A stretch of 27,949 nucleotides of DNA from a virus, in IMG/VR virus record IMGVR_UViG_3300028498_000045, positions 1-27,949 of that record. One strand, given 5' to 3'. Both the position numbers and the translations under genes were made by a program. Positions 1 to 27,949 of the stretch are shown one piece after another. Position 1 is the first letter of the stretch. The number at the start of each line of letters is the position of its first letter. The notes beneath the pieces were generated by a model. It saw nothing but the letters and a program-made list of their open reading frames with translations, searched no databases and was not told the DNA's origin.

Positions 1-54
1 AGCACCCGCCTTGTAAGCGGAAGGTCGTCAGTTCGACTCCGACAATCGGCACCA
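1..54 (+). tRNA. tRNA-Thr (TGT), 3' part only; likely phage attachment target
   Basis: The window opens inside a tRNA. The anticodon loop CTTGTAA gives anticodon TGT at 12-14, followed by a variable loop, a T-arm with GTTCGACTC and a 3' acceptor strand ending in a genomically encoded CCA (52-54). The 5' half lies outside the window. A tyrosine integrase starts about 130 bp downstream, so the 3' end of this tRNA is the probable attL core; the matching attR is not in the window. Confidence 0.9.
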
Positions 55-57
55 GGT

Positions 58-103
58 AAAACCCCTTGTTTCCCTCCCTGCGAGTGAAACAAGGGGTTTT
101 TTT
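58..103 (+). terminator. Rho-independent terminator of the tRNA gene
   Basis: A perfect 15-bp stem (58-72 with 86-100, AAAACCCCTTGTTTC paired with its complement) is followed by a run of seven T. It sits directly behind the tRNA and closes that host transcription unit. It may have been carried along at the integration junction. Confidence 0.85.
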
Positions 104-112
104 ATGTCTGGA

Positions 113-186
113 GTGGGTAAATTAACTCCCCAAAAGGGATACTGTGGGGAACCATTTCCCCACAATTTACCCGCGTAATTCCCCAA
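113..186. repeat. Nested inverted repeats between tRNA and int (possible integrase arm sites)
   Basis: GGGTAAATT (115-123) is mirrored by AATTTACCC (164-172). Inside this, TGTGGGGA (143-150) is mirrored by TCCCCACA (157-164). The word TCCCCA also recurs at 126-131 and 180-185. Repeated short arms between an attachment core and int are typical of integrase or excisionase binding sites; the assignment is inference. Confidence 0.4.
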
Positions 187-1173
187 ATGTCCAGCATCCA
201 ACCCACTGCAAAAGGCTACCGCGCGCAGGTCGCTATCAAGGGTCAGCGCGATAGCGCTACATTCCCGACTAAGCGGGAGGCCCAGCAGTGGGCAGCCAAG
301 CGCGAAATCGAGCTGCGGGTGGAAGCCTCCGGGTTGGGCACGACCAAGACGTTGGGCGATGCGCTACGGCGGTATGGCGAAGAAGTCAGCCCGACGCGCA
401 AGGGGGAGCAGAAAGAACTCCTGCGCCTGGCCGCGTTTGAGCGCTCGGTGTTGCCGTGCAAGCTGCGGCTGCACCAGGTGCAGTCGGACCATATCGCCGT
501 GTGGCGCGACGTGCGGCTGGCCGAAGTGTCGCCCGCATCGGTACTGCGCGATGTATCGCTGCTGTCGGCCGTTTTTGAGGCGGCCCGGCGGGACTGGAAG
601 TGGATCACCAAAAATCCGGTGTCGGATATGCGCAAGCCACCCAAGCCGGCGCACCGGGAGCGCACGATCAAGTGGGGGGAGATCAAGCGGGTGCTGCGGG
701 CGTTGGACTACCACCCTGGCCAGCCCGCGAAGTCGATTACGCAATCGGTCGGGCTATGCTTTATCGCTGCGCTGCGGACGGGGATGCGGGCAGGGGAGTT
801 GGCACGCTTGGAGTGGGTGCGTGTGCACGCCAAGCATGCGCACCTGGACGTGACTAAATCGGGCGTGGCCCGGGATGTGCCGCTGTCTGTCAAGGCGCGC
901 AAAGTGCTGGCCCAGGCACGCGGCTTTGATCCGGTGCTGGTGTTCGGGGTGCAGTCGGCGACGCTGGACGTGTTGTTTCGCCGGGCTAGGCTGCGGGCCG
1001 GGCTGGAGGGATTTACGTTTCACGATGCTCGGCACACGGCGGCCACGTGGATCGGCAGCTCCGGGCAGCTGGAGCTGCTGGAGATGTGCAAAATGTTCGG
1101 GTGGCGTGACCCGAAGCATGCGCTGATTTACTTCAACCCCACCGTGGGGGATTTGGCAGATAAGCTGAACTAG
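187..1173 (+). CDS. int: Phage tyrosine site-specific integrase
   Basis: This 328-aa tyrosine recombinase would integrate and excise the prophage at the neighbouring tRNA-Thr. An N-terminal arm-binding and SAM-like core-binding region spans about residues 1-150. The catalytic domain shows the box I arginine in TGMRAGEL (R201), the H-x-x-R motif (H279, R282) and the tyrosine nucleophile Y315 in ALIYFNP. A tryptophan (W306) occupies the usual second His/Trp position. Length is normal for the family. No clear Shine-Dalgarno precedes the ATG, and the inverted repeats upstream overlap the probable promoter. The gene ends two bases before the convergent excisionase-like gene. Confidence 0.95.
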   Translation: MSSIQPTAKGYRAQVAIKGQRDSATFPTKREAQQWAAKREIELRVEASGLGTTKTLGDALRRYGEEVSPTRKGEQKELLRLAAFERSVLPCKLRLHQVQSDHIAVWRDVRLAEVSPASVLRDVSLLSAVFEAARRDWKWITKNPVSDMRKPPKPAHRERTIKWGEIKRVLRALDYHPGQPAKSITQSVGLCFIAALRTGMRAGELARLEWVRVHAKHAHLDVTKSGVARDVPLSVKARKVLAQARGFDPVLVFGVQSATLDVLFRRARLRAGLEGFTFHDARHTAATWIGSSGQLELLEMCKMFGWRDPKHALIYFNPTVGDLADKLN

Positions 1174-1175
1174 CG

Positions 1176-1421
1176 TCACGCGGCCCTGCGCATGCTCTGC
1201 GCGGCCTCCCACTGCATCACTTCGGCGCGGTTCCATCGGCCCTTTGCGCGCAAAGGTATTTCCCCTCGAAGTTCCATCGCCACCAGCGTTTTTGGATCTT
1301 TGACTCCATAACGCAGTTTCATTTCGTCTGTACCGATCCAGGGTGTGATGGCATGGACCAGGGCCGCGAAGTCGCGGCGCATGAGTGCTATTTCTGCGAC
1401 GACAGTCTCGATAGTGCTCAT
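1176..1421 (-). CDS. Small DNA-binding protein, excisionase-like
   Basis: This 81-aa basic protein has a central stretch RYGVKDPKTLVAMELRGEIP followed by RWNRAEVMQWE. The pattern resembles the helix-turn-helix plus wing of excisionase/AlpA-type proteins, in which a helix reads DNA and a final W/R-rich helix closes the wing. A strong GGAGG lies 5 bases before the ATG. It is the last gene of the leftward early operon and converges on int, where a recombination directionality factor would be expected. Function is inferred from fold and position, since no catalytic signature exists for this class. Its start overlaps the preceding stop in an ATGA. Confidence 0.6.
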   Translation of the reverse strand: MSTIETVVAEIALMRRDFAALVHAITPWIGTDEMKLRYGVKDPKTLVAMELRGEIPLRAKGRWNRAEVMQWEAAQSMRRAA

Positions 1422-1852
1422 GTTGCCTCCTTGTGCGCATCATCTATGCGCAGGGGTTGAAATGCTGGGTAATTGCTTCCGGGTTGTCCGGGCTGATTGC
1501 TTCCCGTGCAATCGTTTGCATGGTTCGCTGCTTTTGGGCACCGCTTATTCCCACAATATGTGTAAAGCGGAATGATGTTGTGGCAACCCATGGTTGGGCT
1601 GTGCGCTTCGTCGTAGTCTGTTGTTATCCAGCCAACTACCTTTTCGCCGTCGCCTAATTCGTCGGCTGTGTACCAGTCGTACATCCATGCTACTGGCTTT
1701 GCTGGCTGCGCAGCAAGAGCAGCCGCCGCACGCTCAAATAACCCAGCGGCATGTAGAAATGTGGGCACTTTCATACCTTTTAGCGCTGTGACGTTGTAAG
1801 CGCTGCGCAGGCTTGTCGCGTAGTCCGAGCATTCGGTGGCTAGATCGCTCAT
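1418..1852 (-). CDS. Hypothetical phage early protein
   Basis: This 144-aa soluble protein has an alpha-helical N-terminus (about 1-50), then AQPAKPVAWMYDWYTADE, a phrase style common in phage early proteins of unknown function. Four cysteines (in GCHN, TYCGNKRCPK and NDC) could bind metal. The C-terminus is polar and proline-rich. It is coupled at both ends by 4-bp ATGA overlaps to the excisionase-like gene and to the winged-helix gene, so it belongs to the same transcript. I do not recognise a function. Confidence 0.65.
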   Translation of the reverse strand: MSDLATECSDYATSLRSAYNVTALKGMKVPTFLHAAGLFERAAAALAAQPAKPVAWMYDWYTADELGDGEKVVGWITTDYDEAHSPTMGCHNIIPLYTYCGNKRCPKAANHANDCTGSNQPGQPGSNYPAFQPLRIDDAHKEAT

Positions 1853-2307
1853 GCGGAAATCCCCCGGCTACGAATCTGCAAAGCCGCCATGGCCCCGGCG
1901 CGGACAAACAGGCGCGGCGGGGTGTAGAAGGTTTGGGGCAGCGTGAGCGGCACTTGGGTAAAAATGGTGGCGCTAGTGAACAGCACCTCGGGTTCGGGCT
2001 GCGCAGCCCGTGGCGGTCGCTGGCACCTTGCCACGGCTGCATGCACTTGGCGTATCTTGGGTGGCTTGGGTGTCGTCTTGTCGGCGGCCATGGCCAGCTT
2101 TCGCCCGCGAGGAGTTAGGTCGTAGGTCTGCCTGTATCCCCGGTTCGAGGTTTGTATCGATTGAAAGATGTAGGTGTACTCGCTGCGCAGCATGTAGCCT
2201 ACCGACGACTGATGCAGGCCGGGCAGGTGATGGGTCATCTGCTGCTTTGTCATGGGCCCATGCTCTGCGATGACTCGGGCGATGTTGGTGGTGATGCTGG
2301 GTTTCAT
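1849..2307 (-). CDS. Winged-helix-like phage protein
   Basis: In this 152-aa protein the first 75 residues read as a winged helix: helix TNIARVIAEHG, turn, TKQQMTHHLPGLHQSSVGYML as the putative recognition region, then a YDLTPRGRKLA wing. The remainder is proline-rich and low in predicted structure. It would bind DNA as an early regulator, but no target can be named. Its upstream spacer (2308-2384) holds an interspersed repeat rather than an ATGA overlap, so expression may not be strictly coupled to the upstream gene. Confidence 0.6.
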   Translation of the reverse strand: MKPSITTNIARVIAEHGPMTKQQMTHHLPGLHQSSVGYMLRSEYTYIFQSIQTSNRGYRQTYDLTPRGRKLAMAADKTTPKPPKIRQVHAAVARCQRPPRAAQPEPEVLFTSATIFTQVPLTLPQTFYTPPRLFVRAGAMAALQIRSRGISA

Positions 2308-2326
2308 GTTTTTATTGGGGATATTC

Positions 2327-2387
2327 GCCGCTAGCGCAAGTTCAATTTGCGCAAGCAGCTATAAATTAAATAGCAAAATGGTTTTTA
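2327..2387 (-). repeat. Interspersed intergenic repeat of Comamonadaceae type
   Basis: Read on the minus strand it runs TTTTGCTATTTAATTTATAG, then CTGCTTGCGCAA, a short spacer and CTTGCGCTAGCGGCG. The order GCTATT...ATAGCTGCTTGCGC...GCGCTAG matches a short palindromic element that I recall as scattered through Comamonadaceae intergenic regions. It fills the only real gap in the leftward operon. The AT-rich arm could also act as a weak promoter for the gene starting at 2307. Family membership is from memory, not from a search. Confidence 0.5.
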
Positions 2388-2849
2388 AGCTGCTAACCGC
2401 GCCCGCACGCTGCGCATCTGCTCTACCGACGCCATGCACGCCTGCAGCGCAATACCGTGGCGGTCTAGCTCGAGCAGTGAATCCATCACACTGGCGGCGG
2501 CGCGGGCAATGAGCAGTTCTTCGGCGTTAAAGCCCACCCGCCCGGTGCGCACAAAGCGGGCTTCCACGGCGGGGTGGATGGCCAGCACCTCGCGGATGGC
2601 GGTGTGGGCCTCGTCGGTAAAGGCCCGACCGTCCAGCGCCAGCAGGCGCAGCAGCTGGGCAGCGGTGTAGCCCGACTCCAGCCAGTCAAACAGGTCGGCT
2701 TTTTGCGCCGTGCCATGGGTGAACATGTGGATCAGATCCCAGTGGATGATCTGCACCGTGCTGACAGTGGCTGCCGGGGTTTTGGGCCGCCAGAATTTGG
2801 GCATTTGCAGCGTGGGCAACATGCTGGGGCGATGGTGTAAATGCATCAT
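2385..2849 (-). CDS. Hypothetical phage early protein
   Basis: This 154-aa mostly helical protein has an N-terminal tail rich in His, Pro and Met, followed from about residue 35 by leucine-rich helices (HWDLIHMFTHG, DLFDWLESGYTAAQLLRLLALDG, SVMDSLLELDRHGIALQACM). There are no transmembrane segments and no recognised domain. Its start ATGATG overlaps the stop of the HD-domain gene upstream, so the two are translationally coupled; the second ATG (2846) is an alternative start. Confidence 0.6.
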   Translation of the reverse strand: MMHLHHRPSMLPTLQMPKFWRPKTPAATVSTVQIIHWDLIHMFTHGTAQKADLFDWLESGYTAAQLLRLLALDGRAFTDEAHTAIREVLAIHPAVEARFVRTGRVGFNAEELLIARAAASVMDSLLELDRHGIALQACMASVEQMRSVRARLAA

Positions 2850-3448
2850 GCGGCCTTTGCTGCGTGCAGCAGTTCGATGTAATTTTTAACAAAATATGCG
2901 GCCCAGCCGTCGGGCGAATGGCGTTTGCTGACGTGATGCAGCGGGACGTTGCGCGGGTCCGTGTCGGGCTCAATGCCATCCAGCGAGTCCCATGCGTCCG
3001 CTTGCGCCATCGGGTGCAGCAGGTCGCGGCGCTCGGTGGCCAGGCTGACCAAATCCCAATGCTTGATGACCTGGGCGTTGTTGTAGTACGCGGCGGCACC
3101 GCTGAGTTGCGTGAGGGTGGCGTACTGCAGCATGTTTTCTAGCCGCTGCAGCGGGTTATCGGGCCCCGTGCTGTAGCCGGCCACCAGCGCCTTGACCGGG
3201 CTGGGTATGTCGCCCAGCAAAAACTCGTGCGCATCGTGCAGCAGGGCTCCCAGCGCTACGGCGGGTGCGGCACCGCTTTGCTTGGCCAGCGAGCACACAT
3301 GCAGGCTGTGCGCGGCCACGCTCCAGGGCATGCGGGTGGCGCCGGCAAAGCGGGGCATGCGGCTGAGGTGGTGGGCCACATCGTGGATGTGGACTTGGCC
3401 CGACTGCGGCAGGGGTAGATCCACGCGGCGGCCGGAATGTGTGATCAT
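2846..3448 (-). CDS. HD-domain phosphohydrolase (YfbR-like)
   Basis: This is a 200-aa metal-dependent phosphohydrolase of the HD superfamily. IHDVAHHLSRMPRFAG leads to a first metal histidine (H47 in VAAHSLHV), the HD pair H71-D72 in ALLHDAHEFLLGDIPSPVK, and H74/E75 behind it. Such phage enzymes resemble 5'-deoxynucleotidases and probably act on nucleotides, here next to an SSB-like gene. I chose the ATG at 3448 because it makes the same 4-bp ATGA overlap as the rest of the operon; 3457 (MHFMITHS) is possible. An upstream extension to 3643 is Pro/Arg-rich shadow of the neighbouring gene and is unlikely to be coding. Confidence 0.8.
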   Translation of the reverse strand: MITHSGRRVDLPLPQSGQVHIHDVAHHLSRMPRFAGATRMPWSVAAHSLHVCSLAKQSGAAPAVALGALLHDAHEFLLGDIPSPVKALVAGYSTGPDNPLQRLENMLQYATLTQLSGAAAYYNNAQVIKHWDLVSLATERRDLLHPMAQADAWDSLDGIEPDTDPRNVPLHHVSKRHSPDGWAAYFVKNYIELLHAAKAA

Positions 3449-3810
3449 GAAGTGCATAGGGCTTTTCGGGGTGCGGGGTGAATAAACGGGGCGCGGTGCG
3501 GGGTAGCCGCCAGCGCGCAGTGCGCCACCTGGGCGTGGATCTCGGCCTGGCCAAAGCGGCCCAGGTTGTGGCTGCGGATGCGGATGCAGTCGACGCGCAA
3601 AGCGGTGCCTGGGGGCAGTTGGTCGGCGTGCTGGCGGTGCCATGCCTGGGCTTCGGCCCCGGCCCAGGTGATGCGCCAGCCCACGGGCATTTGCATGCCG
3701 TGGCGGTCTGCCACCAGCAGGGTTAAATTAAAAGTGCCATCGGCGGCGGTGGTGGCCAGGGGTGGGACGTTGCCCAGGTACACCACGCCGGTGGACTGCA
3801 TGCTGCTCAT
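3445..3810 (-). CDS. Putative OB-fold / single-strand-binding-like protein
   Basis: This 121-aa protein starts at the ATG that overlaps the previous stop (ATGA, 3807-3810). GVVYLGNVPPLATTAADGTFNLTLLVADR, the middle GWRITWAGAEAQAW and the late LPPGTALRVDCIRIRSH follow the beta-strand spacing of small OB-fold SSBs (first strand, aromatic W positions, then a strand starting GTALRV). The match is weak and no C-terminal acidic tip is present, so it may instead be an unrelated phage early protein. It sits next to the nucleotidase-like gene, which fits nucleotide or DNA metabolism. Confidence 0.55.
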   Translation of the reverse strand: MSSMQSTGVVYLGNVPPLATTAADGTFNLTLLVADRHGMQMPVGWRITWAGAEAQAWHRQHADQLPPGTALRVDCIRIRSHNLGRFGQAEIHAQVAHCALAATPHRAPFIHPAPRKALCTS

Positions 3811-4031
3811 CGCGGGCCCCACAGGGTGGGAATGCCGTGTCTGAGGATCCACCAGACACTGCCTGCGGTAATGGCGACAGAGACAAACGCCAGCAACCAA
3901 AAGCCGATTTTTTCACCCAGCGAGACACGCTCGGGTGGCAGGTTGTCGATTTCGATAATCTTCTCGCCGTCGCGCTGAATAAGCCGCGCAGGACGGGTCT
4001 CGGTGAAGGGGGAGGGTTGGTAGCCGCTCAT
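3807..4031 (-). CDS. Small single-pass membrane protein
   Basis: This 74-aa protein has a hydrophilic N-terminus (about 1-40, with RDGEKIIEIDNLPPERVSLGEK) and one clear membrane span, GFWLLAFVSVAITAGSVWWIL (about 43-63), ending in a short basic tail. It overlaps both neighbours by ATGA. The function is unknown; small inner-membrane proteins in the left operon of temperate phages are often involved in exclusion or host membrane effects, but nothing here proves that. Confidence 0.6.
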   Translation of the reverse strand: MSGYQPSPFTETRPARLIQRDGEKIIEIDNLPPERVSLGEKIGFWLLAFVSVAITAGSVWWILRHGIPTLWGPR

Positions 4032-4258
4032 GGAAGCCGCCCATCGCGGCAGACCAAATGCCCGCCTTGTTTTTCAAAAAACATAGCAGCGTTGCCATAC
4101 AGCGCGGTGCATTGGTCCTCTGCGGCCTGCCGTTGCGCGGCCCGCTGTGCGTCCGTGTCGCTACCCAGCGGCTCAGCGTTGTAGCCAAAAGCGGCGGGCA
4201 GCATGAGTGCTGCAATGATAAAACTTAGGCCCAGCGTCACTTTTAAGCGCGGGCTCAT
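4028..4258 (-). CDS. Small exported protein with signal peptide
   Basis: This 76-aa protein has a positively charged N-terminus (SPRLK), a hydrophobic core VTLGLSFIIAALMLPAA and a probable cleavage near AAFG-YN, so it is likely exported or anchored. The mature part has two cysteines (DQCTALYG and HLVCRDG) that could form a disulphide, as expected in the periplasm. It is coupled by ATGA overlaps to genes on both sides. I recognise no family. Confidence 0.6.
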   Translation of the reverse strand: MSPRLKVTLGLSFIIAALMLPAAFGYNAEPLGSDTDAQRAAQRQAAEDQCTALYGNAAMFFEKQGGHLVCRDGRLP

Positions 4259-4578
4259 GCTGTCTGCCCATGGCTCGAGCTGCTTGTTGGGGCCAAGCCG
4301 CCGCTGGCCTCAAGCCAGTAATTCAGGGAGGTGCGAGCTTCCTTCTCAACCGCGCGTATGGATTGGTGCAAAAAGTGACGGGTCGGCTCTGAAGACGAGT
4401 CAAACACGCGAGTAAGCAACTCTCTGGCTGCGTGCAGCATGCCCAGGTCGTACAGAAAAAAGCCGCGCCAGGTGGCAGCTTGCTCTTCTTCTTCGGCCGC
4501 GTGGCGCTGCAAATTTGCAGCTGCTACCCGCCGGTTGGCGGCAATGACCTGGGGGGAGGGGGGAAGCGTGGAAATCAT
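4255..4578 (-). CDS. Hypothetical protein, first gene of the leftward early operon
   Basis: This 107-aa soluble helical protein contains VAAANLQRHAAEEEEQAATW, a likely coiled-coil helix, followed by FLYDLGMLHAARELLTRVF. An AAGGA Shine-Dalgarno lies 9 bases before the ATG. It follows a leader of about 260 nt that contains a terminator-like hairpin, so its expression may depend on readthrough. No function is recognised. Confidence 0.6.
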   Translation of the reverse strand: MISTLPPSPQVIAANRRVAAANLQRHAAEEEEQAATWRGFFLYDLGMLHAARELLTRVFDSSSEPTRHFLHQSIRAVEKEARTSLNYWLEASGGLAPTSSSSHGQTA

Positions 4579-4840
4579 GAGGGGATTCCTTTAGGGCGTA
4601 AAAAAGCCCGCTGGGGGCGGGCTGGGTGTTTGAGATGGGGAAATAAATCCACAACACCGGCTCGCGGCGCTGTGGGTTTGCCCCTCTTGCGAAGGGCTTT
4701 CTCTGCACCATCGTGTGGGTGCTTGTCTGTTCCCAGACCACTGCATATCGTGTATCGGCTCATATGCGTCCTAGGCTGTCGCACTCGTCTGGCTTGCCGC
4801 GCCAGAGTCTCAGCGGTCCTCGCGGCTTGTGGGCTGCAAT
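4579..4840 (-). promoter_or_regulatory. Structured leader of the leftward operon (possible antitermination leader)
   Basis: No convincing gene fills this 262-base stretch. In the leftward transcript, GTCTG-GGAA-CAGAC (4725-4738) and GCACC-CACACGAT-GGTGC (4705-4722) form two hairpins separated by two bases; the first has a GNRA-type GGAA loop. An intrinsic terminator follows at 4600-4622, upstream of the first gene. A 69-codon open frame (4575-4784) runs through the terminator and ends in an ATGA overlap with the next gene; it could be a leader peptide, but its last third is simply terminator sequence read as protein. Confidence 0.45.
4595..4622 (-). terminator. Intrinsic terminator in the leftward leader
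   Basis: On the minus strand it reads GCCCGC, loop CCCCA, GCGGGC and then TTTTTT. The 28-bp segment is repeated exactly at 5782-5809. It lies between the leftward promoter (4846-4874) and the first operon gene, so it would stop transcription unless antiterminated. Confidence 0.65.
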
Positions 4841-4845
4841 GGCTT

Positions 4846-4874
4846 ACTATACCTTTGGGTATTGTAAAAGTACA
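4846..4874 (-). promoter_or_regulatory. Leftward early promoter overlapping operators
   Basis: On the minus strand, TGTACT (4869-4874) and TATAGT (4846-4851) are separated by 17 bp. The -10 overlaps the outer end of the left operator, so a bound repressor would block it. The -35 is poor, so the call rests on the -10, the spacing and the operator overlap. Confidence 0.5.
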
Positions 4875-4888
4875 TACCCAAAGGTATA
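4848..4888. promoter_or_regulatory. Paired repressor operators, ATACC-N4-GGTAT
   Basis: Two 14-bp palindromes, ATACCTTTGGGTAT (4849-4862) and ATACCCAAAGGTAT (4874-4887), lie 25 bp apart centre to centre and are exact reverse complements of each other over 15 bp. The same palindrome occurs between the repressor and the Cro-like gene (7724-7777). They sit between divergent promoters and are the best candidates for repressor or Cro binding sites controlling the left operon. Confidence 0.75.
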
Positions 4889-4890
4889 TT
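4862..4890 (+). promoter_or_regulatory. Rightward promoter overlapping operators
   Basis: TTGTAA (4862-4867), 17 bp, then TATATT (4885-4890). The operator half-site GGTAT runs directly into the -10 box, exactly as in the promoter of the Cro-like gene. It would transcribe the small ORF at 4957 and the DUF4258 cassette. Confidence 0.6.
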
Positions 4891-4956
4891 TATTTTTAGC
4901 TCTGTAATCGTTGGCATATTGCGGGTGCGTTTGGACGCTTATCCCTAAGGAATATT

Positions 4957-5139
4957 ATGGAAATATTGGATTTTGTAGAGTTACAAAGCCAGCGCAGTGC
5001 GGCCTACAGCATTGGCGGCATGGAGTCGATGCGCACCTGGGCGCATACGGTGTTAGGTTTGCAGTTGGGTGGCGCGGGCGTAAAAAAACCGCCTCGAAGG
5101 GCGGGTGGTTGTTTGTGTTTATACGGCATTGACGTATAA
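4957..5139 (+). CDS. Possible small protein of unknown function
   Basis: This 60-codon frame is preceded by a good AAGGA 5 bases before the ATG and lies downstream of a repressor-controlled promoter. MEILDFVELQSQRSAAYSIGGMESMRTWAHTVLGLQLGG looks like a plausible small helical protein. The last 20 codons run through the hairpin at 5089-5104 and look like chance reading. It ends 7 bases before the DUF4258 start. I cannot exclude that it is an untranslated leader. Confidence 0.4.
   Translation: MEILDFVELQSQRSAAYSIGGMESMRTWAHTVLGLQLGGAGVKKPPRRAGGCLCLYGIDV
5081..5104 (-). terminator. Intrinsic terminator, minus strand
   Basis: On the minus strand CCGCC, a six-base loop and GGCGG precede TTTTTTT and then ACGCC, the same trailer as in the copies at 4595-4622 and 5782-5809. 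It would stop leftward transcripts before they reach the operator region. Confidence 0.5.
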
Positions 5140-5140
5140 T
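5112..5140 (+). promoter_or_regulatory. Promoter and possible operator of the DUF4258 cassette
   Basis: A consensus TATAAT (5135-5140) sits 6 bases before the chosen ATG, so the mRNA would be leaderless or nearly so; the -35 region (TTTGTG, 5112-5117) is weak. An inverted repeat TATACG-N7-CGTATA (5120-5138) overlaps the -10 and would suit autoregulation by the HTH protein of the cassette. Confidence 0.5.
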
Positions 5141-5146
5141 CAGATT

Positions 5147-5395
5147 ATGCAAATCAACTTCACCCAGCACGCTTTGACCCGGATGGCAGAGCGCGGCATT
5201 AGCCAGGCTGAGGTGTTGCAAACGCTGGCTGCGCCGCTGCTGAATGTGCCCGCTGACAATGGGTGCTTTGAAGCCAGGGGCATGGTTCAGCGGAGCAAAG
5301 GCCCGATGCTGTTGCGCGTGGTCTATGCGAATGGCGTGGTGCTGACCGTCATCACTGTGATACCCACAACCCAATTTAAGAGGTACGGACTATGA
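5147..5395 (+). CDS. DUF4258 family protein (putative toxin-like component)
   Basis: This 82-aa protein starts MQINFTQHALTRMAERGISQAEV, the hallmark opening of DUF4258 (H-x-x-x-R-M-x-E-R-G-I-x-x-x-x-V), followed by beta strands and the C-terminal VLTVITVIPTTQ. The start at 5147 matches the domain boundary; the upstream ATG at 5105 lies in the hairpin and is unlikely. DUF4258 proteins have RelE/ParE-like size and strand order and often sit beside small antitoxin-like genes; the biochemical role is not established. It is followed 4 bases upstream of its end by the DUF2283 start (ATGA-type overlap). Confidence 0.85.
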   Translation: MQINFTQHALTRMAERGISQAEVLQTLAAPLLNVPADNGCFEARGMVQRSKGPMLLRVVYANGVVLTVITVIPTTQFKRYGL

Positions 5396-5592
5396 AAATT
5401 GAATACGATCAACAAGCCGACGCGATGTACATCCGCTTGGCTGCGGGCACTGTGGTGGAGAGTGATGAGGTGCGCCCCGGTGTGGTGATGGACCTGGATG
5501 CCAATGGCCGGGTGCTGGGTATTGAGATGCTGGGCGTAAGCCAGCGGGCCGACAACCCGCGTGAAATGTCACTGGAGTTGGTGGGTGCTTGA
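5392..5592 (+). CDS. DUF2283 family protein
   Basis: This 66-aa protein is a textbook DUF2283: MKIEYDQQADAMYIRL near the start, then a strand and turn EVRPGVVMDLDANGRVLGIEMLGVS. It overlaps the DUF4258 stop by 4 bases and the following HTH gene by 8 bases, so the three are one translational unit. In other genomes DUF2283 often follows DUF4258; together they look like a toxin-antitoxin-type pair, which is inference. Confidence 0.85.
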   Translation: MKIEYDQQADAMYIRLAAGTVVESDEVRPGVVMDLDANGRVLGIEMLGVSQRADNPREMSLELVGA

Positions 5593-5788
5593 GCCAGCAG
5601 CCCGCACGGCAGCGGCGCAGGCACGCAGTGCAGTAGGTGTGTCGCAGGCCGAATTCGCCAAGTTACTGGGGGTGTCTGTGCGTACCCTGCAAGAGTGGGA
5701 GCAGGGAAGGCGCGAGCCCTCTGGGGCGGCTAAAACGCTGTTACGGGTTGCCCAGCTAGCACCCGAGGCGGTTAGGCTGGCGGCGTAA
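5585..5788 (+). CDS. Xre-type HTH regulator, third gene of the DUF4258 cassette
   Basis: This 67-aa protein has a compact helix-turn-helix: VSQAEFAKLLGVSVRTLQEW followed by EQGRREPSGAAKTLLRVA, the HigA/MqsA-like antitoxin pattern. I chose the GTG at 5585 because GGAG lies 7 bases upstream and the protein then begins just before the domain; the ATG at 5561 lies deep in the DUF2283 gene in another frame. It probably represses its own operon through TATACG-N7-CGTATA. Confidence 0.75.
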   Translation: MLEPAARTAAAQARSAVGVSQAEFAKLLGVSVRTLQEWEQGRREPSGAAKTLLRVAQLAPEAVRLAA

Positions 5789-5809
5789 AAAAGCCCGCTG
5801 GGGGCGGGC
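5782..5809 (-). terminator. Intrinsic terminator of the 331-aa minus-strand gene
   Basis: On the minus strand GCCCGC-CCCCA-GCGGGC-TTTTTT directly follows the stop of the minus-strand gene at 5824. It is an exact 28-bp duplicate of the terminator at 4595-4622. Its T-run side overlaps the stop codon of the convergent HTH gene. Confidence 0.75.
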
Positions 5810-5823
5810 CGGAGAGCTGATTC

Positions 5824-6819
5824 TTAAGTCGGTGGGTCTATGTCAACCAACACCGCGCCTTTGATTTTGTTGCGGAGTTGGACCGCCTTCACCTCGAGGC
5901 GAATCATTTTTCTATTTCGGGCTGCATCCCAGATTTTCTCATCTTGCGCCTGGGTGAAGTCCGCGCTATCGTATTCGACAAAGAATTCTCCGGGTATTGA
6001 GGCACCTCCAAGGATGAATTTAAACGGGTTTACGGAGCCATCCACATGAAGTATTCGGAAGTCCCCGGTTTCATGAATCGAATCGGTAGTGGTTTTGGGG
6101 GCTCGTTTACGCATGCTGGCAAGCTCATCTTCATCCAGCTCAACGATTCCAATCTTGACGCTTAATGCGTTTGTGGCGCGAACTGCAATGTCTGTCAGGC
6201 CATTGGCGGTTGCGTCGGCGAAATGGCTGAGTCGCTCATCGCGGGCCACGATCTGGGCGATTTTGTCAACTATCCCGACCTGAGCACCTGTCGCTATCTT
6301 GAGGCGTTCGGTCTCCTGTAGACCCCCTATGCCCGCAGACTTTGCCTTAAAGTGCTCGGTCATTACATGCTTACCGAGCCAGCCAGCCGCTAAGATCGCG
6401 ACCACACTGATCACAAGCGCTTGAATTTCACCAGCGGTCATGCTTGCAACCGAGTCTGCGATAATTTTAAGAAGGCCATTGCCGAATTCTCCCGCATCTA
6501 TTTTGATTAGGGTGCAGCCTTTTTGCACATCTATGTGCAGCTCAATGGCTTCCTTTTGGGACTTGGTGAGTCGGCTGTCTCGCCCTTCTTTCCCTGTGAT
6601 GGCAAAGCGAGCAGCACGATAGAGTTCATCTTGAAGCTCGCTTAATCCGCGCGCAAGCTCTCCAGTAAGCCTACCATCAAAAAGATTCCCCTCGATTTCG
6701 ATCTCTAGGGTTTTCAACCCGCCTTGAAATTTTATCTCGAGCGGTGCACCTTGGGCTTCGACAGCATGCAGTAGGTATTCCAGGGCCTCGTCAATACTCG
6801 AAAGAACAACTTGGGTCAT
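5824..6819 (-). CDS. Unrecognised membrane-anchored protein, candidate lysogenic conversion (moron) gene
   Basis: This 331-aa protein has an N-terminal alpha/beta region (about 1-110, LEIKFQGGLKTLEIEIEGN), one hydrophobic span about 133-149 (LVISVVAILAAGWLG), a helical middle (about 160-235) and a C-terminal beta-rich domain (about 255-325) with GDFRILHVDGSVNPFKFILGG. I recognise no catalytic motif. The ATG at 6819 is preferred; the 6861 start adds 14 untypical residues and overlaps the upstream gene more. Base composition is visibly less GC-rich than the neighbours, and it has its own terminator next to the repressor, the classic site for superinfection-exclusion or defence genes. That role is inference. 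Confidence 0.7.
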   Translation of the reverse strand: MTQVVLSSIDEALEYLLHAVEAQGAPLEIKFQGGLKTLEIEIEGNLFDGRLTGELARGLSELQDELYRAARFAITGKEGRDSRLTKSQKEAIELHIDVQKGCTLIKIDAGEFGNGLLKIIADSVASMTAGEIQALVISVVAILAAGWLGKHVMTEHFKAKSAGIGGLQETERLKIATGAQVGIVDKIAQIVARDERLSHFADATANGLTDIAVRATNALSVKIGIVELDEDELASMRKRAPKTTTDSIHETGDFRILHVDGSVNPFKFILGGASIPGEFFVEYDSADFTQAQDEKIWDAARNRKMIRLEVKAVQLRNKIKGAVLVDIDPPT

Positions 6820-6835
6820 AAATTTCCAGGTTAAC

Positions 6836-7171
6836 TTATGTACGCTGGCGTAACGGAACACGCAGCTTGGCGGCCATGGCCATGGGCGATTGGGTGGGTA
6901 ACAGCGTGGCCGCCCCGCACTGTGTGCAGACTTTTTGCTTTGTCATCATGCGCCACAGCGAGTACACGATGCCGGGGACGATAAAGCACAACTACAACAC
7001 AATTTCAATCCAAATCGTGCCCCTGGTTTTGAGTTTAGTGGGGCCTTCGTGGCCGCAAGTGCTGCAATACAGGGTGGTTTGAGCGCTTGGCCAGAGGCTT
7101 TTAAAAAGCGAATAGAGGGCATAAAAGAGCGCAATCGCAATGATCCAGTGCCAGACAGTAAATGAACCCAT
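6836..7171 (-). pseudogene. Membrane zinc-ribbon protein gene interrupted by an amber codon
   Basis: Reading from the ATG at 7171 (AGGA 5 bases upstream) gives MGSFTVWHWIIAIALFYALY, a membrane span, then YCSTCGHEG with a CxxC. Next comes IWIEIVL, a TAG at 6992-6994 (codon 60), and the same frame continues LCFIVPGIVYSLWRMM, a second span, and KVCTQCGAA, a second CxxC, to a TAA at 6836. The four cysteines and two spans make one coherent protein of 111 codons, and TAG is one base from TGG (Trp), which would fit the span. The gene looks broken by a single G-to-A change, or by a sequencing error. The 64-codon open frame at 6946-7140 is a shadow. Confidence 0.75.
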
Positions 7172-7215
7172 TGCTTCCTACATGTGATTTAACGAAATAA
7201 TATATTCGCGCGCTT

Positions 7216-7701
7216 TTAAGAGGCGCTGCGTCTTTTATTGTGGATTGCTTTCTTCTCCCACTTGCTGATGACGATGTCCATCTGATCGTCAATGTCTGCG
7301 ACCGCCTCGGCGTACTTTTCGGTTCCGAGCATGATTCTTAGGCCTTGAAGGCGTTGGTACCCAGTATTTTTGAAGGGCCAAATAACCGAATTTACTGGAA
7401 TGACATTGGTTGCATCCGTGGCTTCATTGGCTGCATTTACCAGCTCGCCAGGCTTGGCCGGCAAATCTTGGCCGAGTGGCAGGTCAAACCAGCCAGGACA
7501 CAGCTTAAAGCTCTCGCGGATGGTGGTCATCTGAGTCAAGCCGAGATTCTTGCGGCCTTTTTTACCGGGTATGTAGAGCAGGCGCGATACATACGACACG
7601 TCTATGCCGGTGGCATCGGAGAAGCTGCGCTGGCTCAGTTGCAGGTGTTTTATCAGCTCAACTAGGCGCAATCTCCAGTGTTCTTCTGCTCCTGTTTTCA
7701 T
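7216..7701 (-). CDS. Phage repressor (CI-like, HTH)
   Basis: This 161-aa protein has an N-terminal helix-turn-helix (about residues 22-42, LSQRSFSDATGIDVSYVSRL) and then a conserved-looking region without the Ser/Lys dyad of LexA-type autocleaving repressors. Length and composition suggest a repressor lacking the peptidase domain, so induction may not depend on RecA cleavage. It is divergent from the Cro-like gene, with ATACC-N4-GGTAT operators between them. No obvious Shine-Dalgarno precedes the ATG. It is the immunity gene by position; that role is inferred. Confidence 0.8.
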   Translation of the reverse strand: MKTGAEEHWRLRLVELIKHLQLSQRSFSDATGIDVSYVSRLLYIPGKKGRKNLGLTQMTTIRESFKLCPGWFDLPLGQDLPAKPGELVNAANEATDATNVIPVNSVIWPFKNTGYQRLQGLRIMLGTEKYAEAVADIDDQMDIVISKWEKKAIHNKRRSAS

Positions 7702-7723
7702 AGGACTAGATTGTCGCCAAGAT

Positions 7724-7777
7724 ATACCACCAGGTAAATGCCCCCGGGGTATTTACTAAAAAGATACCTTGGGGTAT
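7724..7777. promoter_or_regulatory. Immunity operator region (three sites)
   Basis: ATACCACCAGGTAA (7724-7737, one mismatch), a degenerate TGCCCCCGGGGTAT (7739-7752) and a perfect ATACCTTGGGGTAT (7764-7777) lie between the divergent repressor and Cro-like genes. The last two are 25 bp apart centre to centre, the same spacing as in the pair at 4849-4887. Confidence 0.75.
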
Positions 7778-7780
7778 ATT
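7752..7780 (+). promoter_or_regulatory. Promoter of the Cro-like gene (PR-like)
   Basis: TTTACT (7752-7757), 17 bp, TATATT (7775-7780). The operator end GGTAT runs into the -10 box. Transcription would start near 7787, one base before the ATG at 7788, so the message appears leaderless, which explains the missing Shine-Dalgarno. Confidence 0.6.
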
Positions 7781-7787
7781 TCAGGGT

Positions 7788-8084
7788 ATGCATCCCATTC
7801 TTCAATACCTCAACAGCCTGCCGGTGCCCGACCAAGCGGACTTCGCGCAACGCTGCGGCACCAGCCTGGGCTACCTGCGCAAAGCCAGCTCTATTGGGCA
7901 GCGTTTTGGCGAAAACCTCTGCATCAACTTCGAGCGTGAAAGCGGCCGTGCTGTTGTTTGCGAGATGCTGCGCCCAGATGTTGATTGGGCTTATTTGCGT
8001 GGAACACAGGTGCCTACTGCCCACGCAGCTATTCAATGTGTAGCAAATGTGCCCCATATCGAGCCAGCCGCCGCCGGCTGCTAG
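7788..8084 (+). CDS. YdaS/Cro-like antirepressor-type regulator
   Basis: This 98-aa protein has the N-terminal pattern QYLNSLPVPDQADFAQRCGTSLGYLRKA of the YdaS/Cro superfamily, in which a short HTH (about 17-37) is followed by a second helix ending SGRAVVCEMLRPDVDWAYLRG. It is the first gene rightward from the immunity operators, the position of cro in lambdoid phages. It should compete with the repressor for ATACC-N4-GGTAT sites. Its message seems to be leaderless. Confidence 0.8.
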   Translation: MHPILQYLNSLPVPDQADFAQRCGTSLGYLRKASSIGQRFGENLCINFERESGRAVVCEMLRPDVDWAYLRGTQVPTAHAAIQCVANVPHIEPAAAGC

Positions 8085-8120
8085 CACCCGTCTCTCAAAC
8101 ACCCCAACGGAGATATCACC

Positions 8121-8351
8121 ATGTACCCAAACCCCGATGACCTGCAAGACAAGGTTTTTACCGTGCGCTTGAACAAAGCCAGCCAGCTGTTTGTGCTGGC
8201 TATGAGTGCCAGCACGGGCATCCCTCCCGCCGTGATTATTCGCAAAGCGGTGGAGCAGAGCAGGGCGGCGGTGGTAGGGCATGTGCTGGATGATCGCAAG
8301 CCCGGGCGCGATCGTCGAGCTGCTGTGCAGGCGCTCCCCGGCAGCTATTGA
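8121..8351 (+). CDS. Small RHH-like protein, rightward early operon
   Basis: This 76-aa protein starts with GGAG 9 bases upstream of the ATG. KVFTVRLNKASQLFVLAMSASTGIPPAVIIRKAVEQS has the strand-helix-helix layout of ribbon-helix-helix DNA-binding proteins; the C-terminus is basic (DDRKPGRDRRAA). It lies where cII stands in lambda, but there is no sequence resemblance to CII that I can see. Role unknown, possibly transcriptional. Confidence 0.6.
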   Translation: MYPNPDDLQDKVFTVRLNKASQLFVLAMSASTGIPPAVIIRKAVEQSRAAVVGHVLDDRKPGRDRRAAVQALPGSY

Positions 8352-8361
8352 GCTGCTGCGA

Positions 8362-8562
8362 ATGGATATCTTAGTTACGTTGCCCCCAGCCGATGCTTTG
8401 GAGCTTGAAGTGCAGGCCCAGCTGGAGGGGGTTTCGGTCGATGTGCTGGTGAACCGGTTGCTGCTGTCGCTGAGCCTGCGCTCGGCCGAGGCGGCAGGCC
8501 TGACAGACCCACGTTTCGACCATGGGCGCGCGCAGAGCCAGCCCCTAAAATTTCAACATTGA
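8362..8562 (+). CDS. Small hypothetical early protein, possibly RHH-like
   Basis: This 66-aa protein starts at the ATG just after the previous stop; the longer frame from 8281 overlaps the upstream gene and reads poorly. MDILVTLPPADALELEVQAQLEGVSVDVLVNRLLLSLSLRSAE suggests a short strand plus two helices, again similar in plan to ribbon-helix-helix proteins. The tail is unstructured. No function is recognised. Confidence 0.5.
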   Translation: MDILVTLPPADALELEVQAQLEGVSVDVLVNRLLLSLSLRSAEAAGLTDPRFDHGRAQSQPLKFQH

Positions 8563-8577
8563 TAGCAAAAGACCTTT

Positions 8578-8910
8578 ATGAATACTACCTCTGCCCAATC
8601 TTTGGGTGCTGTGGGTCAGCGTACCGAGAAGACGGACGCAGATGCAATTGAGAGGGTTATCCGCGATGCCTGCCGCGCAGGTGCAAAGGATATCTCAGGG
8701 CGGGAGATCCAGGCAGTGCTACGTGCCACCCGCCATGAAGGGCATGGGATGAGTGACAGCGCAATGGAGGCCGGCAGCATTTCGGCGCGGGTTACTAAAT
8801 TGGTAACAGCGGGCCGGGTGCTGCGCGCTGCTGAGTCACGCAAATGCACGGTGACGCAGCGGGATATCTTGCCGCTGTCGATGCCGATGGTGCAGGGGCG
8901 GCTGGTATGA
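8578..8910 (+). CDS. Hypothetical early protein upstream of the replication initiator
   Basis: This 110-aa protein has a helical region DADAIERVIRDACRAGAKDISGREIQAVLRAT and SISARVTKLVTAGRVLRAAESRKCTVT, which has the rhythm of a winged helix with a wing at the end. Its stop overlaps the start of the initiator gene (ATGA at 8907-8910), so the two are translated together. It may assist replication or regulate it; nothing in the sequence decides. Confidence 0.6.
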   Translation: MNTTSAQSLGAVGQRTEKTDADAIERVIRDACRAGAKDISGREIQAVLRATRHEGHGMSDSAMEAGSISARVTKLVTAGRVLRAAESRKCTVTQRDILPLSMPMVQGRLV

Positions 8911-9767
8911 GCTTTGAGTCCGTGGCGTGGGCATTACCTCAGCCGGTCAGCGGCACAAAAAAGGTTTTGCTGATCGGTATTGCCAGCCATGCCGATAAGT
9001 ACGGTGATAACGCTTGGCCGTCTATCCCTACTTTGGCTGAGTACGCTTGCGTGAGTGAGCGCAATGTGCAGCATGCCTTGAATGCGTTGGTGGATGAGGG
9101 GTATGTGTTCCGCGACTTGAACGAGGGTGGCTCGCGCCGCGTGGCGGGTCATATGCGGCCCAATTTGTACCGCTTGAACATGCTTGGCAAGCCGGTGGTT
9201 TCGGTTGCCGATAAGCCCCTGTCTCCAGCATCACCCGGTGTCGGCAGCGACACCCCCCCGGTGTCGCCAGCATCACCCCCCCCGGTGTCGGTAGCGACAC
9301 CCCCCCCGGTGTCGCCAGCGACACCCGAATCTTCCATGGAACCATCCATAGAACCATCCAGTAAGAAGAAAGGCGCATGTGCGCCCACCTTGCCGGGTGT
9401 GCCGGATGGTGTGTTGCAGGATTTTCTAAAAATCCGGGCCGCCAAAAAAGCACCGTTGACTGAAACCGCCGTGCGGGGACTGCAGCGGGAAGCCGATAAG
9501 GCCGAGTTGACCCTGACGCAGGCGATTGAGGTGTGCTGTGAGCTGGGCTGGCTGGCTTTCAATGCGGAGTGGTATGCCCAGCGGCAGGCCAAAACTGCCG
9601 TTACCCAGGGTGGGGGTGCAGCAGTAGGCCAGCGGGCTGAAACGCCCTACCAGCGGTCGATGCGCGAGCGTGTCGCAGAGTTCTCGCCCTCGGTGGCACG
9701 CCGTGCACCAGGCCCTATTTTTCACACTTTGGAGGCTGAATATGCCGCTGTCCGCCGAATCGATTGA
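8907..9767 (+). CDS. Lambda O-like replication initiator
   Basis: This 286-aa protein starts at the ATG overlapping the previous stop. An N-terminal winged-helix domain (about 1-100) contains WPSIPTLAEYACVSERNVQHALNALVDEGYV, the helix-turn-helix typical of phage O-type initiators. A Pro/Ser/Val linker (about 108-142) is encoded by the iteron array, and a helical C-terminal domain (about 150-286) would contact the helicase loader. The gene for the probable partner follows and overlaps. The iterons inside the gene mirror the lambda origin inside O, which strongly supports the assignment. Confidence 0.8.
   Translation: MSFESVAWALPQPVSGTKKVLLIGIASHADKYGDNAWPSIPTLAEYACVSERNVQHALNALVDEGYVFRDLNEGGSRRVAGHMRPNLYRLNMLGKPVVSVADKPLSPASPGVGSDTPPVSPASPPPVSVATPPPVSPATPESSMEPSIEPSSKKKGACAPTLPGVPDGVLQDFLKIRAAKKAPLTETAVRGLQREADKAELTLTQAIEVCCELGWLAFNAEWYAQRQAKTAVTQGGGAAVGQRAETPYQRSMRERVAEFSPSVARRAPGPIFHTLEAEYAAVRRID
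9218..9325 (+). repeat. Iteron array inside the initiator gene; probable replication origin
   Basis: Four 18-bp dyads start at 9237, 9260, 9284 and 9308: GGTGTCG-N4-CGACACC, three of them perfect and the second with two mismatches in its right arm. A degenerate copy lies at 9218-9235. They are spaced by C-runs with a period of 23-24 bp. The following 50 bases (9326-9380) are less GC-rich (TTCCATGGAACCATCC and similar). Four dyad iterons plus an adjacent AT-richer stretch inside an O gene is the plan of the lambda origin. The first copy is read in another frame than the later ones. Confidence 0.7.
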
Positions 9768-10200
9768 GTGGTTGTTTGGCCGCCTGACTCTGACCTACGG
9801 GCGTGACTTTTTGGCCCGCTACGAGGGGCAGGATGCGCAGGCCGTGGCGGGATCGTGGGCCCATGAGTTGGCCGCTTTTGCGCCCTGCATGCATGTGCTG
9901 GACTGGGCGCTGGAGCATTTGCCAGTCAAGCCACCAAGTGTGCTGGAGTTCCGGGCGCTGTGCCGGGCCGCGCCTGCAGCCGTGTTGCCGCGGCTTGCTG
10001 CACCTGCCGCTGATCCTGCGCGGGCTGCTGTAGCACTGAGGCGGCTGGCCGAGTTAACCGCCCAAATTAGAAGAACCCCCCAGGGTAATGCGCGTGACTG
10101 GGCGGATCAAAAGCTGGCAGAGCATGCGGCGGGAAAGCCGGTTTCACTGTTCTCCCTCAAGTCTGCCCGGCAGGTGGTGCGCATGCGGGCGGTCGCGTGA
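9742..10200 (+). CDS. Putative replication partner protein (position of lambda P)
   Basis: This 152-aa protein starts at the ATG with GGAGG 7 bases upstream; it overlaps the end of the initiator gene. MPLSAESIEWLFGRLTLTYGRDFLARYEG and the following helices resemble short phage proteins placed directly behind O-like initiators. There is no Walker motif, so it is not a helicase or a DnaC-type ATPase. A helicase-recruiting or priming role is inferred from position. The stop overlaps the next start (GTGA). Confidence 0.65.
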   Translation: MPLSAESIEWLFGRLTLTYGRDFLARYEGQDAQAVAGSWAHELAAFAPCMHVLDWALEHLPVKPPSVLEFRALCRAAPAAVLPRLAAPAADPARAAVALRRLAELTAQIRRTPQGNARDWADQKLAEHAAGKPVSLFSLKSARQVVRMRAVA

Positions 10201-10412
10201 CATGCCCGGACTGCACTGCGACATCAATCAACCGGCTTTCGGGCCGCTACAACATGCGATGCACGGCATGCTGCGCACGGCTGGTGCTGTCCGCGCAGCC
10301 GAGCCGCCCCCAGGCGGCGGGCATGCTGGCCGTGATTGCCCGGTTCAAGGGTTCGCCCAGTCGGCCCGAGGTGCTGGCGTGCGTACGCCATACATCGGCG
10401 AAACCCTGCTGA
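10197..10412 (+). CDS. Small zinc-ribbon protein
   Basis: This 71-aa protein has a GTG start that overlaps the upstream stop (GTGA). CxxC pairs at residues 3-6 (CPDC) and 22-25 (CTAC) make a probable zinc ribbon; the rest is basic and helical. Small zinc-ribbon proteins behind the replication genes are common in lambdoid phages (the nin region), where they may touch DNA or recombination intermediates. Function unknown. Confidence 0.65.
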   Translation: MTCPDCTATSINRLSGRYNMRCTACCARLVLSAQPSRPQAAGMLAVIARFKGSPSRPEVLACVRHTSAKPC

Positions 10413-10422
10413 GTAATATGTT

Positions 10423-10455
10423 AATAGCCCTTTCTGTAGTGCGTGGGCTGCTATG
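10423..10455 (+). promoter_or_regulatory. Inverted repeat ending at the start codon of the next gene
   Basis: AGCCC (10426-10430) pairs with GGGCT (10445-10449), extendable on both sides (ATAG...CTAT with a two-base bulge), and the arm runs into the ATG at 10453. No Shine-Dalgarno is visible. The hairpin may limit translation; it may also be an interspersed repeat copy. Confidence 0.35.
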
Positions 10456-11250
10456 CAAATAGTAGTATCGACCAACTTTCCGCAGCTCAAGGTGGCGCTT
10501 GAGGAGGCAGGGCGGCAGGGCGCGTTTGCCATGGCCAAGGCGCTGACACTTACGGCCCGCGATGTCAAGGCGGCTGAGGTGGAAGCGATGCGTGGCGCGT
10601 TCGATAGGCCCACCAACTTCACCCTGAATTCGCTGTATGTCAAGGGCGCGACCAAGGCTGACCTGACCGCCCGGGTCTGGTTCAAATGGAGCGACCGGCC
10701 CAACCACTATCTGCTGCCACAGGTGCACGGTGGTGCGCGCCCACTCAAGCGCTTTGAGGAGGTGCTGGTCAAAGCGGGTTATATGTACGCCACCGAGCGC
10801 GCTGTACCAGGTGCTGCTGCTGCGCTGGATGCCTTTGGCAATATGAGCCGGGGTCAGATCATCAAGGTGCTAAGCCAGCTCAAGGCGTTCAACCTGGCTG
10901 GCAGCAGCGCCAACGCCACCACCAGCCGACGCAGTAAGGGTAAGCGGGTACAGGAGGAGTACTTTCTCAGCCGTGGCCCACGCGGTACGTCTGTGGGGCG
11001 TGGCGCATGGAAGGGCGGCAACAAGGTGCAACACCTGCCGCGCGGTGTGTGGGTGCGCCGCAGCTTTGCGCAGGGCACATCGGTCAAGCCGGTTCTGCTG
11101 TTCGTCAAGTCCACGTCCTACCAGCCGCGCTTCAAGTTCTTCGACGTAGCCAACGCCGTGGTGCAAGAGCGTCTGCCCATCCATTTCGATGCCGCCTTCA
11201 TCGACGCCATGCGCACAGCCATCCCGCGCACGCAAGGAACTCTCCTATGA
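10453..11250 (+). CDS. Phage protein of unknown function, possible virion morphogenesis component
   Basis: In this 265-aa protein, QLKVALEEAGRQGAFAMAKALTLTARDVKAAEVEAM forms a long N-terminal helix, followed by VWFKWSDRPNHYLLPQVHGGARPLKRFEEVLVKAGYM and a basic middle region (SRRSKGKRVQEEYFLSRGPRG). The helix-then-strand layout with HGG and a C-terminal RFKFFDVANAVV recalls tail-completion or minor tail proteins of phage morphogenesis, but I cannot place it in a named family. It stands between the replication and packaging genes. The stop overlaps a short frame beginning in a C-tract. Confidence 0.6.
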   Translation: MQIVVSTNFPQLKVALEEAGRQGAFAMAKALTLTARDVKAAEVEAMRGAFDRPTNFTLNSLYVKGATKADLTARVWFKWSDRPNHYLLPQVHGGARPLKRFEEVLVKAGYMYATERAVPGAAAALDAFGNMSRGQIIKVLSQLKAFNLAGSSANATTSRRSKGKRVQEEYFLSRGPRGTSVGRGAWKGGNKVQHLPRGVWVRRSFAQGTSVKPVLLFVKSTSYQPRFKFFDVANAVVQERLPIHFDAAFIDAMRTAIPRTQGTLL

Positions 11251-11345
11251 CCAGCCACCCCCCCCCCCATCTTGGGTCCTTCCCGGGAGGTTGGCGGCAA
11301 GGGTAATTCGAGGCCCGAGAACGCGCTAGCCGGTTATTTTCCCGC
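11247..11345 (+). other. C11 tract, short frame and candidate cos/packaging region
   Basis: An ATGA overlap opens a 19-codon frame that meets eleven Cs (11258-11268). With one C less the frame would run 34 codons to a TAA near 11345. Behind the tract lie the near-palindrome CCTTCCCGGGAGG and further GC-rich dyads. Non-coding, dyad-rich DNA just upstream of the packaging genes is where cos sites lie in lambda-like phages; here a methyltransferase gene stands between it and terS. No cohesive end sequence can be fixed from this window alone. Confidence 0.35.
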
Positions 11346-11387
11346 TAGGTAAACACATAACACTTTGATAACACCCACAGGAAATCT

Positions 11388-12650
11388 ATGAATTACCAGG
11401 TCGCAAAATCCATTGTCCAGCAGCCTATTGCTGCCCTGCTTCCTTATGCGCGCAACAGCCGCACCCACTCGGAGGAACAGGTGACGCAAATCGCCGCTTC
11501 GATTAAGGAATTCGGTTTTACCAATCCCGTTCTGGTGGATGACGCAGGCGGCATCGTCGCCGGCCATGGTCGCGTACTGGCGGCAAAAAAGATAGGCTTG
11601 CTTGAGGTACCCACCATCAACGTCGGCTGGATGAGCGAAGGCCAGCGGCGTGCCTATGTGATCGCCGACAACCAGCTCGCGCTCAACGCCGGCTGGGATG
11701 AGGCGGTGTTGGCCTCTGAAGTCGCTTGGCTGGCCGAGCAAAACTTCGACACCGACCTGCTCGGCTTTGATGTAGATTATTTGGACGGCTTGCTTGCTGG
11801 TGATGACGAGGATGGCGGCGGCCTGACAGACCCCGACGAGGTGCCCGCAATCCAGGAAACCCCAATCAGTAAGTTGGGCGACGTATGGCTGCTGGGCAAG
11901 CACCGGGTCATGTGTGGGGATTCAACCAGTATCGAGACGGTTGAAACATTGATGGCGGGAAATCTTGCCGACCAGCTGATCACAGACCCCCCCTACAACG
12001 TCGCTTATGTAGGCAAGACAAAAGATGCAATGAAAATTCAGAACGACAGCATGGACGATGAGAGCTTCCGTCAATTCCTGCGGGATGCGTTCGTTGCAGC
12101 AGATGCAGTTATGAAATCTGGCGCAGTGTTCTACATCTGGCACGCCGATTCGGAAGGCTACAACTTCCGTGGAGCCTGCAAAGACTCGGGCTGGAAAGTC
12201 CGACAGTGTTTGATCTGGAAGAAGCAGACGCTGGTCATGGGTCGCCAGGACTACCACTGGAAGCATGAGCCTTGCCTGTACGGGTGGAAGGATGGCGCCG
12301 CGCACCTGTGGGCCACTGACCGAAAGCAGACCACGATACTGGAGTTCGACCGCCCCTCGCGCAGCACGCTGCATCCGACCATGAAGCCGGTTGACCTGAT
12401 CGAATATCAGGTTTTAAACAACACCAAGGGCCAAGACGTTGTGCTTGACCTCTTTGGAGGCGGCGGCTCAACCCTGATCGCATGCGAGAAATCTGGCCGA
12501 TATGCCCGTTTGATGGAATTGGACCCCAAGTATGTGGACGTGATCGTCCGCCGCTGGTGCGAGTTCACCGGCAAGCAAGCCACGCACGCAGCCACTGGCG
12601 CGACGTTCGCAGAGGTTGAGGCCAACAGCGCCATGGCGGTAGCAGAGTGA
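11388..12650 (+). CDS. ParB-like domain fused to a beta-class DNA N6-adenine methyltransferase
   Basis: This 420-aa protein has an N-terminal ParB/Srx-like nuclease domain (about 10-110: PYARNSRTHSEEQVTQIAASIKEFGFTNPVLVD, GHGRVLAAKKIG, VIADNQLALNAGWD). A methyltransferase domain follows with DPPYN at 200-204 (motif IV, catalytic) and FGGGGST at 356-362 (SAM binding). Motif IV before motif I is the beta-class order. It probably methylates adenines in phage DNA to protect it from host restriction, or tunes packaging or regulation; no partner endonuclease is present. AGGA stands 7 bases before the ATG. Such fusions are common beside phage terminase genes. Confidence 0.9.
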   Translation: MNYQVAKSIVQQPIAALLPYARNSRTHSEEQVTQIAASIKEFGFTNPVLVDDAGGIVAGHGRVLAAKKIGLLEVPTINVGWMSEGQRRAYVIADNQLALNAGWDEAVLASEVAWLAEQNFDTDLLGFDVDYLDGLLAGDDEDGGGLTDPDEVPAIQETPISKLGDVWLLGKHRVMCGDSTSIETVETLMAGNLADQLITDPPYNVAYVGKTKDAMKIQNDSMDDESFRQFLRDAFVAADAVMKSGAVFYIWHADSEGYNFRGACKDSGWKVRQCLIWKKQTLVMGRQDYHWKHEPCLYGWKDGAAHLWATDRKQTTILEFDRPSRSTLHPTMKPVDLIEYQVLNNTKGQDVVLDLFGGGGSTLIACEKSGRYARLMELDPKYVDVIVRRWCEFTGKQATHAATGATFAEVEANSAMAVAE

Positions 12651-12717
12651 ACGGCGTTGGCACCCGCTGGGCGGTGGTCGGCAGGCTAATTGCTGCCGTG
12701 TCGGATGGAAGCCTCCG

Positions 12718-13302
12718 ATGACAACAGAGACTGCCCGCGCGTTTTACCGCCGCCAAGACTGGAACCCTGGCTATGGCCACAAGGTCAAGACACAGGGGCG
12801 GTTGGTAATAGTGGTGGTGGATGGCAAAGAGCTGGTGGACGTGGAGGCCAGCATTGCCCGCATGGCTGCCACTGCTGACCCCGGAAAAATGCACATGAGT
12901 GATGTCAACGAACGCCAACGTGAAACGCATCGTGGCAACGCCTACAGCGCGCCAACGCCCGAGCGAACGGGAGACTCGGGGGGGAGCAAAAACGCTAGTT
13001 ACATGCAGGCCAAAACAATGCGCGAGGTATTCGAGGCCAAGACAGCGCAGCTGGAATACGAAGAGCGCGTTGGCAAGTTCCTGAAAAAAACCGAAGTTGA
13101 CTCGGCCATTTTTGAAATTGCCCGGGCCTTGCGTGACGGCCTGACCAACTGCGCCCGGCGCATCGGCGCTGATGTGGCCGGGCTGACCAACGCGGCCGAC
13201 TGCGAAGCCGTGATTGACCGCGAGCACCGCGCGCTTCTCGAAAGCATGATGCACCGCATCGACAGCCAGCTCGGTGCCCGCCAGGAAAGCGCTGCCGCAT
13301 GA
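12718..13302 (+). CDS. terS: Terminase small subunit (Nu1-like role)
   Basis: This 194-aa protein has an N-terminal region that is poorly structured (about 1-95). The C-terminal half is helical: YMQAKTMREVFEAKTAQLEYEERVGKFLKKTEVDSAIFEIARALRDGL and SMMHRIDSQLGA. That coiled region (YEERVGKFL) is typical of Nu1-type small subunits that contact the large subunit. It precedes and overlaps terL by ATGA (13299-13302), the standard pairing. The first 95 residues lack an obvious winged helix, so the DNA-recognition part may be atypical. Confidence 0.75.
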   Translation: MTTETARAFYRRQDWNPGYGHKVKTQGRLVIVVVDGKELVDVEASIARMAATADPGKMHMSDVNERQRETHRGNAYSAPTPERTGDSGGSKNASYMQAKTMREVFEAKTAQLEYEERVGKFLKKTEVDSAIFEIARALRDGLTNCARRIGADVAGLTNAADCEAVIDREHRALLESMMHRIDSQLGARQESAAA

Positions 13303-15284
13303 CGCCAGGTGCCGAAATCGTGGGGCCCGCATTCAAACGCGGCCTCCAACCCGACCCCAACATGACCGTCGACCAATGGTCCGACGAATACATGATCATC
13401 CCCAAGGACTCCGGCGCCAACGAATACGGCAAATACCGCACCTCCCGCACCCCGCACGCCCGCATGGTCATGCAGGCCCTGTCCGACAACCACCCCTGCA
13501 AGCGCGTCGCCCTCATGGGCGCTTCGCAAATGCTCAAAACCCAAGTTGGGCTCAACTGGTTTGCCGCCAGCGTGCACCAGTCGCCCGCCAACTTCCTGTG
13601 GATCCTGCCCACCGGCAAGCTGGCCAAGCGCACCAGCACCCGCATCTCCAAAACCATCGCCGCCGTACCCCAACTGGTCGAGCGCGTGGCCGCGCCGCGA
13701 TCACGCGACTCCGTCAACACCCTGGACACCAAGGAATACATCGGCGGCTCGCTTTTCATCGTCACCGCTGGCGCGGCAGCAAATTTGTCCGAAGTGCCAG
13801 CCCGCCGCGTGCTATTCGACGAAGTCGACCGCGCCGAGGCCAACGTCAACGGTGAAGGAGACCCTGTCGCCCTGGCCGAAGCCCGGCAAACCACCTTCGA
13901 GCGCAACCGGAAAGCCTACTACCCCTCCTCGCCCACCATTACCGGCGAATCCATCATTGAAAAACTCTACCTGCGCGGCACCCAGCACGAAGCCCTGGCC
14001 GACTGCGTGCACTGCGGCCACGCCCAGCCGCTGCACTTCGAGCGCTTGACCCTGTCGGATGATGGACAAAACGCCATGTACCCCTGCACCGAGTGCGGCG
14101 CCTACATGATCGAAAGCGACAAAAGCCGTATGTTCGAGCGCGGCGCCTGGTCCGAAGGCGTCGCGGGCGACGGCGAAACAATCAGCTTCACCATCAGCGG
14201 CATGTTCCTCCCCTACGGCTGGCTGCCATGGATCGCCTTGCTGCGCGAATACGGCAAAGCCAAGGCCAAGCTAGAGGAGGGCAGTGAAGAATCCATGATC
14301 GCCTTCTACAACACCCGGCTGGCCCGCTGCTGGGAGCGCCAAAAAGAGCAGACCAAATACGACGAACTCATGCAGCGCGCCGAAGCCTACAAGCTGGGCC
14401 AAGTGCCTGCCGGCGGCCTCAAACTCACTGCCGCCATCGACACCCAAAACGACCGGCTAGAGCTCAAGGTAGTCGCCTGGGGGGAAGGCATGGAATCCTG
14501 GATCATCGACTACCAAATCATCCAGGGCTCACCCGCCGAGGACGCCACCTGGGAGCGCGCAGACGATCTGCTCAAAACCCGCTACCGCCACGCCGGCGGC
14601 GAAATGATGGCGATCGATGCGGCGTTCATCGACTCGGGCGGTGCGCACACGCAAGACGTGTACAACTTCACCTACACCCGCAAACGCCGCTACGTCTTCG
14701 CCATCAAAGGCGCCAGCCGCCCCGACCGCCCCATCCTCTGCGCCAAACCCACCATCGTGGACATCACCTGGCGCGGCAAGACCGAGCGCCAGGGCGCGCA
14801 ACTCTGGTTCATCGGCACCGACACCGCCAAAGATTACTTGGCCAGCCGCTGGAAAAAAGCCACTGGCCCCGGTGCCGTCCACTTCTCGCAAGACCTGCCC
14901 GAGGACTACTACAAACAACTCACCGCTGAGTACCGCACCCACGCCTACAAACGCGGCCGCAAGGTCAGCATCTGGGAGAAAAAGCAGGCCGACCGCAATG
15001 AAGCGCTCGACCTCATGGTCTACAACCTGGCCGCCGCCTACCACCTCGGCCTGCACAAAAAGACCGAATCCCACTGGCAACAGCTACGCGACCGCCTCAA
15101 CCCGCGCAACCAGGACCTATTCGCCCAGCTCGAACACCTGCAGCCCGCCACGCAAATCAGCATCGAAACAACACCTGCACCAATAAACACAAGCGCAGAA
15201 AGCTATCAAAACAGTAGCGTAAAAGCAGTGGCGAAACCCATCGTCCGCCCGGCCTCAACACACACATTCAGAAGAGATTGGTAA
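13299..15284 (+). CDS. terL: Terminase large subunit (GpA family)
   Basis: This 661-aa ATP-driven packaging motor and nuclease has a deviant Walker A, MGASQMLKT (73-81), and Walker B VLFDEVD (D174, E175). A zinc-ribbon pair lies at C236/C239 and C263/C266, and the nuclease domain carries acidic motifs in AAIDTQNDRLELKVVAWGEG and MAIDAAFIDSGG. Length fits lambda GpA. It overlaps terS. The last 40 residues differ in style: a degenerate interspersed repeat at 15189-15226 is translated as part of the tail (SAESYQNSSVKAV). Confidence 0.95.
   Translation: MTPGAEIVGPAFKRGLQPDPNMTVDQWSDEYMIIPKDSGANEYGKYRTSRTPHARMVMQALSDNHPCKRVALMGASQMLKTQVGLNWFAASVHQSPANFLWILPTGKLAKRTSTRISKTIAAVPQLVERVAAPRSRDSVNTLDTKEYIGGSLFIVTAGAAANLSEVPARRVLFDEVDRAEANVNGEGDPVALAEARQTTFERNRKAYYPSSPTITGESIIEKLYLRGTQHEALADCVHCGHAQPLHFERLTLSDDGQNAMYPCTECGAYMIESDKSRMFERGAWSEGVAGDGETISFTISGMFLPYGWLPWIALLREYGKAKAKLEEGSEESMIAFYNTRLARCWERQKEQTKYDELMQRAEAYKLGQVPAGGLKLTAAIDTQNDRLELKVVAWGEGMESWIIDYQIIQGSPAEDATWERADDLLKTRYRHAGGEMMAIDAAFIDSGGAHTQDVYNFTYTRKRRYVFAIKGASRPDRPILCAKPTIVDITWRGKTERQGAQLWFIGTDTAKDYLASRWKKATGPGAVHFSQDLPEDYYKQLTAEYRTHAYKRGRKVSIWEKKQADRNEALDLMVYNLAAAYHLGLHKKTESHWQQLRDRLNPRNQDLFAQLEHLQPATQISIETTPAPINTSAESYQNSSVKAVAKPIVRPASTHTFRRDW
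15189..15226 (-). repeat. Degenerate copy of the interspersed repeat inside terL
   Basis: On the minus strand it reads GCTACTGTTTTGATAGCTTT followed by CTGCGCTTGTG, close to GCTATTTAATTTATAGCTGC/TTGCGC at 2327-2387. It lies in the 3' end of terL and is translated in frame. The similarity is by eye. Confidence 0.35.
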
Positions 15285-15286
15285 CC

Positions 15287-15658
15287 ATGGCCTCCACACA
15301 GTCAAAACTCGACACCCTCGTCCAGACAGAACCCGACCTGGTCGACCGCATCTTTGACTACATCCTGTCCGACCCCGCCATGGCCGCCGCCTTGCGCAGC
15401 CGACAGACCGATCCCGTGGACGACCTCAAAGCCGCCGTGCGCGCCGAATTCCAGGGCGAAGAATGCTACATCACAGGCCGCCGCGTCCAAGCAGCCAACG
15501 TACTAGCTCTATTCAACGGCCGCAACGCCAGCGAAGTCGCCCGCCGCCTAAATATCAGCCGCGCCACCGTATATCGGCACATAAAACAGCCCGGAAAACC
15601 GCCGGCACTGCTAGAAACTGTCTCAAGTTTCCGGGAAATGAGACAGCCCGGCGGTTAA
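15287..15658 (+). CDS. Mor/C-family-like transcription regulator
   Basis: This 123-aa protein has an N-terminal half (about 1-60) resembling the dimerisation part of Mu Mor-type activators. The C-terminal helix-turn-helix is clear: NASEVARRLNISRATVYRHIKQ (about residues 80-101). Mor and C activate Mu middle and late genes; here the gene lies between terminase and gpW, so late-gene control is plausible. The last codons coincide with the palindrome at 15618-15646. The start at 15287 is preferred over 15278; the Shine-Dalgarno is weak. Confidence 0.7.
   Translation: MASTQSKLDTLVQTEPDLVDRIFDYILSDPAMAAALRSRQTDPVDDLKAAVRAEFQGEECYITGRRVQAANVLALFNGRNASEVARRLNISRATVYRHIKQPGKPPALLETVSSFREMRQPGG
15618..15646. 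promoter_or_regulatory. 27-bp palindrome, copy 1
   Basis: TGTCTCA (15619-15625), 13 bases, TGAGACA (15639-15645), with an inner TTTCC/GGAAA and one more pair outside. The copy at 23106-23132 matches it at 26 of 27 bases. It covers the end of the Mor-like gene and lies 51 bases before the gpW gene. It could be a protein-binding dyad or an RNA hairpin. Confidence 0.7.
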
Positions 15659-15697
15659 TTTAGTCGCTTTACAGCCCGACTAAACCACCCCCCACCC

Positions 15698-15916
15698 ATG
15701 GCATTTACACAAAGCGACCTCGACAACGTCAACTCCGCCATCGCCACGGGAGAGCTAAAGGTGGAGCTGAACGGTCGCATGGTCATGTACCGCAGCATTG
15801 ACGAGTTGCTAAAGGCCAGAACCATCATCACCAGCGACCTGGCCGCCAATTCGGCAGGCATTGGCACCCGGCGCGGCAGCTTTCGGGTCAACTTCTCCAC
15901 CCACCGGGGCGACTAA
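15698..15916 (+). CDS. gpW-like head-tail joining protein
   Basis: In this 72-aa protein, MAFTQSDLDNVNSAIATGELKVELNGRMVMYRSIDELLKAR is the typical opening of the gpW family: a helix, a beta hairpin with NGR and then YRSxDELLKAR. The length fits. In lambda gpW closes the head portal after packaging, letting the tail attach. The portal gene starts at the very next base, as in lambda W-B. Confidence 0.85.
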   Translation: MAFTQSDLDNVNSAIATGELKVELNGRMVMYRSIDELLKARTIITSDLAANSAGIGTRRGSFRVNFSTHRGD

Positions 15917-17812
15917 ATGGGCATCAATCTACTCGACCGCCTGATCGGCATCGTCGCCCCTGACACCGGCCTGCGCCGCCTGCGCTCACGCACCCTGCTA
16001 GAGCGCGCCTACGAAGGCGCCAGCCCGCGTGACGGCTGGAAACCGCGCCGCCCCGGAGCCAGCGCCAACACCGACCACCGCGCCGACGCCGCTACCCTGC
16101 GCGTTCGCGCCCGCGCCCTGGTGCAGAACTTGCCCTACATTTCGCGCGGCCTGGAGTCGCTGGTAGCCAACATCATCGGCACCGGCATCTCGCCGCGTTC
16201 GCTGGCCGCCAATGCCGAGGCCATCGACCAGCTCTGGAACGACTGGTGCCGCGTCGCCGACGCCGATGGACGCCTCGACTTCAACGGCCTGCAGGCCGCC
16301 GCCTACCAGGCCATGGAACAAGACGGCGAGGTTCTGGTTCGCCTGCGCAACCGCCGCCTCGAAGACGGCCTGCCCGTGCCGCTGCAAATACAACTGCTCG
16401 AAATCGACTGGCTCGACAGCAGCCGGCACGGCACCAATGGCCTCAACCACATCACCAACGGCATCGAATACGACCCCCTGGGCCGCGTAACCGCGTACTG
16501 GCTGTACGACCAGCACCCCGGCGAAATCAACGCCTACAACCGGGGGCGTTCCACCAGCTACGCCGTGTCAGCCGCCAACATCATCCATTTGTACAAACCA
16601 AGCCGACCCGGCCAAGGGCGCGGCATCACCCGCCTGGCGCCCATCATCGCCCGCGTGCGCGACCTGCAGCTCTACGAAGACGCCGAACTCCAGCGTAAAA
16701 ACCTGGAAACTCGCCTCTCCGTGGTTGCTAGCGGCGATGTGGCCAGCATGAGCATGACCGAGAGCGACAGCGAAGCCGCCGTGCGCGCCACCGGCGAACT
16801 CGGCACGCTGGCCAGCGGCGGCATCACCCAGGTGCCCGCCGGCGTGAACCTGACCGTGGTCGAACCCAAGGCTGCCCCCGGTTACGTCGATTACGTCAAA
16901 TACCAGCTCCATTTGATTGCCGCCGGCATGGGCGTCACCTATGAAATGCTCACCGGCGACGTGCGCGAAGTCAACTTCTCCAGCGCCCGCGTTGCCCTGC
17001 TTGAATTTCGGCGCGGCGCCGAACAAACCCAGTGGCTCACCCTGATCCCCAAGCTACTCGACCCCATCTGGCGCGCCTTCATCGACGCCGCCGTGCTCTC
17101 AGGCAAGCTGCGCACCACCGACTACAGCCTGGACTGGTCCACCCCCAAATGGGACTACGTCAACCCCGAGCAAGACGTCAAAGCCGACCTGGCCGAAATC
17201 TCCGGCGGCTTGTCCACTATCAGCGAAAAGCTGCGCCGCCGTGGTTACAAGCCCGAGCTGGTGTTTGCCGAACTCAAAAGCGACTTCGACCGTTTGCGCA
17301 AAGACGGCACGCTTGATTTGCTGCTGCAGCTGCAAACTGGCCAGGCCCCGCAAGTCAACCCGGCACCCGCCGCCGCTGCCCGCGCCGCTGAGCAGGCCGA
17401 CACCCATGCCGCCTTTGACCAGATCCGCCTGGACATGCAGCAACAGCAAAACATGATGGGCAACCTGCTGGCCGCTGCCGAGCGCGCTGCTGTGCAAGCG
17501 TCGGCACACCGCGAAACGCCTGCCGCGCCCGAAATGCACTTCCATGCGGCGCCCGTTACTGTATTTCCGCCCGAGGTGCATGTCACCGCGCCTGAAACCA
17601 CCGTCAACGTCGAAGCCGTCATGCCCGCGCCCAACGTGCAAATCCGCAACGAAATCACCACCCCCGAGCCGGTAGTACACCTCACGACCTCCGTGCAACC
17701 CGCCACCGTCGAAGTCACCGCCGTGCTGCCGGCCCGCACCACCGACACCGTCATCGAGCGCGATGCACGCGGCCACATCGTGCGCAGCAGCAGCACCGAG
17801 CGCGACACCTGA
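15917..17812 (+). CDS. Portal protein (lambda B family) with extended C-terminus
   Basis: In this 631-aa protein, RARALVQNLPYISRGLESLVANIIGTGISPRS, then EQDGEVLVRLRNR and the later VTYEMLTGDVREVNFSSARVALLEFRRG, are family landmarks of lambda-type portals; the core ends near residue 480. The remaining 150 residues are rich in Pro, Val, Thr and Glu (HAAPVTVFPPEVHVTAPETT and repeats of the same kind), a repetitive tail that may point into or out of the capsid. The portal forms the dodecameric DNA entry ring. It begins directly at the end of gpW. Confidence 0.93.
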   Translation: MGINLLDRLIGIVAPDTGLRRLRSRTLLERAYEGASPRDGWKPRRPGASANTDHRADAATLRVRARALVQNLPYISRGLESLVANIIGTGISPRSLAANAEAIDQLWNDWCRVADADGRLDFNGLQAAAYQAMEQDGEVLVRLRNRRLEDGLPVPLQIQLLEIDWLDSSRHGTNGLNHITNGIEYDPLGRVTAYWLYDQHPGEINAYNRGRSTSYAVSAANIIHLYKPSRPGQGRGITRLAPIIARVRDLQLYEDAELQRKNLETRLSVVASGDVASMSMTESDSEAAVRATGELGTLASGGITQVPAGVNLTVVEPKAAPGYVDYVKYQLHLIAAGMGVTYEMLTGDVREVNFSSARVALLEFRRGAEQTQWLTLIPKLLDPIWRAFIDAAVLSGKLRTTDYSLDWSTPKWDYVNPEQDVKADLAEISGGLSTISEKLRRRGYKPELVFAELKSDFDRLRKDGTLDLLLQLQTGQAPQVNPAPAAAARAAEQADTHAAFDQIRLDMQQQQNMMGNLLAAAERAAVQASAHRETPAAPEMHFHAAPVTVFPPEVHVTAPETTVNVEAVMPAPNVQIRNEITTPEPVVHLTTSVQPATVEVTAVLPARTTDTVIERDARGHIVRSSSTERDT

Positions 17813-17852
17813 ATTTCCCCCCTGTGCCCTCCCTTGATTTGACAAAGGTTTT

Positions 17853-18119
17853 TTGATGATCGCCTCTTCTATCGGAATGTTCACCACCGTGGACTTGAAC
17901 AACGCCGCCGCCAGCTACTACTGGCGCGGCGAAAAACTTGGCCACGTCATCTCCTGCCTGGCGATCCACTCGGGTAAGCAAAAGCGCGTATCTCTGCGCG
18001 TGCTCGACCCGGCCCGCGTGCAGCCCGCCCTTGACGCTGACGAACGCAAGCGCCTCAACAGCGTGTACGCCGAAATGCAGGCGGCCGACATCATCATCCT
18101 CAAATCAAAAGGAGCATAA
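17853..18119 (+). CDS. Small hypothetical phage protein
   Basis: In this 88-aa protein, MFTTVDLNNAAASYYWRGEKLGHVISCLAIHSGKQKRVSLRVLD suggests a small beta barrel or SH3-like fold; the C-terminal half is helical (ADERKRLNSVYAEMQAADII). An AAAGG stands before the ATG at 17853, and the second ATG (17856) is equally possible. It lies between portal and the large virion genes. Function unknown, perhaps a structural accessory. Confidence 0.6.
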   Translation: MMIASSIGMFTTVDLNNAAASYYWRGEKLGHVISCLAIHSGKQKRVSLRVLDPARVQPALDADERKRLNSVYAEMQAADIIILKSKGA

Positions 18120-18121
18120 CC

Positions 18122-18388
18122 ATGCCCAGTGAATTTCTACTTATCACCCCACCCGAATGGATCGTTGCGGAAAACCCCAACGACATGATTTTTGCGTATG
18201 GCGAAGAAGGCCTGGCCGCTGCCATCACGCGCCAGGAGTGGGGATTCTTGGAAGAAGTCGTGCGCGCAGGCGGCTACCTGCCCGAAGGCCAAACCCTGGT
18301 CGAGATGCGGATGCTGTCGATAGGCACCGACGATGCCACGCGCCTGCGCCTGTGGCTGCGCTTTGACCCCATCGCACCCCACGCCTGA
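18122..18388 (+). CDS. Small hypothetical phage protein
   Basis: This 88-aa acidic protein has an excellent AAAGGAG 10 bases before the ATG. SEFLLITPPEWIVAENPNDMIFAYGEEGLAAAI and VEMRMLSIGTDDATRLRLWLRF show alternating strands and helices. It is not recognised as a family. It immediately follows the previous small gene and precedes the large surface protein, so it probably belongs to the virion assembly module. Confidence 0.6.
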   Translation: MPSEFLLITPPEWIVAENPNDMIFAYGEEGLAAAITRQEWGFLEEVVRAGGYLPEGQTLVEMRMLSIGTDDATRLRLWLRFDPIAPHA

Positions 18389-18412
18389 CCCCCTTAACCC
18401 CAAGCCTGACCC

Positions 18413-20671
18413 ATGCCCTCCATCCGCGACACCTCCTGGGCTACCACCACGGTAGCCACCGGAACCACGCTCACCATCCCAACGCCGACCTCGGCGGCCA
18501 ATGACCTGCTGCTGGCAGTGTTCATGGCCGATACCACAGGTGGTGCCTGGACGAGCGCGGGCTGGACGCATGTGGCAGGCTCACCGTTTCTCAACACCAG
18601 CCAGCTGATCGTTATGTGGCGGCTTGCCGTCGCCACCGAGGCAGTCAGCTACACCTTCACCGGCGGCACGGCCAGCTCCTACAACGGCGCGATCATCTCC
18701 ATCCAGGACGTCAACACCACCCTGCCGTTCGGCACCACGGCCGTCGTCAGCTTTGTGGCGCAGGCGGCGGCGGCCAAATTTACCTTGCCCTCGATCACCA
18801 CCACGGTGGCCAACTCCCTCGTCATGTACGCCTGCTGCAACAACAATTTGGGCGTGCCCTCACTGCTCGAAGGCCCGGTCGCTTCGCTGGTGGCCGCTGA
18901 CGGCGTGGCCGAATCCCTGGGCATCGGCTGGGGTTTCCAGGCTGCCACTGGCGCCACCTCGCTGGCCGTCGGCGCATCCAACGTCACCACCGGCGTGGGC
19001 GTCAAACTGGCGCTGCAGATTGCCCCACCGACGACCGGCGCGGTGGTCATTCCGGCCTACTGCGCCGCCGACCTGGCCGTGTATGTCAACCCCCTCAACG
19101 GCGTCACCGCATACAACGGCGACACCGCCATGGCAGCGACTGCCGACACCAACTTCGGCACCGCGCTGGGCGGCTTCACCGCCGCCGACGCAACCGTGGC
19201 AGCAGCCACCGACGTGGGCATCAACTCGTTCCACTCGGCCGCCCGCCTGAACAACGCCACCGGCACCAGCACCCTGGCTGGGGCTGAACTGGTGCTGGCC
19301 GTAGCCAACCGGCCCAGTGTCGCGGGCAAAAACATTCTGGTCCATGTGGGCCCCTCGACCGAAGGCCAGTTACAGCGCTTTTCCTCCATTGCCTCGGGCC
19401 GCGGCATCTGGTTTGGCATGCGCTCGGGCGCAGCCGCGAATTACAAAATCTGGCAGGTCTACGGCTCCGAACTGGGCTCGCTGCGCCACCAGCCGGTGGT
19501 GATCAACAGCGCTGCCCTGAATGTCAAGGCCACCAACGGCACGCTGGATCCGGCCATCATCCTGTCCTTTGGCTTCTGGCTCAGCGGCACCGGCGTGACG
19601 ACCACGGTGTGGGACTTTGCTGCCATCTGGGTGCTCGACACCACCACCATCTGCGGCGGCAACCTGGCCGGACCGCTGGACCTGCCGGGCATCGTGGCCT
19701 CGGCGGCCACGGGCAAGGAGCGCAAGAGCGTGCTGCGCCAGGGCGCCGGCCAGGCCTTGAGCTACCAGCCGCTGCAAATCGGCAACGGCGGTACCAACCC
19801 CACCTACCTGCTGCTGGACTCAACCGCGCTGGAATTCCCTGGCCAGTACAACGCTGCCAAAAAGCAGGTCACCTACAACTCCGTGGACAACGTGGCCGGC
19901 ATCACCTACTACGCCGGCGCCTCGGACACCATCAAACACCGCGACTCCGTCGTCTCCAGCCCGAGCAAATACCACTGGCGCATCCACGCCAGCAGCAGCG
20001 CCAGCGCAGCCTACGACTTCAACGGCCTGGCCCTGATCGGTGCCGGCGATGTGGTGCTGCGCAACGTCACCACCTTCACCGGGCTGTCCTTCGTTAACTG
20101 CACGCTCGTCACGCAAAACAGCGCGCCCGTCACCGCCAGCGTGGTGCGCAACTCAAAAATCCTGTCCAACCTGCCCTCGGCCATCAGCGCCTGCACGTTC
20201 ACCAGCGGCGGTACCGGCACTGGCAGCGCCATCGAGATCAATACGCCCGGTACCTACACGTTTTCAGGCAACACCTTTACCGGCTACGGCGCCAACGACA
20301 GCACTGACGCGGCCATCTACAACAACTCCGGCGGCGCGGTCACGATCAACGTCACCAACGCAGGCAACACGCCGACGATCCGCAACGGCACAGGGGCCAC
20401 CACCACCGTCAGCAGCGCCATCTCGCTGACACTTACCGGGCTGAAAACCGGCAGCGACATCGTCATTCTGGATGCGGGCTTGACCACTATCCGGGTGCAA
20501 GTGGACTCCCACCCATCGGACACCTACATCTACAACTTCACCGCCCCGGGCAACGTAGACATTGGCGTTATCAAGCAAGGGTTTGTCGTTTTCTACATCC
20601 GCGGCTTTGCCCTGCCACTGGCCAACACCTCGATTCCGATCAACCAGACTTTCGACCGAAATTACTCCTAA
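18413..20671 (+). CDS. Large beta-rich virion protein (surface or decoration-like)
   Basis: In this 752-aa protein the first about 200 residues (TLTIPTPTSAANDLLLAVFMADTTGG, then SAGWTHVAG and MWRLAVATEAVSYTFTGG) match a beta-sandwich pattern I know from phage-displayed surface proteins. The middle (about 220-440) looks like a lectin or jelly-roll fold. From about 530 to 680 short repeats with N, S, T and G (GDVVLRNVTTFTGLSFVNCTLV, GTYTFSGNTFTGYG) suggest a right-handed beta-helix, as in tailspikes. There is no catalytic motif. Its place between portal and capsid is unusual and favours a capsid-bound adhesin over a tail fibre; that is inference. Confidence 0.7.
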   Translation: MPSIRDTSWATTTVATGTTLTIPTPTSAANDLLLAVFMADTTGGAWTSAGWTHVAGSPFLNTSQLIVMWRLAVATEAVSYTFTGGTASSYNGAIISIQDVNTTLPFGTTAVVSFVAQAAAAKFTLPSITTTVANSLVMYACCNNNLGVPSLLEGPVASLVAADGVAESLGIGWGFQAATGATSLAVGASNVTTGVGVKLALQIAPPTTGAVVIPAYCAADLAVYVNPLNGVTAYNGDTAMAATADTNFGTALGGFTAADATVAAATDVGINSFHSAARLNNATGTSTLAGAELVLAVANRPSVAGKNILVHVGPSTEGQLQRFSSIASGRGIWFGMRSGAAANYKIWQVYGSELGSLRHQPVVINSAALNVKATNGTLDPAIILSFGFWLSGTGVTTTVWDFAAIWVLDTTTICGGNLAGPLDLPGIVASAATGKERKSVLRQGAGQALSYQPLQIGNGGTNPTYLLLDSTALEFPGQYNAAKKQVTYNSVDNVAGITYYAGASDTIKHRDSVVSSPSKYHWRIHASSSASAAYDFNGLALIGAGDVVLRNVTTFTGLSFVNCTLVTQNSAPVTASVVRNSKILSNLPSAISACTFTSGGTGTGSAIEINTPGTYTFSGNTFTGYGANDSTDAAIYNNSGGAVTINVTNAGNTPTIRNGTGATTTVSSAISLTLTGLKTGSDIVILDAGLTTIRVQVDSHPSDTYIYNFTAPGNVDIGVIKQGFVVFYIRGFALPLANTSIPINQTFDRNYS

Positions 20672-20683
20672 AGGGACTCCACC

Positions 20684-22324
20684 ATGGCAAAAATTACCAC
20701 CCGCGCCGGGCTCAATGTCGGCACCGAGCTGACCGTCGACGAGACCCTTAAAACCTTCACGCTCAACGTGGCGGGCAACCTGATCGCCAAAGACGGTGTC
20801 ACGCTGCAGGCGCTGTACTCCAAGTTTGTTGAACTGTGGGCGACAGCAAGCTACCAGGACTCAAGCTTCCCGATGTACGCCATTGATGCTTTGTCCGGCC
20901 AATTCCAGTTTGGCACCGACGGCTCGACCTACAACGGCTGGAAGCCCGCCACCGATGCCACCCGCCAGATGCTGCGCGACGGCGGCTGGTCCGAGTACAA
21001 CAGCTCGGGCACCTTGGCCCGCCAGTACGCCGGCATGGTGGGCCTGGGCGTGGTGTCCACGGGCGCGCAGCTGTACTACCAGCGCGCCGCTGCCGATGCA
21101 CCCGCTAACTTCACGTTCACCGACCAGGCCAACGAAGGCATCCAGGTGTACGGCGACCTGGCCGCCGACGCCACCACCACCACATTCGACAAGCGCACCT
21201 TCTTCAAAGGCTTTGTCCGCGAATACCAAAAAAAGTACAAAGACTCGGTGCTGGCCGACACCGGCAAGACCGCCACCGGCGCCAACCTGGTGAATCTGCT
21301 GCTGGCGAATGAAACCGACCTGGACATTTTGGTGGCCGACGCCAGCATCACCGCCTCGCCATACTCGGAGATCAACGTCAAGTACTTCGCCACCGCGTTT
21401 GCCAAAGACATCGACCTGATCGGCACGCCGCGCTCCAGCGGCATCGTGATCGATGTCGGCACCCACTCGGGCACCGATGGCGCGGGCGCTGCGGCGGCAG
21501 TCGCCATGACCACGGCAGCGGCCGGCATCACCATTGCCACCTACCTGGGCGGCACGCTGCGCATCCACAACGGCGCGGCCAAGGGCCTCTACACCATCAG
21601 CGCCACGGGCGGCAGCGCCACCTCGGTGCCGCTGACCACCGGCCTGCTGGGCGCGGCATCGGGGGCCAGCTTCACCTTGCAGCGCGCCACCCCTGTGGCA
21701 GCTACCCTGCAGCAGATCTACACCAAAATCCAGTTCCAGCTGCGCCAAAACAGCAACATCAATGCACTGGCCTCGGCCGGCGCGGTCACCGGCAAGACGG
21801 CTTCGATCCTGCTCAACTTCGTGGGCAGTGCGCTCAAGGCGGGCTTTTTTGCCCCAACCAACCCCAACGGCGGCGGCACCGGCGTGACATTGCAGGGCTA
21901 CGCCAGCACCGACGTCAACAGCTTCACTAGCTACGACAACGGCGCAGCCACCCGCGACTACCCGTATGCGGCCGCCGGCACCATCAACTTCAACACCCCG
22001 CTGGTGGGCGCAAGCTCCAGTTACCGCCTCATGTTCACAGCCCCACCTGGCGCGGGCAACGATTACGGCGAGTCGGGCGCGATCACGGTCAACAACGTCG
22101 CCGGCACGCCGATCACCGGCGCCATCAGCACCAGCTCGATTGCCTTTGACTACGACTACGACGGCAACGTACAGGGCGGGGCCACGGCCGGTACCGACCG
22201 CGCCGTGACACTGATCGGCATCAAGCCAGGCACCGGAAAATTTGTAGCCGCCACGGGCACCTTGTCGCGCTCCAAGGCCATCAGCTTGTCCCTGGTGGCC
22301 GAAGCCGACCGGGTCTACGCGTAA
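20684..22324 (+). CDS. Large virion structural protein of unknown role
   Basis: This 546-aa protein has AAAGG 9 bases before the ATG. Its N-terminus (DETLKTFTLNVAGNLIAKDGVTLQALYSKFVELW) looks like a helical or coiled attachment segment; DSSFPMYAIDALSGQFQFGTDGSTYNGWKPA follows. A Thr/Ala/Gly-rich middle (about 265-330) and a beta-rich end (SIAFDYDYDGNVQGGATAGTDRAVTLIGIKPG) suggest an exposed, repetitive protein. It sits in one block with the previous gene and the next two. I do not know a family; decoration, spike or scaffold are all possible. Confidence 0.65.
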   Translation: MAKITTRAGLNVGTELTVDETLKTFTLNVAGNLIAKDGVTLQALYSKFVELWATASYQDSSFPMYAIDALSGQFQFGTDGSTYNGWKPATDATRQMLRDGGWSEYNSSGTLARQYAGMVGLGVVSTGAQLYYQRAAADAPANFTFTDQANEGIQVYGDLAADATTTTFDKRTFFKGFVREYQKKYKDSVLADTGKTATGANLVNLLLANETDLDILVADASITASPYSEINVKYFATAFAKDIDLIGTPRSSGIVIDVGTHSGTDGAGAAAAVAMTTAAAGITIATYLGGTLRIHNGAAKGLYTISATGGSATSVPLTTGLLGAASGASFTLQRATPVAATLQQIYTKIQFQLRQNSNINALASAGAVTGKTASILLNFVGSALKAGFFAPTNPNGGGTGVTLQGYASTDVNSFTSYDNGAATRDYPYAAAGTINFNTPLVGASSSYRLMFTAPPGAGNDYGESGAITVNNVAGTPITGAISTSSIAFDYDYDGNVQGGATAGTDRAVTLIGIKPGTGKFVAATGTLSRSKAISLSLVAEADRVYA

Positions 22325-22330
22325 CCCGCT

Positions 22331-22891
22331 GTGGCCCTGACGTTCGACAGCGCCGCCAAGCGCATCGTGCTCGACAGCGCCAGCACCTCGGCCCAAGCCA
22401 TCTATGCGGCCTGGGCCGACTGGATGGTGCTGTCAGACAATGCCAAACACCTGCCCGCATTTCGCACGCTGGGCGGCGATGACCTGGGCGGCGGCTTGAG
22501 CGTGCCGCCCTACTATTTTTTGATGAACGGCTGGCGGGTTCGCCCCATGGAAGCCAGCCAGACCCTGACCGTCACCGGCAACTTGTTTGTCGACGGCGGC
22601 GGCGATGCGGTGGTGAGCACGCTGGGCGTGTTCAATGTGCTGACCAAGTTGGTCGTGCCCACCCTGGCCATGGGCATTGCCACAGGCGGGGGATCCAGCC
22701 CGTCGGCCATCGCGGTGCAAGTGCGCGCCGAGCTGGCGGCCGAGCTGCTGCGCATCCTTGAGCTGGCGGCCGTGCATGGGCTGGTTCCTGGCAGCGCCCT
22801 GGTGGTAACGCCCACCACCCGGGTGGCTGGCACGGTGCAGCAAACCATCACCGACCTCGGCGGCACCGTCACCGTGGCGCGAAACCCATGA
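22331..22891 (+). CDS. Hypothetical virion-associated protein
   Basis: This 186-aa protein has a GTG start 6 bases after the previous stop, with no strong Shine-Dalgarno, so translation is probably coupled. ALTFDSAAKRIVLDSASTSAQAIYAAWADWMVLSDNAKHLPAFRTLGGDDLGGG is a recurring opening in phage structural modules next to large fibre-like genes; the end has an AEL-rich helix and a beta segment. It may join the large beta protein to the capsid or serve assembly. The stop overlaps the next start by 4 bases. Confidence 0.6.
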   Translation: MALTFDSAAKRIVLDSASTSAQAIYAAWADWMVLSDNAKHLPAFRTLGGDDLGGGLSVPPYYFLMNGWRVRPMEASQTLTVTGNLFVDGGGDAVVSTLGVFNVLTKLVVPTLAMGIATGGGSSPSAIAVQVRAELAAELLRILELAAVHGLVPGSALVVTPTTRVAGTVQQTITDLGGTVTVARNP

Positions 22892-23103
22892 ATCCGCTAG
22901 CCGTTGCCATGCAGGGTCTGGGCTTTGGCCTGGCCCAGATGGCCCTGCAGGGCTTGCTCAACTTTGTGGCGCAAGAGGTCATCAAATACGAGCAGGGCGG
23001 GGGTGGCCTGGCCCGCCGCCGGGCACGCCGCATCACCCCCGATTGGGTACCGGCGGCACCGCTAGAAGAAGACGAAGCGCTGCTGCTGATCGGCCTGTTT
23101 TAA
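22888..23103 (+). CDS. Small hypothetical protein
   Basis: This 71-aa protein has its start in a 4-bp ATGA overlap. MQGLGFGLAQMALQGLLNFVAQEVIKYEQGGGGLARRRARRI is an amphipathic or weakly hydrophobic helix followed by a basic cluster, then an acidic C-terminus (PLEEDEALLLIGLF). It could be membrane-associated or a peptide binding to capsid or DNA. The palindrome copy 2 begins right after its stop. Confidence 0.55.
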   Translation: MNPLAVAMQGLGFGLAQMALQGLLNFVAQEVIKYEQGGGGLARRRARRITPDWVPAAPLEEDEALLLIGLF

Positions 23104-23134
23104 ATTGTCTCAATTTTCCGGGAAATGAGACAGT
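23104..23134. promoter_or_regulatory. 27-bp palindrome, copy 2
   Basis: TGTCTCA (23106-23112), 13 bases, TGAGACA (23126-23132); it differs from copy 1 at a single position. The stem extends by a T-G wobble and an A-T pair. It lies only 23 bases before the ATG of the capsid gene, too close for an activator of a normal promoter unless the mRNA starts inside it. Confidence 0.7.
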
Positions 23135-23155
23135 CGCCCGCCCAACATAGGCGGC

Positions 23156-25144
23156 ATGACAGAGAAAAACCGCTTTTTACCGACCCAGCTGCGCGCCGCG
23201 TCCATCGCGCCGTCCACCTACAACGCTGCAAACCGTACCGTTGAAGTCGTCTGGACCACCGGCGCCATCGTGCGGCGTATGGACTACTGGTCCGGCCAGG
23301 CGTATGACGAAGAACTGGTGGTCGACGTATCGGCCATCGACATGACGCGTCTAAACAATGGCAGCGCCCCCGTTCTCAACACCCACAGCAGCAACACCCT
23401 GGACGACGTCATCGGCGTAGTCGAGCGCGCCTGGGTCGCCAACGGCGAAGGCCGCGCCGTGCTGCGCCTGTCCGAGCGCGAAGAAGTCGCCGGCCTGGTG
23501 CGTGACATCGAGTCGGGAATCATCAAAAACATCAGCTGCGGCTACAACGTCCGCAAATACGAAATCACCAGCGCCGCCAACCGCACCGACGGCGGCACCG
23601 TCCCGCTGTACCGCGCCGTGGACTGGGAGCCGGCCGAATTGTCCTTCGTGGCCATCCCCGCCGATGCTCTCAGCGGCACCCGCAGCGACACCGCACGCGG
23701 CGCTGATTGCCAATTTTCTCTTTCTGCAGCACCCGCTGTCAACCAACGGGCAGCTGCCCATATCACCCTCCAGGAGTCTTCAATGGATCCAGTTATCGAA
23801 GCCGGCGGCGCACCCGCAACGCCCGTCATCATTGCCGCTACGCCGCCTGCTGTTGCCATCGACACCCGCGCCGCCGACATCACCGACCTGTGCGTGCGCC
23901 ACGGCACCCCCACCCTGGCCTCCGGCATGATCCGCAGCGGCCAGACGCTCGACCAGGCCCGCGCCGCCGTGCTGACCGAACTTGCCGTGCGTGACGCCCA
24001 GGCCGGTGGCCACCGCAACGTCTCCAGCATCCAGACCGTGCAAGACGGCATGCAAGTGCGCATGGCCGGTATCGAGCAAGCCATCCTGCACCGCATCGCC
24101 CCAGGCACCAAGATTGACGACAACGGCCGCCAGTACCGGGGCATGAGCCTGATCGAAATCGGCCGCGACTTCCTGGAAGCGCACAACGTCCAGACGCGCG
24201 GGCAAGACCGCATGCAGCTCGCCGGCTCCATCCTGCATTTCCGCGCCGGCGGCATGCACGGCTCGTCCGATTTCTCCACCCTGTTCGCCAACGTCGCCAA
24301 CAAGCGTTTGCGCAATGCCTACGACGAAAACCCCGGCACTTACGCCCTGTGGGCCCGCCGCGCACCGAACGCACCGGACTTTAAAAACCTGTCGGTCGCC
24401 CAGCTGTCCGGCGCGCCCGACCTGCTGCAGACCAACGAGCACGGCGAATTTAAATACGGCAAGATGACCGACGGCGGCGAATCCTACGCCGTGCTGACCT
24501 ACGGCCGCATCGTCAGTCTGACGCGCCAGGCCATCGTCAATGACGACCTGCGTGCCTTCGAGCGCCTGGTATCGGCCTTTGGTTTTGCCGCCCGTCGCCT
24601 GGAAAACCGCACCGTTTACGCCCAGCTCACGGCCAACGCCGCGTTGGCCGATGGCGTGGCACTGTTCCATACCACCCACACCAACCTGGGCAGCGGCGCA
24701 GGCAGCGTGCTGCAAATGTCGGCGCTCACCACCGCACGCACCGCCATGCGCCTGCAAAAAGGCCTGGCCAATGAAGAGCTGAGCCTTGCGCCCAGCTACC
24801 TCATCGTTCCTGCCGCGCTGGAACAAACCGCCTACCAGCTCACTAGCACCAGCTACGTGCCCGCCAAGCAAAGCGACGTGAACGAATTCCGCACCGGCGG
24901 CCGCACCGCGCTCGAAGCCATTGTTGAACCCATCCTGGACGGCAACAGCGCCACCGCCTGGTACCTGGCCGCTGCCAACTCGCAGGTCGACACCGTCGAA
25001 TACTGCTACCTCGACGGCGCAGAGGGGCCCATGATCGAAAGCGACGTCGGCTTCGAGACCGACGGCATCAGCTACAAATGCCGCCTCGATTTCGCCGCCA
25101 AGGCCATCGACTACCGCGGCGTCTACAAAGCCGCCGGCGTCTAA
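23156..25144 (+). CDS. Prohead protease fused to major capsid protein
   Basis: In this 662-aa protein, residues about 1-175 form a HK97-type prohead protease: H77 in LNTHSSNTLDDVIG, S127 in IKNISCGYN and WEPAELSFVAIPADA (157-171) are landmarks of the family. Residues about 210-320 form a scaffold-like delta region. From about 370 onward there is a Mu-gpT-type major head protein (FSTLFANVANKRLRNAYDE, GEFKYGKMTDGGESYAVLTYG, AALEQTAYQLTSTSYVPAK). Fusions of this type occur in several phages. A strong internal start at 23783 would give the capsid part alone. Confidence 0.92.
   Translation: MTEKNRFLPTQLRAASIAPSTYNAANRTVEVVWTTGAIVRRMDYWSGQAYDEELVVDVSAIDMTRLNNGSAPVLNTHSSNTLDDVIGVVERAWVANGEGRAVLRLSEREEVAGLVRDIESGIIKNISCGYNVRKYEITSAANRTDGGTVPLYRAVDWEPAELSFVAIPADALSGTRSDTARGADCQFSLSAAPAVNQRAAAHITLQESSMDPVIEAGGAPATPVIIAATPPAVAIDTRAADITDLCVRHGTPTLASGMIRSGQTLDQARAAVLTELAVRDAQAGGHRNVSSIQTVQDGMQVRMAGIEQAILHRIAPGTKIDDNGRQYRGMSLIEIGRDFLEAHNVQTRGQDRMQLAGSILHFRAGGMHGSSDFSTLFANVANKRLRNAYDENPGTYALWARRAPNAPDFKNLSVAQLSGAPDLLQTNEHGEFKYGKMTDGGESYAVLTYGRIVSLTRQAIVNDDLRAFERLVSAFGFAARRLENRTVYAQLTANAALADGVALFHTTHTNLGSGAGSVLQMSALTTARTAMRLQKGLANEELSLAPSYLIVPAALEQTAYQLTSTSYVPAKQSDVNEFRTGGRTALEAIVEPILDGNSATAWYLAAANSQVDTVEYCYLDGAEGPMIESDVGFETDGISYKCRLDFAAKAIDYRGVYKAAGV
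23772..23785 (+). promoter_or_regulatory. Internal ribosome binding site and start in the protease-capsid gene
   Basis: AGGAG (23772-23776) lies 6 bases before an in-frame ATG (23783, residue 210). Translation from here would make a 453-aa capsid protein without the protease. This recalls the nested C/Nu3 genes of lambda and would supply the large excess of capsid over protease. Confidence 0.65.
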
Positions 25145-25151
25145 CCGCCAC

Positions 25152-25180
25152 GCCCCGCGCCGGGGGGCACCCCCCCCCGG
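25152..25180 (+). repeat. GC hairpin and C-run in the capsid/DUF2190 spacer
   Basis: GCCCC (25152-25156) pairs with GGGGC (25164-25168), followed by a C-run. There is no T-run, so it is not a standard terminator; it may stabilise the downstream mRNA or mark a processing point. Confidence 0.3.
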
Positions 25181-25215
25181 CTGCAAACCCCACCCCTTGA
25201 TTTCTGGAGAAATGC

Positions 25216-25551
25216 ATGAAGAATTTTGTACAAGCTGGCAGCATCCTTGCCCTGATCGCTCCCTACGCCCTGGCCAGCGGCGACGGCCTGCTGATCGGCT
25301 CCCTGTTCGGCGTTGCCACCAACGCCGCAGCCAGCGGCGCAGCAGTCGAAGCCTATGTCGATGACGGCGTAGTGGCCCTGACCTGCCTGTCCACCGACAC
25401 CGGCACCGTCGGCACCAAAATGTACTGGGACAACACCAACAAGCGGCTCACCACCACACTGACCAGTAACTCGCTGGTCGGCGTGTTGACGGTGGCCAAA
25501 CTGGCTGCGGAAACCACCGCCACCGTCCGTCTGAACGGCGTCTCGGTCTAA
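25216..25551 (+). CDS. DUF2190 family protein (capsid decoration role likely)
   Basis: This 111-aa protein has GGAGA 7 bases before the ATG. MKNFVQAGSILALIAPYALASGDGLLIGSLFGVATNAAASGAAVE followed by LTCLSTDTGTVGTKMYWDNTNKRLTTT is the standard DUF2190 pattern (gpD-like position and size). It stands directly behind the capsid gene as lambda D stands with E. The 70-base spacer upstream contains a strong GC hairpin (25152-25168) that may separate its expression from that of the capsid gene. Confidence 0.88.
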   Translation: MKNFVQAGSILALIAPYALASGDGLLIGSLFGVATNAAASGAAVEAYVDDGVVALTCLSTDTGTVGTKMYWDNTNKRLTTTLTSNSLVGVLTVAKLAAETTATVRLNGVSV

Positions 25552-25562
25552 GCCGCATTGCC

Positions 25563-25871
25563 ATGACCGCCCCGTTCGCCGCCCTGGAAGCCCGCCTGAA
25601 CAGCGCAGTAATGCGCCGCTTGGCGAACACCGTGGCAACGCTGGACGGGGTAACTGTGTCCGGCATCTTTGACCAGGCCTACGTCTCCGCGCTGGACGTG
25701 GCCAGCATCGGCCCCGGCCTGCTGCTGGCCACGGCGGATACCAAAGCCGTGCAAATCGACACCTCCCAGGTCCGCATCCTTGATGGGCCCTACGCAGGCC
25801 CTGCCTACACCGTGCGCGGCATCGAACCCGACGGCACCGGCCTTACTGTGCTGCGCCTGCGCAAAAGCTAA
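25563..25871 (+). CDS. Head-tail joining protein (lambda FII-like)
   Basis: In this 102-aa protein, FAALEARLNSAVMRRLANTVATLDGVTVSGIFDQAYV and the following strands (KAVQIDTSQVRILDGPYAGPAYTVRGIEPDGTGLTVLRL) fit the FII-type head-tail attachment fold, in which GIFD and the final VRGIEPDGxG strand recur. The lambda protein forms the connector on the head to which tails bind. Position between DUF2190 and the tail terminator agrees. Confidence 0.8.
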   Translation: MTAPFAALEARLNSAVMRRLANTVATLDGVTVSGIFDQAYVSALDVASIGPGLLLATADTKAVQIDTSQVRILDGPYAGPAYTVRGIEPDGTGLTVLRLRKS

Positions 25872-25876
25872 CCGCC

Positions 25877-26338
25877 ATGGCCCACGTACAACAACAAATC
25901 CTCGACGCCCTGCAGGCCGCCCTGGCCAGCGCAGGTACCGCCGCTGCCGCCCGGGTCTACGTCGAGCGGGTCGACCCCTTGCCGCAAACCCAACTGCCCG
26001 CCCTGTTGCTGGAAGAAGCCGAAGGCGGTGAAACCATCGGCGAGCTGCTGTTGGACGGCACCCAAGAGCGCATCTACGCCATCACCATCGCCTGCGCCGT
26101 CCAGTCCGCCAGCAACTACGGCGCCCAGGCACGGGCCCTCGGCCTGCAAGTCGAGCAGCTGCTGGCCTCGGACACCCTGGCCATGGCTCCGCTTATTGCC
26201 CTGTGCTCCGGCGGCATCCGCCTGGCCGCCGTGCGCATGGCCACCACGGGGGAGGGCGAGCAAACCCTCGCCGTCCGCCTGCACACCTGGCTATTCACGT
26301 ATTTCGCCCACCAGGCCCGCCCTGACACCGCTCTCTAA
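25877..26338 (+). CDS. Tail terminator / minor tail protein (lambda U-like role)
   Basis: In this 153-aa protein, QQQILDALQAALASAGTAAAARVYVERVDPLPQTQLPALLLEEAEGG followed by a strand-rich middle (YAITIACAVQSASNYGAQARALGLQVEQLL) and LAVRLHTWLFTYFAHQ is the usual pattern of U-type tail completion proteins, which cap the tail tube. It starts 6 bases after the FII-like stop. The gene order FII-U-tube matches lambda. Assignment by pattern and place. Confidence 0.75.
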   Translation: MAHVQQQILDALQAALASAGTAAAARVYVERVDPLPQTQLPALLLEEAEGGETIGELLLDGTQERIYAITIACAVQSASNYGAQARALGLQVEQLLASDTLAMAPLIALCSGGIRLAAVRMATTGEGEQTLAVRLHTWLFTYFAHQARPDTAL

Positions 26339-26358
26339 CTTTTTTCTAAGGACACCCC

Positions 26359-27003
26359 ATGGCAATCCCCAAAGGCCGCAACTGCCGCATCGAAATCGCC
26401 GCCACCTACGGCACTGCAAAACCCGTCACCGCCGTCACCAAGGCCAAGCCCGGCGTCGCCAGCAGCGCCGCCCACGGCCTGGCCAACGGCAGCATCGGCT
26501 ACTTCACCAACGTTGTCGGCATGGACGAACTGCAAGACCAGGCCGCCTCTGTCAGCAACCAGGCCACCGGCACCTTTGAGCTGCAAAAGCTCAACACCAC
26601 CAGCTACGGCAGCTTCGTCTCCGGCGATTTCATTCCCGTGCTGACCTGGCTCACACTGAGCAAGTCCACCGGCTACGAAATCCCCAACGCCGAGACCGAC
26701 AAGCTCGACGCCACCACCCTGCTCGACACCATCAAGCAGCAAGAGGCAGGCCTGCTGGCTGCCCAAAGCGTCACCATCAACAGCTTCAGTGATGCCCAGG
26801 CGGCCGCTCTCGACATCCTGAACGACGCCGCCATCACGGGCCAAAAAGTGGTAGTCCGCATCACCCTCTCCAACGGTGAACGCCGCATCTGGCGCGGCGA
26901 ACCCAGCCTGCCCGGCGAATCCTTGAGCGTTGGCCAGCTCGCCAGCGCCAGCCTCAGCGTTACCGCCAAAGGCCGCATCGGCTTCCTGCCATCCACGTTC
27001 TAA
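26359..27003 (+). CDS. Major tail tube protein
   Basis: In this 214-aa protein, GRNCRIEIAATYGTAKPVTAVTKAKPGVASSAAHGLANG and the later QKVVVRITLSNGERRIWRGEPSLPGESLSVGQLASASLSVTAKG are typical of lambda-V-type tube proteins, including the final beta segment that resembles an Ig-like tail. AAGGA lies 8 bases before the ATG. Directly before the tail assembly chaperone genes, as in lambda. It polymerises into the hollow siphophage tail around the tape measure. Confidence 0.85.
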   Translation: MAIPKGRNCRIEIAATYGTAKPVTAVTKAKPGVASSAAHGLANGSIGYFTNVVGMDELQDQAASVSNQATGTFELQKLNTTSYGSFVSGDFIPVLTWLTLSKSTGYEIPNAETDKLDATTLLDTIKQQEAGLLAAQSVTINSFSDAQAAALDILNDAAITGQKVVVRITLSNGERRIWRGEPSLPGESLSVGQLASASLSVTAKGRIGFLPSTF

Positions 27004-27005
27004 GC

Positions 27006-27374
27006 ATGTCCGCCACCCTCATCGCCCGCATGCGGGCCCAGCGCCAAAGCTGGGTAGACGTTGCGCCTGGCAAGCGCATCCAGATCATCCGCCCGCACGA
27101 ATCCGCCCTGGGCGAGTTTTTGGCGCCCGGCTCCGGTAACGGCCTGCAGGCCGACCTGGCGCATGTCGTCAAGTACACCACCGACTGGGAAGGCATCACC
27201 GAAGCCGACCTGCTGGGCGCAACCGTAGGGGCGGCCGATGCAATCCCCTTCAACGCCGAGCTCTGGGCCGAAACCTGCGCTGACCGCACTGACTGGATCC
27301 GCGCAGTCGCCGCCCAACTGCTCGATGCCATCGTGGCCCACCAGCAAGCCAAGGCCGATGCTGCAAAAAACTAG
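27006..27374 (+). CDS. Tail assembly chaperone G
   Basis: In this 122-aa protein, MSATLIARMRAQRQSWVDVAPGKRIQIIRPHESALGEFL begins the usual G-type helper, and a helical end (DWIRAVAAQLLDAIVAHQQAKADAAKN) leads into the slip site. It would coat and guide the tape measure during tail assembly and is not part of the mature virion in lambda. The stop TAG follows A AAA AAC immediately, so most ribosomes terminate here and a minor share shift. Confidence 0.85.
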   Translation: MSATLIARMRAQRQSWVDVAPGKRIQIIRPHESALGEFLAPGSGNGLQADLAHVVKYTTDWEGITEADLLGATVGAADAIPFNAELWAETCADRTDWIRAVAAQLLDAIVAHQQAKADAAKN

Positions 27375-27631
27375 CCGCCCTGCTGGACTGGCAATCCGGC
27401 ATCCAGTACGAGGGCGAGCTAGCACCCACGGCCACGCCCGCGCAGCGCACCGCCATCGTGGCCTGGAACCACCTGGCCACCGGCAACGGCGGCATTGACT
27501 GGGCGGGCCTGCCCTATATCGCCGAACTGCTTGGCATTGACGACCCCGCAGCCCTGCTAGAGCAGCTCTACAGCATCAAACACCACCCCCGACCGGCAGA
27601 CAACCATGGCCCTGGCCTCAATTCCCCTTAA
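27006..27631 (+). CDS. Tail assembly chaperone G-T, made by -1 frameshift
   Basis: The reading frame changes at 27365-27371 from the 0 frame to the -1 frame. The -1 frame from 27371 continues CTA GCC GCC CTG (LAALLDWQSGIQYEGELAPT...) to a TAA at 27629, giving 208 residues (122 + 86). The T part (TAIVAWNHLATGNGGIDWAGLPYIAELLGIDDPAALLEQL) matches the helical T domains that contact the tube protein. It has no start codon of its own in a suitable place. This is the usual arrangement in long-tailed phages. Confidence 0.8.
27365..27371 (+). other. Programmed -1 frameshift site A AAA AAC
   Basis: A AAA AAC stands in the right register (GCA AAA AAC TAG) directly before the 0-frame stop. X XXY YYZ heptamers of this type are efficient slip sites; a stop right behind would help pausing. 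Confidence 0.85.
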
Positions 27632-27949
27632 CGTCGAACTCTCGGCAAAAATTGCAGGCTTCCAGCGCGACATGCAAGCCGGCGTCGGCATCGCGCAAAC
27701 CAGCGCCAAGTCGATTGCCGCTGCCTTCGCCGGTGCCTCCACCGCCGTCACCGCGCTGGTCGGCGGCGCATTTGTGGCCAGCATCAGCGCCATGGTCACC
27801 TCCAGCGCCACCGCTGTGGACAGCTTTAACGACCTGCACGACGCCACCGGCGCCAGCATTGAGAACATCAGCGCCCTGGACCGCATCGCCCGCGAGACCG
27901 GCGGCAGCTTCGACACCGTGGCCACCAGCCTGGTCAAGTTCAACGGCGT
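27606..27949 (+). CDS. Tape measure protein, 5' part (runs off the window)
   Basis: The ATG at 27606 starts MALASIPLNVELSAKIAGFQ and continues for 114 codons without stop to the window edge. SAKIAGFQRDMQAGVGIAQTSAKSIAAAFAGAS, a membrane-like AVTALVGGAFVASISAMV and then VDSFNDLHDATGASIENISALDRIARETGGSFDTV are the usual beginning of a tape measure protein, which sets the tail length. Its start lies inside the G-T gene (26-bp overlap), so translation is coupled. No strong Shine-Dalgarno. Confidence 0.85.
   Translation, partial: MALASIPLNVELSAKIAGFQRDMQAGVGIAQTSAKSIAAAFAGASTAVTALVGGAFVASISAMVTSSATAVDSFNDLHDATGASIENISALDRIARETGGSFDTVATSLVKFNG

What the first reader, a model, noticed from the sequence alone, without database searches (positions are those of the whole stretch)
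9218..9325. Iteron-type replication origin inside the O-like gene
Four 18-bp dyads GGTGTCG-N4-CGACACC (9237, 9260, 9284, 9308; three perfect), plus a degenerate copy at 9218, are regularly spaced and lie inside the gene for a winged-helix initiator, next to a less GC-rich stretch. Lambda has the same plan, with four iterons in gene O. The repeat also codes the protein linker, so DNA and protein constraints overlap.
Basis: partly seen in the sequence, partly recalled or inferred. Interest (0 to 1): 0.72.

Follow-up and report, generated by a model that had tools for sequence, protein, structure and literature searches.

The report
Phage replication origin inside initiator gene
A bacterial virus carries its DNA-copying start site inside the gene for the protein that recognises it, and across more than a hundred related viruses the DNA repeats and the protein's reading helix change together, which suggests a readable recognition code.

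Summary
The repeats are real and exactly where stated: three perfect and one two-mismatch GGTGTCG-N4-CGACACC dyads, plus a weak fifth copy, inside an O-like initiator gene (8907-9767; HTH_36 winged helix, PHROG 678). Codon choice does not explain them (0 of 10,000 synonymous versions). Among 123 homologous phage genes collected by protein similarity alone, 73 carry such dyads against 2.9% of codon-permuted controls. In 61 of the 73, dyads fall in more than one reading frame, so the constraint acts on DNA. The dyad sequence differs between homologs and covaries with the initiator's recognition helix. Lys56 always goes with T at half-site position 5 (20/20), and 20 of 20 informative closest-relative pairs switch together (p=2e-6). 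This links the encoded protein to the dyads without any experiment. It looks like the unwinding element. Best reading: a lambda-plan intragenic origin built on a different initiator family. The new parts are the helix-iteron code and the frame-independent 12-mer array. Binding and replication activity remain untested.

The parts
8907..9767 (+). O-like replication initiator gene (286 aa, P0001)
   Evidence: PF13730 HTH_36 E=3.2e-10; PHROG 678 'replication initiation O-like' E=4.4e-25 over residues 6-254
8907..9194 (+). winged-helix DNA-binding domain, residues 1-96
   Evidence: AlphaFold2 on 45 homologous domains, mean pLDDT 93; nearest PDB folds are winged helices including the DnaD N-terminal domain
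9057..9098 (+). recognition helix, residues 51-64; residues 50, 53, 55 and 56 (at and near its start) covary with the dyad half-site
9218..9235 (.). degenerate dyad (CCTGTCTCCAGCATCACC), position conserved
   Evidence: 5 mismatches, but 19 bp before the next dyad, the usual first spacing in homologs
9237..9254 (.). dyad/iteron 1, perfect; read in codon phase 0
9260..9277 (.). dyad/iteron 2, two mismatches; codon phase 2
9284..9301 (.). dyad/iteron 3, perfect; codon phase 2
9308..9325 (.). dyad/iteron 4, perfect; codon phase 2
9326..9373 (.). low-stability stretch (candidate DNA-unwinding element)
   Evidence: GC 42-54%, mean nearest-neighbour stability dip at the same place as in homologs
9327..9335 (.). 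12-mer repeat copy 1, degenerate (GAATCTTCC)
   Evidence: same offset from the last dyad as the first AACC[N]TCC copy in homologs
9339..9347 (.). 12-mer repeat copy 2 (GAACCATCC)
9351..9359 (.). 12-mer repeat copy 3 (GAACCATCC)
9393..9611 (+). C-terminal domain, residues 163-235, also found in phage proteins with other N-terminal domains (helicase-recruitment role inferred)
   Evidence: PHROG 12556 and 6451 match residues 164-234; the same stretch is present in Pseudomonas U7, Limnohabitans DC33, cta1H496 and zth2-2 proteins
9742..10200 (+). downstream partner gene (152 aa), candidate P-like helicase loader
   Evidence: weak tblastn to genes next to O-like genes in three phages, one annotated 'replication protein P'; no family match

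Best explanation
The segment 9218-9373 is the phage's theta-type replication origin, embedded in the gene of its own initiator. Inferred steps: the initiator's winged-helix domain binds the dyads (probably one dimer per dyad, with the recognition helix in each GGTGTCG half). Four or five occupied dyads, 19-24 bp apart, wrap the DNA and open the adjacent low-stability 11-12-bp repeat array. The C-terminal domain, with the product of the next gene, loads the host helicase there. Shown by sequence statistics: the dyads and the 12-mer array are constrained as DNA, in a fixed order and register, and the dyad half-site covaries with recognition-helix residues of the same gene product. Not shown: binding, melting, helicase loading and origin activity.
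For: Gene identity: HTH_36 and O-like PHROGs. Chance and codon bias excluded in the window. Homologs chosen by protein only: 133 dyad-like sites in 55.7 kb of initiator CDS against 23 in 185 kb of flanks; 73 of 123 genes score at least 7 against 2.9% of codon-permuted genes, and 61 of 73 have dyads in more than one reading frame, with spacings 24, 19 and 23. The reverse direction: scanning 2.9 million viral contigs with the paired dyad alone gave 25 loci, 23 of them with the dyads in an initiator-like ORF; nine representatives, diverse ones included, all match replication-initiation PHROGs. Recognition: the top residue-base pair of all is residue 56 with half-site position 5, z=11.3; residues 50, 53, 55 and 56 stand out; Lys56 with T5 in 20/20, Arg56 with A/G5 in 26/30; in 23 disjoint closest-relative pairs differing at position 5, Lys56 follows in 20 and opposes in 0 (p=1.9e-6, best of 103 tests). 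Residues 51-64 form the recognition helix in a pLDDT 93 model. Unwinding element: AACC[A/G]TCC 118 copies against 17 (maximum 24) after codon permutation, 22 of 31 multi-copy arrays in more than one frame, first copy 2 bp after the last dyad in 33 of 45 genes, stability dip at the same place.
Against: No binding or replication data were found for any of these phages. About a quarter of homologs (34 of 123 below score 6) lack a confident dyad array; some are truncated or carry variant or half-site repeats, but true absence in some is possible. There is no GC-skew inflection at the locus. The partner is only weakly P-like. The window's own residue 56 is His, which is rare, so its pairing with T5 rests on one example. 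The domain tree is poorly supported, so the covariation test uses closest pairs rather than a robust tree.
Confidence: 0.84

Rival explanations
1. The dyads are operators for autoregulation or a partition (centromere-like) site bound by the same protein, not the replication origin.
For: The covariation shows recognition, not what binding is for. Intragenic binding could block transcription, and a downstream gene carries a ParB-like domain.
Against: The sites lie about 330 bp into the coding region and there is no copy at a promoter. A conserved low-stability repeat array follows at a fixed 2-bp distance, as expected of an origin. The carrier protein is initiator-like over its length.
Confidence: 0.1
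2. The repeats are only a proline/threonine-rich linker produced by tandem duplication of codons, with no DNA function.
For: Linker repeats expand easily, and C7-C8 runs between copies suggest slippage.
Against: Dyads are read in different frames in the same gene in 61 of 73 homologs. Synonymous permutation destroys them. The half-site covaries with a distant protein helix.
Confidence: 0.02
3. The dyads act as RNA hairpins (7-bp stem, 4-nt loop) in the initiator mRNA, for example for translational control.
For: Each dyad can form a stem-loop; the palindromes alone do not distinguish DNA from RNA function.
Against: The same half-site is kept in all copies of one gene but changes between genes together with the recognition helix, which an RNA stem does not require.
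Confidence: 0.04

Closest known systems
Bacteriophage lambda ori in gene O (also Stx-phage ori)
   Same: Inverted-repeat iterons in the middle of the initiator gene, adjacent A+T-rich region, initiator N-terminus followed by iteron-coded linker and C-terminal part; lambda iterons are 19-bp imperfect inverted repeats bound by O dimers (PMC7466680; PMC5043065); ori mutations delete an iteron or part of the AT-rich region within O (PMC6022878).
   Different: DNA-binding domain is HTH_36, not Phage_rep_O, in Pfam; dyad sequence differs; the unwinding region is an 11-12-bp GAACC[A/G]TCC array read in all frames; the partner gene matches no P family.
PLE/ICP1 RepA_N origins (Vibrio cholerae satellite)
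   Same: Semi-palindromic iterons covary with the initiator's DNA-binding domain while the C-terminal domain is conserved (PMC8263062).
   Different: Noncoding origin, a different domain family, and swapping of whole modules rather than single-residue helix changes.
Theta plasmids with iterons (RK2, pSC101 type)
   Same: Initiator-bound repeat array next to short A+T-rich repeats such as 13-mers (PMC5043065).
   Different: Here the dyads are palindromes inside the initiator gene, and the initiator is a single HTH_36 domain plus a phage C-terminal domain.
Arthrobacter phage Decurro gp23, Jamun gp43 and Curtobacterium phage Root gp22
   Same: Named isolates of the same domain family; Root carries four perfect GGTGACG dyads followed by two AACCATCC copies, Jamun four AACCGTCC copies in three frames.
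   Different: Annotated only as helix-turn-helix DNA-binding proteins, with no origin feature in the records read; different half-sites.

Membership tests
lambda-type intragenic origin (by plan) | initiator-binding inverted repeats inside the initiator gene, between DNA-binding and C-terminal parts | tested here: met
   dyads at codons 104-140 of 286, between the modelled winged helix and the C-terminal domain
lambda-type intragenic origin (by plan) | adjacent A+T-rich / low-stability region | tested here: met
   9326-9373, GC 42-54%; same mean dip over 70 homologs
lambda-type intragenic origin (by plan) | repeats recognised by the encoded initiator | tested here: inconclusive
lambda-type intragenic origin (by plan) | downstream gene encodes a P-type helicase loader | tested here: inconclusive
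   weak similarity to a gene annotated 'replication protein P' in the same position; no family match
lambda-type intragenic origin (by plan) | supports autonomous replication; transcriptional activation | not testable with these tools
   needs experiment
Phage_rep_O family (lambda O homologs) | Pfam Phage_rep_O domain | tested here: not met
   only HTH_36 passes its cut-off; PHROG 678 calls it O-like
HTH_36 winged-helix phage initiators | HTH_36 domain above the gathering score, in an initiator PHROG | tested here: met
   40.1 bits against cut-off 25; PHROGs 678, 8540, 1032
Iteron plasmid origins | direct-repeat iterons in a noncoding region next to rep | tested here: not met
   repeats are palindromic and lie inside the gene

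The most novel reading that the evidence does not exclude
HTH_36 phage initiators form a large family of self-contained origin genes in which a simple recognition code (for example Lys56 with T5, Arg56 with A/G5, Asn53 with TCG) couples the helix to the iterons coded by the same gene, so that replicon specificity switches by a few matched changes; a second conserved 11-12-bp array, read in all three frames, is the family's unwinding element.
Probability: 0.65. Interest if true: 0.7.

Novelty: new variant of a known kind. Interest (0 to 1): 0.58.

Why it matters
It gives many natural protein-site pairs in which a replication initiator and its origin sit in one gene and change together. How origin specificity evolves without losing replication then becomes testable with single substitutions. 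It also supplies a sequence rule for finding origins in phages annotated only as carrying a 'helix-turn-helix protein'.

Tried and rejected
Single-sequence scans with P0001 found no relatives; profile scans and the dyad pattern did. Blastn against named phages found nothing. The maximum-likelihood tree of the domain had too few supported branches for a tree-based test, so disjoint closest pairs were used. A GGCGGTG paired-dyad scan found nothing. The GGTGACG scan gave six loci, all with the dyads in winged-helix-like ORFs; the three new ones carry Arg56 as predicted, but Arg is common there, so this is a weak test. GC skew gave no origin signal. A literature search for GAACCATCC gave only incidental matches among those listed. 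No paper describing this origin family was found in the open-access library searched. BLASTP of the partner against a P-like loader gave nothing convincing.

Full report
OBSERVATION. The window is a 27,949-bp IMG/VR virus record. The dyads GGTGTCG-N4-CGACACC are at 9237, 9260, 9284 and 9308; three are perfect and the second has two mismatches. No other perfect site exists in the window. With up to 3 mismatches there are 10 matches against 1.63 expected, and none of 100 shuffles reaches 10. The fifth copy at 9218 is poor in sequence. Its 19-bp distance to the next dyad is, however, the commonest first spacing in homologs (43 of 73 genes), so it is probably a decayed site.

GENE. The dyads lie in 8907-9767 (286 aa). 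Residues 15-67 match HTH_36, and residues 6-254 match PHROG 678, replication initiation O-like. A model of residues 1-99, made from 45 homologous domains, has pLDDT 93: helices at 40-47 and 51-64 and a wing at 67-70/87-90. Its best PDB matches are generic winged helices, among them the DnaD N-terminal domain. Residues 163-235 form a C-terminal domain that is also found in phage proteins with other N-terminal domains, next to genes weakly similar to the window's 9742-10200 gene, one of them annotated replication protein P. The role of this pair in helicase loading is inferred.

DNA OR PROTEIN CONSTRAINT? In the window the first dyad is in codon phase 0 and the others in phase 2. Synonymous recoding gave three perfect plus one near-perfect site in 0 of 10,000 trials. 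I collected homologs by protein similarity alone (the first-found DNA-motif loci were added), leaving 123 unique genes. A dyad caller that does not assume the sequence finds arrays at score 7 or more in 73 genes against 2.9% of codon-permuted genes. Spacings are 24, 19 and 23 bp, and 61 of 73 genes have dyads in more than one reading frame. In the 80 genes found strictly by protein, dyad-like sites are 133 in 55.7 kb of coding sequence against 23 in 185 kb of flanks. The constraint is therefore on DNA. In the other direction, paired GGTGTCR dyads in 2.9 million viral contigs gave 25 loci. By my reading of the ORFs, 23 have the dyads inside an initiator-like gene; the exceptions are a locus with no ORF there and a collagen-like repeat gene. 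Nine representatives, covering the diverse ones, all match replication-initiation PHROGs.

WHO BINDS? The half-site varies between homologs: GGTGTCG, GGTGACG, GGTGTCC, GGTGGCG, GGCGGTG, GGGGATG and others. In 59 non-redundant genes the strongest association between any of the first 100 or so residues and any half-site base is residue 56 with position 5 (z=11.3). The other variable outliers are residues 50, 53 and 55, all at or near the start of the recognition helix. Lys56 occurs with T5 in 20 of 20 and Arg56 with A or G in 26 of 30. In 23 disjoint pairs of closest relatives that differ at position 5 (identity outside the helix 52-91%), Lys56 follows in 20, opposes in 0 and is uninformative in 3 (p=1.9e-6, best of 103 column-letter tests). 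Asn53 follows in 14 and opposes in 0. Shared ancestry would affect all columns; the helix stands out. A few low-variation columns (residues 37, 42) also score highly because of a small clade, and residue 17 reaches p=0.001 in the pair test. The domain tree itself is too weakly supported for a formal tree test.

SECOND ELEMENT. Directly after the dyads comes GAACC[A/G]TCC, repeated every 11 or 12 bp. In the window there are copies at 9327 (degenerate), 9339 and 9351. In the 123 genes there are 118 AACC[A/G]TCC copies against 17 (maximum 24) after codon permutation; 22 of 31 multi-copy arrays use more than one frame, and the first copy is 2 bp after the last dyad in 33 of 45 genes. GC falls from about 65% to 46-49% at this place in homologs and to 42-54% in the window. 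This is the expected behaviour of a DNA-unwinding element adjoining an iteron array (PMC5043065). Named relatives show the same layout without an origin annotation in the records read: Curtobacterium phage Root, Arthrobacter phages Jamun and Decurro. Pseudomonas U7 and Aggregatibacter S1249 have other linker repeats followed by looser GAACC-type repeats.

MECHANISM. Best supported: initiator dimers occupy the dyads, wrap the DNA and open the neighbouring 12-mer array, and the C-terminal domain with the next gene's product loads the helicase. Recognition is supported by covariation; the rest is inferred from lambda and iteron plasmids. A role in autoregulation or partition cannot be excluded, because covariation shows binding and not its purpose.

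KNOWN OR NEW. The plan is lambda's: inverted-repeat iterons and an AT-rich region inside the initiator gene. Covariation of origin and initiator domain is known at the module level for PLE satellites. What I did not find described, in an incomplete open-access library, is the residue-level helix-iteron code inside single genes, the frame-independent 12-mer array, and the origin assignment for this HTH_36 family. Hence a new variant of a known kind.

Noticed in passing
window 9251-9307: Runs of seven or eight C separate the dyads; a one-base slip would change the reading frame of the initiator, so these are possible slippage or sequencing-error sites.
   Followed up: no
window 11388-12650: ParB-like N-terminal domain fused to an N6/N4 DNA methyltransferase (PHROG 498), a few genes downstream of the initiator.
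   Followed up: no
window 1-27949: Cumulative GC skew rises to about 12.9 kb and then falls steadily; the turn lies near the terminase genes, not at the putative origin.
   Followed up: partly
L005, L009, L012, L013, L015, L016, L022, L024, L028: Much more distant winged-helix phage initiators also carry paired GGTGTCR dyads in their linker, some with helices of the type S-x-x-[ST]-V-I-R, suggesting a different solution for the same site.
   Followed up: partly
L312 about 2755-2875; L316 about 1765-1870: Pseudomonas phage U7 and Aggregatibacter phage S1249 O-like genes have other linker repeats (GGGGTAGTAGC...; GGTATGCCAGCAGATAGCAC x4) followed by degenerate GAACC-type repeats.
   Followed up: partly
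L031 7398-7439: A Dehalococcoidia gene whose product resembles ribosomal protein L25 codes EGVEGDTEEGVEGDT repeats that match the dyad pattern by chance; an example of a false positive.
   Followed up: no
L007 5481-5534: Two GGTGTCAACATTGACACC-type dyads outside any long ORF in a 35.6-kb viral contig; a possible noncoding version of the origin or an operator.
   Followed up: no

Follow-up and report, generated by a model that had tools for sequence, protein, structure and literature searches.

The two near-identical palindromes of the window (the whole 27,949-nt stretch of viral DNA that was analysed) are very probably the operators of a Mor-like activator, encoded in the same stretch, which would switch on two late operons, one comprising gpW and portal and the other running from the capsid gene onward. 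In the mechanism that we propose from the sequence, the recognition helices of one symmetric dimer, or of two dimers, would read GTCTCA and TGAGAC. Each operator would cover positions from about -48 to about -24 in a promoter endowed with a -10 box and devoid of a -35 hexamer, and the bound activator would replace the -35 element and recruit the host RNA polymerase. We infer binding, the exact transcription starts and also the timing: the Mor-like gene lies within the terminase transcript and is thus presumably expressed ahead of the structural genes.

Of the two palindromes, copy 1 (TGTCTCAAGTTTCCGGGAAATGAGACA) overlaps the Mor-like gene at its 3' end and copy 2 (TGTCTCAATTTTCCGGGAAATGAGACA) stops 23 bases 5' of the capsid ATG (Table 1). 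Over 25-27 bp they differ by a single base. An earlier note had described them as 27-bp palindromes with one difference, located at the end of the Mor-like gene before gpW and 23 bases before the capsid gene; both the sequences and the positions proved correct, and no other such pair exists in the window. When up to three mismatches are allowed, TGTCTCA-N13-TGAGACA matches the window at these two places only, against a mean of 0.48 matches to the same degenerate pattern (3 mismatches) in the shuffled window; by our own arithmetic, the number of pairs of 27-mers with at most one difference expected by chance in 28 kb is about 4e-6. The note had also pointed to additional outer pairs, C15618-G15646 and T23105-G23133. 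These do exist as described, but are not conserved in relatives. The seventh arm pair itself, T-A in the window, is mostly broken among the relatives' sites, where the base 5' of GTCTCA is C in 40/56 and its partner A in 49/56. The conserved arms are therefore 6 bp long, and the outer pairing is a matter of chance.

Table 1. Coordinates of the genes, candidate operators and predicted promoter elements in the window
Feature	Position	Strand	Remarks
Terminase large subunit	13299..15284	+	PF05876/PF20454; overlaps start of Mor-like gene; both late promoters lie downstream
Mor/C-family DNA-binding protein gene	15278..15658	+	Homologue profile versus Mu Mor/C; Pfam Mor
Operator 1 (candidate)	15619..15645	+	GTCTCA-N13-TGAGAC at 15620-15644; overlaps 3' end of Mor-like gene
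-10 box of gpW promoter, TAATTT	15656..15661	+	Predicted start ~15668
gpW-like head-tail adaptor	15698..15916	+	First gene of operon 1; phrog_2545, E 3e-20
Portal protein	15917..17812	+	Operon 1; PF05136, E 1e-94
Cargo slot, portal stop to operator 2	17813..23106	+	5.3 kb; beta-rich proteins, family unassigned
Operator 2 (candidate)	23106..23132	+	GTCTCA-N13-TGAGAC at 23107-23131
-10 box of capsid promoter, CAACAT	23143..23148	+	-12 not T, likewise in all relatives
Major capsid/protease gene	23156..25144	+	phrog_4523 from residue 1; ATG 7 nt past -10 box

A search of the viral collection with a pattern containing both arms and the inner TTT/GGAAA returned 76 stretches, i.e. 92 sites when the window's two are counted. 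Nearly all are found at two homologous places, directly before gpW and directly before the capsid gene, and the gpW-side site directly follows a small helix-turn-helix gene, itself situated after the terminase gene. The phages concerned are diverse, the identity of their portal and capsid proteins to those of the window going down to about 47%. We then considered 50 distinct relatives, nearly all of which were fetched via the helix-turn-helix protein, so without selection on the palindrome. Palindrome pairs were picked in them without using the -10 box and were registered on the GT...AC anchor; the pair was wrongly picked in one phage, L126, which is included in the pair and spacing counts and left out of later ones. 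A matching pair before gpW and before the capsid gene was present in 50/50 phages. The gap between half-sites was N13 in 35 phages, N14 in 6, N15 in 6 and N16 in 3 (L126 included), and was always the same at the two places within a phage. Of 30 long related records, 26 contained exactly two copies of GTCTCA-N13..16-TGAGAC and two contained three; L143 had a single one, and L122, the sites of which are GTGACA, had none. Three operator-like sites, not two, were seen in each of the L063 and L075 contigs; the third one of L075 has another core and N14 spacing, and perhaps comes from another element. RcKemmy (Rhodobacter) and PBb001 (Bordetella), which have a related portal and are without a Mor-like gene, contain no such pair.

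A search of 84,980 genomes of bacteria and archaea detected only 7 matching stretches. In 6 cases the stretch is the gpW/capsid region of a prophage (Delftia, Acidovorax, Rhodoferax, Comamonas and one unplaced proteobacterium). The remaining one, in a Clostridia bin (L084), is without phage genes and without a -10 box and was put down to chance. Given that six of the seven stretches lie at prophage gpW/capsid genes, the idea of a site for a host regulator was rejected; this search for copies across host chromosomes, proposed as a check in the earlier note, leaves the reading as phage protein sites unrefuted. Isolated phages gave no megablast match to the region, no isolated phage within the collection searched carries the Mor-like gene, and no report of the operator was found in the literature searched.

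Two further conserved bases lie outside of the palindromes. All of 56 unique aligned sites (56/56) have an A at 37 and a T at 41 bases from the first G of the palindrome, that is at +12 and +16 when counted from the base following it, and these bases were never required by the search pattern. Their positions fit a -10 box, of which they would be -11A and -7T. The A...T combination, likewise unselected for, is present at the fixed distance before gpW in 49/50 phages and before the capsid gene in 48/50; the right half-site is separated from the -10 box by a constant 11 nt while the half-site gap varies from 13 to 16. The box is TANNNT before gpW in 47/50 phages, whereas before the capsid gene a T is found at its first position (-12) in 0/50 (35 C, 10 G and 5 A), so that the two promoters are probably of unequal strength. 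With the -10 box taken as -12 to -7, the half-sites occupy about -48 to -43 and about -29 to -24, 19-22 bp apart. A -35 hexamer is absent from both promoters, and the position it would have occupied falls between the half-sites. This absence is the reason why a sigma-70 promoter and terminator scan around operator 1 gave no promoter. Within one phage, both copies have nearly identical cores between the half-sites; from one phage to another the core can be fully different with the copies still alike (L097, L134, L148). This likeness extends beyond what two helix-turn-helix contacts would impose, which suggests that something else also reads the core.

An operator placed over the -35 position could also block the polymerase, and sequence cannot reveal the direction of action: the Mor-like protein, once bound to the palindromes, might thus chiefly repress the two operons or serve them as a dual switch. 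We consider this improbable, since at two promoters without a -35 hexamer the polymerase would need help, and since Mu Mor and Mu C, the closest relatives to have been characterised, are activators (PMC4287176). It is on account of the family and of the absent hexamer that we infer activation rather than repression.

The capsid ATG lies 6-8 nt past the -10 box in 50/50 phages (7 nt in 36), and the Shine-Dalgarno potential before it is close to nil, with a mean of -2.0 kcal/mol and 4% of the values at -4.5 or better, versus a mean of -6.2 and 84% at -4.5 or better for the portal gene of the same phages. The simplest reading is that capsid transcription starts at the AUG; a leaderless mRNA is thus predicted for a major structural gene, to which read-through from the gpW promoter would add a longer capsid transcript. 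The predicted leader of gpW is about 30 nt long in the window, and gpW is seemingly leaderless too in some relatives (L012, L016, L165 and L166).

Assignment of the candidate activator was made through its relatives. A profile built from 26 homologues and run against the PDB had Mu Mor as best match (1rr7, E 4.4e-6, residues 20-115 aligned to 27-122, which takes in the N-terminal part as well as the helix-turn-helix) and also matched the Mu C structures 9l0x (E 5e-4) and 9vw8. Pfam Mor (PF08765) matches 25/26 of the homologues, with a best E-value of 4.5e-9; the window's own protein reaches 14.9 bits for a cut-off of 24.9. An AlphaFold model of the monomer was weak (pLDDT 72, pTM 0.38). Its helix-turn-helix part resembles 9l0y_M (Z 6.0) and 1rr7 (Z 5.9), but unrelated helix-turn-helix proteins score equally, and Foldseek/VIA returned generic helix-turn-helix matches only. 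By sequence profile, the product of the window gene is a member of the Mor/C family, distantly related to Mu Mor and C; an internal ATG at 15287 may be its true start. The same genomic place is occupied in Stenotrophomonas phage S1 by gp5 (L154:5357-5677), annotated 'putative peptidase a', which looks like a very divergent Mor-type DNA-binding protein; no GT...AC operator pair was found in that phage.

The recognition helix, S94-R95-A96-T97-V98-Y99-R100 in the window, covaries with the half-site. In most phages, SRATVYR or a near variant goes with GTCTCA. Proteins with R96 go with GTGNCA (6/6, never elsewhere; Fisher 9e-9), those with H94 with GTCGCA (5/5, never elsewhere; 1e-7) and those with T96 with a C at base 4, as GTCCCA or GTTCCA (5/5; 2e-6). 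GTCCCA is also found without T96 in two other phages, and V96 with GTTTCA was seen in one case. On the portal-protein tree the changes are spread over several lineages, and 6 independent pairs agree with 0 disagreeing (sign test, p 0.03), a tree that only partly corrects for kinship among the 50 phages. The rule was applied to 33 further contigs, absent from the first list: 28 of them yielded sites and 5 gave none. It predicted 26 of the 28 sites (24 default, one H94 and one T96); as some of these contigs are near phages of the palindrome search, the H94 and T96 cases alone are sharp tests. The rule concerning serine-96 failed (0/2): both S96 proteins keep GTCTCA, which disproves this element of the code. 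What emerges is a readable protein-DNA recognition code for a Mor/C-family helix, for which nature has provided swaps that can be put to the test. Together with the pairs at the same places, the fixed -10 box and the two sites counted in 26/30 records, this covariation strongly supports, at the level of sequence, the suggestion of the earlier note that the palindromes are sites for the Mor-like protein.

Joint changes in the two arms could also be expected of RNA. According to such a reading, the palindromes would form paired stem-loops in the late mRNA and govern its processing or translation: the RNA is foldable (-14.1 and -10.5 kcal/mol) and the arms co-vary between phages. The fold z-scores are merely about -1.4 (both strands folded), and a symmetric dimer likewise forces the arms to change jointly; here, the arms track the protein helix. 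The inner stem is fully paired in only 36/70 N13 sites, and the seventh or outer pair is broken in most sites. Over 600 arm positions the mismatches were A.C (11), A.G (6), G.U (2), C.C (2) and A.A (1); an RNA stem would favour G.U, so the predominance of A.C argues against RNA. Each site, moreover, reaches no further than about -24 relative to its own promoter, and would thus be absent from the transcript of that promoter. In phages where the operator overlaps the activator gene, it does so at the 3' end and in differing reading frames; in others it lies outside the gene. This points to a constraint on DNA. No Rfam family was found at either palindrome. RNA structure, slightly favoured in the earlier note, is contradicted by the broken inner stems, the 11 A.C against 2 G.U and the unconserved outer pairs, and we regard it as extremely improbable.

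The palindromes might alternatively be places of recombination, as crossover sites or, as the earlier note had envisaged, as boundaries of a structural module open to exchange. They are direct copies bracketing a region the 3' part of which varies from 0 to 5.3 kb, and homology at the copies could occasionally aid exchange. Yet in 31/50 phages no more than 82 bp separate the portal stop from the capsid operator, compared with 5.3 kb in the window. Both palindromes are kept in these phages with almost no insert, and a pair flanking a nearly empty slot is not the pair of ends of an insert. Recombination also accounts poorly for the constant orientation, the same downstream genes and the fixed -10 box, and leaves the helix covariation unexplained. 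This reading is therefore not needed, and we give it hardly any credence. If the palindromes are activator operators, location of the capsid promoter downstream of the slot would make cargo tolerable there. The beta-rich proteins that the slot encodes in the window (752, 546, 186 and 71 aa) have no Pfam or PHROG match.

The proposed activator circuit has counterparts in phage Mu. At Mu Pm, the Mor dyad is 16 bp long and extends from -51 to -36 (centre -43.5), and the promoter, used by the host polymerase, has a -10 box and is without a -35 hexamer (PMC4287176). The likeness lies in a homologous protein, a dyad overlapping the -35 region, a promoter with a -10 box only and, as proposed here, use of the host polymerase; the Mor/C-type combination of a dyad and a promoter without -35 hexamer is seen in our sequences in the form of the pairs, the -10 distance and the covariation. 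The geometry of Pm (a 16-bp dyad at -43.5) is not found: the dyad is here 25-28 bp long and centred at about -36, with 13-16 bp between 6-bp half-sites. The targets differ too: here they are head genes, and the phages have a GpA-type terminase and a lambda-family portal. Mu C offers another parallel, in that one activator serves the late promoters lys, I, P and mom, each with its own dyad (PMC4287176, PMC4461284). A single family activator would likewise serve several late promoters with dyads here, but these are two instead of four, the sequence and spacing of the sites are other, and the capsid AUG is at the predicted start. The logic is thus Mu-like, the geometry is not. A further resemblance is with lambda CII, the half-sites of which also flank the -35 position of the activated promoter; CII is an unrelated protein and reads direct repeats. 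In P2 Ogr/P4 Delta, late activator sites are common to helper and satellite, to be compared with the satellite operators described below; there, the activators are zinc-finger proteins and the sites are other.

The operator followed by a -10 box was also found before AlpA-family genes in two contigs, at L003:493-519 (-) and L004:8227-8253 (-); it is missing from L220, a third AlpA relative. The two contigs, which are fragments, contain primase and capsid genes, with an integrase in L003, and no Mor-like gene was seen in them. They look like capsid-bearing satellites, and could sense the activator of a helper. Tentatively, and with slightly less than even confidence, we propose a family-wide switch, undescribed in the literature searched: a Mor-like activator bound to half-sites about two helical turns apart, on either side of the -35 position, would drive a leaderless capsid mRNA, and capsid-bearing satellites would listen through the alpA operator. 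Such operators offer a means of telling which satellites depend on which helper. More generally, the paired operators provide a testable circuit of late-gene control in prophages of Comamonadaceae and relatives, a large group that is mostly uncultivated. As to the window itself, a partial tRNA match (Rfam RF00005) at 1-51 adjoins an integrase gene at 187-1173, and the two probably mark the attachment site.
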